This document shows, in pieces, positions 1-64,000 of a stretch of DNA of 64,000 nt. The notes below the pieces were generated by a model that saw nothing but the letters and a program-made list of their open reading frames with translations, did no database searches and had not been told where the DNA came from. The position numbers and the translations under genes were made by a program. The stretch comes from Pseudomonadota bacterium (GTDB taxonomy: Bacteria > Chloroflexota > UBA5177 > JAJPKF01). The stretch lies in NCBI GenBank assembly GCA_021323865.1, contig JAJPKF010000019.1, forward strand, positions 256,747 to 320,746, written 5' to 3'. The first letter of the stretch is position 1. Every line of letters begins with the position of its first letter.

Positions 1-474
1 CTGCACGGGGACGACAGCACCGAAGTCCTGACCAGCCGGCTTTCGGAACAGGGCGCGGAGCTGCTGCTCGGCACTCTCCCTGCCTGGCTGGCCGGCGAAT
101 TGTCCCCCCGTCCGCAGGATGAGTCGGCGGCGACCTACACGCAGCTCCTCACCAAGGAGCAGGGGCGCCTGGACTGGGCCAAGCCGGCCGAACTGCTGGA
201 GCGCGAGATCCGGGCGTTCGTTCCGTGGCCCGTCGCGTACACTCCCTGGGCCGAGGGAGTTCTGCGAATCTTCCGGGCTACCCTGATCTCCGACCGGGGA
301 ACCCCGGATGACCGGCCGGGGTCGATCGTCCGCTTGGAACCGAATGGCATTGTGGTGGCCACCGGGAGCGGCCTTCTGAGCCTGCTGGAAGTGCAGCCGC
401 AGGGTGGTCGACGCATGGCGGCCGCGGAGTTCGTCAGGGGCCATCCCGCCATCCGCTCGGCCATGCTCGGGTAA
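1..474 (+). CDS. fmt: Methionyl-tRNA formyltransferase, C-terminal part (5' truncated by window edge)
   Basis: Frame 1 is open from base 1 (LHGDDSTEVLTSRLSEQGAELL...); 'TYTQLLTKEQGRLDW...EIRAFVPWPVAYT' is typical of the Fmt C-terminal domain. Confidence 0.9.
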   Translation: MHGDDSTEVLTSRLSEQGAELLLGTLPAWLAGELSPRPQDESAATYTQLLTKEQGRLDWAKPAELLEREIRAFVPWPVAYTPWAEGVLRIFRATLISDRGTPDDRPGSIVRLEPNGIVVATGSGLLSLLEVQPQGGRRMAAAEFVRGHPAIRSAMLG

Positions 475-479
475 CCGGT

Positions 480-773
480 ATGGTTGTCGGCGTGTTGCGC
501 GTGATGATTCTGGTCCCGGAGAGCCGGTCATTGAAGGAGAAGCGGGCGGTCATGCGCTCGCTGAAGGGCCGGATCGAGAGCCGGTTCCGGGTGGCGGTCG
601 GTGAGGTCGGCGGGCTGGATGATCGACAGGAGGGAGAGCTGGGCATCGCCTGCGTGTCCACGACCGCCCGTCATGCCGACGAGGTGCTGGCCCACGTGGC
701 CGATTTTGCGGTCGAAAACGCCGGCGACGGCGTCATCACCCAAATGGACACGGAGATCGTGCACCTTGGCTGA
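480..773 (+). CDS. DUF503 family protein (YlxP-like)
   Basis: MVVGVLRVMILVPESRSLKEKRAVMRSLKGRIESRFRVAVGEVG... matches DUF503 pattern. Confidence 0.85.
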   Translation: MVVGVLRVMILVPESRSLKEKRAVMRSLKGRIESRFRVAVGEVGGLDDRQEGELGIACVSTTARHADEVLAHVADFAVENAGDGVITQMDTEIVHLG

Positions 774-1341
774 GCTGCGATCGCTGCAGCTGGTCGCCCT
801 GGACGAAGCTCAGCTCTTTCCCAGTGAATACGAGACCCGGGACTACTTCCGGGTGGAAACTGAGGACCTGTCCGAGAGCTACGGATGGCGGCTGGAGCGA
901 GCCAGGTCCCGCGCGGTGATCAAGCGACGGCTGTTTGGCGATCGCGTGGCCGATCTGGCCGAGTTCTACGGTCCACTTGAAGCGCTCGAATGCATTCTTG
1001 CGGAGGAGGAGGGTCAAACCGTGGGGCTCCTCACCTGGAAGCTCGAGCGCTGGAGCGGTTTGGTCTGGCTCTGTGACATCCGGGTTCGCCCGGAGCGTCG
1101 GGGCTCGGGAATCGGCACCGCCCTAGTGGCAGAGCTGGAGTGGTCAGCGGCGCGTGCCGGGGCACGCGGAATCATGCTCGAGACCCAGAACCTGAACTAC
1201 CCGGCCATCCGCTTCTACGAGTCCCGAGGGTTCCGTCTGGTGGGGCTCAATACCCATCTCTACGGTCTCGCCACGCGGCCACTCGAAGTGGCGCTTTACC
1301 TCTACCGTCCGTTGGACCGGGGGCCGGTCAGCCGGCGCTAG
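766..1341 (+). CDS. GNAT family N-acetyltransferase
   Basis: Likely TTG start at 766 overlapping the DUF503 stop; 'VRPERRGSGIGTALVAELEWSA...NYPAIRFYESRGFR' acetyl-CoA binding motifs. Confidence 0.85.
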   Translation: MAELRSLQLVALDEAQLFPSEYETRDYFRVETEDLSESYGWRLERARSRAVIKRRLFGDRVADLAEFYGPLEALECILAEEEGQTVGLLTWKLERWSGLVWLCDIRVRPERRGSGIGTALVAELEWSAARAGARGIMLETQNLNYPAIRFYESRGFRLVGLNTHLYGLATRPLEVALYLYRPLDRGPVSRR

Positions 1342-1398
1342 TCTTAGACAGAATTGCCGCGACTGTCGCGACCAGCTGTTCATGGAAAGTGAAGGGCC

Positions 1399-3366
1399 AT
1401 GACCACGGAGATGCAGAGCCACTTCGACGTCCTGCTGGCAGAGGATCGACGGTACCGGCCACGGCCCGAGTTCACTTCGGAGGCCAACGTTTCGGATCCG
1501 ACGATTTACGAGAAGGCGGCCGCCGACCCTGAGGCGTTTTGGGCGGAGCAGGCGCGAGAGCTGGAATGGTTTACGCCCTGGGAGACGGTCCTAGAGTGGG
1601 ACCGTCCGTGGGCGAAGTGGTTTCGCGGTGGACGGATGAACGCGTCCTACAACTGCCTTGACCGGCACCTCGGGACACGTGGCGCAAAGCGGGCAATTGT
1701 GTGGGAGGGTGAATTCGGAGAGGAGCGCACGCTCACCTACCGCGAGCTGCATTGCGAGGTCTGCCGGTTCGCCAATGTCCTCAAGCACCTCGGCCTGCGT
1801 GTGGGTGATCGTGTCGCCATCTACATGGGCATGGTGCCGGAGCTGCCCATCGCCATGCTCGCCTGTGCCCGAATCGGCTGCCCTCACAGCGTCGTCTTCG
1901 GCGGATTCTCGCCGGAGTCCCTCTCGGACCGCATCAACGACGCCGAGGCACGCGTACTGATTACACAGGATGGCGGGTTTCGCCGAGGGAGCGTCGTTCC
2001 CCTCAAGCAGAACGCCGACGCGGCGCTGGAGCGATCGGCGAGCATCGAGCACGTGGTCGTGCTTCGCCGTGCCGGCGATCGAGCACCGGTAAAGATGTGC
2101 GAGGGGCGGGACCGGTGGTGGCATGAGCTGATAGAAGGCGTCGAGGATGAGTGTGATGCGGAGCCACTGGATTCCGAGCACATGCTCTACATCCTGTACA
2201 CGTCGGGTACGACCGGCAAACCCAAGGGCATCGTGCACACGACGGCCGGTTATCTCCTGGGGACCGCTCTCACCACGAAATGGGTTTTCGATCTCAAAGA
2301 GGACGACGTCTACTGGTGCACGGCGGACATCGGCTGGGTCACCGGGCACAGCTACATCGTGTACGGCCCGCTTGCCAATGGCGCGACGTGTGTGATGTAC
2401 GAGGGCGCCCCTGACTATCCCGACAAGGATCGCTTCTGGGATCTGGTCGCGAGGCATCAGGTAACCGTCCTGTATACGGCGCCCACCTCAATCCGGATGT
2501 TCATGAAGTGGGGAGCCGAATATCCGCAGAGGCATGACCTTTCATCGCTGCGCCTCTTGGGTAGCGTGGGCGAGCCGATCAACCCCGAGGCGTGGGTCTG
2601 GTACAACCAACACATCGGCGGGGGCAGATGCCCCATCGTGGATACCTGGTGGCAGACCGAGACAGGCATGATCCTGATCACCCCGCTGCCCGGCTTGACG
2701 GAGACAGTGCCCGGTTCGGCAACCGTACCGTTCCCGGGCATTTCCGCCTCCATCGTGGACGAGAACGGCGAAGAGATCGAACCGGGCACAGCCGCCGGTT
2801 ATCTATGTATCAACCACCCGTGGCCCGCCATGTTCCGCACCATATTCCGGGATCCCGATCGCTTCGTCGAGAACTACTGGGCGCGCTTTCCGGGCCGCTA
2901 CTTCACGGGCGATGGGGCCAAGCAGCTTGAGAACGGGTACTTTGCGATCATCGGCCGGGTCGACGACGTGTTGAACGTGGCGGGTCATCGCATCGGGACG
3001 TGGGAGGTGGAAAGCGCCCTGATCGACTCCGGCGACGTGGCCGAAGCGGCGGTCGTGGGGATGCAACATGAGATCAAGGGCCAGGGCATCGCGGCGTTCG
3101 TCACCTTGAAGGGAGACATCGAAGGGACCGACAGTGAGCAGGAGAAGCTTCGCAGACATGTGGCCGAGAAGATCGGGCCAATCGCCAGACCCGACCAGAT
3201 CATCTTTGCCGCCGATCTGCCCAAAACGCGGAGCGCGAAGATCATGCGGCGCCTACTCCGCGATATCGCCGACGGCCGGGTCCTCGGTGACACCACCACA
3301 CTGGCCGATCCGGCCGTGGTGGAGCAGCTAAAGAGTCAGTACGAGGCTCAGGGCAAGACCGAATAG
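1399..3366 (+). CDS. acs: Acetyl-CoA synthetase (AMP-forming)
   Basis: 655 aa; [60 protein letters not shown] motifs. Confidence 0.95.
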
Positions 3367-3568
3367 CTCTGCAGGCGTCGAAGGCGTGCTGGGAACGGAA
3401 TGCTCGCCGCGACGTCCATTCACGCGTTGGAACCGGCTTCCGTCGCGGTCCCGCCTAGGCGGGGCGCCTGTCAACTCGTCATGCCGCACGGTGCGGCACC
3501 TCGCTATTCGTAAACGCCTTGGCCTCTCTAAGATGGGGTCGAGGATCCGACTGGGAGGTGAGGGATTC

Positions 3569-4150
3569 ATGCGTGTCCTGCTGATTGCAGCCGGGCTGGG
3601 GCTCGGGTTGCTGGTATTCGGTGGCTGTGGCTCCAAGGCTGCCCACCCGAAGCCCACGCCCACCCCGACATCGACTGCTACTTCAACGCCCGTCCCCTCA
3701 CCAACCAGCACCGGGCCAACGTCCACGGCGGTTGGGGCCTCACCGACACCCGCGGCCACGTCGACGAGCAGTGCCCCCACACCCACGGGGACCGCCGTGA
3801 CGCCCACCGTCGCTGCATCGGCTACTGCGACCTCCGTCGGCCCCACCGGCTCGGCCGTCGCGGTGGTGGGCGCGTTCGCCCAGGCGGTTGTCAGCGGCAA
3901 CAAGAATCTTGCGGCCAGTTATCTCACCGCTTCCCAAGCCGGCGCAGTCCCGAATGCCCACGCTGCCTACCAGCTTGCCCTGCTGCCGGGGCCGCCCGTT
4001 AGCTACACCTATCGGGTCGTGGGTCGGCTGGCCCGCAACACCGGCTCACTCCGGGTGACCTTCCGCTTGAAGAGAGGCACGGTGGTGGACAGCATCATTC
4101 CGGATCGTGTGAACGGCAAGTGGCTGATCGGCTTCATCTCCAAGGCCTGA
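3569..4150 (+). CDS. Putative lipoprotein with Pro/Thr/Ser-rich linker
   Basis: MRVLLIAAGLGLGLLVFGGCGSK lipobox followed by PTPTPTSTATSTPVPSPTS low-complexity region. Confidence 0.7.
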   Translation: MRVLLIAAGLGLGLLVFGGCGSKAAHPKPTPTPTSTATSTPVPSPTSTGPTSTAVGASPTPAATSTSSAPTPTGTAVTPTVAASATATSVGPTGSAVAVVGAFAQAVVSGNKNLAASYLTASQAGAVPNAHAAYQLALLPGPPVSYTYRVVGRLARNTGSLRVTFRLKRGTVVDSIIPDRVNGKWLIGFISKA

Positions 4151-4156
4151 CAAGGG

Positions 4157-4927
4157 TCAGCTCTCCTCGACGTCCACTTCATCGATGGAGCGATGAAACA
4201 GGCGCTCCACATTCTCACCGAAGACCAGTGCCTCATCCTCGTCACCAAGGCCCAGTTGCTTGACGCGTTCAATGCTCTGGGCCGGGTCCCCGTAGGGGAA
4301 GTCCGAAGCATAGAGCAGGCGCTCCGGTCCCACCCGGCTGACCAAGACGCGATCGAGGCGGGAGTGACTGGTGGTGAAGTGCACCCTGGGGTTGGTTTGC
4401 AGGCGGCCGACGATGTTCTCCTCACCACCGCTGAAGACGCCCATGCTGGGGATGATGACGGTCAGCTCGGGGAAGCGCGCCACGAACTCGAGTGTGACGG
4501 CGAAGTCCTCCTCGAACATGATGGGCATATCGTAGAAAGCGAGGGCCGACATGAGGCCAGTAAACTCCGGCGATTCCATGGTCATGACCGCGAACTCCAG
4601 CTCATGTCGGTCAACGCGCCCGGTCCGGTCTTCCGATTCGGCGAACCAGCCGTGCCACCGCACGCCGCAGTAGTCCTCCAGGTTGGGCGGGTTCTCCAGG
4701 TCCAGTCGGGTGTCCGTGAAGGGGTTCCCGCCTGCGTAATAGAAGGGATAGCAGTCGAACTCCTGGCCACTCATGAGCACGTAGCGGTTGTCGGCCGTGA
4801 GGTCAGGGCTCTGGGCGTCGGCAAAGATCACTGCGGAATCGGTGTCGAACCGGCGTAGCGCCGCCAGTGCGTCGCCAGTCGGCATGCTTCGGGCCGACAC
4901 ATGCACGGCCGCATCAATCAGGATCAC
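4157..4927 (-). CDS. Amidohydrolase-related TIM-barrel protein
   Basis: MILIDAAVHVSARSMPTG... and 'ERLLYASDFPYGDPAQSIERVKQLGL...VFGENVERLF' typical of amidohydrolase 2 family. Confidence 0.7.
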   Translation of the reverse strand: MILIDAAVHVSARSMPTGDALAALRRFDTDSAVIFADAQSPDLTADNRYVLMSGQEFDCYPFYYAGGNPFTDTRLDLENPPNLEDYCGVRWHGWFAESEDRTGRVDRHELEFAVMTMESPEFTGLMSALAFYDMPIMFEEDFAVTLEFVARFPELTVIIPSMGVFSGGEENIVGRLQTNPRVHFTTSHSRLDRVLVSRVGPERLLYASDFPYGDPAQSIERVKQLGLGDEDEALVFGENVERLFHRSIDEVDVEES

Positions 4928-5010
4928 GGTGGCTCACTACCCGGATACAATGGGCCGCCTCGGGCCTCATTGCATCCTAGCCGAGTCGCCCGCCATCCTC
5001 GGAGGTCGTC

Positions 5011-6081
5011 ATACCCGAATCCTGGTCCGCTCTTGGTCGTGAGGCGCTGCGTCACCGACTGATCAGTCTTGGCGAGCCCGGGTTCCGGGCGGATCAGCTC
5101 TTTGAGGCGGTACACGGACGTGGAGCCTGGCTTTGGGACCAGGTCTTTGGGCTTCCCCGAGCGCTCCGCGGCCGGTTGGAGGACCTCGCGCCTCTGCGTT
5201 CGCTTGAGGTCGTGGCCGATCGGATTTCCAAGTCCGACGGCACGAACAAGATCCTGTTCCGTGCTGCCGACGGCGGTCTGGTAGAGAGCGTGCTCATGTC
5301 TGGTGGGCCGAGAAGCTCGCCTCGATTCACCGTGTGCGTCAGCTGCCAGATCGGCTGCCCGGCGGGCTGCAGCTTCTGCGCCAGCGGGATCGCGGGCTTC
5401 GGGCGCAACCTGACGACCGCCGAGATTGCGGACCAGGTTGAGCTGTTCGCCGGCCGGCTCCGTGCCCAGGGGAAACGGCTTGACAACGTGGTCTACATGG
5501 GAATGGGTGAGCCCTTTCTCAATTACAACCGAGTCATGGCGTCTATCAGGTTGATTACCCGAGACGGCGGTCTCGGTTTGGGGACGCGGCGGGTGACGGT
5601 CTCCACGGTGGGCATCGTTCCCGGCATCCGCCGCTTCGCACGGGAGCCTGGTGAGGTGAACTTGGCGATCTCGCTGCATGCACCTGATGCTGAGCTGCGA
5701 CGCTCCATCGTGCCCTATGAGGAGCGCTACCCGATTGGGGAGATTCTGGAGGCGGCCCGCGACTACGTGCGCTCCACTCGCAGGCGGGTCAGCTTCGAGT
5801 ACGTGCTGCTCCGGAACACCAATGACGGTCTGAACCTCGCGGGCGACCTGGGACGGCTCCTGACCCCTCTCCGGCCGCTGGCCCATGTGAACCTTATCCC
5901 CTGGAACCCCTTTGGCGATGCCGGCTTCAGCGCCTCAACCCGGGAGCGCGCCGACCGCTTCGCGGCTGCCATACGTGTGTGGGGCATTCCGGCGACGGTC
6001 CGCTACTCCAAAGGCCTGGATATCGACGCGGCGTGCGGCCAGCTACGCATGCAGTCGTTGCTGCAGCAACGGGCGTCATGA
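5011..6081 (+). CDS. rlmN: Dual-specificity RNA methyltransferase RlmN (start codon uncertain; see findings)
   Basis: CVSCQIGCPAGCSFCASG radical SAM cluster; N-terminal GEPGFRADQLFEAVHGRG domain lies upstream of the first canonical start at 5176 (TTG). Confidence 0.9.
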   Translation: MPESWSALGREALRHRLISLGEPGFRADQLFEAVHGRGAWLWDQVFGLPRALRGRLEDLAPLRSLEVVADRISKSDGTNKILFRAADGGLVESVLMSGGPRSSPRFTVCVSCQIGCPAGCSFCASGIAGFGRNLTTAEIADQVELFAGRLRAQGKRLDNVVYMGMGEPFLNYNRVMASIRLITRDGGLGLGTRRVTVSTVGIVPGIRRFAREPGEVNLAISLHAPDAELRRSIVPYEERYPIGEILEAARDYVRSTRRRVSFEYVLLRNTNDGLNLAGDLGRLLTPLRPLAHVNLIPWNPFGDAGFSASTRERADRFAAAIRVWGIPATVRYSKGLDIDAACGQLRMQSLLQQRAS

Positions 6082-6779
6082 GCGAGCTGCCGGCTGTGCG
6101 CCCTCTGGCCATCTGTCCGTCCGTGCTCACGGCGGACTTCGGTCATCTTGCCGACGCGGTGGCCGCGGCGGAGGAGGCCGGCGCAGACCGACTGCACTTG
6201 GATGTCATGGATGGCCATTTCGTCCCCAACATCACATTTGGCCCCGTCGTCGTAGCGTCCCTCCGCCGGGTGAGTCGTCTGCCGTTCGATGTGCACTTGA
6301 TGATCGAGGACGCCGAAGCCTACGTCGATGCCTTCCAAGAGGCCGGGGCCGATCGGCTCTTCGTCCACATCGAGGCCACAGAGCATCTGCACCGCCTGGT
6401 GCAGCGGATTCGCTCCGCCGGTGCATCGCCGGCTGTGGCGCTAAACCCCGCGACCCCCATCATTGATCTCGAAGAGATAGTGCCCGTCGTCGACTCGGTG
6501 CTTGTAATGAGCGTAAATCCAGGATTCGGGGGCCAGTCGTTCATCGAAACCACGCCCCGGAAGATCTTTCGCACGCGCCGGCTCTTGGACCGCTGGAACC
6601 CCAGCTGCTCCCTGGCGGTTGACGGCGGCATCGAGGTTGAAACGGCCGGGCGGGCGGTGGAGGCCGGCGCCGACACGTTGGTCGCCGGGTCCTCGGTCTT
6701 CAACGAACAGGGCAGCCCAGCAGAAAACATCGAACGGTTGCGGGCGGCAGCCACTGAGGCACGAACGCCCGACGGCTAG
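6078..6779 (+). CDS. rpe: Ribulose-phosphate 3-epimerase
   Basis: ATGA overlap with rlmN; ICPSVLTADFGHLADAV, HLDVMDGHFVPNITFGP, VMSVNPGFGGQSFIE, VDGGIEVETA. Confidence 0.95.
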   Translation: MSELPAVRPLAICPSVLTADFGHLADAVAAAEEAGADRLHLDVMDGHFVPNITFGPVVVASLRRVSRLPFDVHLMIEDAEAYVDAFQEAGADRLFVHIEATEHLHRLVQRIRSAGASPAVALNPATPIIDLEEIVPVVDSVLVMSVNPGFGGQSFIETTPRKIFRTRRLLDRWNPSCSLAVDGGIEVETAGRAVEAGADTLVAGSSVFNEQGSPAENIERLRAAATEARTPDG

Positions 6780-6797
6780 ATGCATTCGCCGGTTGAG

Positions 6798-7004
6798 CTA
6801 GGCCGTCTTCTGTCGGGTCCGGAGGCAGCGCGTACAGATGTGCACCCGCTGCAGCTTTCCGTCCACGAGGATCCGAGTACGCTGAACGTTGGGATTGAAG
6901 ACACGGTTGGTCTTGGGGGCGCGAAGCTCCCACTTACCGCCGTGGTTGTACCGGATGTTGCGGCCGAACATCTTGCTCTTGCCGCAGAAGTCACACTGAG
7001 CCAC
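6798..7004 (-). CDS. rpmB: 50S ribosomal protein L28 (Cys-containing form)
   Basis: MAQCDFCGKSKMFGRNIRYNHGGKWELRAPKTNRVFNPNVQ...VHICTRCLRT. Confidence 0.9.
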   Translation of the reverse strand: MAQCDFCGKSKMFGRNIRYNHGGKWELRAPKTNRVFNPNVQRTRILVDGKLQRVHICTRCLRTRQKTA

Positions 7005-7248
7005 GCGCCGGGCACTCCTTCAGTCTGTTGGCAGGCGCTATCGCCTCGCCGACCCGTCGAGTCTAGCATTCCCACCAGACGAGGGGCCGTAGGTCCAGGG
7101 CACGATTGGCGGCCGGAAAGCTGCCGGCTCCCGATTCGGGATTGGAGAAGGTCTTGCCCGATGCTGGACAGCGGAACGTGTGTGAGGGGAATCACGACGA
7201 TGCTTGGGTTCGCTCATAGATAATCAACTATTGGATAAAGATTATTCA

Positions 7249-8274
7249 ATGCGAGTTCCATCAATGTCTGAAGCTCTGCTGCCTGACGAACCCGCCATCG
7301 AAGCTCATAACCTCCGTCGTCTGTATTGGCGCCGCAGCCGCCCATTCGCTCGACGGCAGGAGGTAGAGGCAGTCAAGGACATCAGCCTGACCGTCCGCAG
7401 GGGCATGATCTTCGGCATGCTCGGACCCAACGGGGCGGGCAAGACCACCACCATCAAGATGCTGTCTACCCTCTTGACACCAACCGCAGGCACCGCGCGG
7501 GTCGCGGGTTACGACGTGGTGCGCGACGACCGAGCGGTTCGGCGCAGCCTCGGTGTGGTCTTGGGCGGCGACCGAGGGCTCTATGGAAAGCTGAGCGCGC
7601 GTGACAACCTGATCTACTTCGGGCACCTCTACGGCATGAGGTCGGCAGCAATCCGGACAGCCGTCGCGGAAAAGCTGGAGCTGGTGGGACTCACGGAGCG
7701 TGCCGGTGACCGAGTGGAGGGCTATTCCCGAGGGATGAAGCAGCGGCTGCATCTGGCCAAGGCTCTTCTGCACGATCCTCCCATCCTGATCCTCGACGAG
7801 CCGACCATCGGTCTGGATCCGGCTGCGGCCATGGACCTCCGGCGGGAGATTGCGGCCCTTGCCCCGACACATACGGTTCTCCTTACAACGCACGACATGA
7901 CAGAGGCCGACGCGCTGTGCGAGCAGATTGCCATCGTCGACCGGGGCCTCATTGTGGCGCAGGGCACGCCCGAGCAGCTGAAGGCTCGGGTGGCGGCCCG
8001 CCGCCGGGTGATCGTGGCGGTCGAGGCCCTCAATGGCCGCGCCCCTGCGGTCGCCTCCGCCTTCGCGGCCATTCCCGAGGTAACCGTCAGTGGTCCGGAG
8101 TATGACGCCGACGGCGCAGCTCAGTGGAGCCTGATGTGCGTCGACACAACCCAAGCACTCGATGCGGCTCTCTCTGCCCTCCGCACCCAGGGCGTGGGGG
8201 TCCGAACCATCCGAGTCATCGAGCCGTCGCTCGAGGACGCCTTTCTGGCAGTTGCCGGTCGGTCATTCGAGTGA
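7249..8274 (+). CDS. ABC-2 type transporter ATP-binding protein (daunorubicin-resistance-like)
   Basis: GPNGAGKTTTIKMLSTLLTPTAG, YSRGMKQRLHLAKALLHDPPILILDEPTIGLDP. Confidence 0.92.
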   Translation: MRVPSMSEALLPDEPAIEAHNLRRLYWRRSRPFARRQEVEAVKDISLTVRRGMIFGMLGPNGAGKTTTIKMLSTLLTPTAGTARVAGYDVVRDDRAVRRSLGVVLGGDRGLYGKLSARDNLIYFGHLYGMRSAAIRTAVAEKLELVGLTERAGDRVEGYSRGMKQRLHLAKALLHDPPILILDEPTIGLDPAAAMDLRREIAALAPTHTVLLTTHDMTEADALCEQIAIVDRGLIVAQGTPEQLKARVAARRRVIVAVEALNGRAPAVASAFAAIPEVTVSGPEYDADGAAQWSLMCVDTTQALDAALSALRTQGVGVRTIRVIEPSLEDAFLAVAGRSFE

Positions 8275-9101
8275 TACCGTCGGAGTCCCTGCAGGGCAAC
8301 GAGGTGGCGTGGGCGCTCTCAGTGACCCTGGCGACGGGGCGGGCGTTCCTGACGCGTATGAGCGCCTACCTGATTCAGTTCGTTCGCTGGCCACTGGGAC
8401 CGCTGCTGATCTTCGCCGTCTGGCGGGTCATGTACGGCGCCTCGGGTCGGACGGTCGTGGGTGGCGCCAGCCTGTCGGGATTCCTGGTCACGGGCATCTT
8501 TGGCTCGGTACTGCTGTCGTCGAGCATATGGACCAGCGGCTATGCCATCGAGTGGGAGCGCGACGAGGGCACCAGTGGCTCCCTATTCCTCTCACCGGCG
8601 AGCCGGGCGGCGGTGATCGCCGGGTATGGCCTCGGCTCCTTCGTCTGGTTCCTGCCTTGCTTCATCATGGTGACGCTCTTGGGCGTGGCCACGGGGGCGA
8701 CGCTGAACATCGGGAGTATGGCCGCCGCCGCGCTGGGCGCGCTTGCGATGGTGACGGCCTCCCTGAGCATGGGCTTCACGCTCGCCGGCCTCTTCATCCT
8801 GTCGCGCCGCGGCAATCTCATCGCCAACGTCATGCAGCCGCCGCTCCTGCTGCTGGGCGGCTTCGCCGTTCCCATCGCACGCCTTCCGCTCTCGGTGCGC
8901 TGGATCTCAAACGGCCTGCCCATCACCCACGCCCTGGAGGCGTTCCGGCCGGCAGTCCTGACCGGCGCCGGCCTGGCAACGACGGGTCGCGAGCTGGCGC
9001 TGTCATTCGGCGTCTCGGCGGCCTACGTGGTCGCCGGTCTGCTGGCGCTGCGCCGTGTAGAGCACGTGGCGCGAAGGCTGGGACAGCTTGATCTCTATTA
9101 G
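8271..9101 (+). CDS. ABC-2 type permease
   Basis: GTG start in GTGA overlap with ATPase gene; multiple TM segments; 'PPLLLLGGFAVPIARLP' typical of ABC-2 permeases. Confidence 0.85.
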   Translation: MIPSESLQGNEVAWALSVTLATGRAFLTRMSAYLIQFVRWPLGPLLIFAVWRVMYGASGRTVVGGASLSGFLVTGIFGSVLLSSSIWTSGYAIEWERDEGTSGSLFLSPASRAAVIAGYGLGSFVWFLPCFIMVTLLGVATGATLNIGSMAAAALGALAMVTASLSMGFTLAGLFILSRRGNLIANVMQPPLLLLGGFAVPIARLPLSVRWISNGLPITHALEAFRPAVLTGAGLATTGRELALSFGVSAAYVVAGLLALRRVEHVARRLGQLDLY

Positions 9102-9900
9102 AGGTGAATCGTTCGGCCTCGGATTGCGAGCGGTGGCGGCCTCGTGGTCGGCGCGCATGAAGGAGCAGCTGGTTATCTCGGGCGCCCTCGGGTACCTTGG
9201 GCTCTGGATCGGCCTTCCCGTTTTCCAGCTGGCGACCGCTGGTCTCATCTATGAGGGCAGGAACCCGGCGCTCGTGCCCTATGCGGTTGTGGGAACCGCC
9301 ACCAGCACACTGGTCTTCACCATGCTGTACAACGTCGGTCAGACATTGGACACGGAGCGGCTGCGGGGCACTCTCATTGGGCTCTTCCTGGCACCGGCGC
9401 CACGCATCGCCTGGCTCACCGGCTTCGCCCTGGCCGGGGCCTTCGAGACCTCTCTGGCCGCAGCCAGCACCGTGGGCTTCGGCATGCTCGTCTTCGGCGT
9501 GCGGTTCGACGTCGACTGGCCCGCACTGCTGGTCAGCCTTGGCCTTCTTCTTCTGGGCTTATGGGGGTTGGGGTTTGTCTTTTCGGCCATCGGCCTGTGG
9601 AGCAGGCGCTCAAACGACGTCTCCAATCTGGTATCGCCGGTCATGCTGTTGCTGGGCAGCGTCTACTATCCGATCACCGCGCTGCCATTGTGGCTCCGTC
9701 TGCCGGCCCGGGCGCTGCCGCTTTCCTATGGGGTGCAGGCCCTCGTTGAGGCGTCACTGCACCACCGTCCACTGTCAACCCTGACGGCGAAGATCATACC
9801 GCTGGCCGGGTTCGCGGTCCTGCTGCCACTGGCCGGGATCGCCGCGTTTCGCTGGGTGGAACACGGCGCGCGGCGACGAGGCGACCTCGACCTCTACTGA
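9088..9900 (+). CDS. ABC-2 type permease (second subunit)
   Basis: Overlaps preceding gene; 'SPVMLLLGSVYYPITALPLWLR' ABC-2 signature; shares 'RVEHvARRxGxLDLY' C-terminus with the first permease. Confidence 0.85.
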   Translation: MISIRGESFGLGLRAVAASWSARMKEQLVISGALGYLGLWIGLPVFQLATAGLIYEGRNPALVPYAVVGTATSTLVFTMLYNVGQTLDTERLRGTLIGLFLAPAPRIAWLTGFALAGAFETSLAAASTVGFGMLVFGVRFDVDWPALLVSLGLLLLGLWGLGFVFSAIGLWSRRSNDVSNLVSPVMLLLGSVYYPITALPLWLRLPARALPLSYGVQALVEASLHHRPLSTLTAKIIPLAGFAVLLPLAGIAAFRWVEHGARRRGDLDLY

Positions 9901-9944
9901 CGATTCGTCGATGTCACTGTCCTGAACGAGCGCCAATTTTGGTA

Positions 9945-9973
9945 TTGACAGCGCGACTGCTTCTTGCTATGGT
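9945..9973 (+). promoter_or_regulatory. Sigma70-type promoter
   Basis: TTGACA (9945-9950), 17-bp spacer, TATGGT (9968-9973). Confidence 0.75.
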
Positions 9974-9978
9974 AAGGA

Positions 9979-10085
9979 TGCAAACGTCGGTGACCATCCA
10001 CCTCAGCGAAGCTACGGTCACCAATCACAGCCTGCGCAAGGTAGACCCGACGGATGAACCCAGAGGTTCGTCGGGTTTTTCTCTT
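9979..10085 (+). ncRNA. Putative stand-alone structured small RNA (unassigned family)
   Basis: Promoter upstream; internal GGTGACC/GGTCACC inverted repeat (9989-9995/10016-10022); terminator at 3' end; no ORF and the next gene is convergent. Confidence 0.6.
10045..10085 (+). terminator. Intrinsic terminator
   Basis: ACCCGAC-ggat-GAACC-caga-GGTTC-GTCGGGT followed by TTTTTCTCTTT. Confidence 0.85.
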
Positions 10086-10150
10086 TCCCAGGTCGCCGGC
10101 GGGAGCCACAACTGAATCGAGGGGCTACGCACGCAAAACGCCCCCACAAG

Positions 10151-10183
10151 CAAAGGAACCGACCTCGTAGGTCGGTTTCTTTG
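10151..10183. terminator. Bidirectional intrinsic terminator
   Basis: CAAAGGAACCGACCT-cgt-AGGTCGGTTTCTTTG, 15-bp stem with one G-T pair, between the sRNA and the convergent hydrolase. Confidence 0.85.
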
Positions 10184-10192
10184 TGTTGAGAG

Positions 10193-11050
10193 TCAGGCCG
10201 GAAGCGCCGAGGCTTCCCCGGTGAGGCCCGCGTCGCGAAGAAAAGCCACGACGGCGGCACGCACCGCGGCGGCCGCTTCGACGAAGGGATAGTGGCCCGC
10301 GTCGGGGATCTCGACCAGACGGACAAATGGCAGCTCGGCAGCGATGAGACGCGCCTCGGAGGCCGGACACAGCGGATCCTCGGCGCCCGCGATCACCAGG
10401 CTGGGTGCCTGTATGGCGTGCAGCTCGTCCAGCAGATCCACTGCGGCGTCATCGGCCATGCTGGGGTTGAAGGATGCGAGATCGGCGGCCTCGGCCATCT
10501 CATAGAAGTAGGGCCCGGAGCGGACCATGTCCAGGCTGCGCTGCTCTTTGAAGACCGCCCGGAAACGATCCTCGGCCGAGAGCGCGACGCGACCCAGTTC
10601 CCGAGTGCGCTCCCGGAACTGGGGCCAACGCGGATGAGCTTCGAGAAGCGGCTCGGCCAGCTGGTTGACACGGGCATAGGACGCGAAGGGATTGAGGAGG
10701 AGTAGCCCGCCGACGTGCTCCGGATGATCGAGCGCATACGCCAAGGTCAGGAAGGCGCCGCTGGCGTGCCCGGCAACGATGGGAGCACCGGCACCACTCC
10801 AGGCCCGCACTGCCTCCGCCTCATCCAGGATGTGGGCCGGGTTCCATGCGGGCGGCAGCGGCGTCGAGAGGCCGGTTCCCTGGGGATCGAAGTAGATGAT
10901 ACGAAGCGGCAGGTCGACCGGCTCGAGCAGGGCTTGGTAGAAGTCGTGCGACATCCCCCAAGCGACGGGCATGAAGAGCGTGTCCGGCCCTTGGCCCTCG
11001 GTCTTGGCGTAGGTTTCCCCGGTGCCGAAGGGGACCATCTCTTCGGGCAT
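10193..11050 (-). CDS. Alpha/beta hydrolase
   Basis: 'IVAGHASGAFLTLAYALDHPEHVGGLLLLNP', 'VIAGAEDPLCP', 'IPDAGHYPFVE'. Confidence 0.85.
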   Translation of the reverse strand: MPEEMVPFGTGETYAKTEGQGPDTLFMPVAWGMSHDFYQALLEPVDLPLRIIYFDPQGTGLSTPLPPAWNPAHILDEAEAVRAWSGAGAPIVAGHASGAFLTLAYALDHPEHVGGLLLLNPFASYARVNQLAEPLLEAHPRWPQFRERTRELGRVALSAEDRFRAVFKEQRSLDMVRSGPYFYEMAEAADLASFNPSMADDAAVDLLDELHAIQAPSLVIAGAEDPLCPASEARLIAAELPFVRLVEIPDAGHYPFVEAAAAVRAAVVAFLRDAGLTGEASALPA

Positions 11051-11161
11051 TCTGATCCTCCGGTTAGCCTATCACGCTGGGCTGAAGAACCGGGCGACTG
11101 CCGAGCGCACGGCGCAGCCCTGGAAGGCGCAAGTTGACAACCCCCGATTGCGCTGATATGC

Positions 11162-12646
11162 TTGCCAAAGCAGGACGAGCCCAGCAACGCCGCGGGAGCC
11201 TCCGTGCGAGTCCTCGTCCTCAATCCACCATTTCATCCACGCTTTTCACGCTCCCAGCGCTCGCCGGCCAGAACGAAATCCGGCAACCTGTACTATCCGA
11301 TCTGGCTCGGTTACGCGACGGCCATGCTCGAGCAGGAGGGCCACGAGGTCACGCTCCTCGACGGGCCGGCTGAAGCGCTTGCCCTAGAGCACATCTGTCG
11401 TCTGGCGATCTCTCTTCAGCCGGGCCTGATCATCACCGATACGTCCACGCCGAGCATTCTTTCGGATCTCGCGGTGTGCCGGGAGCTGAGACAGGCAGTC
11501 CCCCAGGCGTACCAGGTGCTCGTGGGTACGCATGCGTCGGCCTTGCCCGAGGAAACACTGCGCGGCGCCCCGTGGATCGACGCGGTCGCGCGTCGAGAGT
11601 ATGACGTCACGCTGTGCGACCTAGCCACGCGCTTGCCCGGCGAAGTTACCGAGGTCGCGGGACTGACCCATCGGGTTGGAGACACCATCGTAGCGGCGGA
11701 CGATCGCCAGGAAATGACCGGCGCCGAGCTGGACGCCATCCCGTTCGTCAGCTCTGTCTGGAAGCGGCACGTCTCCATCTCGGCCTACCGATATTCCATC
11801 ACGCCGCATCCCCAGGTGACGATGGTGACCGGTCGCGGGTGCCCCTACAAGTGCGACTTCTGCGTATGGCCGCAGGTCCTCACGGGACACCAGTATCGCC
11901 GACGGTCGGTTGACAACGTGGTCGAGGAGTTTCTCTGGATCGGCCGGCACCTGCCCGGCGTCCACGTGTTTCTCGAGGACGACACGCTGACCGTCGACCG
12001 CAAGCGCTGCCACCGTCTGGCCGAGGCACTCCTCCAGGCGGGCAACACCGTGAAATTCACCGCCAACTCCAGGGCAGATGTTGATCTGGAGACGCTCCAA
12101 ATCCTCAAGGCCTCTGGACTTCGGATGGTCTGCACCGGCTTCGAATCGGCCGACGACGGCATTCTGGAGACGGTGCAGAAGCGCCTCAAGGTTGACCAGG
12201 CTCGGAAGTTTGCCGAGGATGCCAAGCGGGCGGGCGTCCTAGTGCATGCCTGCTTCATGGTTGGCAATCCCGGAGAGACCAAAGCAACCCTGCGGAAGAC
12301 GCTCAAGCTGGCTCAACAGCTGAATCCGGATTCCGCGCAGTTCTTTCCGCTGATGGTCTATCCCGGCACGCGAGCCTACGATCGTGCGGTCTCGGATGGA
12401 ACACTTGTTTCTCGTGACTGGTCGCACTGGCTCACGGCCGAAGGCCTCCACAACACGACGGTCGAGCGCCCGGGCCTGGCCTCCTCGGAGCTGGTTCGTT
12501 GGTGCGATGGAGCGCGGCGGCGTTTTTATCTCCGGCCCCGCTACCTCGCGAAGAAGCTCTGGCAGGGAGCCATCGATCCGGCCGAGATGAAGCGCAACCT
12601 CAAGGCGGCCACAGAGCTTGCGGGGCACCTGATTGGACGGGGCTAG
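11162..12646 (+). CDS. B12-binding domain radical SAM protein
   Basis: VLVLNPPFHPRF + CPYKCDFCVW (CxxxCxxC) + 'FTANSRADVDLETLQILKASGLRMVCTGFESADDGILE'; true start may be GTG about 11204. Confidence 0.85.
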   Translation: MPKQDEPSNAAGASVRVLVLNPPFHPRFSRSQRSPARTKSGNLYYPIWLGYATAMLEQEGHEVTLLDGPAEALALEHICRLAISLQPGLIITDTSTPSILSDLAVCRELRQAVPQAYQVLVGTHASALPEETLRGAPWIDAVARREYDVTLCDLATRLPGEVTEVAGLTHRVGDTIVAADDRQEMTGAELDAIPFVSSVWKRHVSISAYRYSITPHPQVTMVTGRGCPYKCDFCVWPQVLTGHQYRRRSVDNVVEEFLWIGRHLPGVHVFLEDDTLTVDRKRCHRLAEALLQAGNTVKFTANSRADVDLETLQILKASGLRMVCTGFESADDGILETVQKRLKVDQARKFAEDAKRAGVLVHACFMVGNPGETKATLRKTLKLAQQLNPDSAQFFPLMVYPGTRAYDRAVSDGTLVSRDWSHWLTAEGLHNTTVERPGLASSELVRWCDGARRRFYLRPRYLAKKLWQGAIDPAEMKRNLKAATELAGHLIGRG

Positions 12647-13712
12647 CTCCGCGTCACCCTCGGTCGCGGTTGTGGTTCCCGTTCGAAACGGGGGATTGAC
12701 ACTCGAGCGCTGCCTCACCGCCCTGACCCATCAAAGCATGTCGGCGCCGATCTACGTGGTTGACGACGGCTCGTCCGATCACAGCGGGGGACTGGCCAGG
12801 CGCTTCGGGTGTGTCGTACTCGCCACCGCGGGCATCGGCGCCGCTGGAGCCCGCAATGTGGGAATATCGGCAGCCTGCGCGGATGTACTGCTATTCACGG
12901 ATGCCGATTGCATTCCCGCTCCCACCTGGATCGCCGAGATGACGGTCCCCTTCGACGCTCCAGCTGTTGTCGCCACCCGAGGCGTCTACACCTCGCGGCA
13001 GCGGAATATCGTGGCCCGGTTCGTCCAAGCGGACTATGAGGATCGATATCGGAGGCTCACCCGCGGGCAGGATATTGATTTCGTCGATACCTACTCGGCT
13101 GGCTATCGACGCCAGGTTCTCCTCGACGTGGGAGGGTTCGACGAGTCGTATCCCGGGTCATCAGTAGAGGATCAGGAGCTCTCGTTCCGGCTGGCTGCCG
13201 CACGGGTTCGCATGGTGTTCACTCCCAGCGCCTCCGTTGAGCATGTCCACCCGGAGAGCATCGTCGCCTACTGGCGAAAGAAAGTTCGAATCGGCTACTA
13301 CAAGGTCCGGGTGCTTCGCGTCCATCCGGCCCGTCTCCATGGAGACAACCACACGCCCGGTGTTGTGCGATTCCAGACCTTGCTGGCGGGCGCCACCTTG
13401 GCGATGGTCTTGCCCGGCCTTCTGGTGCCGCGGATTAGGCGCACGCTCGGCGCCACCATCATGATCCTGATGCTCAGCGGGACACCCTTGGCGGTCCGGG
13501 TTTCCCGAAGGGACCGCACACTAGGCGCGGTCGTGCCCTTGTTGGTATTCTTGCGGTCGACGGGGCTGGCAGCCGGTCTTTGGGTAGGCCTATTTGCCTG
13601 GTTGGCGGGCCTCGAGCCTATGGCTGAGTCCCAGACCGGAGCGGCGCGGTTGCTTTGTGAACCAGATGCCGCGTCAGGGCATGCAGGAACGGCCGGCCCC
13701 AGAAGCCGATAG
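12633..13712 (+). CDS. Family 2 glycosyltransferase
   Basis: SVAVVVPVRNGGLTLERCLTALTHQ, VVDDGSSD, FTDADC; overlaps the radical SAM gene. Confidence 0.85.
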   Translation: MDGASSASPSVAVVVPVRNGGLTLERCLTALTHQSMSAPIYVVDDGSSDHSGGLARRFGCVVLATAGIGAAGARNVGISAACADVLLFTDADCIPAPTWIAEMTVPFDAPAVVATRGVYTSRQRNIVARFVQADYEDRYRRLTRGQDIDFVDTYSAGYRRQVLLDVGGFDESYPGSSVEDQELSFRLAAARVRMVFTPSASVEHVHPESIVAYWRKKVRIGYYKVRVLRVHPARLHGDNHTPGVVRFQTLLAGATLAMVLPGLLVPRIRRTLGATIMILMLSGTPLAVRVSRRDRTLGAVVPLLVFLRSTGLAAGLWVGLFAWLAGLEPMAESQTGAARLLCEPDAASGHAGTAGPRSR

Positions 13713-14328
13713 ACAACACCGATCCGAACAGGATGACGGCGTCAATGCTCTCTCGGCCCTCCGGAGTGAAGTAGACGTCCTGCAGGTTCAGCCATAGGGC
13801 GAACTCGTCCAGGGTCAATGCAGAGCCGGCGCCGTAGGCCATCGCTGTGGCCCGCATCCACTTCCGGGGACGTAGCACCCCCGTCCCGATTTGGTGCAGC
13901 CAGATGAACCCGACAACCAGCAACAGGAGAATGCCCCATACGAGGTGATGGATGTGCTTGCCTCCGGGGGTGACGTTGTGAAACGGCCCCTTGCCCTCCT
14001 GAATGGAACGCACGATCATCCGGACGAGGGCGAATGTGCTGAAGAAGCTCACCGAGGCCAGGAACTGGCGCTCGCGGCGTGGGTCCTGAAAGTGCAGGCG
14101 GTACAAGTCGGCGAGCTGGCGGCGCTCGGGTACCGCCGGCGGACCCTCGAGGAGCTGATCAATTCGAGATCGGGCCCGATCGGCACAGGCTCCGCAGATG
14201 GCCAAACCCTCGCCGCCGGTGGCGAGTGGGCCGGTCTCAGCGGCGGGAGCGCCGCAGAACGAGCAGGCCTGCACCCCCTCGGTCAAGTCCGAAGATCCCC
14301 GGTGTCTGTCACGATCACGGCTGAGCAT
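13618..14328 (-). CDS. Integral membrane protein with N-terminal ClpX-type Cys4 zinc finger
   Basis: ACSFCGAP...AICGACADRA followed by hydrophobic segments (HHLVWGILLLLVVGFIWL). Confidence 0.7.
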   Translation of the reverse strand: MLSRDRDRHRGSSDLTEGVQACSFCGAPAAETGPLATGGEGLAICGACADRARSRIDQLLEGPPAVPERRQLADLYRLHFQDPRRERQFLASVSFFSTFALVRMIVRSIQEGKGPFHNVTPGGKHIHHLVWGILLLLVVGFIWLHQIGTGVLRPRKWMRATAMAYGAGSALTLDEFALWLNLQDVYFTPEGRESIDAVILFGSVLSIGFWGRPFLHALTRHLVHKATAPLRSGTQP

Positions 14329-14354
14329 ATCACCCGCGCGCCGGGTGCGGAAGG

Positions 14355-15086
14355 CTACTGGAGGGTCGGCTCGCCCCGCCGTTCGAACATATAGATGTAG
14401 CCCTGGCCCCGCACGTTCACGATCCGGCGGGGGCTCTGGGGGTCCTCTTCCAACTTCTGGCGTAGACGCGAGATGTGGACCTTGACGATATCCTGTGCCT
14501 CGCCGCTCTCGGCCTCGTAGCCGTGCACCTGACGAAGCAGCTCGACGCCGCTGAACACGCGCCCAGGCTGCTGCGCGAGTACCGAGAGGATGCCGAACTC
14601 GGTGGGCGTGAGCTGCACGCGTCGGCCGTGAAGCGTGACGTCCTTGCGTGCCAGATCCACACGAAGCGGGCCGGCCTCGATGACGTCACTGCGCCGCTGA
14701 TGGTTGGATTTGATGCGCCGCTCCACCGCCCGTATCCCAGCCACAACCTGTCGTGCCGAGAGCGCGGAGTCGGCGCCCAGGCAGACGTCCGCGCCTCCCT
14801 CCAACGCCAAAGCGACGTGGTCGGGTGAGGAGTCGGCAGTCAGCGCCACCAAAGGCAGGTCCGACTGCTGGCGTACCTCCTTGCAGAAGGCCCAGAGATC
14901 CAACGAACGCATGTTGGGCCCGACGACGATAGCGCTCGCGTCCGCGTAGGTCAGCCGGACCAGCCAGTCGTCGGGCCGGCAGATGTCGGCCGCATAGCCG
15001 TATCGGGAGACATTTTCCGCGAGGGGTATGACCCGTTCAGGGATCGGGTCGACGATGATGACACAGTGTATCGGCTCGGTGGCCAC
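14355..15086 (-). CDS. OmpR/PhoB-type response regulator with degenerate receiver domain
   Basis: C-terminal winged helix LTPTEFGILSVLAQQPGRVFSGVELLRQVHGY...DIVKVHISRLRQKLEEDP...VRGQGYIY; receiver lacks the phospho-Asp (AIVVGPNM). Confidence 0.85.
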   Translation of the reverse strand: MATEPIHCVIIVDPIPERVIPLAENVSRYGYAADICRPDDWLVRLTYADASAIVVGPNMRSLDLWAFCKEVRQQSDLPLVALTADSSPDHVALALEGGADVCLGADSALSARQVVAGIRAVERRIKSNHQRRSDVIEAGPLRVDLARKDVTLHGRRVQLTPTEFGILSVLAQQPGRVFSGVELLRQVHGYEAESGEAQDIVKVHISRLRQKLEEDPQSPRRIVNVRGQGYIYMFERRGEPTLQ

Positions 15087-15358
15087 ACGCTACCTCAGAC
15101 TGACCAGACTCCTCTTTTGGTGCCTGCCCGCCTGGCGAATCCCAATAGGAAACTTGTCCAAGCGATACTCGGTACGAGACTAGGGAGTCACTGAACTCTC
15201 CCAACCGCCTACCCTCCTCTGCTTCACGGCGTTTGGCCGGCGGCGCCTCTGACGGACGTCTGGTTCAATGGTCAGCGCCCATTGGTCCGAGAGCTTCGCT
15301 GCAACTCTCTGGCCGGTTGTCTGGGGGATGAGGCTGGTATGAGCACTCGGTCGCAGTC

Positions 15359-15901
15359 ATGACCGGAGAGCTTTGGAGTGGGCGGGGTGGAACGGCCGCC
15401 CCGCAAGCGGCGAACCCGCATGGAGACGGAGCATCCGACTACCATGGGTGTATGGGTCGCGCGACCGCCTCTCACATCCCGCAGTTTCGCCTGCGACCAC
15501 CCGACCGAGGACGGATGTGGGGTGATTTGATTCTGACCATCCGCCAAGCCGCAGTGATCACGGGCGTCTCGGCTCGACAGATCCAGCACTGGCTGAACCG
15601 TGGCTATCTACCCGCCTCTCTCAAGGGCAATCGGCGCATCAGCGGCAACGCCCTCGATATGATCTCGCTCATCAGCCAGGCGCGGCTGGCGGGTATGCCG
15701 CTTCGCCAGGCCGCTCGTCTCGCTCAGGACTATCTGGCCGAGCTGGAGGTGCCGCCGCTTTCCCAAGAGGACATCGACCAGAACACGCTGGCCGATCTGG
15801 AGGAGAAGCTGTCGGCAGCCATCGTCGCGATCGAGGCGGTGCGCACGGTCATGAGCCAGCTGCGCGGCGTTCAGGCGGCCCCGACCGCAGAGCACAACTA
15901 A
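15359..15901 (+). CDS. MerR-like helix-turn-helix protein (start uncertain)
   Basis: LTIRQAAVITGVSARQIQHWLNRGYLPASLKGNRRISGNALDMISLISQARLAGM. Confidence 0.65.
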   Translation: MTGELWSGRGGTAAPQAANPHGDGASDYHGCMGRATASHIPQFRLRPPDRGRMWGDLILTIRQAAVITGVSARQIQHWLNRGYLPASLKGNRRISGNALDMISLISQARLAGMPLRQAARLAQDYLAELEVPPLSQEDIDQNTLADLEEKLSAAIVAIEAVRTVMSQLRGVQAAPTAEHN

Positions 15902-15961
15902 GCCCCGAGGCCGGACCAACTTCGCCTCCTCCCTAGAATGAGAAAGCTTGGGAGGTGGACC

Positions 15962-17374
15962 GTGCCGGAAGCGGGCGACGTCCGAGTCGAGCGGGACACG
16001 ATGGGCGAAGTCCAGGTTCCATCCGACGCGTATTACGGCGCCCAGACTGCCCGGGGAGTTGAAAACTTCCCCATCGGCGAACTCCGCATGCCGACCCGCT
16101 TCATCCGGGCCTTGGGCATGCTCAAGCAGGCGGCGGCGGAAGCCAACCGCGATCTTGGGCTGCTGGACACGCGACTGGCCGAGGCTATCGCTAGGGCGGC
16201 CGGTGAGGTCGCTGACGGGACCTACGGCGACCAATTTCCCATCGGTGTCTTCCAGACTGGCTCTGGGACCTCTACGAACATGAACGCCAACGAGGTGATC
16301 GCCTCGCGCGCCAACGAGCTGCTCGGCGGTGATCGACGGACACACGGCGAGGTCCATCCGAACGACCACGTCAACGCAGGCCAGTCGTCGAACGACGTCA
16401 TCCCTACGGCTCTTCATTTGGCGGCCATCCTGGCCCTGCAGGAAGAGGTGATTCCGGCGCTCAGCGAATTGGAGGCGGCCCTGCGGCGCAAGGCATGTGA
16501 GCTTTGGCCGGTCATCAAGACAGGCCGCACCCATCTGCAGGACGCCACGCCGATTCGCTTGGGTCAGGAGCTGCTGGGCTACGCCGATCAGATGGCCGAG
16601 GCGGTAGTTCGGCTCCATCACTCCGTGGAGGATCTTTCCGCCGTGGCTCTCGGCGGTACGGCCGTGGGGACCGGCATCAACACCCATCCTGAGTTCCCGA
16701 CTAAGACGCTCGCTCGCATTTCGGGACGAACAGGACTGCCCCTGCGAGAGACGACGCACCACTTCGCGGCTCAGAGCTCCATCGACAGCGTGGTCGCGGC
16801 GAGTGGGATGCTGCGGACGAGCGCCGTCGCACTGATCAAGATTGCCAACGATCTCCGCTGGATGTCTTCCGGCCCAGTGGCCGGACTGGGAGAGATTACG
16901 CTGCCGGAGTTACAGCCGGGCAGCTCCATCATGCCTGGGAAGGTCAACCCCGTTGTCGCGGAGTCGCTGATCATGGTGGCCATGCAGGTGATCGGCTACG
17001 ATGCCACTATCAGCCTCGCCGGCCAATCCGGCAGCTTCGAACTGAACGTTGCGCTGCCCATCGTCGCCTACGACTTCGTCACGGGTGCAGAGCTGCTGGC
17101 AGATGCCGTTCGGAACCTGGCGCGACGGGCCGTCGAGGGCCTGCAGGCCACCAGCCGGGGACCTGAGATGGTCGAGAAGGGCTTCATGCTCGTGACGGCG
17201 CTGTCGCCGGCAGTGGGCTACGACACGGCCGCCGCCATCGCGAAGGAGGCCTACCGGACAGGGCGGACCGTTCGCGAGCTCGCCCTGGAAAAGACAGACC
17301 TGCCGCGCGAGGAGATCGACCGCCTGCTCGATCCGGCGGGCATGGTGGGATCACAAGGCCCCGTTCGCGGCTAG
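15962..17374 (+). CDS. fumC: Class II fumarate hydratase
   Basis: ERDTMGEVQVPSDAYYGAQTARGVENFPI, GSSIMPGKVNPVVAESL. Confidence 0.95.
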   Translation: MPEAGDVRVERDTMGEVQVPSDAYYGAQTARGVENFPIGELRMPTRFIRALGMLKQAAAEANRDLGLLDTRLAEAIARAAGEVADGTYGDQFPIGVFQTGSGTSTNMNANEVIASRANELLGGDRRTHGEVHPNDHVNAGQSSNDVIPTALHLAAILALQEEVIPALSELEAALRRKACELWPVIKTGRTHLQDATPIRLGQELLGYADQMAEAVVRLHHSVEDLSAVALGGTAVGTGINTHPEFPTKTLARISGRTGLPLRETTHHFAAQSSIDSVVAASGMLRTSAVALIKIANDLRWMSSGPVAGLGEITLPELQPGSSIMPGKVNPVVAESLIMVAMQVIGYDATISLAGQSGSFELNVALPIVAYDFVTGAELLADAVRNLARRAVEGLQATSRGPEMVEKGFMLVTALSPAVGYDTAAAIAKEAYRTGRTVRELALEKTDLPREEIDRLLDPAGMVGSQGPVRG

Positions 17375-17375
17375 A

Positions 17376-17615
17376 TCAGCCCTGAAAGCCGGTCGCCCGC
17401 CGTGCCGGTTTGTGATTCTGGACTGCAGAGACCTCCGCGCTCCGTACGACGAGCTGCTCCCGGCTATCGGCGAGCACAAACATGGGCCACTCCTCCGTGG
17501 CCAGCCGTTTCAAGGTCTCGTGAACGGATCCGTCGACCCGGAATGACCCCGCGGTCGTGAATATGACCGAGGTCGTCGTCTGCTCCTCCGAACGGTCGCC
17601 GCCCGTGTGGGTCAC
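17376..17615 (-). CDS. Small protein of unknown function
   Basis: 79 aa ORF whose start overlaps the stop of the upstream small gene (GTGA). Confidence 0.5.
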   Translation of the reverse strand: MTHTGGDRSEEQTTTSVIFTTAGSFRVDGSVHETLKRLATEEWPMFVLADSREQLVVRSAEVSAVQNHKPARRATGFQG

Positions 17616-17848
17616 GCTTGAGCGTCCCGATAACCCTGCAGATAAATGCGCTCGAAGATGCTGTAGAAAGTCTTTTCGATGATGGCTACCTCGCCCGTCT
17701 CAAAGGCCTGGGTGAGCCGGTCGAACTCCTCGGCGACCGCTGCGTCGGCGGCAGTGCGGGCTTGCTTGAGAACCGCCTCGTCATAGTCCAGCGGGCCCAC
17801 ATTCATGCCCCCATTGTATGGAGGAACAGAGCAGATTGGAGTTGTCAC
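17612..17848 (-). CDS. Small protein of unknown function
   Basis: 78 aa; plausible start at MNVGPLDYDEAVLKQA; translationally coupled to the next ORF. Confidence 0.5.
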   Translation of the reverse strand: MTTPICSVPPYNGGMNVGPLDYDEAVLKQARTAADAAVAEEFDRLTQAFETGEVAIIEKTFYSIFERIYLQGYRDAQA

Positions 17849-17886
17849 GCGGCTATCCTTAGCCTGGTAGACTATCCATAGTTAAC

Positions 17887-17901
17887 AAACAATCATTGTG
17901 T
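17887..17901. promoter_or_regulatory. Candidate Fur-family operator (7-1-7 dyad)
   Basis: AAACAAT-C-ATTGTGT, 6 of 7 arm positions symmetric, 8 nt upstream of the Fur-family gene in an AT-rich patch. Confidence 0.5.
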
Positions 17902-17908
17902 ATAAGAA

Positions 17909-18328
17909 GTGAGAACGCCCGAAAAACTGACCGAGGCGATCCATCAGCGCGGCGGAAAGGTGACGCCACAGCGACTCGCCATTTACCGGCTCCTCGCAGG
18001 CAATCAGGGCCATCCTACTGCCGAGGCGATCCACGAGGCGCTCCGAGAGGTCATGCCCATGGTGTCTCTCACCACGGTCTACAAGGCCCTGAACGAGCTC
18101 GCCGCCGCTGGTGAAGTGAAGCGCTTTGACGTCGGCGGGGTGAGCCACTTCGATCCCAATACCGATCCGCATGCCGAGGCCGTCTGCTTGCTGTGCGGCC
18201 GCATCCGGGACGTCGAGGCGACGGTACCCGACGAAGATGTCCGGATCGATGGCTTTCGGGTCAGCAGCGTTGCGACCCTGTTCTATGGATACTGCTCCGA
18301 TTGTGCTGCCCGACGGATCGAGACATGA
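17909..18328 (+). CDS. Fur family transcriptional regulator
   Basis: VTPQRLAIYRLLAGNQGHPTAEAIHEALREVMPMVSLTTVYKALNELAAAGEV...CLLCGRIRDVE...GYCSDCA. Confidence 0.92.
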   Translation: MRTPEKLTEAIHQRGGKVTPQRLAIYRLLAGNQGHPTAEAIHEALREVMPMVSLTTVYKALNELAAAGEVKRFDVGGVSHFDPNTDPHAEAVCLLCGRIRDVEATVPDEDVRIDGFRVSSVATLFYGYCSDCAARRIET

Positions 18329-18331
18329 TCC

Positions 18332-18865
18332 ATGGCTGACGGTGCGCCCCCAGTGGCGGCACCCAAGGAACGACGCCAGCGGTATGAGCATACTGACGAA
18401 GAGCGATTCGTCCTCCAGGTCATCCAGCCGGGTCTGGTGGGGCTCATGGACGGGTCGGTGTCGACGCTGGCCCCGCTCTTCGCGGCTGCATTCGCCACGG
18501 GCGACCCCAGGAAGGCGTTCCTAGTGGGGCTGGCTGCCGCGGTCGGCGCGGCCATCAGCATGGGGTTCTCGGAAGCACTTTCCGACACGGGCGAGCTGAC
18601 GGGCCGCGGGCGCCCCATCACCCGGGGCGCAATCACGGGACTGATGACCTTCGTCGGCGGCATTGGGCACACGCTGCCGTTCCTGATCGGGAACTTCCAC
18701 GTGGCCCTGAGTTTCGCCTACGCCATCGTGGGTATCGAACTCGTGGCCATCGCTTTTGTGCGGAACAAGTTCTTCAACATGAACTTTTTCCTCAGCGTTA
18801 TTCAGGTAGTCTTCGGCGGCGCCCTGGTGTTCGCGAGTGGCGTTCTGATCGGCAGCCAGGGTTAA
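18332..18865 (+). CDS. VIT1/CCC1-type (vacuolar iron transporter-like) membrane protein
   Basis: VIQPGLVGLMDGSVSTLAPLFAAAFATGDPRKAFLVGLAAAVGAAISMGFSEALSDTGELTGRG; 3-nt gap from Fur-family gene. Confidence 0.75.
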   Translation: MADGAPPVAAPKERRQRYEHTDEERFVLQVIQPGLVGLMDGSVSTLAPLFAAAFATGDPRKAFLVGLAAAVGAAISMGFSEALSDTGELTGRGRPITRGAITGLMTFVGGIGHTLPFLIGNFHVALSFAYAIVGIELVAIAFVRNKFFNMNFFLSVIQVVFGGALVFASGVLIGSQG

Positions 18866-18876
18866 CGAGGCCGCTC

Positions 18877-19281
18877 CTATCCGGTAAGGAGCAAGTACAC
18901 GGCGAGCACGAGGGCAACGACCACAACGCAACCGGCCAAGAGCAGATAGAGGTTGGGGCGGACCTCGATCTCCTGGTTGCTGATGGCTCGGCGCACGGTC
19001 AGAAATTCGCGCGTGGAGAGCAGGAGGAATACGGCGCCGAGAAGGACGAGGACGGTGCCGATGACATCGGACAGGTGGTAGCCCACATTGTGGTGCCGTC
19101 CGGGAAGCTCCCGCAGGAGAATGCCAAATCGGGCCACAACAAACCCGAAGGCCATGATGGTCACCGCCGTGCGGACCCAGGCAAGGAATGTGCGGGTATT
19201 GGCGAGATGATCCCGAAGCTCGCCGGCCTGGACATCGCTATCGTGTCCAGCCTTCATCCGCGTCCGGTCCGTGCTCTCCAT
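18877..19281 (-). CDS. DUF202 family membrane protein (YidH-like)
   Basis: LANTRTFLAWVRTAVTIMAFGFVVARFG. Confidence 0.85.
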   Translation of the reverse strand: MESTDRTRMKAGHDSDVQAGELRDHLANTRTFLAWVRTAVTIMAFGFVVARFGILLRELPGRHHNVGYHLSDVIGTVLVLLGAVFLLLSTREFLTVRRAISNQEIEVRPNLYLLLAGCVVVVALVLAVYLLLTG

Positions 19282-19343
19282 GGGTTCGTGGGCATCCCCT
19301 CCGGCTCAGGCTACTCGAACCGCATCAGGAACCGAAAGCCAGG

Positions 19344-20285
19344 ATGACCGAAGCACTGTTCCGGCGATCCCCTCGCAACCCCATCCTGGTGCCGCGAGAG
19401 ATGTGGTGGGAGGGCAAGGGTGTGCTGAATCCGGCCGCCCTCATGATCCGAGGCCGGCCGCACCTGCTGTATCGGGCAGTGGGCAATGACGGAATCTCTC
19501 GCTTCGGTCTGGCAGAGGGACAGACTTGGAACCGCTTCGAGCGGCGCGATCTTCCTGTCTGGGAGGCACGAGAGGACGACTTCGACGGCCGTTTGGGGAT
19601 CGAGGATCCGCGAGCCATTGTGATGGACGGTTCCATCCTGGTCGCCTATACCAAGGTGTCCGTTGACCGCGCGGATCAACCAAAGCTCCCGTGGGAGACG
19701 GCTCCATTCCGGCTGCGTGCCTGGATCGCACGGAGCGACGACCTTCAGACGTTTGAAGAGGTCGGGCCGGTCCTGCCCGAGAGCAACACCAAGGACCTGG
19801 TGCTGTTCCCGGACCGGCTGGATGGTCGGTTCGTTGCCCTCGTGCGCGAGTTCCCGGCCATCCAGATCATCACCTCGTCCGACCTCCGCTCTTGGTCGGA
19901 TCCCCAGTCACTGCTGGAGCCGATCCCTGGCACATGGGAGGCCGAGCGTCTCGGCGCAGGTCCGCCTCCCATCCGGACGGAGAAAGGCTGGCTTCTCCTG
20001 TATCATGCCAACGAGTATTTGCGGTCGCCGGGCAATCGGCGTTTGTACCGCATGGGAGTGGCTATCCTCGACGCGCGAGACCCGAGCCAGGTCCGATACC
20101 GCCATTCCCAACCGATCTTCAGCCCTGAGGCGCCATACGAGCGGGAGGGGCCGGTCGGGAATGTGGTCTTCGGCACCGGCCTCATTGTCGACGGAGACAC
20201 GCTGCACCTGTACTACGGCGCAGGAGACGGCGTGATCGGTGAAGCTACGGCGAGCCTTCGTCAACTTTTGGCGCTGGCGGACTGA
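19344..20285 (+). CDS. GH130 family glycoside phosphorylase/hydrolase
   Basis: RSPRNPILVP...WEGKGVLNPAAL..., LGIEDPRAIVMDG, GPPPIRTEKGWLLLYHAN; ATG at 19344. Confidence 0.85.
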   Translation: MTEALFRRSPRNPILVPREMWWEGKGVLNPAALMIRGRPHLLYRAVGNDGISRFGLAEGQTWNRFERRDLPVWEAREDDFDGRLGIEDPRAIVMDGSILVAYTKVSVDRADQPKLPWETAPFRLRAWIARSDDLQTFEEVGPVLPESNTKDLVLFPDRLDGRFVALVREFPAIQIITSSDLRSWSDPQSLLEPIPGTWEAERLGAGPPPIRTEKGWLLLYHANEYLRSPGNRRLYRMGVAILDARDPSQVRYRHSQPIFSPEAPYEREGPVGNVVFGTGLIVDGDTLHLYYGAGDGVIGEATASLRQLLALAD

Positions 20286-20330
20286 CCGTCGGGCGCAGCC
20301 GATGCAACCGAAACGACGCCAGCCGGTTCC

Positions 20331-21449
20331 CTATGCGGCGGCCACGGTGGACCCATGGGCGATGGCCTTGCCTGTCTCGGCGCTGAAGAGGTGAAGATGG
20401 TCCTCGTCGAAGGTGAGCGCAACGTTATTGCCGGGCGCGACCGGCTGCTCGGCATCGAACCGGGCGGTGATCGAATTCTCGCGTCCCGACTGCAGATAGA
20501 CGTAGAGCTCAGCTCCCATGTGCTCGACCACTTCGACCGTGGCCTTCACATCGGTCCCGTTGGCATTGCCATTGGCCGGGTCAATGTGCTCGGGACGGAT
20601 TCCCAGCACGACGCGGCTGGTATTGGCGGCCGTCACGATCTGGCTCATGCGTTGCGGAAGCGCCACCGACATGCCGGGGGCCTGAAAGACAGTAGTGCCA
20701 TCCTGGGTCGCCAGATCGCCCTCGATCATGTTCATCTGCGGTGAGCCGATGAAAGTGGCGACGAAGGTGTTGTTGGGGAAGTCGTAGAGCGTCTGCGGGG
20801 CGTCCACCTGCTGGAGGTCGCCGGCATTCATCACCGCGATCCGGGTGCCCATGGTCATGGCCTCGGTCTGATCGTGAGTGACGTAGATGACCGTGGTCTC
20901 AAGACGCCGGTGGAGGGTAATCAGCTCCTTGCGCGTCTGCACTCGCAGCATGGCGTCGAGATTGGAGAGCGGCTCGTCCATGAGGAAGACTGCGGGCTCT
21001 CGAACGATGGCGCGACCCAGAGCGACACGCTGCCGCTGGCCGCCGGACAGCTCCTTGGGCTTGCGTTTAAGCAGCTGCTCGATTCCCAAGATCCTGGCCG
21101 CCTCCTTCACCCGGCGGTCGATCTCCTGTTTGGGTGTCTTCCGGAGCTTCAGCCCGAAGGCCATGTTGTTGTAAACGTTCATGTGCGGGTACAGGGCGTA
21201 GCTCTGGAACACCATGGCGATGTCCCGGTCCTTGGGCGAGAGATTGTTCACTACTCGCTCGCCGATGCTCACCGTGCCACTAGTGATGTCGTCGAGCCCC
21301 GCGACCATCCGTAGCGTGGTCGTCTTCCCGCACCCTGAGGGGCCCACCAGCACCAGGAACTCCTTGTCTCGGGCCTCCAGAGAGACGTCGTTGACCGCCG
21401 TCACGTCGCCAAACTGCTTGGTTACGCTTTCGAGAATGACCTGAGCCAT
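20331..21449 (-). CDS. MalK/UgpC/MsmX-type ABC transporter ATP-binding protein
   Basis: VGPSGCGKTTTLRMVAGLDDITSG, LSGGQRQRVALGRAIVREPAVFLMDEPLSNLDAMLRV, C-terminal TOBE-type region. Confidence 0.92.
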   Translation of the reverse strand: MAQVILESVTKQFGDVTAVNDVSLEARDKEFLVLVGPSGCGKTTTLRMVAGLDDITSGTVSIGERVVNNLSPKDRDIAMVFQSYALYPHMNVYNNMAFGLKLRKTPKQEIDRRVKEAARILGIEQLLKRKPKELSGGQRQRVALGRAIVREPAVFLMDEPLSNLDAMLRVQTRKELITLHRRLETTVIYVTHDQTEAMTMGTRIAVMNAGDLQQVDAPQTLYDFPNNTFVATFIGSPQMNMIEGDLATQDGTTVFQAPGMSVALPQRMSQIVTAANTSRVVLGIRPEHIDPANGNANGTDVKATVEVVEHMGAELYVYLQSGRENSITARFDAEQPVAPGNNVALTFDEDHLHLFSAETGKAIAHGSTVAAA

Positions 21450-21692
21450 CGTCTACTCCTCCGCGCCATCTCGGCATCCGAGTCTATGATGAGTTTCGCA
21501 TGTCCGCATGGCGTCATTCTGAGGCACACTGGGGCCGGATTACAAGTCAACCATGGACTGGGCAGGTCCTCGCCTGACCGATCAATGGGGGACCAGCAGC
21601 TTGCGGGACTTCAGGTCTGGCGCGTTTCGGTGAAGGCTCGAAGGCCGCCACGCCGCTTTGCATGCGGCGGCCGTCACCTGACTGGTAATTAG

Positions 21693-21770
21693 GTGACCCT
21701 TGCCAAGACCGGGCCCTGAGGAAACCACTACTATCAGGCAGCGACTGCGTTTGGCTGGGGTCACGTGACC
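21693..21770 (+). promoter_or_regulatory. Long inverted repeat/stem-loop immediately 5' of start codon
   Basis: GTGACCCTTGCCAA (21693-21706) vs TTGGCTGGGGTCAC (21751-21764), 12 of 14 paired; 12-bp palindrome GGTCACGTGACC at 21759-21770. Confidence 0.5.
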
Positions 21771-22052
21771 ATCATTCTGGTCTTTATCGCCGCCAAGATT
21801 GTGATTCTGGCGGTGACGGGTGTGCTGCTCTACAAGGTGTTTTGGCCCGAGCTGCGCCGGCCGAGGCCGCAGTATCCGATGCCAGGGGTGCGATGCATCT
21901 ACTGCCGCGCAACTCCCGCGCTGCTGCACTCTGAAGACCAGCGTTGGGAGGGTGATGAGCTCGTCCTCGTGCAGACCTTTGAGTGCCGGGAATGTCACAT
22001 GCCCTTCTGGCGGCTCGAACGGATTCATGCCGTCGAAAACAAGACGGTCTGA
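21765..22052 (+). CDS. Small membrane-anchored protein with two CxxC motifs (zinc-ribbon-like)
   Basis: N-terminal TM; CIYCRATP...FECRECHMPFW. Confidence 0.6.
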   Translation: MTIILVFIAAKIVILAVTGVLLYKVFWPELRRPRPQYPMPGVRCIYCRATPALLHSEDQRWEGDELVLVQTFECRECHMPFWRLERIHAVENKTV

Positions 22053-22521
22053 GTCTGGGCGTCGCCTGCCGGCGTCCGTCGTGCTGTGTCTGAGTCCGGA
22101 CGATGTCGCGCGCTTGCGGGACGTCGCTCACCAGTACGAACAAGTAATGGGGTTCGCACGACACGTCGTGGTTCGGCTCTCGCCTCGTCACATCCGGCGT
22201 CGCTACCGATTCATCGTTCAGGAGAGCGCAGAGCTGGACAAGACGCTCGACGGCCTGACTGAGAGGAGTGAACCGTCTGAGCTCCGACTGAGCATCGATC
22301 AGGCGGTTGCCTTCTGGGGCCGGCTGCTGGCGAACATCCGCACCAAGCGGTCGCGTCGACGTCTCAGCGCGGAAGAGATTGACGCGCGTGAACGGCTGGC
22401 TGTGCTGCTCCAAGATGCGATCGCCGCGCAGCGGCCCTCCGCGGCCCGAGTGGTGGGGGTGGCCATTCAGTCGCGGCGTCGGACTGAGCGGGAGTGGATG
22501 ACCGAGGCGCTGGGAGGTTAG
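22027..22521 (+). CDS. Hypothetical protein
   Basis: ATG at 22027 in frame, overlapping the previous gene; MPSKTRRSESGRRLPASVVLCLSPDDVARL... Confidence 0.55.
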   Translation: MPSKTRRSESGRRLPASVVLCLSPDDVARLRDVAHQYEQVMGFARHVVVRLSPRHIRRRYRFIVQESAELDKTLDGLTERSEPSELRLSIDQAVAFWGRLLANIRTKRSRRRLSAEEIDARERLAVLLQDAIAAQRPSAARVVGVAIQSRRRTEREWMTEALGG

Positions 22522-23582
22522 CGGGCCAGGACGTAGTGCATGGAGCCGACGTGTCGAACGGCGCCACGGAGCTCCAACAGGGTGAGCGCGCTGGTGACCT
22601 CGGCAGCCGGAACAGAAGCCTGACGGCCCAGCTCGTCGATGTGCACCGGGTTGGCAGACAGCGCACTAAGGATGCGGCGCTCCACGTCGTTCTCGGCAAC
22701 TGCCTGAGGCATCTCCAGCTGTTGAAGAGCCACATTGATGTTCAGCTCCTCGAGAATGTCCTCGACGCTCATGACGAGCTTCGCCCGCCCCTCCTTGATG
22801 AGACGGTTGCAGCCGGCGGAGTGATCGTCACTGATCCGTCCCGGGAAGGCGAACACCTCGCGGTTTTGATCCACCGCGTAGCCGGCCGTGATCAGCGCCC
22901 CGCTCTTCTGTCCTGCCTCGACGATCAGCGACCCGAGAGCGAGCCCGCTGATAATGCGGTTGCGGGCTGGAAAGTTGAATGCGTCGGGCTGCGTGCCCAT
23001 GGCGTACTCGGTTACCACGGCACCGTTGTCGGCAATTCGCTCGGCAAGGCCACGGTTTTGGCCCGGGTAGATAACGTCGAGGCCACTACCCAGCACGGCC
23101 AGGGTCCTACCGCCAGACTGTAGAGCCGCTCGGTGGGCGATGGTGTCAATCCCTGTCGCCAGTCCACTCACAATGGTGAGGCCGGCCTGGACAAGAAGTG
23201 GCGTCATCGTGCTGACCAGAGCCTGGCCATAGATGCTGGGCCGGCGAGTCCCCACCACCGCCAGTGCCTGCGAGTCCTCCGGCTGGATGTTTCCCTTGAC
23301 GTAGAGGATTCCAGGACGTGTGAACACTTCCGCCAGTTTGGGCGGGTAGCGAGGATCATCGGGCACGAGGACCGTAGCCCCAAGCGCCTCAATCCGCCCC
23401 ATCTCTCGATCCAGATCGATCTGCTTGCGCCGGGTGAGCAGTGGCGCGAGGGCGCCATCCTCGATGCCGGCGCGCCGAAGCTGCTCAGGTCCAACATGCC
23501 AGGCGGCTTCGGCCGACCCGGCCACGTCAATAAGACGGCCGAGGCGTGCGGGACCAATACCGGGGAGGAGGCTCAGGCCCAC
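22518..23582 (-). CDS. dprA: DNA-processing protein DprA
   Basis: VGTRRPSIYGQALVSTMTPLLVQAGLTIVSGLATGIDTIAHRAAL...NFPARNRIISGLALGSLIVEAGQKSGALITA; likely GTG start at 23582 (VGLSLLPGIGPARLGRL). Confidence 0.92.
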   Translation of the reverse strand: MGLSLLPGIGPARLGRLIDVAGSAEAAWHVGPEQLRRAGIEDGALAPLLTRRKQIDLDREMGRIEALGATVLVPDDPRYPPKLAEVFTRPGILYVKGNIQPEDSQALAVVGTRRPSIYGQALVSTMTPLLVQAGLTIVSGLATGIDTIAHRAALQSGGRTLAVLGSGLDVIYPGQNRGLAERIADNGAVVTEYAMGTQPDAFNFPARNRIISGLALGSLIVEAGQKSGALITAGYAVDQNREVFAFPGRISDDHSAGCNRLIKEGRAKLVMSVEDILEELNINVALQQLEMPQAVAENDVERRILSALSANPVHIDELGRQASVPAAEVTSALTLLELRGAVRHVGSMHYVLAR

Positions 23583-23738
23583 ACGGTACTTGGCGTCGTG
23601 ATAGTCGATGAGCGCGCCTCGTAGAGTCGATATTGGATGCTGAGTCGCCCGGGAACAGTTCCCGAACTGATGCCGGGTAGCGGTGTTTGCCGGCGAAAGC
23701 TCGCTCTCGGTCGAGGGCCGGCCCTGTACCATGAGCTT

Positions 23739-25277
23739 ATGCGCCGGGTCCTGTTCCTTGCCACTGTGGTCACCGGTGTCTCCGTGGCCCTGGCTGTCGG
23801 GCTCTTCGAGGCTCATGGGCATGGGCCTGCGACGCTCGCACCGCCGGGAACCCACTCTCACCCGCCGGTCCATCACGCCGTCCATCCGCGAAATACAGGT
23901 GCTCGCAGGCATCGGCGCGTGCGACGGGAGCACATCCATCATCGGGTTGTCCATCACGTCGCCGTCCATCCGCGGCATGTGTTCCACAGGCGCCGCCACC
24001 ATACTGCGCATGTGCGCCATCACAAGATCGCGCCGCTGGTCTTTCATGGCCGGACGCGGCCCATTGGAGACATCTTTGGACTGGGCTCCTTCATTGCGCA
24101 GCGCTACCCGGGCTATGCGCGGCCGGCCGTGGCGCGTGCCCGAATGCTGGGCAGTGACTGGCTCCGAGAGGAATTCACTGCCGACAAGCTGCACAACGGT
24201 CCCCACGCTCCATATCGGTGGCCCGTCTATGACGGGGTCGTCCGTACGGAGGTTCGCGCCGGGTTCCACATCATGGGCCTGCTCGACTACAACAACACTT
24301 GGGATCGGCACCCCCACAGCTACATGCCGCACTGGATGATGCCGCGGCTCATCCGCGACTTTACGCGATACGTGCGGGCGGTGGTCCTCCACTACCGAGG
24401 TGTCATCAGCACCTGGCAGATCTGGAACGAGCCAGACCTCCACATCTTTTGGCGGCCCTATCCAAGCGCCGCCGATTATGCCCGACTGCTGACAGCGGCC
24501 TATCAGACCATCAAGCACATCACGCCACGCGCAACCGTGGTGTTGGGGGGGCCGAGTGGGTCCGATCCGAATGGCGTCGGCTTCGTTCGCTCTGTGGTCA
24601 AGCACGGAGGTCGGTTCGATGTATTGTCGGTGCAGCCCTATCGGGATGTTCCGGACTTCAGCCTGATTTCGGAGGTCAACACGGTTCGTCGCTATCATAA
24701 GCCAATTTGGTTCACCGAGATGGGCTGGGCCGGTGAACGGTGGTGCATGACAGTATGCGGACCGGCCGACTCCCAGGCTGACCGACTGGCGCGTCTGTAC
24801 GTGGTTGGCGCGTATGCAGGCGTTCAGCGGGTGTTCTGGTACGATTTCCGAGACGACGGCGTCGGCGCCAACTTCGAGGATCACTTCGGACTGCTCGAGC
24901 ACGGATTCGCCGCCAAGCCGGCCTTCGTCGCGTATCAGGTTGCACACTATTACCTCAATCGCGGCATCATTCTGGGAATCGATGCACCAAAGCCTGAAGT
25001 GTACGCCATCCGGATACGCAATCATGGTCGGACGTTCATCGTCCTCTGGAACAACCGACTGGAGGACTATGGCCTTAGCATCCCCTGGCGTGGACATGCT
25101 CAGGCGACGGTGCTCGACTGGGGAGGCCGCTCAATTGCGCAGAGCCACAACGGCAGCCTGGAGGTCGCCGTGGCGCCTCGATCGGTAGTGTACGTGGTTC
25201 CTCGCGGCTTGGGCACGGCGATCCGGCGGCCCGCCGCCTCTACCGCCCCCTGGCAGGTCCCCTCCGGCGCTCCGTAG
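23739..25277 (+). CDS. Secreted clan GH-A glycoside hydrolase-like protein with His/Arg-rich linker
   Basis: Signal peptide MRRVLFLATVVTGVSVALAVGLF; acid/base motif WQIWNEPD; nucleophile region WFTEMGWAG; 21 His in about 70 residues after the signal peptide. Confidence 0.8.
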   Translation: MRRVLFLATVVTGVSVALAVGLFEAHGHGPATLAPPGTHSHPPVHHAVHPRNTGARRHRRVRREHIHHRVVHHVAVHPRHVFHRRRHHTAHVRHHKIAPLVFHGRTRPIGDIFGLGSFIAQRYPGYARPAVARARMLGSDWLREEFTADKLHNGPHAPYRWPVYDGVVRTEVRAGFHIMGLLDYNNTWDRHPHSYMPHWMMPRLIRDFTRYVRAVVLHYRGVISTWQIWNEPDLHIFWRPYPSAADYARLLTAAYQTIKHITPRATVVLGGPSGSDPNGVGFVRSVVKHGGRFDVLSVQPYRDVPDFSLISEVNTVRRYHKPIWFTEMGWAGERWCMTVCGPADSQADRLARLYVVGAYAGVQRVFWYDFRDDGVGANFEDHFGLLEHGFAAKPAFVAYQVAHYYLNRGIILGIDAPKPEVYAIRIRNHGRTFIVLWNNRLEDYGLSIPWRGHAQATVLDWGGRSIAQSHNGSLEVAVAPRSVVYVVPRGLGTAIRRPAASTAPWQVPSGAP

Positions 25278-25300
25278 AGCCGCCGGGCTAGGGCTCTGGT

Positions 25301-26260
25301 ATGGCTGGTCGAGCGCCGAGGGACGTCCGAATCACCGTGACTCAAGCCCTGACGAACTCGGAAGCTCCTGCCGGACGAGCCGGTCCTATGGTCGAACCTG
25401 AGGCCCACCCGCTGATACGCACTCCCGGCTCTCGGGTTGGTCTGCTGCTGGGGGCCGGCGGTATCCGGGGGTGCGCCCACGCCGGTGTACTGTCGGTTCT
25501 GGAATCGGCCGGCATCCAACCCGGCATTGTCGTGGGCGCCAGCATCGGGTCCTTGTTTGGGGCCGCGTACGCCGCGGAATGGCCGGTAGAGCGCATTGAG
25601 CGGATAACCTACGGCGCACCACGTGGCGCCGTCGCCGAGTTCTACAAGCACCGTCTTCGGATCGACAGCTCGACCTACATCGGACGAATTCTGTGTGAGC
25701 TGGGCGCCGATACGAGGATCGAGCACCTGCCGCGCCGATACGCGTGCATGGCCATCGACTGCGCCACCGGTCGACCGGTCGCATTGACTCGAGGCCCGTT
25801 GCTCGCCAGCTTGGAGGCGAGCATTGCTCTCCCCGGCATCGCGAGACCGGTCACCCTGGAGTCGGGAACGTATGTAGATGGCGGGCTTCGCGGGCCAGTC
25901 CCAGCATCGGTCGCTCGGGACCTTGGAGCCGAATGGGTGCTTCATGTCGAGCTGACGGCTCTCGGGCGCCGTCGGGCTGAGTGGAGGCAAGCCGGTCGTG
26001 CGATGCTGACGCGGCTTGCCGCGCGCCGGCTTGGGCCCCCGGCGGCAGCGATCCCCACGAAGTCAGACCGAGATCACACGCGGCCGACCAGCCATGCCGA
26101 CGCCGACTTCATCATCGTGCCCGACTTCTACGGCTTGTTTTGCAACAGCCCCGTTGGTGTTCGCTTCTGTGCTCGGCGTGGAGAGATTGCCGCCCGCCGG
26201 TTTCTCCAAGTCCTGGATCCGATGCGTGAGCAGGCAGCAACTGAGGATTCGGTCCTCTAA
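25301..26260 (+). CDS. Patatin-like phospholipase family protein
   Basis: GLLLGAGGIRGCAHAGVL oxyanion motif, GASIGS (GxSxG), YVDGGLRGPVP (DGG); true start may be downstream. Confidence 0.85.
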   Translation: MAGRAPRDVRITVTQALTNSEAPAGRAGPMVEPEAHPLIRTPGSRVGLLLGAGGIRGCAHAGVLSVLESAGIQPGIVVGASIGSLFGAAYAAEWPVERIERITYGAPRGAVAEFYKHRLRIDSSTYIGRILCELGADTRIEHLPRRYACMAIDCATGRPVALTRGPLLASLEASIALPGIARPVTLESGTYVDGGLRGPVPASVARDLGAEWVLHVELTALGRRRAEWRQAGRAMLTRLAARRLGPPAAAIPTKSDRDHTRPTSHADADFIIVPDFYGLFCNSPVGVRFCARRGEIAARRFLQVLDPMREQAATEDSVL

Positions 26261-26308
26261 ACCCTCCGAGCGGGTATCCTGCTCCTCTCCCAGGTTGTTT
26301 CGACGTTC

Positions 26309-26324
26309 TGGCACGAATATTGCG
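26309..26324 (+). promoter_or_regulatory. Candidate sigma54 -24/-12 promoter element
   Basis: TGGCACG-AATA-TTGC-G against TGGCACR-N4-TTGCW; about 65 nt upstream of the first small ORF. Confidence 0.45.
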
Positions 26325-26388
26325 TTCGGAAGGAGACCGTTTCCAGCGATCCGTTGGAGGCGCTCGAACCGAGTCTTTCAAGGAGGCA

Positions 26389-26541
26389 ATGATGCCTGAA
26401 CGCGTCGTCACCAGTGATGACGGTGGGGCCAGTGCCGCCGTAGGGGCCAGTTCCCTCATTCAGACCATCGTATGGTCGATCGTCGTGCTGGTCCTCCTGG
26501 TCATTGGAATCATTCTGTTGCTGCACTGGCACATCCTCTAG
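26389..26541 (+). CDS. Small single-TM peptide
   Basis: AAGGAGG RBS then MMPERVVTSDDGGASAAVGASSLIQTIVWSIVVLVLLVIGIILLLHWHIL. Confidence 0.7.
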   Translation: MMPERVVTSDDGGASAAVGASSLIQTIVWSIVVLVLLVIGIILLLHWHIL

Positions 26542-26556
26542 ACAGGAGAACTGAAC

Positions 26557-26712
26557 ATGCCGACCCGGATCGTCGAAGAGCGGCCGGCCAACACCGTGGT
26601 TTCGAGCGGGGGTGGGTCCGGCACGACCATCATGCTGATGACTCTGATCGCTCTGATCGTCATCGCCATCGTGGTTTTGATTATTTTGCACGCTACCACC
26701 GGGCTCCTGTAG
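26557..26712 (+). CDS. Small single-TM peptide (51 aa, not in supplied ORF track)
   Basis: Read directly: MPTRIVEERPANTVVSSGGGSGTTIMLMTLIALIVIAIVVLIILHATTGLL; ACAGGAGAA RBS upstream. Confidence 0.65.
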   Translation: MPTRIVEERPANTVVSSGGGSGTTIMLMTLIALIVIAIVVLIILHATTGLL

Positions 26713-26721
26713 GAGGGCGAC

Positions 26722-26991
26722 ATGGTTGAAGAGCGGCGTGAGGTCGTCTCGGAAGAGTACGTCGACCCGGCTCCAGTGCGCGAGACCGTGGTCGAGACCC
26801 CGACTCGCCGGGTCGTCCAGGAGCCCGTGACGCAGGTGCGCGAGCCGTCGACGACCTATGTCAGGTCGAGCGATCCAGTCGGCAACAGCATCGCCGCCGG
26901 AAACCTCATTCAGACTGTCGTATGGGCCGTCGTTCTGCTCGTACTGCTCGTGGTCCTGATCCTGGTGCTGCTGCACCTGAAGATCATCTAA
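26722..26991 (+). CDS. Small protein with charged N-terminus and C-terminal TM
   Basis: MVEERREVVSEEYVDPAPVRETVVE...GNLIQTVVWAVVLLVLLVVLILVLLHLKII; TM segment paralogous to the 26389 ORF; AGGAGGG RBS. Confidence 0.75.
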   Translation: MVEERREVVSEEYVDPAPVRETVVETPTRRVVQEPVTQVREPSTTYVRSSDPVGNSIAAGNLIQTVVWAVVLLVLLVVLILVLLHLKII

Positions 26992-27024
26992 GCCGGCGTC
27001 AAGACAAACAGAAAGGAGCAAACT

Positions 27025-27186
27025 GTGATCGGAATCCTCTGGGCAATCGTCGCTGTTCTCGTCATTCTGTGGCTGTTGAGCTTGGTGGCCTTCCACATCG
27101 GAGCCATTCTCTGGCTGTTCTTGGTGGCTGCCATTGTCGTTGCGATCATCAGCCTCTTCAGCGGGGGTGTCTTCTCCCGCACATAG
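27025..27186 (+). CDS. Small hydrophobic membrane protein (53 aa, lmo0937-like; not in ORF track)
   Basis: GTG start: MIGILWAIVAVLVILWLLSLVAFHIGAILWLFLVAAIVVAIISLFSGGVFSRT; AAAGGAG RBS. Confidence 0.65.
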   Translation: MIGILWAIVAVLVILWLLSLVAFHIGAILWLFLVAAIVVAIISLFSGGVFSRT

Positions 27187-27258
27187 CCCTCGCATACTCC
27201 AGGTGGTGAGGGGGAGTGGTCGGACTGACCGCTCCCCCTTCGGTGTCTGCGCTTACCG

Positions 27259-28884
27259 TCATATGGGCGGTTTGACAAGCTGATCTTCGTCGGGCACCTC
27301 CACGCCATCAGGCACGGCGGCCGTCGGCAGCGGCTGCTGCAGTATCAGATAGCGGTAGGCTTCCCGAATGACTATCTGCAGGATGCCCGTCACTGGTACG
27401 GCCAGGAAGGCGCCCCAGAAGCCGCCGACCTCGAGGCCGATGATGATCGCCACCATGGCGAGCACCGGGTGGATGCCCACGGCGTGGCCCGTTATCCGAG
27501 GCCCAACCACGTTCTGTTCGATCTGCTGAACCAGGATGAACCAGCCAATCACAAAGAGCGGCTTTGGGAGCGGCTGGCTGAAGACGGAGATGAGACAGGC
27601 GGGTATGGACGCCAGAACGGGCCCGATGACCGGTATGGACTCAGCCAGGAACGCAAAGATGCCGATCAAGAGAGCATAGGGAACCCCCAGCACGTAACAC
27701 CCTGCGCCCGCAAGTACGCCGATGGTGATGGCCACAATCACCTGACCCCGAATGTATCCGCCAAGGACCGTATCCAGGCTGCGCACGAAAAAGGCTGCCT
27801 GCTCGCGGTGGCGTTCGGGAACCAAGCCGAGGCACCATCCGATGAAGCGGCCTCCGTCGGCCAGCAGGTAGAACGACATAATCACCACGATAAAGAGGTC
27901 GAAGATCACGGTGATCGTGCTTGTCAGAATCGTCACGGCGTTGTTGAGAACCGTTCCGCCCTGGCTGCTGAACTTGTCGACCGCCTTTCCAAACAGGCTG
28001 CGTATGTCGATGGGGACGTGGCGGGAATCCATCCCTCGTTGGATGGCAAGGATGATGATCGGCGTGTGTTTGACCTTGGAGGTCAGCAGCCGCGACTGGC
28101 GCTGAAGGCCATGCGCAGCCTTGAGCACCGCTGACCCAGCCGCTGGAATGGAGCCGCTCGAGCCGCCCCCGACCGTGGCGTTCAACGTTGCGCGAGCCTT
28201 TGCGGTCTTCGCCTTCAGCTTCGAAAGAGCTCGATCGAGTGGCTTGAGGTAGCTTGGCGGGACTTCGGTCGTGGCGATCGGCGCAAGAGGGGCGTGATGT
28301 CGCGTGCTGTGGAGGCTGGCGCCGGATGGGCGGATCGAGGTCTTGCCCAGGTCAGGTAGAAGGCCGTCGAGAGTTGCGATGAGGTGTGGCAGTGTTTGGG
28401 AACCGGGAACCGTGCTCGAGGGACAGGAGGCGGCCAGGTACTGACTGGCGCCGACGTAAGCAGCCGCACTGCAGGTATCAACATTGCGGATGGCGGTACT
28501 CATGGCGCCCGCGCTGGCTCCGATCCGAACGGTGGTGTCGCGAACCAACGTTAGGTTCTGGATATGAGTGGGGTTGCGAACGGCATCCGCAAGAGACTTC
28601 GTCTGGTTGAGAAGCGGCTCGGTCAGGAAGAAGCCCAACGCCGCGAGGACGGCCGCAGCCCACAGGTAGGTCAGGAGTATCGAGATCCACCGATAGAGGT
28701 GGGCTCGATGCTGGATGAAGTCCACGACCGGGGTGAGGATGAACGCCAGTATCGCGGCCAGGATGACCAAGAGAAGCGGCACGATAAAGCGCTGGATGAT
28801 GCCCGCCAGCACGGCCAGCAGCGCATAGAAGGCGAGAAGGGCCAGAAGGACCGTAAGGATGCGCGTCCAATTGGCATTCCTCAT
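27259..28884 (-). CDS. AI-2E family transporter (UPF0118-like)
   Basis: 'SFYLLADGGRFIGWCLGLVP', 'RGQVIVAITIGVLAGAGCYVLGVPYALLIGIFAFLAESIPVIGPVLASIPA', 'QIEQNVVGPRITGHAVGIHPVLAMVAIIIGLEVGG'. Confidence 0.85.
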   Translation of the reverse strand: MRNANWTRILTVLLALLAFYALLAVLAGIIQRFIVPLLLVILAAILAFILTPVVDFIQHRAHLYRWISILLTYLWAAAVLAALGFFLTEPLLNQTKSLADAVRNPTHIQNLTLVRDTTVRIGASAGAMSTAIRNVDTCSAAAYVGASQYLAASCPSSTVPGSQTLPHLIATLDGLLPDLGKTSIRPSGASLHSTRHHAPLAPIATTEVPPSYLKPLDRALSKLKAKTAKARATLNATVGGGSSGSIPAAGSAVLKAAHGLQRQSRLLTSKVKHTPIIILAIQRGMDSRHVPIDIRSLFGKAVDKFSSQGGTVLNNAVTILTSTITVIFDLFIVVIMSFYLLADGGRFIGWCLGLVPERHREQAAFFVRSLDTVLGGYIRGQVIVAITIGVLAGAGCYVLGVPYALLIGIFAFLAESIPVIGPVLASIPACLISVFSQPLPKPLFVIGWFILVQQIEQNVVGPRITGHAVGIHPVLAMVAIIIGLEVGGFWGAFLAVPVTGILQIVIREAYRYLILQQPLPTAAVPDGVEVPDEDQLVKPPI

Positions 28885-29053
28885 CCCGCGACGATCGCCT
28901 CAACTCCCAAGCGGACGGCCCTCTCCGACTGTTGACGAAATGGCAACCGCGATACCGAAGTATACCGGGATAGGCCTCAGGAATCCGTGGACCTCTCACA
29001 TCGGAGCGGCTCCAGGATTGCCCTCGTCGAACATCAGCGCCCATACTCAGTAC

Positions 29054-30106
29054 GTGATTGAAGCCCAGATGCAACCCCATGAATCCGTGCGCCTGCGCCT
29101 GGAGGAAGGCGAGATGGCCTCCCTTGCCCCCTGGGCACAACGGAGCGTCGAGAGTCGCGGTCGATCCCGGCCCGAGGAACCGTCACCCGTCAGGACGGAG
29201 TTCCAGCGAGATCGCGATCGTGTCATCCATTCCAATGCGTTTCGCCGCCTCAAGCACAAAACCCAGGTCTTCATCGCCCCCACAGGAGAGCACTACGCCA
29301 CCAGACTGACGCACGCCCTCGAAGTGGCCCAGGTCGGCCGCACGGTTGCCCGGGCCTTGAAGCTCAACGAGGATTTGGTCGAGGCAATAGCGCTCGCCCA
29401 CGATCTCGGTCACGCCCCGTTCGGCCACGCTGGTCAATCAGCGCTGGATCAGGTGCACCCGGGCGGGTTCCGCCACAACGAGCAGAGCTTGCGAGTCGTG
29501 GAAGTGCTCGAGAAGGAGGGAGTGGGGCTCAACCTGACGTGGGAGGTGCGTGAGGGTATCCGGACCCATCGGAAGCCCCGGTCGAGCATCGCCGGCGTTG
29601 CAGTTGAACCATCGTCGACGCTGGAGGCCGAGGTGGTGAAGCTCGCCGACGGCATCGCCTACATCAACCATGATATCGACGACGCAGTGCGGGCCGGTGT
29701 CATCGACATCGACGACCTGCCCGATCGATCGCTTCACTTGCTTGGCCGAAGCCGCAGTGATCGTATCGACCGCTTGGTGCGGGACATCATCGACACCAGT
29801 GCCGACCGGCCGGTGGTCGAGATGTCGCCGGACGTTCTGGATGCGACTGATCTTCTCCGCTCGTTCTTGTTCGAGAACGTGTATCTGAGCCCGGCGGTCA
29901 AGAGCGAGTGGTCCCGGGCGCATCATGTGGTGCTGCAGCTGTACGGGCACTTTTGCGACGTACCGGACGAGCTGCCGCCGGCCTTCCGTCCGGCAGCTGC
30001 GGACTCGCTGCATCAGTCTGTCTGCGACTATATCGCCGGCATGACAGATCAGTTTGCCCTGCACACTTTCCAGGCGGTCTTCGTTCCCAAGATGTGGAGC
30101 CTGTGA
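29054..30106 (+). CDS. dgt: Deoxyguanosinetriphosphate triphosphohydrolase-like protein
   Basis: FQRDRDRVIHSNAFRRLKHKTQVF...HYATRLTHALEVAQVGRT...ALAHDLGHAPFGHAG HD motif. Confidence 0.92.
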   Translation: MIEAQMQPHESVRLRLEEGEMASLAPWAQRSVESRGRSRPEEPSPVRTEFQRDRDRVIHSNAFRRLKHKTQVFIAPTGEHYATRLTHALEVAQVGRTVARALKLNEDLVEAIALAHDLGHAPFGHAGQSALDQVHPGGFRHNEQSLRVVEVLEKEGVGLNLTWEVREGIRTHRKPRSSIAGVAVEPSSTLEAEVVKLADGIAYINHDIDDAVRAGVIDIDDLPDRSLHLLGRSRSDRIDRLVRDIIDTSADRPVVEMSPDVLDATDLLRSFLFENVYLSPAVKSEWSRAHHVVLQLYGHFCDVPDELPPAFRPAAADSLHQSVCDYIAGMTDQFALHTFQAVFVPKMWSL

Positions 30107-30220
30107 GGGGTGCCTGACAGATGTTCGAAAAGTACGACTTACGTATAATGGTCATGCTTTCGCCCGGCCGGTAAGGAGAACCGCCACCCACCATGCTCCC
30201 GGAAGGAACATCGTAGCGGC

Positions 30221-31363
30221 ATGACTCGCCCCCAAGTCGGGTCACCCTCGCGCTCTCGAGGACGTGCAAACGCGGCCGGCAACGGCTCCGGTAACGGTCA
30301 TGTTGCGCTGGTGAGCCAGCTCAGCCCAGATGCGCTACTCGTACCGGTCGAGGCGAGCGACGATCGGCTGGACGAGGTGGCCACCCAGCTGGCGGCAGCT
30401 GGTCTTGCCGACATCACGCCGACCGAAGAAGACCTATCGGAGGAGGCGCTCGAGGACATTCTCAGGGCCGAGGGCCCGGGCGTTGCCGACCCGGTGCGCA
30501 TGTACCTGCGGGAGATTGGACGGGTATCGCTGCTCGACGCCTCTCAGGAGGTGTCGCTGGCGGGCCGGATTCGGGCGGGGGATCTGGAACTGGAGCGTCG
30601 CAGCCGTGGCGAGAACTGGAGCCAGGATCTCATCGACGACGGTATGGAAGCTCGTCGTGAGCTTACTGAGGCGAATCTTCGGCTGGTGGTCTCAGTGGCC
30701 AAGAAGTACATCGGCCGCGGGATCAGCCTCCTGGATCTGGTCCAAGAGGGCAATATCGGGCTCATCCGGGCGGTTGAGAAATTCGATGCATCAAAGGGGT
30801 ATCGCTTCTCGACCTATGCCACATGGTGGATTCGTCAGGCAATAACCCGGTCCATCGCGGATCAAGCGCGAACCATACGGATCCCTGTTCATATGGTCGA
30901 GAGCATCCACAAGATTCAGCGAGAGACGCGCCGATTGGTACAGGAGCTGGGCAGAGAGCCGACGGCGGACGAGGTGGCGCAGGCGACCGAGTTTCCGGCC
31001 GAGCGCGTCCGCGAAATCACCTCGGTGGCCCAGGCCCCTGTTTCGCTCGAGATGCCCATCGGGGCTGAGGAAGACGGACACCTCAGCGATTTTATTGAAG
31101 ACAAGGCCGCGGAGGCGCCCGCCGATGCCGCTTTCCAAAACCTGCTCCGAGAGTCGGTTGACGATGTGATCAACTCGCTGGATCAGCGTGAGCGGGCGGT
31201 GCTTCGCATGCGGTACGGTCTCGACGACGGCGAGATCCGCACGCTGGAAGAGGTTGGCCGGCACTTCAAGCTGACCAGAGAGCGCATCCGCCAGATCGAG
31301 TCGAAGGCGCTTCGCAAGTTGCGACACCCGTCACGGAGTCGTAAGCTAAAGGACTATCTATAG
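30221..31363 (+). CDS. rpoD: Primary RNA polymerase sigma factor (SigA/RpoD)
   Basis: [98 protein letters not shown]. Confidence 0.95.
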
Positions 31364-31447
31364 GCGGACTCTACGGCGCCGGGGCCCCGGTCGCCTTTCG
31401 GCTGCAGGTGGGAGCGGCGGTGAGCAGGTTCCGGTGAGGGCCAGAGT

Positions 31448-31840
31448 TTGAAAGTCGCGGTCATTAACAACGACACCGACTTCTTGAGTCTCATGAACGA
31501 TCTCTTGAACTCGAGTGGCTGGGATACCATCGTGTGCCGCGAAAGCAACCTGGCAGTGGGCATGGTGAAGGCGGACAAGCCCGACATCGTCGTCCTCGAC
31601 GTCCGCATGGAGACACCTGAAAGCGGCTGGAATGTTCTCGAGCTGCTCAAGCTGGACCCGGATACTCGCCACTTGCCGATCGTCGTCTGCTCGGCCGCAG
31701 TTGGCGACCTGCGCGAGCGGGAGGAGTGGCTCCGAGGTCATGGGGTTCAGACGCTGCCGAAGCCCTTCGATATCGATGACCTCTTCGCCGCCATCAATAC
31801 GGCCCTGGATCGCTCCGGTGATGGACCCGAGGCAGGTTGA
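31448..31840 (+). CDS. Single-domain response regulator (receiver)
   Basis: MKVAVINNDTDFLSLM...DIVVLDVRM...IVVCSA...LPKPFDIDDL. Confidence 0.8.
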   Translation: MKVAVINNDTDFLSLMNDLLNSSGWDTIVCRESNLAVGMVKADKPDIVVLDVRMETPESGWNVLELLKLDPDTRHLPIVVCSAAVGDLREREEWLRGHGVQTLPKPFDIDDLFAAINTALDRSGDGPEAG

Positions 31841-31889
31841 CCTCACGCGATAATGCGGGTGAGCCGGCGGCTGAAATGGGAGGTTTCAG

Positions 31890-32120
31890 ATGCTCAACGA
31901 GGTCCTGGACATTGAAGAGATCCGGACGGCGGACTCCGTTGGAGAGGCCAACCGGCTGTTGGAAGACGGGTGGGAGCTAATCGGCTTTCATGCCGCTCCC
32001 GCCGGTCAGGCGGGCGCTTTCGGCGCACCGACGACGATCTTCGTCATGGCGCGCGTCTCGGAGGACTATGACGAGTATGAGGACGCGGACCTCGAGGAGG
32101 TCGACGACGCCTCGTCGTAG
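31890..32120 (+). CDS. Small hypothetical protein
   Basis: MLNEVLDIEEIRTADSVGEANRLLEDGWELIGFH... with RBS; acidic C-terminus. Confidence 0.6.
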   Translation: MLNEVLDIEEIRTADSVGEANRLLEDGWELIGFHAAPAGQAGAFGAPTTIFVMARVSEDYDEYEDADLEEVDDASS

Positions 32121-32129
32121 GCGGCCGAA

Positions 32130-32834
32130 CTAACCGACAACCTCCAAGTCCGCAATCAGCCCCACGTGATCTGAGGGGTAACACCCGGATGGTCCCGGCT
32201 GGGCACCGATGACGGTGCAGCCGCCCCCAGTCGGTCGCATTCCACGCGTGAGGATGTAGTCGATTCGCCGTTGACACGGCCAGGCCGGCCCACTGGCACC
32301 CGAGCTGGCGGCTTCCCAGGCATCCTGAAGGCCGCTGTCGCGAAGAAGAATGAGGGGCTCCTGATCCGAGTCGGCGTTGAGATCGCCGAGCACGACAGCC
32401 GGCCCCGACCCGACGGCGATAAGTTGCGCTAGGCTTCGCGCCTCAGCGATTCTGGCCCGCTCGGTGAGGGGAAAGTGCACGTTGAACAGCCGGACGCCTT
32501 GCACCTGGGTTTCCAGGATGCATCGGCGGGGACCAGACCAGGGCAGACGGGGAACAGTATAGGCCCGGACTCGTCCTGCGGTTCGGGTGAGGAAGGCGAG
32601 GCCTTCGACCACCGGAGGGACGGGCCAGAGCACAGCAGCCGGTCGATAGGTGAGGACATAGCCGGTCTGTCGCGCCAGCCATCGACCCTGATTCCATCCC
32701 GGAAGGTCCCTCCAGTTGTGCCGGACCTCCTGCAGCGCGATGACATCGGCATCGGCGTCGCGCAGCAGCTGAACCAGAAGATGGCGCCGTTCCCGCCAGC
32801 CGCCGCTGTAGTTCCAGATGTTGTAGGTGAGCAC
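32130..32834 (-). CDS. Endonuclease/exonuclease/phosphatase family protein
   Basis: MLTYNIWNYSGGW, DVIALQEVR, VLGDLNADSDQEPL, YPSDHVGLIADL. Confidence 0.88.
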   Translation of the reverse strand: MLTYNIWNYSGGWRERRHLLVQLLRDADADVIALQEVRHNWRDLPGWNQGRWLARQTGYVLTYRPAAVLWPVPPVVEGLAFLTRTAGRVRAYTVPRLPWSGPRRCILETQVQGVRLFNVHFPLTERARIAEARSLAQLIAVGSGPAVVLGDLNADSDQEPLILLRDSGLQDAWEAASSGASGPAWPCQRRIDYILTRGMRPTGGGCTVIGAQPGPSGCYPSDHVGLIADLEVVG

Positions 32835-32878
32835 TCGGAGCCGCCGTGTCCGGGTCTCCAGATGACGCTTGGTTGCGG

Positions 32879-33319
32879 TCAGCTGGCCGGTCGCGGCGGC
32901 ACCGTAACCCAGTGGCGCACGACCTTCAGATCCCGGTCCGTCCGCCCATCAATAGTGGTGAGATCGATCCACACCACATCTCCCTCCGCGGAGGAATGTT
33001 CTGCGCCGCCCTCGATGTGAGCCTCAACCAAGGTGCGAACAATGCCCGGCTCTGAAAGACCGCTTTGATGGGAGACAACGTCGAGGATGCGGTCGAGGGT
33101 GATCTGGTAGCCCGTCTCTTCCCAAACCTCTCGCCTCAGACCCTCCTCGATCGACTCATCCCAGTGCAGGTGGCCGCCCGGCAGCACCAGCATTCCCTGG
33201 GCTGTGTCTCGAATCATCAGAACGCTACCGTCGCGCACGACCAGCGCCGCAGCGCTCACAAAGGGCGGCATCTTCCGAAGGGTTACGAGGGCAGCCGTCT
33301 CCACGGTTAGTCGCGCCAA
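32879..33319 (-). CDS. NUDIX hydrolase
   Basis: Nudix box: GGHLHWDESIEEGLRREVWEETGYQI. Confidence 0.9.
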   Translation of the reverse strand: MARLTVETAALVTLRKMPPFVSAAALVVRDGSVLMIRDTAQGMLVLPGGHLHWDESIEEGLRREVWEETGYQITLDRILDVVSHQSGLSEPGIVRTLVEAHIEGGAEHSSAEGDVVWIDLTTIDGRTDRDLKVVRHWVTVPPRPAS

Positions 33320-33415
33320 GCGTCGGAGGGCCCGATACTTCCAGACATCACGGGTGCGAGCGATTGCGGCAGCCCTCAGCTTCCGGTTGGGAGGGAGTTC
33401 TGGGTCGGCACTCCG

Positions 33416-33796
33416 TCACGCAATTTTTGTGGAGTCGGAATCCATCGGACGAACAGCGGCCAGAATCTCGGGCAGCGTTTGGACGAACTTGCTCTTGGCC
33501 ATGACGCGTTGACACCCCGCTTCGCGGGCCCGCCGAATCAGCTTTCGGTCGACGTGCGGCGCGAACGCAACCACCGTTCCTCCGCTCTCGACGAAGTGTC
33601 GGACCACCAGATCCCATGGGCCGGCAAGCTGCGCATCGAGAATGGCCAGCTCTGTCTCGCTCGGGATGGCTGCGCCGGGCCGGACCATGTGAAGGCCGAT
33701 GTTGAGCGACCGCGCGGCGGCCATGATGCGCGAGGTGAAGTACAGGTCTTCGACGAGGCAGGCAACTGGGGCGCCACTACCATGATGTGAGATCAT
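33416..33796 (-). CDS. Degenerate receiver-like single-domain protein
   Basis: ACLVEDLYFTSRIMAAARSLN...LAILDAQL...VVAFAPHVDRKLIRRAREAGCQRVMAKSKFVQTLPEIL. Confidence 0.5.
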   Translation of the reverse strand: MISHHGSGAPVACLVEDLYFTSRIMAAARSLNIGLHMVRPGAAIPSETELAILDAQLAGPWDLVVRHFVESGGTVVAFAPHVDRKLIRRAREAGCQRVMAKSKFVQTLPEILAAVRPMDSDSTKIA

Positions 33797-33850
33797 GCGC
33801 GCAATTCTATCGACCAGCCACGATGCCGGCCGAGTAAGGCGTCTCCGCGG

Positions 33851-35014
33851 ATGACGATTCTGAGAGCGAATACGATTTCCGATGAGGAAGCGCTGCGGCT
33901 CCGGGCTCGCTTCCCCATCTTCGAGAGCAAGCGGTACCTCAACACCTGCTCACTCGGACCGGTGAGCGATGAGTCGCTCGCGGCGCTCCAAGAGTATGGC
34001 CGGGACTGGGCTCGATTCGGGGCGCCGGCCTGGTGGGAAGCATGGATACCGCGAATCGAGGAAGTTCGCGCCCAGTTTGCGCGCCTGATCGGATGCACCT
34101 CGGAGGTAGTTGCCATCCATCACTCCATCTCCTCGGCGCTTTCCACGGTTGCCAGCAGCATTGATTACACACACCGTCGGAAGGTGATCGTTGCAGAGCT
34201 GGATTTCCCCACCATTGCCTATCAATGGCTCGCCAGGTCGGATGTGGAGGTGGTCTTCGCGCTTAGCAATAACGGTGTGACGGTGCCCCTGGATGAGTAT
34301 GAGCGTCTGATCGACGACCAGACGGCAGCCGTCGCCACTTCGCACGTCTTCTACGCCACCGGGGCCGTACAGGACGTGAGATCCATCGCCGAGATTGCAC
34401 GGAGACGCGGAGCTCTGTCCATTGTCGACGGGTACCACGCCGTCGGGGTCATGCCGGTCGACGTTCCGAGTCTCGACCCCGACTTCTATCTCGGAGGGAC
34501 CCTGAAGTGGGTCTGTGGCGGCCCTGGGCTGACGTTTATCGCCGTTTCTCCCCGGGTTGCGCCCGAGACCCGGCCGGGGGCCACCGGCTGGTTCGCCGCC
34601 GCCGATCAATTCGCCTTTCAGACTCGAACGTTCGCTCCGGCCGACACAGCAAACCGGTTTCAGATGGGCACACCCGCGGTGGGAACCGTCTACGCCGCGG
34701 GACCGGCCCTCAAGCTCTTGTTGGATCTCGGAATGGACCGCGTATGGGAGCGCGACCAGGCCCTCACAAGCCGCCTCGTCGACCACGCCAGCGCCCGTGG
34801 TCTCCGCCTGGCGTCACCCCTCGACGCCGTCTCGAGAGGGAGCATCGTGCTTCTGCAAGCCTCGGATCCAGCGTCAGTCGTCGAGCATCTCGGACGCCAA
34901 GGCATCATAGTCGACGCTCGCCCCGGAAAGGTGCGACTTTCACCGCACTTCTACAACACGGAGTCGGATGTTGACGAGGCAGTTGAGGCGGCAGCCAGGG
35001 CAATCCGCACCTGA
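33851..35014 (+). CDS. PLP-dependent aminotransferase class V family protein
   Basis: RYLNTCSLGPVS, SIVDGYHAVGVMPVD, FYLGGTLKWVCGGPG (PLP Lys). Confidence 0.88.
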   Translation: MTILRANTISDEEALRLRARFPIFESKRYLNTCSLGPVSDESLAALQEYGRDWARFGAPAWWEAWIPRIEEVRAQFARLIGCTSEVVAIHHSISSALSTVASSIDYTHRRKVIVAELDFPTIAYQWLARSDVEVVFALSNNGVTVPLDEYERLIDDQTAAVATSHVFYATGAVQDVRSIAEIARRRGALSIVDGYHAVGVMPVDVPSLDPDFYLGGTLKWVCGGPGLTFIAVSPRVAPETRPGATGWFAAADQFAFQTRTFAPADTANRFQMGTPAVGTVYAAGPALKLLLDLGMDRVWERDQALTSRLVDHASARGLRLASPLDAVSRGSIVLLQASDPASVVEHLGRQGIIVDARPGKVRLSPHFYNTESDVDEAVEAAARAIRT

Positions 35015-35119
35015 GCCCGGGCCCGAAGAAGGCCCGACGCTCAATCCCGGCACTGCTGCCGTCTTGCTCCAAGTGTCTGCCGACGACCGATGTAGCGAAT
35101 GCCGCCGGAAGAGCCTGAC

Positions 35120-35527
35120 TTATTCCCTAGATGGGGCAAGTAGTGAGAGCATCCGGTTGAGGCGGTCAACCGCGGTTCGGGCCACCTTTTCGGCTGCGGC
35201 GCGAGATGGAGCATCCGCCTCTCGAAGCCACGCCTGGAGATCTTCCTCTGATACATCCGACCACTTGGCGTCGTGACGGAGGCGAAGCTCCACCCGGCGG
35301 ACTGGATTTTGTGATGCTCGCCGCCGGACGGGCGGCTCCGCTGGGTCGCGGCCCATCTCGCGACCCAGCTCCTCAACCTGTACGGTGCGCAGAAATGGAT
35401 TGCGCTCCTTACCGCCGTAGCTGGTGAGCCGGCCATCCGCGACCCACTGCAGCACGTCAGCAACGGGCACGCCCAGCATCTCGGCCGCGAACGTAGCGTC
35501 GACGAACGGAAACGCTCTCTGTCCCAA
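35120..35527 (-). CDS. Hypothetical protein with HTH-like N-terminus
   Basis: FVDATFAAEMLGVPVADVLQWVADGRLTSYG resembles HTH_17/excisionase-type domain. Confidence 0.45.
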   Translation of the reverse strand: MGQRAFPFVDATFAAEMLGVPVADVLQWVADGRLTSYGGKERNPFLRTVQVEELGREMGRDPAEPPVRRRASQNPVRRVELRLRHDAKWSDVSEEDLQAWLREADAPSRAAAEKVARTAVDRLNRMLSLLAPSRE

Positions 35528-35867
35528 AGGGCTTACGCGCTCTCGCCTAGGCGGTTACGGGAGTGGGCCGGCAGCGCCCTTCCCACTTTTGATTGTCCAT
35601 TGGCGATATCACATCGTGCTTTGGCGCAGCGGTTTGCACGCACAGCAGGGCGTCTCGAGGAGTGGCCGCGTAGAAGGGACCTTGGGACTTGATCGCCGGC
35701 TGAAATGCGGACGCGTGCGGGGCCATCGTTTCGTCGTGCCAGATCCAGAACGGCTTCAGCTGGACGCCACAGGAACACTGTTGCACCTTGTCCTCCGGGT
35801 GCAGATAGGCACCAATCTCATGGTGACCATCCGGCTATGCCGGCGTCAAGGGCTTTGAACGTCGCGA

Positions 35868-36263
35868 TTAAATCTCCGCCGACGCGGCATGGCGCCTCTG
35901 CCGGCTTTCGATCGTCGACTGGCACTCCACACAGGTCACCGCCATCGGCCGTGCCATGAGGCGCTTCTCGGCAATGGGCTTGCCACATACCTCACATGTT
36001 CCGTAGCCCCCATCGTCCATCCGTTGAAGCGCCCGATTGATGTCGTCCAACTCCAGCTCTAAGTTCGCGAGCAGTGTCATGTCCTTTTCCCGCTCGTGGA
36101 GCGCGCTGGCATCGTCGGCCATGTGGTTATCGTAGGCGTCGTTCTCGTCTTCGAGGTACGTCGTCGCCTTTACGGCGTCTCTCAGGGGCGCGATCTCCCC
36201 TTCGAGGCGCTCACGGTCCGCTTGCAAACGATTTCGTAGCTCAGTCTTGAGCGTCTCGTCCAT
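35868..36263 (-). CDS. TraR/DksA family zinc finger protein
   Basis: ALQRMDDGGYGTCEVCGKPIAEKRLMARPMAVTCVECQ. Confidence 0.9.
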   Translation of the reverse strand: MDETLKTELRNRLQADRERLEGEIAPLRDAVKATTYLEDENDAYDNHMADDASALHEREKDMTLLANLELELDDINRALQRMDDGGYGTCEVCGKPIAEKRLMARPMAVTCVECQSTIESRQRRHAASAEI

Positions 36264-36305
36264 GGACGGCTCCTCCTCCCGGCCTCCTCACGAAGCCGGA
36301 GAAAA

Positions 36306-36326
36306 TGTGCTCAGCTACTTAGCACA
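36306..36326. promoter_or_regulatory. Palindromic candidate operator
   Basis: TGTGCTCAG-CTA-CTTAGCACA, 8 of 9 arm pairs, in the dksA-like upstream region. Confidence 0.4.
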
Positions 36327-36360
36327 ACACGGGCCGCGTTCAAGCGCCTGCCGAACGAGG

Positions 36361-36720
36361 CTAGGCGCCGCAGGGTCGCGGTGCGCCATCTCCCGAGGCA
36401 GAGGTGAACGACTGACCGCACGAGCAGTTGCTGACCGCGTTGGGGTTGTGGACGGTAAATCCGCCCCCCATCAGGCTGTCTACATAGTCAATCTCGGCGC
36501 CCTCCAGATACTGGGCGCTGAACTCGTCGACGTAAAGCTGAATGCCGTCCTGCTTCTGGATCTCGTCGCCATCCATGGCGGAGTCCTCGAAGCGCATGCC
36601 GTACTGGAAGCCCGAGCAACCGCCCGGGGCCACGAAGACCCGGAGCCCGAGATCCGTCAAGCCCTGTTGCTCCATGAGCGTTCTGAGCTGACTGGCCGCG
36701 GGTTGGGTGATGGTGATCAT
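36361..36720 (-). CDS. Iron-sulfur cluster assembly accessory protein (HesB/IscA/ErpA family)
   Basis: MITITQPAASQLRTLMEQQGL...LRVFVAPGGCSGFQYGM...NPNAVSNCSCGQSF. Confidence 0.92.
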   Translation of the reverse strand: MITITQPAASQLRTLMEQQGLTDLGLRVFVAPGGCSGFQYGMRFEDSAMDGDEIQKQDGIQLYVDEFSAQYLEGAEIDYVDSLMGGGFTVHNPNAVSNCSCGQSFTSASGDGAPRPCGA

Positions 36721-36807
36721 TGAAGCTCCTTGCATGGGCCACGCCCACTGACTGAGGCTATCATCGGGGCAAAGTTGCTGTCAAAAAGGAAGTAAACCTG
36801 AGTGGAC

Positions 36808-38199
36808 TCAGCGCCGGTATCGACCCCTGCCGGTGCTTCGGTCCTTGTTCAGCTTTCGGTTGAGATGGAGGCCCTCGAGGATGAATTCGACAGCCGACGC
36901 GATGAGAGCCGGGTTGCCCGCGGCACTCAATTTGGTCACTGCAGCCTTCATTCCCGGCAGCTTGAACGCCTCCTGGGCATAGTTCATGGACGGCAACATC
37001 TCGCCGACTTCAATCGTGAGCCCGTTCTCGAACCCACGAATCACATCGTCGAACTCCTGGACAAGGAAGTAGCGGTTGAAGACGTTCACAATGGCGGTCT
37101 GGATGAGCTTGTCGACGATCTTATCCGGGTTGGCCTCACCAACGGCCTCCAGCTCGATCTTTCCGGTGGTGGAGGCGAGGATCGCGTGCAGGTCGCTAAT
37201 CCGGGGGACGACCGTGTCCTCGTGGAGCCGGATGGAGCGCTTGAGCGCGTTGCTGACGACGTTCTCGTAGTTGGAGATCGAGACACGCACGCTCACGCCG
37301 GAGCGCTGGCTCACGTCGGCGCTCTTGCGGGCCAGGTGTGTTACCTCGGCAACGATTTCACGAATGTATTGGGGAATTGCGATCTCATGCTCCCCGTCGG
37401 GAACCGAACGCTCACGTTCCATGATTTCGATTTCGAGATCGGTGGTTCTGGGGTAGTGCGTCCGGATCTCGGAGCCGCAGCGGTCCTTCAGGGGAGTGAT
37501 GATGCGGCCTCGATTGGTGTAGTCCTCGGGATTGGCCGACGCCACCACGAACACGTCCAGCGGCAGGCGGATCTTGTAGCCGCGAATCTGGACGTCCCGC
37601 TCTTCCATGATGTTGAGCAATCCCACCTGGATCCGCTCGGCGAGATCGGGCAGCTCGTTGATGCAGAAGATGCCGCGGTTCGTGCGTGGGATCAGCCCGA
37701 AATGGATGGTCTGCTCGTCGGCGAGATACCGGCCCTCGGCGACCTTGATCGGGTCGACTTCTCCGATGAGGTCGGCGATGGTTGTGTCGGGCGTTGCCAG
37801 CTTCTCTCCGTACCGTAGGTCTCGCGGCAGCCAGTCGATGAGGGTCTCGTCACCGCGTTCGGCCACGCGCTCCCTACACACGGCGCAGATGGGCTCAAAC
37901 GGAGCGTCGTTGATCTCGCAGCCGGCAATCACCGGTATCTCGGGGTCCAGGAGGTTGACAAGCCCTCGTGCCAGGCGCGTCTTCGCCTGACCGCGCTCCC
38001 CAAGCAGGATCATGTCCTGACCGGAGAGAATCGCGTTCTCGATTTGGGGAAGGACAGTCGCGTCGTAACCGACAATTTCGGGGAAGATCGGCTCTTCGGC
38101 CGCCAGCTTTCGGAGGAGATTCTCTCGCATCTCCTCCTTGACCGTTCGGTGCCGGTATCCGCTGTCTCGAAGCTCGGCGATGGTGGCGGCGGTTGGCAT
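36808..38199 (-). CDS. Magnesium chelatase ChlI/MoxR-like AAA+ ATPase
   Basis: ILLGERGQAKTRLARGLVNLL, GIFCINELPDLAERIQVGLLNIMEERDVQIRGYKIRLPLDVFVVASANPEDYTNRGRIITPLKDRC. Confidence 0.85.
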   Translation of the reverse strand: MPTAATIAELRDSGYRHRTVKEEMRENLLRKLAAEEPIFPEIVGYDATVLPQIENAILSGQDMILLGERGQAKTRLARGLVNLLDPEIPVIAGCEINDAPFEPICAVCRERVAERGDETLIDWLPRDLRYGEKLATPDTTIADLIGEVDPIKVAEGRYLADEQTIHFGLIPRTNRGIFCINELPDLAERIQVGLLNIMEERDVQIRGYKIRLPLDVFVVASANPEDYTNRGRIITPLKDRCGSEIRTHYPRTTDLEIEIMERERSVPDGEHEIAIPQYIREIVAEVTHLARKSADVSQRSGVSVRVSISNYENVVSNALKRSIRLHEDTVVPRISDLHAILASTTGKIELEAVGEANPDKIVDKLIQTAIVNVFNRYFLVQEFDDVIRGFENGLTIEVGEMLPSMNYAQEAFKLPGMKAAVTKLSAAGNPALIASAVEFILEGLHLNRKLNKDRSTGRGRYRR

Positions 38200-38293
38200 G
38201 CTGGGCACGCTCCAGGAATGCAGACTCAATCGGACGGCCGGGCGGGTTCTGTTGGACCGATTTTACACCGAGATCCGGCGATTTTCTGAGTGT

Positions 38294-39241
38294 TTACGGG
38301 CCGCCCGGGCCCTTCAAATGCTCATCAATGAGACGTAGGGTGTTGTTCAAGAGCGAGGGAGAGCCGGCGTCGAGCCGGAACGGTTTCAGCTGGTGACGGA
38401 ACCATGTCTCCTGACGCCGAATCAAGTGGTGGGTGGCCAGCTGGTATCGGTGAATGGCCTCGACTCGGGTCAAGGAACCCTCGAGGTGGGCGATCGCCTG
38501 ACCATAGGCGAGCCCCCGAAGCACGGGGAGGGTGGGGAGGAACCCCATCTGCAACACAGATCGCGTCTCCTCGACGAGCCCCTCAGAGAACTGCTGTTCG
38601 CAGCGCTGATCTGCCCGTGCATACAGCCGACCGCGATCCAGCTCGAGAGACAAGACAAGCGCAGGAACAGCGGAACCGGCCACGGAGTCGATCGGCCTCC
38701 CGGTATGTTCGAGAATCTCGAGCGCCCGGACGAGTCTTCGGCAGTTGGCAGCATCGATCCGTGCGGCTGTTTCAGGGTCGAGCCCTCGGATTCGCTCCAG
38801 GGCTGCTTCGGGGCTGCTTTGAACCTCAGCTTCCAACCGCGCCCGACGCGCCTCATTCCACGGGACGTGTGGAAACCTTCTGCCTTGGAGAAGCGCGGTG
38901 GCGTAGTAGCCGGTCCCACCGACCAAGAGGGCGATGCGTCCCCGTTGGGCAATATCGTGCAATGCCGAATCGGCGTCTTCAACGAACCTCGCCACGCTGT
39001 AGGACTCGTCCGGCTCAAGGATATCGATGAGGTGGTGCGGCACCCGCCGCTGTTCGTCGGGTGTCGGCTTGGCCGTACCGATGGAGAGATGGCGGTAGAT
39101 CTGGCGGGAGTCAACCGATATGATCTCGACCGGCAGTCGCTCGGCGATCTGCATGGCAAGCCGACTCTTGCCGATGGCCGTTGGCCCCAGGATGGCCACC
39201 ACGGGATTCGCCGGTCGGTTCAGCCGGAGCTCATCTCCCAT
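38294..39241 (-). CDS. miaA: tRNA dimethylallyltransferase
   Basis: VAILGPTAIGKSRLAMQIAERLPVEIISVDSRQIYRHLSIGTAKPTPDEQRRVPHHLID. Confidence 0.95.
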   Translation of the reverse strand: MGDELRLNRPANPVVAILGPTAIGKSRLAMQIAERLPVEIISVDSRQIYRHLSIGTAKPTPDEQRRVPHHLIDILEPDESYSVARFVEDADSALHDIAQRGRIALLVGGTGYYATALLQGRRFPHVPWNEARRARLEAEVQSSPEAALERIRGLDPETAARIDAANCRRLVRALEILEHTGRPIDSVAGSAVPALVLSLELDRGRLYARADQRCEQQFSEGLVEETRSVLQMGFLPTLPVLRGLAYGQAIAHLEGSLTRVEAIHRYQLATHHLIRRQETWFRHQLKPFRLDAGSPSLLNNTLRLIDEHLKGPGGP

Positions 39242-40632
39242 TGCCCCTCCTGGAGCGACCGAAGGGCTGCCGCCACCACGTGAAAGGATCCGGTCACGAC
39301 AACCGGTGTCGACTGGCTGGCCCGAATGCCTGCCGCCCTGAGGCCGTCGGCCACCGAGGCAAACGACTCCACTGAGACTCCTGGAGCCCCCGCCTTAATG
39401 CGCTCCGCCAGTGCTTCGGCAGGCATGGCGCGCGGATGGTTCGCCTGAACGCAGATGAAGCCTTGGGCATTCGGGGACAGCGCTTGAGCGAAGGCGGCAT
39501 GGTCCTTGTCGGCCGCCATGCCCACGACGTAGTAGGGAGGCCGGCCGAGCACTTCTCTTACCGTGGCATCGAGCGCCCGGGCAGAGGCAACGTTGTGAGC
39601 CACGTCCGCGATGACCGGTGGCCCTTCGGCGAGCTGTTCAAAGCGGCCCCTCAGCGTGGCCCGCTGAAGTCCGTCGATGATGGTTTGAACGGGAACTGCA
39701 AGGCCCCGAGCCTCTGGAGAATCCTCACGGAACGCGTCTCGGAGCGCCGTCGCGAGTGACTGGCGCCCCTTCAACTTCTCGACCAGGCACGTGACCGCCA
39801 GCACCGCAGTACCCGCGTTCTCGGCTTGGTGCCGTCCTTGGAGCGGAAGAGTCAGCTCCATGCGCCGGCCTTCCACGCGCAGAATAACTCGCTGCGTGTG
39901 CCGCCCGGGCTCACGCCCCTCTATCCACACCCTCTCCCGCACCGGCCGCAATGTCGCCCCTGCCTCCTGGCTCCGGCGCACAATGGCGCGCTCCGCAACT
40001 GCTGACTGGAGGCCCATGACCACGGAGGTTCCAGGCTTGATAACTCCGGCTTTGTCCGTCGCGATCTCGGTTAGTGTCGACCCCAAGATCTCGGTGTGGT
40101 CGAGGCTTATCGGGGTGAGCACGATAACAGAGGGATGGCGCATGGCGTTCGTGGCATCCAGCGAGCCGCCCAACCCTGCTTCGACGATCGCAACCTCGAC
40201 TGCTTCCCGCCCGAACGCGACGAAGGCAAGGACCGTGAGCGCCTCGAACATGGTTATCTGGCCATGTCGCTCGCGTACGGATTCCACGGCCGGTTGAACT
40301 TGATCAAGCCATACGGACTGGAGGGCCTCCGATGGCATGGGGTGGCCCTGGACGGCGAATCGTTCATTCAAGTGGAGGAGGTGGGGCGAGGTGAAGGTGC
40401 CCACGTGGTATCCGGCGCCGGTGAGTATGGCCGTGAGCATTGCAGCCACAGAGCCTTTTCCCTTGGTGCCCACAACGTGAACAGTATGGAAGGAGTCTTC
40501 GGGATGTCCCAGCTCGGCCAGGAGTGCTCGTGTGCGGTCGAGTCGGAACGGCGTCTGACCGGGCGCTGCGCCTTGCTCGAAGTCGGGTAAGTCGCCAAGA
40601 AGCTCCCGCAGGCTCGCCGTTTTCACGGTCAT
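39220..40632 (-). CDS. folC: Folylpolyglutamate synthase/dihydrofolate synthase
   Basis: VHVVGTKGKGSVAAMLTAILTGAGYHVGTFTSPHL, EAGLGGSLDATNAM. Confidence 0.95.
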   Translation of the reverse strand: MTVKTASLRELLGDLPDFEQGAAPGQTPFRLDRTRALLAELGHPEDSFHTVHVVGTKGKGSVAAMLTAILTGAGYHVGTFTSPHLLHLNERFAVQGHPMPSEALQSVWLDQVQPAVESVRERHGQITMFEALTVLAFVAFGREAVEVAIVEAGLGGSLDATNAMRHPSVIVLTPISLDHTEILGSTLTEIATDKAGVIKPGTSVVMGLQSAVAERAIVRRSQEAGATLRPVRERVWIEGREPGRHTQRVILRVEGRRMELTLPLQGRHQAENAGTAVLAVTCLVEKLKGRQSLATALRDAFREDSPEARGLAVPVQTIIDGLQRATLRGRFEQLAEGPPVIADVAHNVASARALDATVREVLGRPPYYVVGMAADKDHAAFAQALSPNAQGFICVQANHPRAMPAEALAERIKAGAPGVSVESFASVADGLRAAGIRASQSTPVVVTGSFHVVAAALRSLQEGQWEMSSG

Positions 40633-40633
40633 C

Positions 40634-42160
40634 TCAGAAGGGATTCCGCAGGCTGAGACGAGTGTTCACGTACCAGTCCGGTGCGCCCTGAACAAGCCCG
40701 GCCGCATCTGCAACCAGGGACGGCCTCCGGAAGCCGTGGAGCATCGGAGGGAGGGAGCAGCGGTACTGCTCAGGTCGCAAACCGAGGGCGGCGCCGTCTC
40801 GAACCAAATCCACACCGTACTGGGCCCGCAGCCGATTTCGGCCTCGGGGGGATGGATTGGATTGGATGGCTCGGCTTAGCCGATTCAGTCGCGGGTCGTC
40901 CAGACGCGCGAAGTTGAGCGCGGACGATCGGCTCCAGATCCGACCGGGATCATACTCCGGCCCCCCGAAGTCCCAGTCGACGATGGCCGCGCCGAACGCT
41001 CCCGGATACAAGATGCTGCGGACCAAGGTCGGGAATGGCCGGCGAATCAATTTCACATGAAAGCCGGTTCGCCGCCAAGCTGCAACTACCGCATGAACAA
41101 GCCGGTTGAACAGGGGGTTGGTGGAAGCCGCCAAGGTCACCGTTGGGCTATGATGGCGCCGAGTCCAGTAGCCGTGGATGCGATGCCAACCTGCGCGGCG
41201 CAGGATGTCGGCAGGCCGGCCGAAGTGCACGTTCAAGCGCGTGGAGGGCCAGGTCGGGGTCGGGGTGACAGGCCCCAGAAAGCGGGCCACGGTCGCGATG
41301 AGCGCCATGCGCATGGCTGCGTAGCGCATGCCGCGTACATTGAGGATCAGACCAGCCAGTCGCGTGGTCGGCACGACGACGGCCGAGGCCGGCGAGAAGA
41401 AGCTCGAAGCGCATGCCAGTGCGGAGGAGCCGGCGGTGCCCGGGCCGACCGGCAATACGACCTGGGAAAGCCGGGGTTGGCCGGCTGACCCTGATTGTCC
41501 GGTTGCAGCGAGGGTAATCGTCCCCGGAGTCACCGCGTGAACCCGGAAGGCCCCGCTGCCGATGGGCCACATCGAGTGTGCAAACCCTGAGGGAACGATG
41601 CCCACAGTACTGTTCTGGACGAAGGTATAGTCCGGTCGGGGAAGGGTAAAGACGACGGTGCGGGCGTTGGGGGTATGGATCCGCATGCCCACCAGCTCGG
41701 GACGCTGATTCGGAAAGCCCGGCGACGCCAGTATCCGGTACGTATACGCGACATCCGAAGATGTGACTGAACGTCCATCCTGCCATCGGAGCCCGGAACG
41801 AAGGGAGAAGGTGAACGTCCGGCCGTGGTTTGATACGCTCCAACCCGAGCTGAGGGATGGCTGGTAGCTCCCCGTCGGCCCCAGCCTGGTCAAACCGGGA
41901 AAGGCCAATGATGTGGCCGCGACGTCGACGTCGGTGGACGCCAGAAGCGGATTGAGGAAGCGGGATGGAGCGGCGAGGTGGATGGTCAGCCTGCCGCCGG
42001 CAGCAGGGACGGTGTGGACGGCCGCCCGGGCAATGACTCCGGAAGCGGACGCCACGACCAGCACTGCAAGTCCCGTCAGGAGAGGGCGCGTCCACGATCG
42101 GCCCGTCGCTCCGGGTAGGGTTACGGTTCGGTGAAGCGGCCACGGAATGACGCGCGTCAT
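40634..42160 (-). CDS. Family 5 extracellular solute-binding protein-like (peptide/nickel type)
   Basis: 'FPGLTRLGPTGSYQPSLSSGWSVSNHGRTFTFSLRSGLRWQDGRSVTSSDVAYTY' typical of SBP_bac_5. Confidence 0.8.
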   Translation of the reverse strand: MTRVIPWPLHRTVTLPGATGRSWTRPLLTGLAVLVVASASGVIARAAVHTVPAAGGRLTIHLAAPSRFLNPLLASTDVDVAATSLAFPGLTRLGPTGSYQPSLSSGWSVSNHGRTFTFSLRSGLRWQDGRSVTSSDVAYTYRILASPGFPNQRPELVGMRIHTPNARTVVFTLPRPDYTFVQNSTVGIVPSGFAHSMWPIGSGAFRVHAVTPGTITLAATGQSGSAGQPRLSQVVLPVGPGTAGSSALACASSFFSPASAVVVPTTRLAGLILNVRGMRYAAMRMALIATVARFLGPVTPTPTWPSTRLNVHFGRPADILRRAGWHRIHGYWTRRHHSPTVTLAASTNPLFNRLVHAVVAAWRRTGFHVKLIRRPFPTLVRSILYPGAFGAAIVDWDFGGPEYDPGRIWSRSSALNFARLDDPRLNRLSRAIQSNPSPRGRNRLRAQYGVDLVRDGAALGLRPEQYRCSLPPMLHGFRRPSLVADAAGLVQGAPDWYVNTRLSLRNPF

Positions 42161-42202
42161 GCCCAGACGAGCTGGCCTGACATTCCGGATGCCGGCCGGA
42201 TG

Positions 42203-42424
42203 CTAGTGGGTGGAGCGGACCAGGGCGAGCGAGACGACGATGAAGGCAATGGCGACGCCGATGGTCACGTTGAAGAGGATCTTCTCGGCGCCTCGCCGTG
42301 TATGGAAAACACTTCCTTCTTGGCCAAACACACTGCCGAGGCTCGTCCCACGCGACTGCATGAGGATCAGGGTGATGAGGGCTACGGCAAGAACCAGCTC
42401 AATGGTTCGGAGGGAGTCTGTCAT
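42203..42424 (-). CDS. secG: Preprotein translocase subunit SecG
   Basis: ALITLILMQSRGTSLGSVFGQEGSVFHTRRGAEKILFNVTI. Confidence 0.88.
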   Translation of the reverse strand: MTDSLRTIELVLAVALITLILMQSRGTSLGSVFGQEGSVFHTRRGAEKILFNVTIGVAIAFIVVSLALVRSTH

Positions 42425-42565
42425 GAATGTCCTACGTCAATATGGGTTCGTTCGCCACGGCTGGGCCACTGGCATTATGGCGCATCTATTGGTCGTGTCC
42501 CAAGCCATGGCATCGGCCGCGCGTTGGTATGGAGAGAGTCGCCGTCTTCAACGAGGCCACAAGCG

Positions 42566-43246
42566 TCATTGGGCAGCCGGATCAAGCAGCCCTGCCCGCA
42601 GCGCATAGCGAACCAGCTCGGATCGGTGCTGGAGGCCCAGCTTCTGCATGACCCGCTGTCGGTAGGTCTCGACGGTTTTGGGGCTCAGAAAGATCTGCTT
42701 ACCAATCTCCAAGGCCGAGTAGCCCTCGGCCGTGAGTCGGGCAACTTCGCGTTCACGGTCACTGAGAGTCTCCCGGATGTCCGTTTCGCGGCCCGCCTTG
42801 GCTCGTTCGAGATAGCCCCTGAGCAGCATCTTGGCCGCCAGCGGCTCGAGGAACACATCTCCTCGAGCAACGGTGCGTATGGCGTCGAGTAGGTCCGTGT
42901 GGGCGGACGATTTATTGACATAACCAGACCCGCCCACCTCCAGGACCGGTAAGAGATAGCGCTCCTCGGCGTGCACTGTCAGAATCAGGACCCGGGTCTC
43001 CTGGTTGAGTTGCGCGATCTCAGCGGTTGCCTCGAGGCCTCCTCCGGGCATCGAGATATCCATGACCACGACGTCGGGATGCAGCTCTCGCGTGAGCCGC
43101 ACCGCCTCGTCACGGTTCCCCGCTTCCGCGATGATCCGCAAATCATGCTGAGCGGCGAGCAGAGACTTGAGACCGGCCCGGACGACGGGATGGTCGTCGG
43201 CAATGAGAATCCGGATGGTGGTTGAAGGGCTGAGTACCGAGGTCAT
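42566..43246 (-). CDS. NarL/LuxR-family response regulator
   Basis: RILIADDHPVVRAGLKSLL, DVVVMDISMPG, LSDREREVARLTAEGYSALEIGKQIFLSPKTVETYRQRVMQKLGLQHRSELVRYAL. Confidence 0.93.
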   Translation of the reverse strand: MTSVLSPSTTIRILIADDHPVVRAGLKSLLAAQHDLRIIAEAGNRDEAVRLTRELHPDVVVMDISMPGGGLEATAEIAQLNQETRVLILTVHAEERYLLPVLEVGGSGYVNKSSAHTDLLDAIRTVARGDVFLEPLAAKMLLRGYLERAKAGRETDIRETLSDREREVARLTAEGYSALEIGKQIFLSPKTVETYRQRVMQKLGLQHRSELVRYALRAGLLDPAAQ

Positions 43247-44319
43247 GCCGATAGCCGTTCAAGTGAGGGAGACAGCGGAATACGAACCACAATATGAGCG
43301 CCGTCACGACAGGAGATGTCGAGACTTCCGCCGGTGAGCCCAACCCGCTCGCGCATGCCGAACAGTCCCAGCCCGCGCTTTCGGGAGCGTAGCACGGCCG
43401 GAACGTCGAAGCCTCGGCCGTTGTCGTCGATTCGCGCTTCCACCGAGGTAGCGTCGGTACGCAGCGTGACCGAGACAAGCGACGCGTGCGCATGCTTCGC
43501 GGCGTTGGTCAGCGCTTCCTGAATGACCCGGTAGAGGACCAGCTCGACGTTTGACGGCAACCGCCCGATGTTTTCGGCGCAGAAGGTGGCCTGGATGCCG
43601 GTGGTGGCTTCGAACCCGCCGATGTATCCCCGCAGCGCCGCGACCAGGCCCAGATCGTCCAGCGCCGGCGGACGCAGCTCAACGGCGGTTCGTCGCACCT
43701 CATCCAGCGTGCCGGCGGCAATCTCCAGGAGGTCCTCCGCTGTCTTGCGCACCTCGGGATCGGAGGATGACTCGAGCGACTTCAGCCGCAGAAGCAATCC
43801 CGTGAGCATCTGTCCCGTGGAATCATGCAGCTCACGCGCAACTCGCTTCCGCTCCTCTTCCTGGGCCTGGAGCACCTCACCAGAGAGGGCCCGCAACCGA
43901 GTGCGGTAGCGGTCGATTGAATCGAGCATTTCATTCACGGTGTCGGTGAGCTTCTCGATGTGGGGATCCGCGTAGGGGCTCCGACTGGCTCGCGCCGTCA
44001 TGTTGCCGGTCCGAACCTCGTCCACAGTCCGCTCCAGCTCAACCAGTGGACTGAAGGCGGCCTTCAACACGATGAAGTTGACGGAGACACTGAGCAACGT
44101 TCCGAGGCAGGCGAAGAAGGCGATGAGCTCGATTTTGCCCGTAACGCTGATGTAATCCGAGACCGAAAGCGTGAGTGAGCTGCCGGCCACCGCGCCGAGA
44201 ACCACGATCAGGGTGTTGGCAATGAGCACCTTATAGAAGATCGGCAGTGCCAGCAGGCGGGAGCGAAGCGCGGGTATCCCACTGGAGGATGCAGAGGTGA
44301 GGGAAGCGTTCGTGGCCAT
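43243..44319 (-). CDS. NarX/LiaS-like sensor histidine kinase
   Basis: HAMP-like region; RVARELHDSTGQMLTGLLLRLKSLE; NAAKHAHASLVSVTL; KRGLGLFGMRERVGLTGGSLDI; start likely 44319; overlaps response regulator. Confidence 0.9.
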   Translation of the reverse strand: MATNASLTSASSSGIPALRSRLLALPIFYKVLIANTLIVVLGAVAGSSLTLSVSDYISVTGKIELIAFFACLGTLLSVSVNFIVLKAAFSPLVELERTVDEVRTGNMTARASRSPYADPHIEKLTDTVNEMLDSIDRYRTRLRALSGEVLQAQEEERKRVARELHDSTGQMLTGLLLRLKSLESSSDPEVRKTAEDLLEIAAGTLDEVRRTAVELRPPALDDLGLVAALRGYIGGFEATTGIQATFCAENIGRLPSNVELVLYRVIQEALTNAAKHAHASLVSVTLRTDATSVEARIDDNGRGFDVPAVLRSRKRGLGLFGMRERVGLTGGSLDISCRDGAHIVVRIPLSPSLERLSA

Positions 44320-44383
44320 CCTCTCGGGACGTATTTTGCGGTGATTCATTCTAGGAATCGCCACTGCCGGCGGCTCACGCCAG

Positions 44384-44896
44384 TTGCTAGCGTTAGGCGT
44401 GAGCGGCGGCGAAGAAGAGCGCAACGACGTCCTGATTCGCGAGGCCAGAGCCGACGACCACGACGTCGTTGAGCGACTGCGGTTCTCCGTTGGCTGGATG
44501 AGCCCAGATACGGGCCTCGCCGCCATGGCGCGAGGACTTTCCAAGGTCTACATCCTCGAGATGTCCGGCAAGCCAGTCGCCTCCGGAGCCTTGGTTTACA
44601 AGGGAGACGACGACGACCTGGCCGACAGCCGGGAACGGGGGCTGATCAGCAATCTGATCGTCGACCCGGCATATCAGGGTCGCGGCCTGGGTAGCAGAAT
44701 GCTGCACTTCCTGGAGGAGCGCGCCCGGGAACAGGGCTATGCCCAGGTCACCATCGGTGTGGATGCGGTCAACACGGGTGCGCGACGGCTCTATCAGCGC
44801 GAGGGCTATCGGCGTCTGAAGGATAAGCTCGAAGCTTGGGGAGAGGTGAACTATCTCTATAAGCCCCTGGAACCGATCCCCGTGGATACGGCGTGA
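44384..44896 (+). CDS. GNAT family N-acetyltransferase
   Basis: LISNLIVDPAYQGRGLGSRMLHFLEERAREQGYAQVTIGVDAVNTGARRLYQREGYRRL. Confidence 0.88.
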   Translation: MLALGVSGGEEERNDVLIREARADDHDVVERLRFSVGWMSPDTGLAAMARGLSKVYILEMSGKPVASGALVYKGDDDDLADSRERGLISNLIVDPAYQGRGLGSRMLHFLEERAREQGYAQVTIGVDAVNTGARRLYQREGYRRLKDKLEAWGEVNYLYKPLEPIPVDTA

Positions 44897-46065
44897 GTCG
44901 GGCCGAACCGACAGTGTCCGATGTCGCGGAGCTGACCTCCCGGCTTGTGCGCATCAATACCGTCAACCCACCCGGGAATGAGGAAGAGGCGGTCCACGCC
45001 CTGGCCGAGTACCTGGATGGTTACGGGCTGGAGGTGGACATCCAGCCGCTTGCAGAGAGACGGGCCAATCTCATTGCTCGCTTGAGAGGCGAACAGGAAG
45101 AAACGGGCCTGGTCCTCAGCGGACACATTGACGTGGTCCATCCCGGCGAGTCACGATGGCAGGTCGATCCGTTTGCGGGCGAGGTTCGTGACGGACGCAT
45201 CGTCGGACGTGGCTCGGCAGATATGAAGGGAGGGCTGGCCGCCATGGCGGTGGCCCTGACGCGTCTCGCGGGCGAGGGCTTCAGACCGACCCGCGATCTC
45301 GTGCTGGCGGTCTCTGCGGGAGAGGAGGTCGACACGGCCGGCGCCCGCCTACTGGCGAAGTCTCGAGTGTTGGCGGGCGCCCGATACATCGTTGTCGGCG
45401 AGCCAACCGGTCTCGACGTCTTCATCGCCGAGAAGGGCGTGCTTTGGCTGCGGATCGTCGCTCATGGACGAACGGCGCACGGTTCGATGCCGCATCTCGG
45501 TGTCAACGCCGTGTCGTTCATGGCCGAGGTGGCGCGGCGAATAGACAGCATCATGAACGGCATCGAGCCCAACGAAATTCTGAGCATGCCCACGGTCAGC
45601 GTCAACACGATCTCCGGCGGCGTGAAGACCAATGTGGTTCCCGACCGGTGTGAGATGGAGGTCGACATGCGCATCGTTCCCGGACAGACGGCTGAGGGCA
45701 TACAGGCGACTGTGGAATCTCTGCTGGCAGAGGTACGGGAGGCAACTGGCCTGGCGGTCGAAACCGAGGTAGCGGTGCTGCAGAACATGCCGCCGGTCCA
45801 GACGCCGGCCGATGACCCCCTTGTGGCCACGACCGTTGCGGCCGCCCGCGCCGTTGGCAGACACGAGCCGCGCATCGGAGGGGTCAGCTATGGAACGGAC
45901 GGCGCCGTTCTCGCGCCAGCGCTCGGTGCCAATCTGGTCATCTTCGGACCCGGCAAACCGGAGCAAGCCCATCAGCCCAACGAGTTCGTCGACCTCTGGG
46001 AGTTGGATGCGGCCGCAGAAGCGTACGCCCAAATTGTGAGGAACATGGACGTGGCCGTCGGCTAG
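44893..46065 (+). CDS. M20 family peptidase (ArgE/DapE type)
   Basis: LVLSGHIDVVHPGE, GRGSADMKGGLAAM, SAGEEVDTAGA. Confidence 0.92.
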   Translation: MSRAEPTVSDVAELTSRLVRINTVNPPGNEEEAVHALAEYLDGYGLEVDIQPLAERRANLIARLRGEQEETGLVLSGHIDVVHPGESRWQVDPFAGEVRDGRIVGRGSADMKGGLAAMAVALTRLAGEGFRPTRDLVLAVSAGEEVDTAGARLLAKSRVLAGARYIVVGEPTGLDVFIAEKGVLWLRIVAHGRTAHGSMPHLGVNAVSFMAEVARRIDSIMNGIEPNEILSMPTVSVNTISGGVKTNVVPDRCEMEVDMRIVPGQTAEGIQATVESLLAEVREATGLAVETEVAVLQNMPPVQTPADDPLVATTVAAARAVGRHEPRIGGVSYGTDGAVLAPALGANLVIFGPGKPEQAHQPNEFVDLWELDAAAEAYAQIVRNMDVAVG

Positions 46066-46067
46066 GG

Positions 46068-46994
46068 TCAGGTCGCGAGCGCTTCTGACTCGACTGGGAT
46101 GCTGACGCCGATCTTGTCGGCAAGCTCGCGGCGACGCGACTGTAGGATCTTGGAGACGCCGTCCTCGCCGAACTCAACGGGCTCCCCGAAGTAGGCGAAG
46201 TCGGACCAGGCAGCCGGAGTTCCGTGAATCAGCTTTGCCACGATCAAGCGCTCGTGCTTTGACAGGCTCGCCGCCTCGAGCTGGTACTCAACAAAGGCGG
46301 CGTATGCGAACGGAGCCACTGCTTGTGTGCAGCGTCCCACCGCCTCGGCGTACTGACGGATCTCGTACTGTGCATGCGGATCGCATCGAAGACTGAGGAA
46401 GTGGAACAGGTTGTAGAGATCAATCTTCCAATACCACTCCGTGTACGCGGAGACAGGGAGTGAGATCCGGGCCAGCTCACGGGCGATGCCCGCTTCCAGC
46501 AGTTCCTGGTATTGCGGATAGGAAGCTTCAGTTGCTCCCTTGAGGATTTCGAGCACCCGAGCCCGGACGTCCTCCGGAACCGCCTCGGGTGACCGGCCCT
46601 GACGGTTGCTTCGGCTCTGGAAGTTGATGCTCTCGGGTGCCGGCACGTAGAACTCGTCCGGCATGACGGAATAGCGCAGACTCTGCTCGTTGACGTTGGC
46701 CGTACGGTGACGGATCCACTGCCGGGCAACAAAGATGGGCAGTTTGACATGGAATTTCAGCTCGACCATCTCAAACGGAGTGGTATGACGGTGGCGCATC
46801 AGGTAGTTGATCAGGTTGCGGTCCTCACGGACGGTCTTGGTCCCCGGGCCGTAGCTCACACGTGCCGCCTGGACAATCGATGAGTCGCCACCCATGTAGT
46901 CCACGAGGCGCACGAAGCCGTGGTCGAGGACGGTCAGCTCTTGGTCGAGGAGCGCTTCGGCTTCAGGAGTGGTGATGCGTGGCACGAGCCCCAT
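46068..46994 (-). CDS. thyX: FAD-dependent thymidylate synthase
   Basis: ThyX motif RHRTANVNEQSLRYS; YLMRHRHTTPFEMVELKFHVKLPIFVARQW. Confidence 0.93.
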   Translation of the reverse strand: MGLVPRITTPEAEALLDQELTVLDHGFVRLVDYMGGDSSIVQAARVSYGPGTKTVREDRNLINYLMRHRHTTPFEMVELKFHVKLPIFVARQWIRHRTANVNEQSLRYSVMPDEFYVPAPESINFQSRSNRQGRSPEAVPEDVRARVLEILKGATEASYPQYQELLEAGIARELARISLPVSAYTEWYWKIDLYNLFHFLSLRCDPHAQYEIRQYAEAVGRCTQAVAPFAYAAFVEYQLEAASLSKHERLIVAKLIHGTPAAWSDFAYFGEPVEFGEDGVSKILQSRRRELADKIGVSIPVESEALAT

Positions 46995-47018
46995 CCGGCG
47001 CAGAGTTTCGGCATTGTA

Positions 47019-47672
47019 TCAAGATGGCCTCGCATGGCGAACCTTGGCGGGAACACCGAACGCAACGACATAGTCGGGCAGATCCTCGGTGACGACCGAG
47101 CCGGCGCCGACGACCGTTCCCCGTCCGATGCGTACGCCCGCCAGCACCACGCTTCGCGCTCCCAGCCAGCAATCGGAGCCGATGCAAACGGGCGCAAACG
47201 TCTCCTCCTGGAACTTCTGGGGAATGTCTCGACGGCTGAATCCGTGACGGGCGGTAATGATCGTGACGCCGGGGGCGAGCATGGTGGCTGGTCCCACCTC
47301 GACGCCTCCCTGCCCGTAGATCACGCATCCCTGGCCGACGAAGGTTCCTTCCCCGAGCCTGATGGAGCCGCCATGGGAATCGAGGAAGGCGCCCTCCCGG
47401 ACGATGGTGTACCGGCCGAGGGCGACCCGCGGTTCTTCAGTCCTGTCGGCTACGATCGACGCGCCGGCGTGGATCTGGCAATGCGGGCCGAGACCGATAC
47501 CACGGGCGTGAACCAGCCGGGCACGCGCATGGATGAATGTTCCTTGCGGAAGGCTGGTGAGACGGAGCCGAAGACTTGCGACCAGGTCCTCCGCCAGCCG
47601 GACGATTTCGCGCCGAACCAAGAGCGAAACCGGCTTCGGTCGATGGAGATCGACCCCTTCCGGATCCGACAT
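47019..47672 (-). CDS. Hexapeptide-repeat acyltransferase
   Basis: Left-handed beta-helix repeats; 'VCIGSDCWLGARSVVLAGVRIGRGTVVGAGSVVTEDLPDYVVAFGVPAKV'. Confidence 0.88.
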   Translation of the reverse strand: MSDPEGVDLHRPKPVSLLVRREIVRLAEDLVASLRLRLTSLPQGTFIHARARLVHARGIGLGPHCQIHAGASIVADRTEEPRVALGRYTIVREGAFLDSHGGSIRLGEGTFVGQGCVIYGQGGVEVGPATMLAPGVTIITARHGFSRRDIPQKFQEETFAPVCIGSDCWLGARSVVLAGVRIGRGTVVGAGSVVTEDLPDYVVAFGVPAKVRHARPS

Positions 47673-47733
47673 GCATCAAGATACAGTACGGCCATGCGTG
47701 GTCCGTTGACTGTGCGAGGAGCGTAGCGATTTT

Positions 47734-48381
47734 GTGAGTGTCGGGGAAACGCTGCCCGAGACCGACGTGGATGCCGCCATCGCGTCGGTGTGCCGCCCGG
47801 GTCTGGTTCAGCTCACCTCAGTGCAGGTGGCGGCCAGTTCGGCGGAGCTGATCGAGCTCATGCAGCAGGCTGCCGAGAGCCTGCGTCAACAGCATGCCGG
47901 AGACCCGCCGGGATCGATCGAGCGGGTTCAGGTTGTTCGCGCCATGTATCGGGATCTGGGTATGGATCCTCACCACACCAGGCCCTCCTCAGAAGCGTTG
48001 CTCCGGCGGGTGCTTCGCGGAGACGACCTGCCTCGGGTCAACCGCATCGTGGATGCCGCCAACCTCTGGTCGCTCCAGACGTTGTGTCCGGTCGGTCTTT
48101 ACAACGCCGGCCGCATCGAGGGTCCGATCAGCTTCCGGTTCGGTACCGAGGGCGAAGGATACCAGGGCATTCGCAAGGACTGGGTCAATGTGTCCGACCG
48201 GCCGGCGCTGTTCGATCGAGCCGGACCTTTTGGCAACCCGACATCAGACTCCGCCCGCACGGCCGTGGATGAGTCGACACGGGCCGTGCTCGCGGTCGCG
48301 TTTCAGCCAGCCGCATTTCCCACCACGGAGGTCGAGGACCTGGCCGACATTCTGGCGAGGTTCGGCGCCCGAGCCGCATAG
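47734..48381 (+). CDS. Stand-alone B3/B4 domain protein (PheT-editing-domain-like)
   Basis: YRDLGMDPHHTRPSSEALLRRVLRGDDLPRVNRIVDAANLWSLQTLCPVGLYN. Confidence 0.85.
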   Translation: MSVGETLPETDVDAAIASVCRPGLVQLTSVQVAASSAELIELMQQAAESLRQQHAGDPPGSIERVQVVRAMYRDLGMDPHHTRPSSEALLRRVLRGDDLPRVNRIVDAANLWSLQTLCPVGLYNAGRIEGPISFRFGTEGEGYQGIRKDWVNVSDRPALFDRAGPFGNPTSDSARTAVDESTRAVLAVAFQPAAFPTTEVEDLADILARFGARAA

Positions 48382-48396
48382 TCTGAGGCCTACGTC

Positions 48397-50607
48397 TTAG
48401 GCTGAAAGGATCTCCAGCTCTTGCGACTGTGACGCTCGTTCGTCCAGTTGGGCGAGCCGTTGTGTCAGCGATGTGAACCGGCCGGCAAGTCGGTTCGAGC
48501 GGACGGCCATTCCCAGCGACTTCTCGTCATGGACAATGACGCACAGCTGCTTGGCTCGAGTGAGCGCGGTGTACAACAGGTTCCGCTGCAGCAGTGGGTA
48601 ATGCCCCGACACCATGGGCAGCACGACACAGGGAAACTCGCTCCCCTGCGCCTTGTGCACGGAAACGGCATAGGCAAGCGTCAGATCGCCGAGCTCCGTG
48701 TCGTCGTAGTCGACGCCCCGCTCGTCTCCCGGGCTGCCAAAGCGAACCGTGAGGCGCCCGCTCTCCCGATCGGTTGCGGTCACGAAGCCGACGTCGCCGT
48801 TGAAGACGTCCTTGTCGTAATTGTTCCGAACCTGCATGACCTTGTCACCCGGCCGGAACCGGCCAAACGCCAGCTCGATATTGCGCTCATGCGCCGGGTT
48901 CAGCAGCTCCTGCAGCTCGTGGTTGAGCACCGACACGCCTGCAGGCCCGCGATGGGTGGGGCTGAGAACCTGCACATCACGGGTCGGATCCAAGCCAAAG
49001 CGTGCCGGTATCCGTTCCTGTACCAGCCGTAGCACCACCTCCCTGGCTCGATCCGCCGACTCCACCTTGACCAGAAAGAGATCCCGACCCTCGTCGGGAG
49101 CCGGCACCTGACCGCGCCGGATTCGGTGAGCCGCGACGGTGATGGCGCTATCTCGTGCCTGACGGTACAGCTCCTCCAGAATGGTGGCCGGTACGCCCTC
49201 GGCAGCCAGCAGGTCGCTGAGGATGTTGCCCGGACCAATCGAGGGAAGCTGGTCGGCGTCGCCCACCAGAAGCAGGTGCGCGTCGGATCGGACGGCCTTG
49301 AGCAAGTGATTGGCGAGCAGGATGTCGAGCATCGAAACCTCGTCGACGATGACGAAGTCGGCCGGCAGCTGGTGGTCGGCGTTGTACGCAAACTCGTTTC
49401 CGGAGGGCTGGTAGCCGAGGAGGCGATGTATGGTGGAGGCCGTGCGGTTGGTGGCCGAGGCGATGCGCTTGGCGGCCAGCCCGGTGGGCGCGCACAAAGC
49501 GTATGAGATTCCGGAGGCTTCCAGCGCTCCGATGAGGGCATGGAGACAGGTGGTCTTGCCGGTGCCCGGGCCGCCGGTGATGATGGAGACTTTGGCACGA
49601 AGCGCCGTCGCCACCGCGTTCTGTTGTTCTTCCGAAAGGGTCATTCCCAAGTGGGCGATGATCCGAGTCAATGCGTCCTCGACGGGTGGGCCCTGGTGAT
49701 CCAGGAGAAACGAGGGGCTTCGCAGTAGACGCGACAGACCCTTGGCCAGCCCCCGTTCGGCGTTGAGCAACGGAGTCAAGTAGACGCGGTCGTCCTCGAC
49801 CATCACCTGTGCCTGCCGGGCCGCCTCCAATAGACCAGGTTCCAGATGATCGGGCGAAACCTCGAGCAGCGCTGCGGTCTTGGTCAGAAGCTCGGGTTTG
49901 GGGAGGAACACGTGGCCCTCGCGGGCGGCCTCCTCAAGGACGTGCATCAGGCCCGAGACGAAGCGTGAGGTCGATACCTTGGGAAGTCCCAGCTTGACCG
50001 CCATGGCGTCGGCAGTCTTGAAGCCGATGCCGCTGACGTCCCGGGCAAGTCGGTAGGGATCGCGCTGGATGATGGAGACGCACTCTTCCCCGTACTGATC
50101 TCGAATCCGACCGGCGAGGTGAGCCGGCAGATCGTGACCGCGGAGAAAGATGAGCAGCTCCCGGATTTGCCGATGAGATCGCCATCCCTCGGCAATGAGC
50201 TCGGCGCGGCGGCCAATCCGAGCCTCCCGCAGCCGCTCGGGATGGTGCTCGATGATCTCAATGGTTTGCTCTCCGAAACGTTCCACAACTGCCCGCGCGG
50301 TTCCGGGCCCAATGCCCTTGATGATTCCTGATCCCAGAAATCGCTCCAACCCTTGAAGGGTCGTCGGCAGCCGCTGCTCGGTCCACTCGACCCGGAAGTG
50401 CGGCCCGTGTCTGGCATGGCGCTCCCACTCGCCGCCCACACGCAGCGGCTCGCCGGGGTTGATACCGCCGAGATTCCCGACCAGCGTGGTCACGTCGTCG
50501 TAGGTTCTCTGTCCAGCGACATCCTCCAGGCGAAACCGAGCCACCACGAACCGCTCGTCGTCGCTGCGAAACACGATGCGCTCGACGGTCCCGGTGAGGG
50601 TCGTCAC
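48397..50607 (-). CDS. RecD2-like ATP-dependent helicase
   Basis: ITGGPGTGKTTCLHALIGAL, VIVDEVSMLDILLANHLLKAV, DLTLAYAVSVHKAQGSEFPCVVLPM, N-terminal HhH region. Confidence 0.92.
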   Translation of the reverse strand: MTTLTGTVERIVFRSDDERFVVARFRLEDVAGQRTYDDVTTLVGNLGGINPGEPLRVGGEWERHARHGPHFRVEWTEQRLPTTLQGLERFLGSGIIKGIGPGTARAVVERFGEQTIEIIEHHPERLREARIGRRAELIAEGWRSHRQIRELLIFLRGHDLPAHLAGRIRDQYGEECVSIIQRDPYRLARDVSGIGFKTADAMAVKLGLPKVSTSRFVSGLMHVLEEAAREGHVFLPKPELLTKTAALLEVSPDHLEPGLLEAARQAQVMVEDDRVYLTPLLNAERGLAKGLSRLLRSPSFLLDHQGPPVEDALTRIIAHLGMTLSEEQQNAVATALRAKVSIITGGPGTGKTTCLHALIGALEASGISYALCAPTGLAAKRIASATNRTASTIHRLLGYQPSGNEFAYNADHQLPADFVIVDEVSMLDILLANHLLKAVRSDAHLLLVGDADQLPSIGPGNILSDLLAAEGVPATILEELYRQARDSAITVAAHRIRRGQVPAPDEGRDLFLVKVESADRAREVVLRLVQERIPARFGLDPTRDVQVLSPTHRGPAGVSVLNHELQELLNPAHERNIELAFGRFRPGDKVMQVRNNYDKDVFNGDVGFVTATDRESGRLTVRFGSPGDERGVDYDDTELGDLTLAYAVSVHKAQGSEFPCVVLPMVSGHYPLLQRNLLYTALTRAKQLCVIVHDEKSLGMAVRSNRLAGRFTSLTQRLAQLDERASQSQELEILSA

Positions 50608-51641
50608 TAGGGGAAGAGACGAGGTTGGGCGGCTGGCTCGCTATCCGAAGTGTTCGCGGCCCCGAGCTTCCGGCCTCCTGGCGTCCGGCTGACCAACCCC
50701 AGCTTCAGCAGGTAGGGCTCGATCACGTCCACCAGGGTGTCCTTCTCCTCGTTGAGCGTGGCCGCCAACGCGTCGATACCCACCGGGCCGCCGTTATAGA
50801 AGTCGCGAATGGTCTGGAGGTAGCGCCGGTCCATGTCGTTGAGCCCTGAGGCATCCACACCCTCACGAGTGAGGGCTTGCTGCGCGATGGGGAGCGTGAT
50901 GTGTCCGTCGCCGAGCACCTGGGCGTGGTCGCGGACGCGACGAAGCAGGCGGTTGGCGATACGCGGAGTTCCTCGGGAGCGCCGCGCGATTTCGGATGCG
51001 GCGTCGGGCTCGATCGGTGTTTCCAGTAGGGCCGCAGACCGCTCAACCACCGTCGCGAGCTCGTCGGGTGAGTAGAAGTCCAGGTGAAAGTGAAAGCCGA
51101 ACCGATCGCGAAGCGGCGCCGTGAGCATGCCGGAGCGCGTGGTGGCGCCCACCAGCGTGAATCGCTTGAGAGGAAACTTGATGGTTCGGGCATGGGTGCC
51201 CTTGTCGAGCACGAAGTCGACGCTGAAGTCCTCCATGGCGGAGTAGAGGAACTCCTCCACCGTGCGCGGCAGGCGGTGTATCTCATCCACGAACAGCACG
51301 CTGCCGGCGTCGAGGTTGGTGAGGATGCCCATGAGGTCACTCTGACGCTCCAGAGCCGGCCCCGAGCTGCTGATGAGAGTCGCCTCCATCTCATGGGCGA
51401 TCACGTGGGCCAGCGTCGTCTTCCCCAGTCCAGGAGGGCCGTAGAGGAGGACGTGCTCCAGCGGCTCCTCCCGTCGTCGGGCGGCCTCGATGGCGATGCC
51501 CAGGTTCTCAACCACGGCGCGCTGGCCGGCGCGGCCGTACTCCTCCAGAGTTCTCGGACGGAGATTGATGGCGGCGCGATCGAGCTGCTCGTCATCCGGG
51601 TCTCTGGTCGCCTCGGCCTGGAGGGTTGCCTTCCTAGCCAC
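50607..51641 (-). CDS. ruvB: Holliday junction branch migration ATPase RuvB
   Basis: LRPRTLEEYGRAGQRAVVENLGIAIEAAR...HVLLYGPPGLGKTTLAHVIAHEM. Confidence 0.96.
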   Translation of the reverse strand: MARKATLQAEATRDPDDEQLDRAAINLRPRTLEEYGRAGQRAVVENLGIAIEAARRREEPLEHVLLYGPPGLGKTTLAHVIAHEMEATLISSSGPALERQSDLMGILTNLDAGSVLFVDEIHRLPRTVEEFLYSAMEDFSVDFVLDKGTHARTIKFPLKRFTLVGATTRSGMLTAPLRDRFGFHFHLDFYSPDELATVVERSAALLETPIEPDAASEIARRSRGTPRIANRLLRRVRDHAQVLGDGHITLPIAQQALTREGVDASGLNDMDRRYLQTIRDFYNGGPVGIDALAATLNEEKDTLVDVIEPYLLKLGLVSRTPGGRKLGAANTSDSEPAAQPRLFP

Positions 51642-51689
51642 GGCGACCGCCGTTCGGCGAGATATTCAGCAGGGTCGACGGAAGCTCGA

Positions 51690-52325
51690 TCATACGAGAG
51701 CCGTCTCCCGTCGGTACACTTCGCGGATCAGCTCCTCCGGCGTTTGGATGTCCGGCCGGTGTTCAAGCGCCGCGTCGATCTTGTGCTGCGCCTCGAGGCG
51801 ACGGTGCCCCAGGCTAAGGAGTATCTCCAGGGTGTCGGTCTTCAGATCCATCGCCTCCGGCAGCTCGTGGGTTGGAGCGATGCGGTCATATCCCTCATCC
51901 TGCAGGAGGGCCTCCTCCGCGCATTTGCCCCGCAGCGTGGCGACCATTTTCCGGGCGGTGCGCTCCCCGATCCCCGGGAGCCGGCGCAGCAGAACGACGT
52001 TGTCGGTCTCGATGGCGTTGGCGATGGTCGAAACAGAGAGCGCCAGCGCTCGGGCCGCCTTGATGGGTCCGACATCTTCGACCTGGATGATCTTTTCAAA
52101 GAACAGCTTTTCATGAAAGTTGTTGAACCCGAACAGGATCGGCCGGATCTGGCGCTCGCTGGCGTGATAGTAGATCTCCAGCTCCACCGTCTCGCCCTCC
52201 CGGCGAGCGTCATAGGTGCGCCGCACGAACTGGGGAAGAAACACCTCGTACCCGACGCCGCCGGTTTCCACCACCACGCGGTCCTCGTGTTTGCGGCTGA
52301 GCACGCCGGTGAGATGGGCGATCAC
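51690..52325 (-). CDS. ruvA: Holliday junction branch migration protein RuvA
   Basis: MIAHLTGVLSRKHEDRVVVETGGVGYEVFLP...HhH LRRLPGIGERTARKMVATL. Confidence 0.92.
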   Translation of the reverse strand: MIAHLTGVLSRKHEDRVVVETGGVGYEVFLPQFVRRTYDARREGETVELEIYYHASERQIRPILFGFNNFHEKLFFEKIIQVEDVGPIKAARALALSVSTIANAIETDNVVLLRRLPGIGERTARKMVATLRGKCAEEALLQDEGYDRIAPTHELPEAMDLKTDTLEILLSLGHRRLEAQHKIDAALEHRPDIQTPEELIREVYRRETALV

Positions 52326-52450
52326 CCTCCGTCCACGCTCCAGTCCATGTCCGAGTCTGAGCAGCCGCCCGGCGAGGTGTCAAGCCGTCATGATGGGCGC
52401 CCGCCCTCCTATCGTAGAACGGGCGTTCGAGGGTCACTCGGCGGGAGCGG

Positions 52451-53254
52451 TCAGGCTGCCTGGACCGGACGGCACACCATGCAGGGCCGGTAGCCCGAGC
52501 CGAGCGCCGAGCTGGCGTTCGGAAACCCAACCAGATGCTTTTCGGTGACCCTCCGGGCGTGCGAGCAGGTCGGGAAGCAGAAGATGTGCGTGGTGTCGCT
52601 GCCCACGTAGCGAGCCCCCCTCCGGGCAAGCCGTTCCAACTGATCAGGCTGCGCCCCTTCGCGAGTGAGAATCTGCCGCTTCACTTCCGGGCCGCCCATG
52701 CCGTAGTTGCCGATCACCCCGTCGTTGCGGACCACCCGATGGCAGGGAATGACCAGTGGGATCGGATTGCCGGCGAGCGCGGACCCGACCGCCCGGTCCG
52801 CTCGGGGATGCCCAATCTCTCGGGCGATCCAGCTGTAGGGGCGCACCTGCCCGTAGGGGATCTCCAGCGTCTTGAGGAGCACCTTTCGCTGAAAGTCCGT
52901 GGACGTGCTCAGGTCGACACGCGGCGGTCGATTGGAGCCCGACAGCCGCCGCTGAATCTGATCGACCAGCCGGGCCGGCGGCGAGTCTGTGGGAACCACC
53001 ATGCGCCCGAATCGCTCCTGGAATCGCGCCTCGAATCGGGTAGCGTCCCCGGCCCGTTCGACCATCCGGATCCCTGTCGAGCCGAAGGCGACAAAGATGT
53101 CACCCACGGGACTGGCCGTGCGGAAGTATTGGTCGGCGAGGCCGGTCTCGGCCAGGACGTGGCGCCGGATGTTTTCGGGAGCGTCCTCGTTCCCCAGGCG
53201 GCGAATCTGGGCAATGACGGCGTCGTCCGTCAACGAGCTCACGTGATGATTCAT
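52451..53254 (-). CDS. Methylated-DNA--protein-cysteine methyltransferase fused to a C-terminal Ada-type Cys4 zinc-binding domain
   Basis: Ogt active site IPCHRVVRNDGVIGNYGMGGPEVKRQIL; C-terminal RYVGSDTTHIFCFPTCSHARRVTEKHLVGFPNASSALGSGYRPCMVC with C-x3-C...C-x2-C. Confidence 0.9.
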   Translation of the reverse strand: MNHHVSSLTDDAVIAQIRRLGNEDAPENIRRHVLAETGLADQYFRTASPVGDIFVAFGSTGIRMVERAGDATRFEARFQERFGRMVVPTDSPPARLVDQIQRRLSGSNRPPRVDLSTSTDFQRKVLLKTLEIPYGQVRPYSWIAREIGHPRADRAVGSALAGNPIPLVIPCHRVVRNDGVIGNYGMGGPEVKRQILTREGAQPDQLERLARRGARYVGSDTTHIFCFPTCSHARRVTEKHLVGFPNASSALGSGYRPCMVCRPVQAA

Positions 53255-53257
53255 ACC

Positions 53258-53884
53258 TTAATCTCCAGGTCTGATGTGTTGTGCTTGGCGCTGGACATTG
53301 CCCGCCGGCTGCAGGTCCCAGGCCTCCGACGAGGCTTCCAATCGCTCGCGCAGCTGCGCCAGCCCACGATGCACCTGCGCCTTGAGCGTCCCCTCCGGCC
53401 GGCCAAGTACGGCGGACATCTCCCCATACGAAAGATCCGATAGGTAGCGAAGTAGCACGGCTTCGCGATGATGCACCGGAAGGTCCATGATCAGCGCTCG
53501 CATGGCCACCGACTGCTCCAGGTGTTCGTATCCAGACTCGATGTCGTCGGGCCCGGCCAGCGAATCGTGGCCGTCATGCAGCGGCTCCGTGCGAGGGTCG
53601 TGGCGCCGGACCCGGTTGCGAATGAGGTTGCGAAGGATGGCGTAGAGCCACGCCTGGAGGGCCATGTCACGGATCCGATCCGCGGAGTACGTCTTGAGCG
53701 CCCGATAGGCACGGATCAGCGCATCCTGGGTCAACTCCTCCGCCTCCTCCCTCGAACCGGTCATGCGCAGCGCAAAGACGTAGAGCGGCTGCTGGAAGGT
53801 GCGTACGACCTGATCAAAGTGGCTGTTCAGATCGGCGGCCAGCTCCGCCGCGAGGAGTTGGTGTGATGTTGCTGTTGTGTTCAT
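53258..53884 (-). CDS. ECF-type sigma factor (sigma-70 family)
   Basis: FQQPLYVFALRMTGSREEAEELTQDALIRAYRAL...LRYLSDLSYGEMSAVLGRPEGTLKAQVHRGLAQLRERL. Confidence 0.93.
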   Translation of the reverse strand: MNTTATSHQLLAAELAADLNSHFDQVVRTFQQPLYVFALRMTGSREEAEELTQDALIRAYRALKTYSADRIRDMALQAWLYAILRNLIRNRVRRHDPRTEPLHDGHDSLAGPDDIESGYEHLEQSVAMRALIMDLPVHHREAVLLRYLSDLSYGEMSAVLGRPEGTLKAQVHRGLAQLRERLEASSEAWDLQPAGNVQRQAQHIRPGD

Positions 53885-53890
53885 GCCTTC

Positions 53891-53934
53891 CTCAGGTACA
53901 ACACCACTTGCGGTCCGACCGTTGCATACCTGAG
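53891..53934. promoter_or_regulatory. Nested inverted repeats in divergent promoter region
   Basis: CTCAGGTA (53891-53898)...TACCTGAG (53927-53934) enclosing CGGTC-c-GACCG (53911-53921). Confidence 0.5.
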
Positions 53935-53974
53935 CATCGGTTACGAACGCCTCGATGCGCTCGTAGAGTACAGC

Positions 53975-54967
53975 ATGACATCACTTCTCCACTCACTCCG
54001 CCACTGGGTGGCGTCTCAGTCGGTTACCCACCTGGCCTGGGAATGCACGGCCGCGGCCGCGGTGCTGATCCTCCTCCTGGCGCTTCCGTTCATCGTCCGG
54101 CGATTGCTCCGGTCGGGGGATCGGGCATTACCGACGGTAGTGGTGCTGGTGGCGCTGCTCCTCGTTGGCCTGGGGACGGAACTGTATCTGGATGCGGGCC
54201 GGCGTGTGGGCGTTGCCCATGCCGCCACCGGGGCGCCCCGTTTCGAGTCAGCGGCGATCGTCTCTGGTCGCGGCCGCTTTTTGCTCGGAGACTACTACCG
54301 ATTTCAGAGCGCCGTGACTCGCAGTGGCCGGGCGGTCGCCGGGTCCTTTCCACAGCTGATCGTGCCGGCCCGATGGCGAGATGCGCGCACGCGAGGCGCC
54401 TTCCGCGCCAATCTTGTGGGTCTGCCCACATCCTTTGGCCAGACCGTCCCCCGTCAGCGCCTGGGATCGCCCGGCGCCGCGTCCATGCTCGCGGCGTGGC
54501 AAACCGCGGTCGTGAGCTTGAAGAACGGCCAGAGTCTGGCCAATGCGGCCCTCGCCCGCTCCCAATCGCTGCGCGCCGGAGATATTGTCGGCGCCACCAT
54601 TCGCGGTCGGATTGTCTATCTGAGCATCCGTGGGGTCGTTCCCGATGGCCAGCTCACGGGCCACGCCCCCGTTCTCGTGGTCCCACTGGCCACCGCTCAA
54701 CAGATCACCGGGCTGGGTGGGAAGGTTTCCGCTATTCAGGTGGTCTCTGGCGACACCGGCGCCCCCACCATGAATCTCATCCGGCACAGCGCTTCCTTCC
54801 TTCATAAGCCGCGGATTACTCCCGCCGGCTGGCATTACGCCTTCCGCCAGAAGACGGCGGCTTCGGATCGGAAGGACAAGGTGCTGGCCTTGGCCGGCGT
54901 GGCCCTGGTATTCCTCACCTGCATCGGCTGCATGATCGTGGGCCGGAAGGGCCCACGGGTAGAATGA
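53975..54967 (+). CDS. Hypothetical membrane protein (two N-terminal and one C-terminal hydrophobic segments)
   Basis: CTAAAAVLILLLALPFIV, LPTVVVLVALLLVGLG, VLALAGVALVFLTCIGCMIVG. Confidence 0.65.
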   Translation: MTSLLHSLRHWVASQSVTHLAWECTAAAAVLILLLALPFIVRRLLRSGDRALPTVVVLVALLLVGLGTELYLDAGRRVGVAHAATGAPRFESAAIVSGRGRFLLGDYYRFQSAVTRSGRAVAGSFPQLIVPARWRDARTRGAFRANLVGLPTSFGQTVPRQRLGSPGAASMLAAWQTAVVSLKNGQSLANAALARSQSLRAGDIVGATIRGRIVYLSIRGVVPDGQLTGHAPVLVVPLATAQQITGLGGKVSAIQVVSGDTGAPTMNLIRHSASFLHKPRITPAGWHYAFRQKTAASDRKDKVLALAGVALVFLTCIGCMIVGRKGPRVE

Positions 54968-55004
54968 GCCAGATCAAGGACCGCACAGGAGCGCCACAAC
55001 CGCA

Positions 55005-55095
55005 TACACGCTAGGGGAGCCTTTCGGCTGAGAGACGCGACACTCGCGTCGACCCTTCGAACCTGACCTCGGGTAATGCCAGCGTAGGGAAGCGA
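55005..55095 (+). ncRNA. TPP riboswitch (THI element)
   Basis: ACGCTAGGGGAGCC...GGCTGAGAGA...GACCCTTCGAACCTGA...GGGTAATGCCAGCGTAGGGAA; ACGCT/AGCGT P1. Confidence 0.95.
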
Positions 55096-55107
55096 CTGAT
55101 CCATTCG

Positions 55108-55147
55108 GCCGTGTCTCAGGCTCGTTGCCCGGAACACGGCTTTATTC
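55108..55147 (+). terminator. Likely TPP riboswitch expression-platform hairpin
   Basis: GCCGTGT (55108-55114)/ACACGGC (55134-55140) followed by TTTATT and start codon at 55148. Confidence 0.55.
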
Positions 55148-55927
55148 ATGGATCAAACCCTTTTGCAGCTCGTCGACGTCACGTTTTCATACCCCGGACG
55201 CGGGCGCATGGCGCCTGTGCCGGCCCTGGATCGCCTCACTCTGTCGGTGCGCGAGCGAGAGATCGTCGGCTTGGTGGGGCCGAGCGGGTGCGGCAAGAGC
55301 ACGGCGCTCAAGCTGGTTGCAAGCTTGGCGGAGCCGACCGGCGGCGCCATCTTTGTGCCGGGCTCGAAGCGCTCGCGGCTCGGCGCCTTCACCTTCATGC
55401 CCCAGGGTGACTCTCTGCTTCCGTGGCGCAGCGCCCTCGACAATGCCTCCCTGCTGCTGGAGGTGCATGGCGCGCCTCGCGCCACGGCCCGCCGGCAGGC
55501 GCGAGAGGCGCTGGAGTCCGTGGGCCTAGGGGAATTCGCCGCCCAGCTGCCCTCCGAACTTTCAGGAGGCATGAGGAGGCGGGTCGCCCTCGTACGGAGC
55601 TTTCTTCCCGAGCTGCCGGTCCTGCTGGACGAGCCGTTCGGGGCGCTGGATGCCATTACCCGCCTCGATATCCAGGGCTGGCTCCTGCGCTTGCATGAGC
55701 GTCTGCCGCGAGCCATCCTGTTGGTCACGCATGACGTCGATGAGGCCGTCTATCTGGCCGACCGCGTGTACGTCATGTCGCCCCGCCCGGGCCGCGTGAT
55801 CCATGAAGTCTCCATTGATCTCGGCCGCCCGCGTTCCGAAGATGTCATCGGATCCTCGGAGTTCGCCGCTGCCCGTGCCGCGCTGCTGAGGGAGATTCGC
55901 CGAGGCATGGGTCGGGAGGCGGCGTGA
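55148..55927 (+). CDS. ABC transporter ATP-binding protein, thiamine/HMP-precursor type (ThiZ-like)
   Basis: GPSGCGKSTALKLVASLAEPTGG, LSGGMRRRVALVRSFLPELPVLLDEPFGALDA; directly behind the TPP riboswitch. Confidence 0.88.
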   Translation: MDQTLLQLVDVTFSYPGRGRMAPVPALDRLTLSVREREIVGLVGPSGCGKSTALKLVASLAEPTGGAIFVPGSKRSRLGAFTFMPQGDSLLPWRSALDNASLLLEVHGAPRATARRQAREALESVGLGEFAAQLPSELSGGMRRRVALVRSFLPELPVLLDEPFGALDAITRLDIQGWLLRLHERLPRAILLVTHDVDEAVYLADRVYVMSPRPGRVIHEVSIDLGRPRSEDVIGSSEFAAARAALLREIRRGMGREAA

Positions 55928-56781
55928 TCGCCCGCGATGTCGGTCGCACCGCCGCGGCCACCAGACGAAGGACCGGCCCTCGGCTCGCGGTCGCCCTCCG
56001 GATTGGCCGTCGCGTGCTGCTTCCGGCCTCCGTCCTGGTCGGGTGCGTCCTGCTCTGGTACCTGCTGATCCTGGCCCTCAGCCTGCCTTCCTATATCCTC
56101 CCCACACCCCTGCAGGTTCTCCGCGCCCTCGTGGCCCGCCGCTGGGCATATCTGCCCGATGTCTGGACCACGACCCGAGAGATCGTGGCCGGGTTCGCGC
56201 TCGGTTTGGCGGTGGGATTGCCGCTGGCCGTCGCGATCTCCAGGACCCGCACCTTTCGCGATTCCCTCTACCCGCTCCTGATCTCGACCCAGATGGTGCC
56301 CCTCTTTGCCCTGGCGGCGCCGCTGACCATCCTCTTCTCATATGGGCAGATGACGCAGATCCTTGTGGCTGCCCTCTATGCCTTCTTCCCCATCGTGGTG
56401 ACCACCGCCGACGGTCTCAGCCGGGTCGATCCCGACCTGATCGTTCCCATCCGGGCCGCCGGGGCATCCGAATGGCGGATCTTTCGCAGCATCCGCATGC
56501 CCGCCGCGCTTCCGGCTCTGTTCAGTGGCTCCAAGCTGGCCGTCACCTTCGCGGTCGGCGGCGCCGTCATCGGCGAGTGGATCGGCGGCCAAAGCGGCCT
56601 CGGCTACTGGATGCGCTTTCAGAACGACTCGCTCGACATTTCGGGGATGTACGCCACGGTGGTCGTCCTCACGCTTCTGGGGGTGACGCTTTTCGGCATC
56701 GTCAGTCTCGCCGAGTACGTCCTGCTGCCCTGGCATCGACGGTCGCGCGCCGACCTCGGCAATCTCTGGCGTGGCACATGA
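55924..56781 (+). CDS. ABC transporter permease (ThiX-like)
   Basis: BPD-type permease: 'AAGASEWRIFRSIRMPAALPALFSGSKLAVTFAVGGAVIGEW'. Confidence 0.88.
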   Translation: MIARDVGRTAAATRRRTGPRLAVALRIGRRVLLPASVLVGCVLLWYLLILALSLPSYILPTPLQVLRALVARRWAYLPDVWTTTREIVAGFALGLAVGLPLAVAISRTRTFRDSLYPLLISTQMVPLFALAAPLTILFSYGQMTQILVAALYAFFPIVVTTADGLSRVDPDLIVPIRAAGASEWRIFRSIRMPAALPALFSGSKLAVTFAVGGAVIGEWIGGQSGLGYWMRFQNDSLDISGMYATVVVLTLLGVTLFGIVSLAEYVLLPWHRRSRADLGNLWRGT

Positions 56782-57782
56782 TCCGGTCCAGACCGATTCG
56801 CATCTTGACGGCGGTCTCGGCGGCTCTGATCCTGTCCGCGTGCGGCGCCTCCCGTCCCCAGGCATCCAGGCCGGCCCTGCAGCCGCTGACACTGTGGCTC
56901 GACTACACCCCCTGGGGCGCCCACGTCCCCCTCTACGTCGCTCAGTCCCGAGGCTATTTCCGGCGGCAGGGACTGCAGGTGGCCATTCGCGTGCCGGCCA
57001 ACCTCAGTGATCCGCTCAAGCTGGTCGCCCATGATCCGCATGCCCTCGGCATCGGCTACATGAGCGACGTGGTCACGGCCGAAAGCCAGGGTCTTCCGGT
57101 CGAGTCTGTGGCTGCCCTCGTCCAGCACCACTTGAACTGCATCATGACCCTCCGCTCCTCGGGCATCACCTCACCCCGGCAGCTGGCCGGCAAGAGCATC
57201 GGAGCGGCGGAAACACCGGCCGACAACGTCATCCTCAATACGGTCTTCAAACACGCGCACGTCCTCGGAAAGGTGCGCCGCGTCAACGTGAGCTTCGACT
57301 ACGTTCCGGCCCTCCTCCATCACACGGTCGATGCCATCGAGGGCGGCTATCAGGTGTGGGAGCGAGTCCAGATCGAGCAGCAGGGGCAACACGTGAACGT
57401 CATCCAGCTGCAGAAATGGGGCGTTCCCGACGAATATGAGCTGGTGCTGCTGGCCAACCGGACTGCCATCTCTCATGACCCCTCGGAGCTGCGCCGGTTC
57501 ATGACCGCTCTCCGGATGGGAGTGCGATTCGCAGTCGGCCACCCTCGGCGGGCTGTCCGGATCTTCGTCCACGACAATCCGGGCTATGCCGGTACCCGGA
57601 AGCAGGCACTGGTCTCGCGGAGCTGGCATCTGCTCATCCCCTTCGTGCAGCCTCCCGGAACACCGTTCGGCCGGCAGTCCGCGGCGCGTTGGGCGGCCCT
57701 CGGGGGCTGGATGTATCGGAACCACTTGGTCTCGAAGCGGGTTCCCGTGAGGGCACTGTTCACCGGTCGGTTCGATACTTGA
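56778..57782 (+). CDS. ABC transporter substrate-binding lipoprotein, NMT1/THI5-like (ThiY-like)
   Basis: ATGA overlap; lipobox ILSACG; LTLWLDYTPWGAHVPLYVAQSRGYFRRQGLQV. Confidence 0.88.
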   Translation: MIRSRPIRILTAVSAALILSACGASRPQASRPALQPLTLWLDYTPWGAHVPLYVAQSRGYFRRQGLQVAIRVPANLSDPLKLVAHDPHALGIGYMSDVVTAESQGLPVESVAALVQHHLNCIMTLRSSGITSPRQLAGKSIGAAETPADNVILNTVFKHAHVLGKVRRVNVSFDYVPALLHHTVDAIEGGYQVWERVQIEQQGQHVNVIQLQKWGVPDEYELVLLANRTAISHDPSELRRFMTALRMGVRFAVGHPRRAVRIFVHDNPGYAGTRKQALVSRSWHLLIPFVQPPGTPFGRQSAARWAALGGWMYRNHLVSKRVPVRALFTGRFDT

Positions 57783-58462
57783 TCCGCGCCGTCATCTTCG
57801 CCTCCGGCGAGATTGCCGACACGGAGTGGGTCGGAAGCCGGCTGCGTCCCGATGACCTGATCATCGCCGCCGACGGCGGTGTGCGCTATCCGCTTGCCCT
57901 TTCGGTGCCCGTGGCCGCCGCCATCGGCGACTTTGATTCCACGCCTCCCGAGCTGTTGCAGATCGTGTCCCGGAGCGCGGGCGAGGTGATCCGCTACCCG
58001 GAGCGCAAGGACAAAACGGATCTGGAGCTGGCGCTGGACTACGCTCGCGGCCGGGGCGTCGAAGAGGTGCTGATCTTCGGGGCCCTCGGCGGTCGCCTGG
58101 ATCATGCGCTGGCCAATGTGATGCTGCTGGCCGGGACGGCCGCCCACCCGTCGGTCCACATCCTGGAATCGGGGTATGCGCTGCACGTCGTTCACGACCG
58201 GCTGGAGATGGAGGGGGCGGTGGGAGATACCATCACCCTGCTCGCCCTCAGCGGCGACGCGGAGGGCGTCACCACGACTGGCCTCGAGTACGCGTTGGAG
58301 GATGGGATCATTCCAAGCGGTTCCACGCTGGGGGTCAGCAACGTCATGACCGCGGGCCGCTGCAGGATCGCCGTCAGGAGCGGCCGGCTGTTGGTGGTGC
58401 ATCTATCCGCCACGGCCGCCACGGATGCATCGGAGAGCGCTCAGCTCCCCTCGGGACGGTAA
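57779..58462 (+). CDS. thiN: Thiamine pyrophosphokinase
   Basis: TTG start overlapping previous stop; IIAADGGVRYPLAL, AIGDFDST, YPERKDKTDLELALDYA, GALGGRLDHALANV. Confidence 0.92.
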   Translation: MIRAVIFASGEIADTEWVGSRLRPDDLIIAADGGVRYPLALSVPVAAAIGDFDSTPPELLQIVSRSAGEVIRYPERKDKTDLELALDYARGRGVEEVLIFGALGGRLDHALANVMLLAGTAAHPSVHILESGYALHVVHDRLEMEGAVGDTITLLALSGDAEGVTTTGLEYALEDGIIPSGSTLGVSNVMTAGRCRIAVRSGRLLVVHLSATAATDASESAQLPSGR

Positions 58463-59022
58463 ATGGGGCGGCGGATGCTCAAGACGCCCTTCCATTCGTG
58501 CGGGAGCGCCTCAAGTCCAGCGCCCGGGAGACAGAACTCCGGCGATGGGCCGAGGGAGAGGGTTCGCTGCCACCAGACCGCCGTCGGCCCGGCGGAGGCC
58601 TCCATGCGTCGCAGCGCGACCTCGTAGCTCATCCCGAAGGGCTTGTCGAGCCAGACGGCGGAGGCGGCAGCGGACAGGTGCCCGCTACGCCGCCCTCTGG
58701 GGCGAAGCAGAGTGCCGGTTGCCCAGTATGCCAGTCCGGCCACATCCTCGTGAGCCGCTCCCAGGTCGGTGGTCGCGGCAAGGCTGTCGCGGATTGCGCC
58801 GTCGAGCCCGTCGATGGCGGCGCTCGACTCGAGGAGATACCAATCCTCATAGCCGGCCTGATTCGGGAGCCAGGCCGGGCCCTCAACGCGGAACGCCCAG
58901 GACTCGATGAAGCCCTGGGGGGACGCTTCCGCCAGACGCCGGTGAAACGCGGCCAGCGCCGACTCGTATGCGTCGGCGGCTGCGCTCGCCGACGGCTGGT
59001 GCCAGAACACGTACGCCAGCAT
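58441..59022 (-). CDS. Hypothetical protein
   Basis: MLAYVFWHQPSASAAADAYESALAAFHRRLAEASPQGFIESWAFRVEGPAWLPNQAGYEDWYLLESSAA. Confidence 0.65.
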   Translation of the reverse strand: MLAYVFWHQPSASAAADAYESALAAFHRRLAEASPQGFIESWAFRVEGPAWLPNQAGYEDWYLLESSAAIDGLDGAIRDSLAATTDLGAAHEDVAGLAYWATGTLLRPRGRRSGHLSAAASAVWLDKPFGMSYEVALRRMEASAGPTAVWWQRTLSLGPSPEFCLPGAGLEALPHEWKGVLSIRRPIYRPEGS

Positions 59023-59128
59023 GCCGTCCTCCTGGTGTTCGCCCAATCGTACCCAGTTTCGCGCGGGCTCACTAGTATCCTGAATCGTGGCTCGCCGGCG
59101 CTCGGGCGAGCACCCGCGAAATGGAGAC

Positions 59129-60439
59129 ATGGCCCAGAAGACGGTTCTCTTCAAACACCTCGAGCAGCCCGAGATCCACCGGCTCGACGTCTACCGGGAT
59201 GCCGGCGGCTACGGCGCGCTGCGCACCGCCGTGAACGACCTGGCCCCGGCTGAGGTCACGCAGATGGTCAAAGACTCGGGCCTGCGTGGACGTGGCGGCG
59301 CCGGCTTCCCCACCGGTATGAAGTGGAGTTTTCTACCCAAGGAGTACGACACCTCGTATCTGGTCTGCAATGCCGACGAGAGCGAGCCGGGCGCCTTCAA
59401 GGACCGTGAGCTGATGGAACGGAACCCTCATCAGCTCATCGAGGGCTGTTTGCTGGCCGCGTATGCCATCCGAGCGCGGCACGCCTTCATCTACGTGCGC
59501 GGCGAGTATCTGGCCATCAAGGAGCTTCTGGACGCGGCCATCGAACAGGCGCGTCAGGCCGGCCTGGTGGGCGAGCGCATCTTCGGCAAGGACTGGGGCT
59601 GCGAGGTCAGCGTTTATCGCGGCGCCGGGGCTTACATCTGCGGGGAGGAGTCCGCCATGCTCGACTCTCTCGAAGGCTTCCGCGGCTTCCCTCGCTTGCG
59701 CCCGCCATTCCCGGCCGTTCGCGGCCTCTACGGAAAGCCGACCGTGGTCAACAACGTCGAGACGCTGGCCAACGTGCCCCACATCGTGGCCAATGGGGCA
59801 GAGTGGTTCAAGTCGACGGGCACCGAGAAGAGCCCGGGAACCAAGATTTGCTCCATCTCCGGACCGGTCAACCGTCCGGGCAACTACGAGCTGGAGATGG
59901 GCACGCCCTTTCGATACCTCCTCGAGGATTGCGCGGGCGGCATGGCCGGCGGGAAGTCGCTCAAGGCCTACATTCCCGGCGGCGCCTCCGCGCCCATGCT
60001 TCCGGGCGACTGTCAGGACGTGGGCATCGACTTCGAGTCATATCCGGCCGCCGGGTCCACTATGGGCTCCGCCAGCTTCATCCTCTTCCCGGAGGATTGC
60101 TGCATCGTCTTCGCCCAGCTCCGCATCAGTGAGTTTTTCAGCCACGAATCATGCGGCAAGTGCACACCCTGCCGGGAGGGGAGTCGGTGGTTGCGCCAGA
60201 TGGTGGAACGCATCGAAGAGGGCGGTGGCCGTGAGGAAGATCTGCCCATCCTCTTGGACGTCACCGACAACATGGTGGGCAAGTGCTTCTGCGCGCTGGG
60301 CGATTTCGCCACATCCAACATCGTCGCCAGCATTCGACACTTCCGGCATGAGTACGAGCAGCATATTCGCGAGCGTCGCTGTCCGTTCCGGCCCCATCCG
60401 GCCGCCGAGCCGCTCCTGCAAATCGCCGGAGTCGCCTGA
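59129..60439 (+). CDS. nuoF: NADH-quinone oxidoreductase subunit F
   Basis: GLRGRGGAGFPTGMKWSFLPK, YICGEESAMLDSLEG, ESCGKCTPCREG. Confidence 0.93.
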   Translation: MAQKTVLFKHLEQPEIHRLDVYRDAGGYGALRTAVNDLAPAEVTQMVKDSGLRGRGGAGFPTGMKWSFLPKEYDTSYLVCNADESEPGAFKDRELMERNPHQLIEGCLLAAYAIRARHAFIYVRGEYLAIKELLDAAIEQARQAGLVGERIFGKDWGCEVSVYRGAGAYICGEESAMLDSLEGFRGFPRLRPPFPAVRGLYGKPTVVNNVETLANVPHIVANGAEWFKSTGTEKSPGTKICSISGPVNRPGNYELEMGTPFRYLLEDCAGGMAGGKSLKAYIPGGASAPMLPGDCQDVGIDFESYPAAGSTMGSASFILFPEDCCIVFAQLRISEFFSHESCGKCTPCREGSRWLRQMVERIEEGGGREEDLPILLDVTDNMVGKCFCALGDFATSNIVASIRHFRHEYEQHIRERRCPFRPHPAAEPLLQIAGVA

Positions 60440-60446
60440 GGCATCC

Positions 60447-61421
60447 ATGAGCACCACACCTCGCCTCGATCTGACCATCCGGCCCCGCCGCCGGGAGGAC
60501 GACGAGCGCATACTGGAGATCTTCGCCCAATACGAGGACGCCTTCCTGATGACCCTCGAGTCCCTGCGCTTTCACATGGACGAGCGGGTTCGCGAACCGG
60601 GCATGGAGCCGCAGAGCCGCGTCGCCGAGTCCGACGGTCGCGTCGTCGGCGACTCGTACCTGGAGCCCCACGGCTGGACGACCGAGCAGGGGGTGTTCTT
60701 CACGCAGATCGAGGTCGACCGGGATCTCTGGGGCAACGGCATCGGGAGCCGGCTGTGGCAGGACGTCGAGGAGCTGCTCCGGGAACGGCAGGCGCGCAAG
60801 GTTTACACGCGTATCGCCGAGGACATGGAGCATTCCCGGCAATTCGCGTCTGCCCGCGGCTTCGCGCCCACGGGCCGCGCGGAGCGCTACTCCCGACTGG
60901 ACGTCGCGGCCGCCAACCTGGAGGGGTACGAGGGCATCGAGGACGCGCTCCGTGCCCGGGGAATCGTCATCAAACCGCTGTCCGAGGTGGATTACAAGGA
61001 TGAGACGTTCGTTCGGGGGCTCTATGACGCTGCCACCGCGGCGGTCCGCGACATCCCGAGCACGGAGGACTTTCGACCCACGCCCTATGAGGTCTGGCGG
61101 CAGAACTTCCTAAAGAGCCCGTCGAGCAAACCCGAGGCCTACTTCGTCGCCTTCCACGATGGCCGGCCCATCGGGCTGGCGAACCTCAGCATCAATTCGA
61201 AGACGCTGGCTTTCAATGGGCTCACCGGCGTCATGCCCGAATTCCGGGGCATGGGCGTGGCTCGCGGCCTCAAGCTGCGCACCATCGAGTGGTCTCGAGC
61301 CAACGGCATCACCCACATCCACACCAGCAACGATGCCGAGAACAAGCGGATGCTGGCCATCAACGTGCGTCTGGGCTATCAGCCGCTGCCCGCTCGCGAG
61401 GAGTGGCTGAAGGAGCTGTAG
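60447..61421 (+). CDS. Tandem GNAT-domain acetyltransferase
   Basis: ATG at 60447; two GNAT-like halves: 'QIEVDRDLWGNGIGSRLWQDVEELL' and 'TGVMPEFRGMGVARGLKLRTIEWSRANGITHIHTSNDAENKRMLAINVRLGYQP'. Confidence 0.88.
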   Translation: MSTTPRLDLTIRPRRREDDERILEIFAQYEDAFLMTLESLRFHMDERVREPGMEPQSRVAESDGRVVGDSYLEPHGWTTEQGVFFTQIEVDRDLWGNGIGSRLWQDVEELLRERQARKVYTRIAEDMEHSRQFASARGFAPTGRAERYSRLDVAAANLEGYEGIEDALRARGIVIKPLSEVDYKDETFVRGLYDAATAAVRDIPSTEDFRPTPYEVWRQNFLKSPSSKPEAYFVAFHDGRPIGLANLSINSKTLAFNGLTGVMPEFRGMGVARGLKLRTIEWSRANGITHIHTSNDAENKRMLAINVRLGYQPLPAREEWLKEL

Positions 61422-61430
61422 CCGTTCGGT

Positions 61431-61474
61431 GCTGCCAAGGGCGGTAGCCGGGATCGCCGAGCAGCCTTGGCAGC
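61431..61474. terminator. Perfect 10-bp inverted repeat, probable U-tract-less terminator
   Basis: GCTGCCAAGG-N24-CCTTGGCAGC starting 10 nt after the GNAT stop codon. Confidence 0.55.
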
Positions 61475-61827
61475 GGCGCTGGTATCGAGCGTGATGGGGG
61501 TTCCTGTCTCGGGAACCGACGTCCTTCCGCTCTGTCGACTGGGCAGGGACAGATGTGAAAGCCGGTTTCACGCCGGCCGCGGCTGGGCTGCCGAGCGGTA
61601 TCTCCTGGCCCGGTTGCGGGTGCTGCGGCCTCGACGCGGTTGAGCAACCTGTAGCTGCCGCCTCCCCGCTGCCGAGGCGCTCGGGCTGCACCCCAGGCGT
61701 CGACCCGGCAAACCGGCCTCCGACGGGGCGTCTTCGCATCCATGCAGTTCAGGTGACTGCGTGGACAGTCGGCTGAAGAATCCAGCCCGCCGGCCCCGTA
61801 TCATCTGAGGTCCCCAATCGCCCAAAC

Positions 61828-63051
61828 ATGCGAGCCGTCATGCCCCGACTTCCGCGCTCCCTCTACGCCCTGTGCTTCGCCGTCTTCGTCGCCTACATGG
61901 GCGGCGGCATGGTGGGGACCGTGCGCGTGCTCTTCGTGCGGCACCAGGGCGGCTCGCTGGGCATCATCAGCGCCATGACCGCGGCCTTTCTGGTTGCCAA
62001 CTTCGTGTGCCAGTACCCATGGGGTTGGCTCTCGGACCGCTGGGGCCGCCGGACAGTGCTGGTCATCGGCTTGGTGCTGCAGTCCGTGGTGGGGTTCCTC
62101 TATATCACGGTGAACGATCCCGTCCTGTTCGTGGTTCTGCGGGTATTCGAGGGAGCGGCCGCGGCCAGCAGCCTTCCCGTGGCGCGCGCCGCCATCGCCG
62201 ATATGGTGCCCGACGAACTGCGAGGCCGGGCGTACGGCATCTTCGCGGCCTTCCTCAACATGGGCTTCCTCTTCGGGCCTGCTGCCGGCGGACTCCTGGC
62301 CGTCGTCGGCTACGCGTGGGTGTTCGTGATCGCCGGGATCCTCCGCTTTGCCGGGGCAGCGGGCGTCCTCCTGGCGCTTGGCTCCATGCCGGTCCGACCG
62401 ATCCCCACCGAGGCAGAGACGGGCATGCCCGCCGCCCGTGCGCGCGACCTACTGAACTTCGGCCTGGTCGCGGCCTACGTGATCGCCTTCGGCGATTACC
62501 TCTGGCTCGGCTTCGAGATGACCCTGGCGCCCCTGTGGATGCGGCATCATCTGGGCGCCACGCTGCCGCTCATCGGCCTCACCTACTCCGCCTGGGCCCT
62601 ACCCAACGCCATCATGTCGCCCATCGGCGGCCGGCTGGCCGACCGCCACCGGCGCTGGGTCCTCATCCTGGTCGGCGGTCTGAGCCAGATTCCGATGTAC
62701 CTCATGTACGCCTTCGCCGGCTCCATCTATCCGGTCATGGCCGGGTTCGCGGTGCAGGCGACCCTCTACGCCGTGATCTCGCCGGCCGTCGACGCCCATG
62801 TTGCCCATGCCTCACCCGCGGCGCTGCGTGGCCGGGTCCAGAGCGTCTACTCCGCGGTGGGGACCGTTGGCGCCTTCGCGGGCGCCACCGTCTTCGTGCC
62901 GTTGTATGCGATCAGCTTCCGGCTGCCCTTGATTGCCCTGGCGACCGGCTATGCCGTGCTGGTCATGGTCGGCGGCTTGATGGTCCGGGCCTGGAGCCTG
63001 CGGACGCCCGCCGGGACGCGGGTGCCGGCCGGCCTTTCGCACACGGCCTGA
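61828..63051 (+). CDS. MFS transporter
   Basis: Multi-TM; 'CQYPWGWLSDRWGRRTVLVIGLVLQS', 'GGRLADRHRRWVLI'. Confidence 0.92.
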   Translation: MRAVMPRLPRSLYALCFAVFVAYMGGGMVGTVRVLFVRHQGGSLGIISAMTAAFLVANFVCQYPWGWLSDRWGRRTVLVIGLVLQSVVGFLYITVNDPVLFVVLRVFEGAAAASSLPVARAAIADMVPDELRGRAYGIFAAFLNMGFLFGPAAGGLLAVVGYAWVFVIAGILRFAGAAGVLLALGSMPVRPIPTEAETGMPAARARDLLNFGLVAAYVIAFGDYLWLGFEMTLAPLWMRHHLGATLPLIGLTYSAWALPNAIMSPIGGRLADRHRRWVLILVGGLSQIPMYLMYAFAGSIYPVMAGFAVQATLYAVISPAVDAHVAHASPAALRGRVQSVYSAVGTVGAFAGATVFVPLYAISFRLPLIALATGYAVLVMVGGLMVRAWSLRTPAGTRVPAGLSHTA

Positions 63052-63188
63052 CAGATACTCAGCAATGAGACCGATCTCGCTCTCGAGAAAGGTGGTGGCG
63101 CCGTAGGGGTCGGCGTCTGCGCGCCCCTGAGCGTTGGCGAAGAAGTGATTCCCCAGCGTCTCCAGCCACCGGAGACGTACGGTGGCAG

Positions 63189-63959
63189 CTACTCAGCCTC
63201 TCGCCAGATCTCCTCGGCGATGGGATGCTGCATCTCTTCCTGGAGGTGCGCCACCAGACCCACGGACCGCGCCATGATGCCCAGTCCCCGGCAGATCTGC
63301 CAGCGGATGCCCATCTGTCCGACCAGCGCGCCGATTGCGCCGGTGACGTTCAGCGGCAGCCGCTTCCCGTATTGGCGCTCGGCCTCGGCTTCGACGGCCA
63401 GCATGAGCTGTACGTGGCGCCCGGAAAGGCCATGGCGCTCCCCGAGCTCCAGCAGCCGGCTTGCCCTCGGGTCGCCCGCTCGATGGATCGGGTGCCCAAT
63501 GCCCGGAATTAACGCCCTGCGTTCATGGTGGTCCGTAACGATGGCCTGGGCGATCTGCTCGACGGCCGCCTCCGCGTCGGCTCCCGCCAGACCTTCCTGC
63601 AGCATACGGGCGGCGCCCTCCATGGTCCCCACGAACACCGAGCCGAGCCCCAGAATGCCCGCCGCGACCGCCGCCTGGAGCGCCTCCGGCGCGCCCAGAT
63701 AGGTGAGACGGGCGGCGAGCGTGTTGGGCGTGAGACCGTGCTCGACCAGGGAGACCAGCATGGCGTTGAAGACCGCCGATTCGTCGTCGCCGGGCATCCG
63801 GCCCGTCATCTCAAGAAACGCCATCTGACCGAGATCGAGCCGGCCCATCAGCTCGGTCAGATCGTGGCCATGGACGAGAATCCGGTCTGCGGTGATGCCC
63901 GCCATCGAGGACCGCTGCCGCTCTCGCCCGTCCCCGCCGGCCGCCTCGCTCTCGCTCAT
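63189..63959 (-). CDS. Citrate synthase-family protein, citryl-CoA lyase-like
   Basis: DHHERRALIPGIGHPIHRAGDPRASRLLELGE..., LPLNVTGAIGALVGQMGI. Confidence 0.82.
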   Translation of the reverse strand: MSESEAAGGDGRERQRSSMAGITADRILVHGHDLTELMGRLDLGQMAFLEMTGRMPGDDESAVFNAMLVSLVEHGLTPNTLAARLTYLGAPEALQAAVAAGILGLGSVFVGTMEGAARMLQEGLAGADAEAAVEQIAQAIVTDHHERRALIPGIGHPIHRAGDPRASRLLELGERHGLSGRHVQLMLAVEAEAERQYGKRLPLNVTGAIGALVGQMGIRWQICRGLGIMARSVGLVAHLQEEMQHPIAEEIWREAE

Positions 63960-64000
63960 CTCAGCCTCGAGCCACTCGCCCGCCGGCCTCGAGCTGCTCA

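Follow-up and report, generated by a model that had tools for sequence, protein, structure and literature searches.

An Ogt-Ada alkyltransferase as the putative anti-sigma factor of an adjacent ECF sigma factor

Comparison of a two-gene locus with its relatives suggests that a suicide DNA-repair enzyme of the Ogt family, here extended by an Ada domain, is on balance the anti-sigma factor of the ECF sigma factor encoded beside it, and that its alkylation during repair would free the sigma factor. As the Ogt proteins of related lineages carry a sigma-blocking domain, it is probably the repair enzyme that keeps the sigma factor inactive, up to the point where repair of alkylated DNA has consumed it. 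The broader proposal, that the used-up enzyme is the signal of a sigma-based adaptive response replacing the AraC-type Ada in several phyla, we regard as evenly poised. The preliminary description of this DNA missed the likeness of the partner to an anti-sigma factor.

The window, meaning the whole 64,000-nucleotide stretch that was analyzed, contains the following features of the locus, all on the minus strand.

53900-53926, minus strand: TGCAAC-N16-GTGTT, a predicted sigma-dependent autoregulatory promoter, 15 nt upstream of the sigma ATG
53258-53884, minus strand: ECF sigma factor, 208 aa (Pfam Sigma70_r2 1.3e-15, Sigma70_r4_2 5.2e-12)
52451-53254, minus strand: Ogt-Ada partner, 267 aa, with an N-terminal segment, an Ogt domain and a C-terminal Ada Cys4 domain
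53120-53254, minus strand: N-terminal segment of the partner, aa 1-45, anti-sigma-like by alignment with relatives and by a presence that follows sigma adjacency
52655-52897, minus strand: Ogt DNA-binding/catalytic domain, aa 120-200 (Pfam DNA_binding_1 1.6e-28)
52742-52744, minus strand: nucleophile Cys171 of the Ogt domain, in the PCHRV motif
52466-52618, minus strand: Ada metal-binding domain, aa 213-263 (Ada_Zn_binding 5.6e-10)
51690-52325, minus strand: ruvA, ~125 bp downstream of the Ogt-Ada gene (TIGR00084 9.1e-40)
50607-51641, minus strand: ruvB (NF000868 4.1e-135)
48397-50607, minus strand: recD2 helicase (TIGR01448 1.1e-232)

The preliminary description had located the sigma gene and its adjoining reading frame correctly. 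The sigma factor also matches NCBIfam sigma70-ECF (TIGR02937, 1.6e-25) and consists of regions 2 and 4 only, with no region 1 or 3 domain, as befits an ECF (group IV sigma70) factor. Its TAA stop is followed by GGT (53257-53255) and then by the partner ATG at 53254, such that 3 nt separate two genes lying in one frame. Downstream of the two genes, ruvA is a possible read-through member of the transcript. The series ruvA-ruvB-recD2 was considered as a conserved part of the unit and rejected: no match to any of the three lies near any other pair tested.

Behind its N-terminal segment, the partner has the order first read from the letters, with Ogt ahead of Ada, and this order is borne out by the Pfam domain positions. 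The Ogt/MGMT assignment draws on DNA_binding_1 together with the PCHR motif and on a TIGR00589 match (3.6e-26); the core matches alkyltransferase structures, among them that of the C-terminal Ada alkyltransferase (1sfe), and PCHRV is unchanged in 31 aligned relatives. The Ada_Zn_binding match scores 39.5 bits against a cut-off of 23, and the C-terminal domain matches structures of E. coli N-Ada (1adn, E 9.8e-7; also 1u8b and 1zgw). Its C-x3-C...C-x2-C pattern is formed by C226, C230, C258 and C261, which are conserved in the alignment of relatives, and methyl transfer at this site is predicted. Cys226 corresponds to Cys38, the methyl acceptor of E. coli Ada. Cysteine occurs only five times in the protein, at C171 and these four positions, and all five are predicted to be functional. 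As had been claimed, Pfam and NCBIfam scans give no AraC helix-turn-helix in this protein, setting it apart from E. coli-type Ada regulators. It is also the sole Ada_Zn_binding match in the host genome (92% complete), and therefore no classical AraC-type Ada was found there; a second Ogt of that genome, a plain one, is an ordinary repair enzyme.

Relatives were collected by similarity and from 301 genomes drawn evenly across the window's phylum. In that draw, a sigma gene lies directly upstream of 23 of 28 Ogt-Ada genes, which upholds the earlier suggestion that the pairing is conserved outside the host genome; the five genes lacking a sigma neighbor also lack the N-terminal segment (5/5). Over all loci, a sigma gene adjoins 60 of 66 Ogt-Ada genes, and in relatives the sigma stop and the partner start usually overlap by 4-20 nt. 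Sigma-Ogt pairs are also found in Acidobacteriota, Eremiobacterota and Actinomycetota; the last have a sigma gene at 27 of their best 30 loci, as well as Ogt-Ada proteins with FCxxTC as the first motif. Chance is excluded, because dozens of independent genomes show the same pairing and architecture. Fourteen sigma-Ogt pairs carry no Ada domain, and the constant core is therefore the N-terminal segment plus Ogt, with Ada optional. The initial picture of the Ogt-Ada fusion as the sigma partner stands for the conserved pairing and needs correcting as to the Ada domain. At two loci, the sigma gene is followed by two Ogt-Ada genes in tandem; at 14 Dormibacterota loci, the pair is divergent from another ECF sigma gene; and at two further loci, the Ogt-Ada frame appears broken near its start, by a frameshift or an assembly error.

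The sigma/Ogt-Ada partnership had been put forward as an alternative response system. The pairing is real, but pairing of a sigma factor with Ogt had already been catalogued as ECF122 (PMC8999054). In its treatment of this group, the 2022 review gives 6-O-methylguanine methyltransferases as neighbors, no anti-sigma factor and an uncharacterized mechanism, and names an actinobacterial representative from Cellulomonas; the group itself belongs to the 2021 ECF classification (Casas-Pastor et al. 2021, cited in PMC8999054). From this entry it follows that the sigma-Ogt pairing as such is known, and the window pair has the same conserved neighbor, Ogt/MGMT, beside an ECF sigma factor. In contrast to ECF122 as described there, the window partner also has an Ada domain, and some of its relatives bear zinc anti-sigma domains; the common actinobacterial sigma-Ogt pairs, taken as a proxy for the group, fall into a clade of their own (support 0.998). 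When the literature was searched for a methylguanine transferase acting as an anti-sigma factor, nothing turned up beyond PMC8999054, and in the literature searched no fused anti-sigma domain, Ada variant or conserved promoter was found. What appears to be new is a class-I zinc anti-sigma domain on the Ogt partners of sister lineages, the Ada variant and a conserved promoter-like motif.

Support for an anti-sigma role comes from these sister lineages. The Ogt encoded after the sigma gene in Eremiobacterota and in one alphaproteobacterial bin opens with MRCCDVEALWDE...HVLAHLRRCRTCQ...LPIVEPPNSLVPRIL, an Hx3Cx2C domain. Among PDB proteins, the profile of the Eremiobacterota domain matches RsiW alone, an anti-sigma factor (E 0.0039), in an alignment that extends through helix 4. 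In Thermoanaerobaculia, the partner is a single reading frame of zf-HC2, Ogt and Ada_Zn_binding. Within the searched set, zf-HC2 is matched in 4 of 14 members, at best with 9.3e-7. An AlphaFold model of the relatives' domain has four helices in class-I order; a Foldseek search with the predicted domain gave no significant match, with the anti-sigma factor RslA second at E 5.7. In a tree of the sigma factors, that of the window groups with those of the lineages whose Ogt carries a zinc anti-sigma domain (SH-like support 0.91-0.96; with Actinomycetota included, support falls to 0.83-0.94 and is near 0 at some nodes). One locus of the window's own phylum, L177, likewise has an Hx3Cx2C domain ahead of Ogt (zf-HC2 0.0052). 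The sigma factor adjacent to it belongs to a different sigma lineage, and the fusion of an anti-sigma domain with Ogt may therefore have arisen more than once.

The window protein itself would carry a remnant of this domain. Residues 17-38 (53141-53206), IRRLGNEDAPENIRRHVLAETG, align in register with the last part of helix 3, the linker and helix 4 of the relatives' anti-sigma domain; the hhalign comparison of the N-terminal segment with that domain gives E 0.0014 and a probability of 18%, which is weak alone. Helices 1-3 and the zinc site are absent, leaving a helix-4-like segment with weak profile support, and a PDB search with the profile of the segment found no anti-sigma factor. In class-I anti-sigma factors, most of the coevolving contacts with region 2 of the sigma factor fall on helix 4 (PMC7406223). 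The place of the window sigma factor in the tree would fit an origin of this segment by reduction of a complete anti-sigma domain.

Its distribution points the same way. Every Ogt-Ada protein with the segment has a sigma neighbor (56/56), whereas of the 10 that lack it, 6 have no such neighbor (Fisher 2e-6), and among Ogt proteins with no recognized Ada domain a sigma gene is present in 19/19 with the segment and 6/30 without; these tests take no account of shared ancestry, and the segment profile was built mostly from sigma-linked proteins. Six Ogt-Ada paralogues have neither sigma nor segment, although their Ada domain is intact. The preliminary description had proposed the first ~45 residues as a segment that touches the sigma factor. 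That idea gains from both comparisons, namely the presence of the segment beside a sigma gene with its absence from sigma-less paralogues, and the full zinc anti-sigma domain at the same position in sister lineages. AlphaFold modeling of a read-through sigma-GG-Ogt chain gave a pTM of 0.45, a pLDDT below 50 for the segment and no confident docking.

Upstream of the sigma gene, the promoter-like motif TGCAAC-N15-17-GTGTT has one match in the 2.96-Mb genome by pattern search, and shuffles of the window give 0.04. Of the 56 regions upstream of sigma genes in relatives, 28 contain the form NGCAAC-N15-17-GKGTT, against 0/56 in both controls, and site recurrence across genomes revealed no second conserved target. 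A wider regulon was considered from recurrent TGCAAC-N-GKGTT sites in Dormibacterota. These lie in a D-tyrosyl-tRNA deacylase-like gene and antisense in an unrelated gene, and were rejected as protein conservation or chance because all are inside coding genes. With the motif unique and the other recurrent sites intragenic, the predicted circuit looks narrow and self-amplifying. By eye, CGAAC-N16-GTGTT recurs upstream of Thermoanaerobaculia sigma genes and GAAAC...CGGTC upstream of those of Eremiobacterota (among 15 loci).

A single genomic match is equally what would be expected of a sigma factor serving one operon as a dedicated activator under other control, be it its own transcription, proteolysis or another signal, with Ogt-Ada as product and not regulator. 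Effector genes are common in sigma operons, and the review's account of ECF122 puts the group among sigma factors that have no anti-sigma factor (PMC8999054). We nevertheless consider this reading rather unlikely, with an appreciable residual chance, as it leaves unexplained both the zinc anti-sigma domains fused to Ogt in several lineages and an N-terminal segment that tracks the sigma factor and not the Ada domain. The conserved Ada cysteines would also suit a methylation-dependent co-activator, whose methylated Ada domain binds the promoter, as that of E. coli Ada does, and recruits the sigma holoenzyme; E. coli Ada does act with sigma at its own promoters (PMC4437013). However, the AraC/B-box half is missing from Ogt-Ada, and many sigma-Ogt pairs are entirely without an Ada domain, making this improbable. 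Least probable of the readings weighed here is an N-terminus that binds the sigma factor under RsrA-like redox or electrophile sensing at cysteines, with repair incidental: thiol stress is often sensed by zinc anti-sigma domains, and zinc motifs are enriched among soluble class-I anti-sigma factors (PMC7406223), but the window N-terminus has neither cysteines nor a zinc motif, all five cysteines belong to alkyl transfer or the Ada site, and the catalytic PCHRV is invariant.

If Ogt-Ada is the anti-sigma factor, the reaction cycle likely involves the following steps. By homology, the unmodified protein would bind its cognate sigma factor via the N-terminal segment and bar it from RNA polymerase. 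As the trigger, Cys171 would accept the alkyl group of O6-alkylguanine or, alternatively, Cys226 in the Ada domain would accept that of a methyl phosphotriester. The alkylated protein would then change shape or be degraded, freeing the sigma factor; alkylation is known to destabilize Ogt-type proteins and to undo the contacts that join their N-terminal and C-terminal domains (PMC10779285). Free sigma factor would transcribe its own operon, presumably from TGCAAC-N16-GTGTT, and the fresh Ogt-Ada would repair further lesions and, once in excess of the damage, take the sigma factor back. Thus, output would be set by how much repair enzyme is still unused, and damage would be read as a loss of free repair capacity.

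Such a switch would differ from known systems in its output domain and in its regulator. Like class-I anti-sigma factors (ASD/ZAS: RsiW, RsrA, ChrR, RslA), Ogt-Ada is encoded directly downstream of, and co-oriented with, its putative cognate ECF sigma factor, its sister proteins have the Hx3Cx2C and helix-4 segment, and the operon has an autoregulatory promoter-like motif. Unlike them, it has a suicide DNA-repair enzyme as output domain, and in the window member the N-terminus is reduced. With E. coli Ada and Ogt it shares the two methyl-accepting modules (O6-alkylguanine and Cys4 phosphotriester) and, by inference, a role in damage sensing, whereas the domain order is reversed relative to Ada, the AraC-type DNA-binding half is absent and an ECF sigma factor holds the regulator position. 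Cada2-type regulators (PMC10957082) likewise combine methylation-dependent control of the alkylation response with a variant Ada architecture; in contrast, Cada2 is a DNA-binding transcription factor, and the term sigma factor appears nowhere in that paper. If correct, the anti-sigma reading would provide a concrete mechanism for the sigma-Ogt pairs that are catalogued but unexplained (ECF122 and relatives), and would define a second design of bacterial adaptive response in which a single protein serves as sensor, repair enzyme and anti-sigma factor, and in which the consumed enzyme itself is the signal. Its stoichiometric, single-use nature could be useful in an alkylation biosensor.

Two further elements lie elsewhere in the window. 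A weak Sigma70_r4_2 match below the cut-off (E 4.1e-4; 42638-42772, minus strand) suggests a second sigma-like gene. A TPP riboswitch (RF00059, 66.9 bits; 55003-55107, plus strand) lies upstream of an ABC transporter operon, with genes named from their translations as ATPase (55148), permease (55924) and binding protein; the operon ends with a thiamine-diphosphokinase-like gene near 57750 and is an ordinary thiamine-uptake operon.
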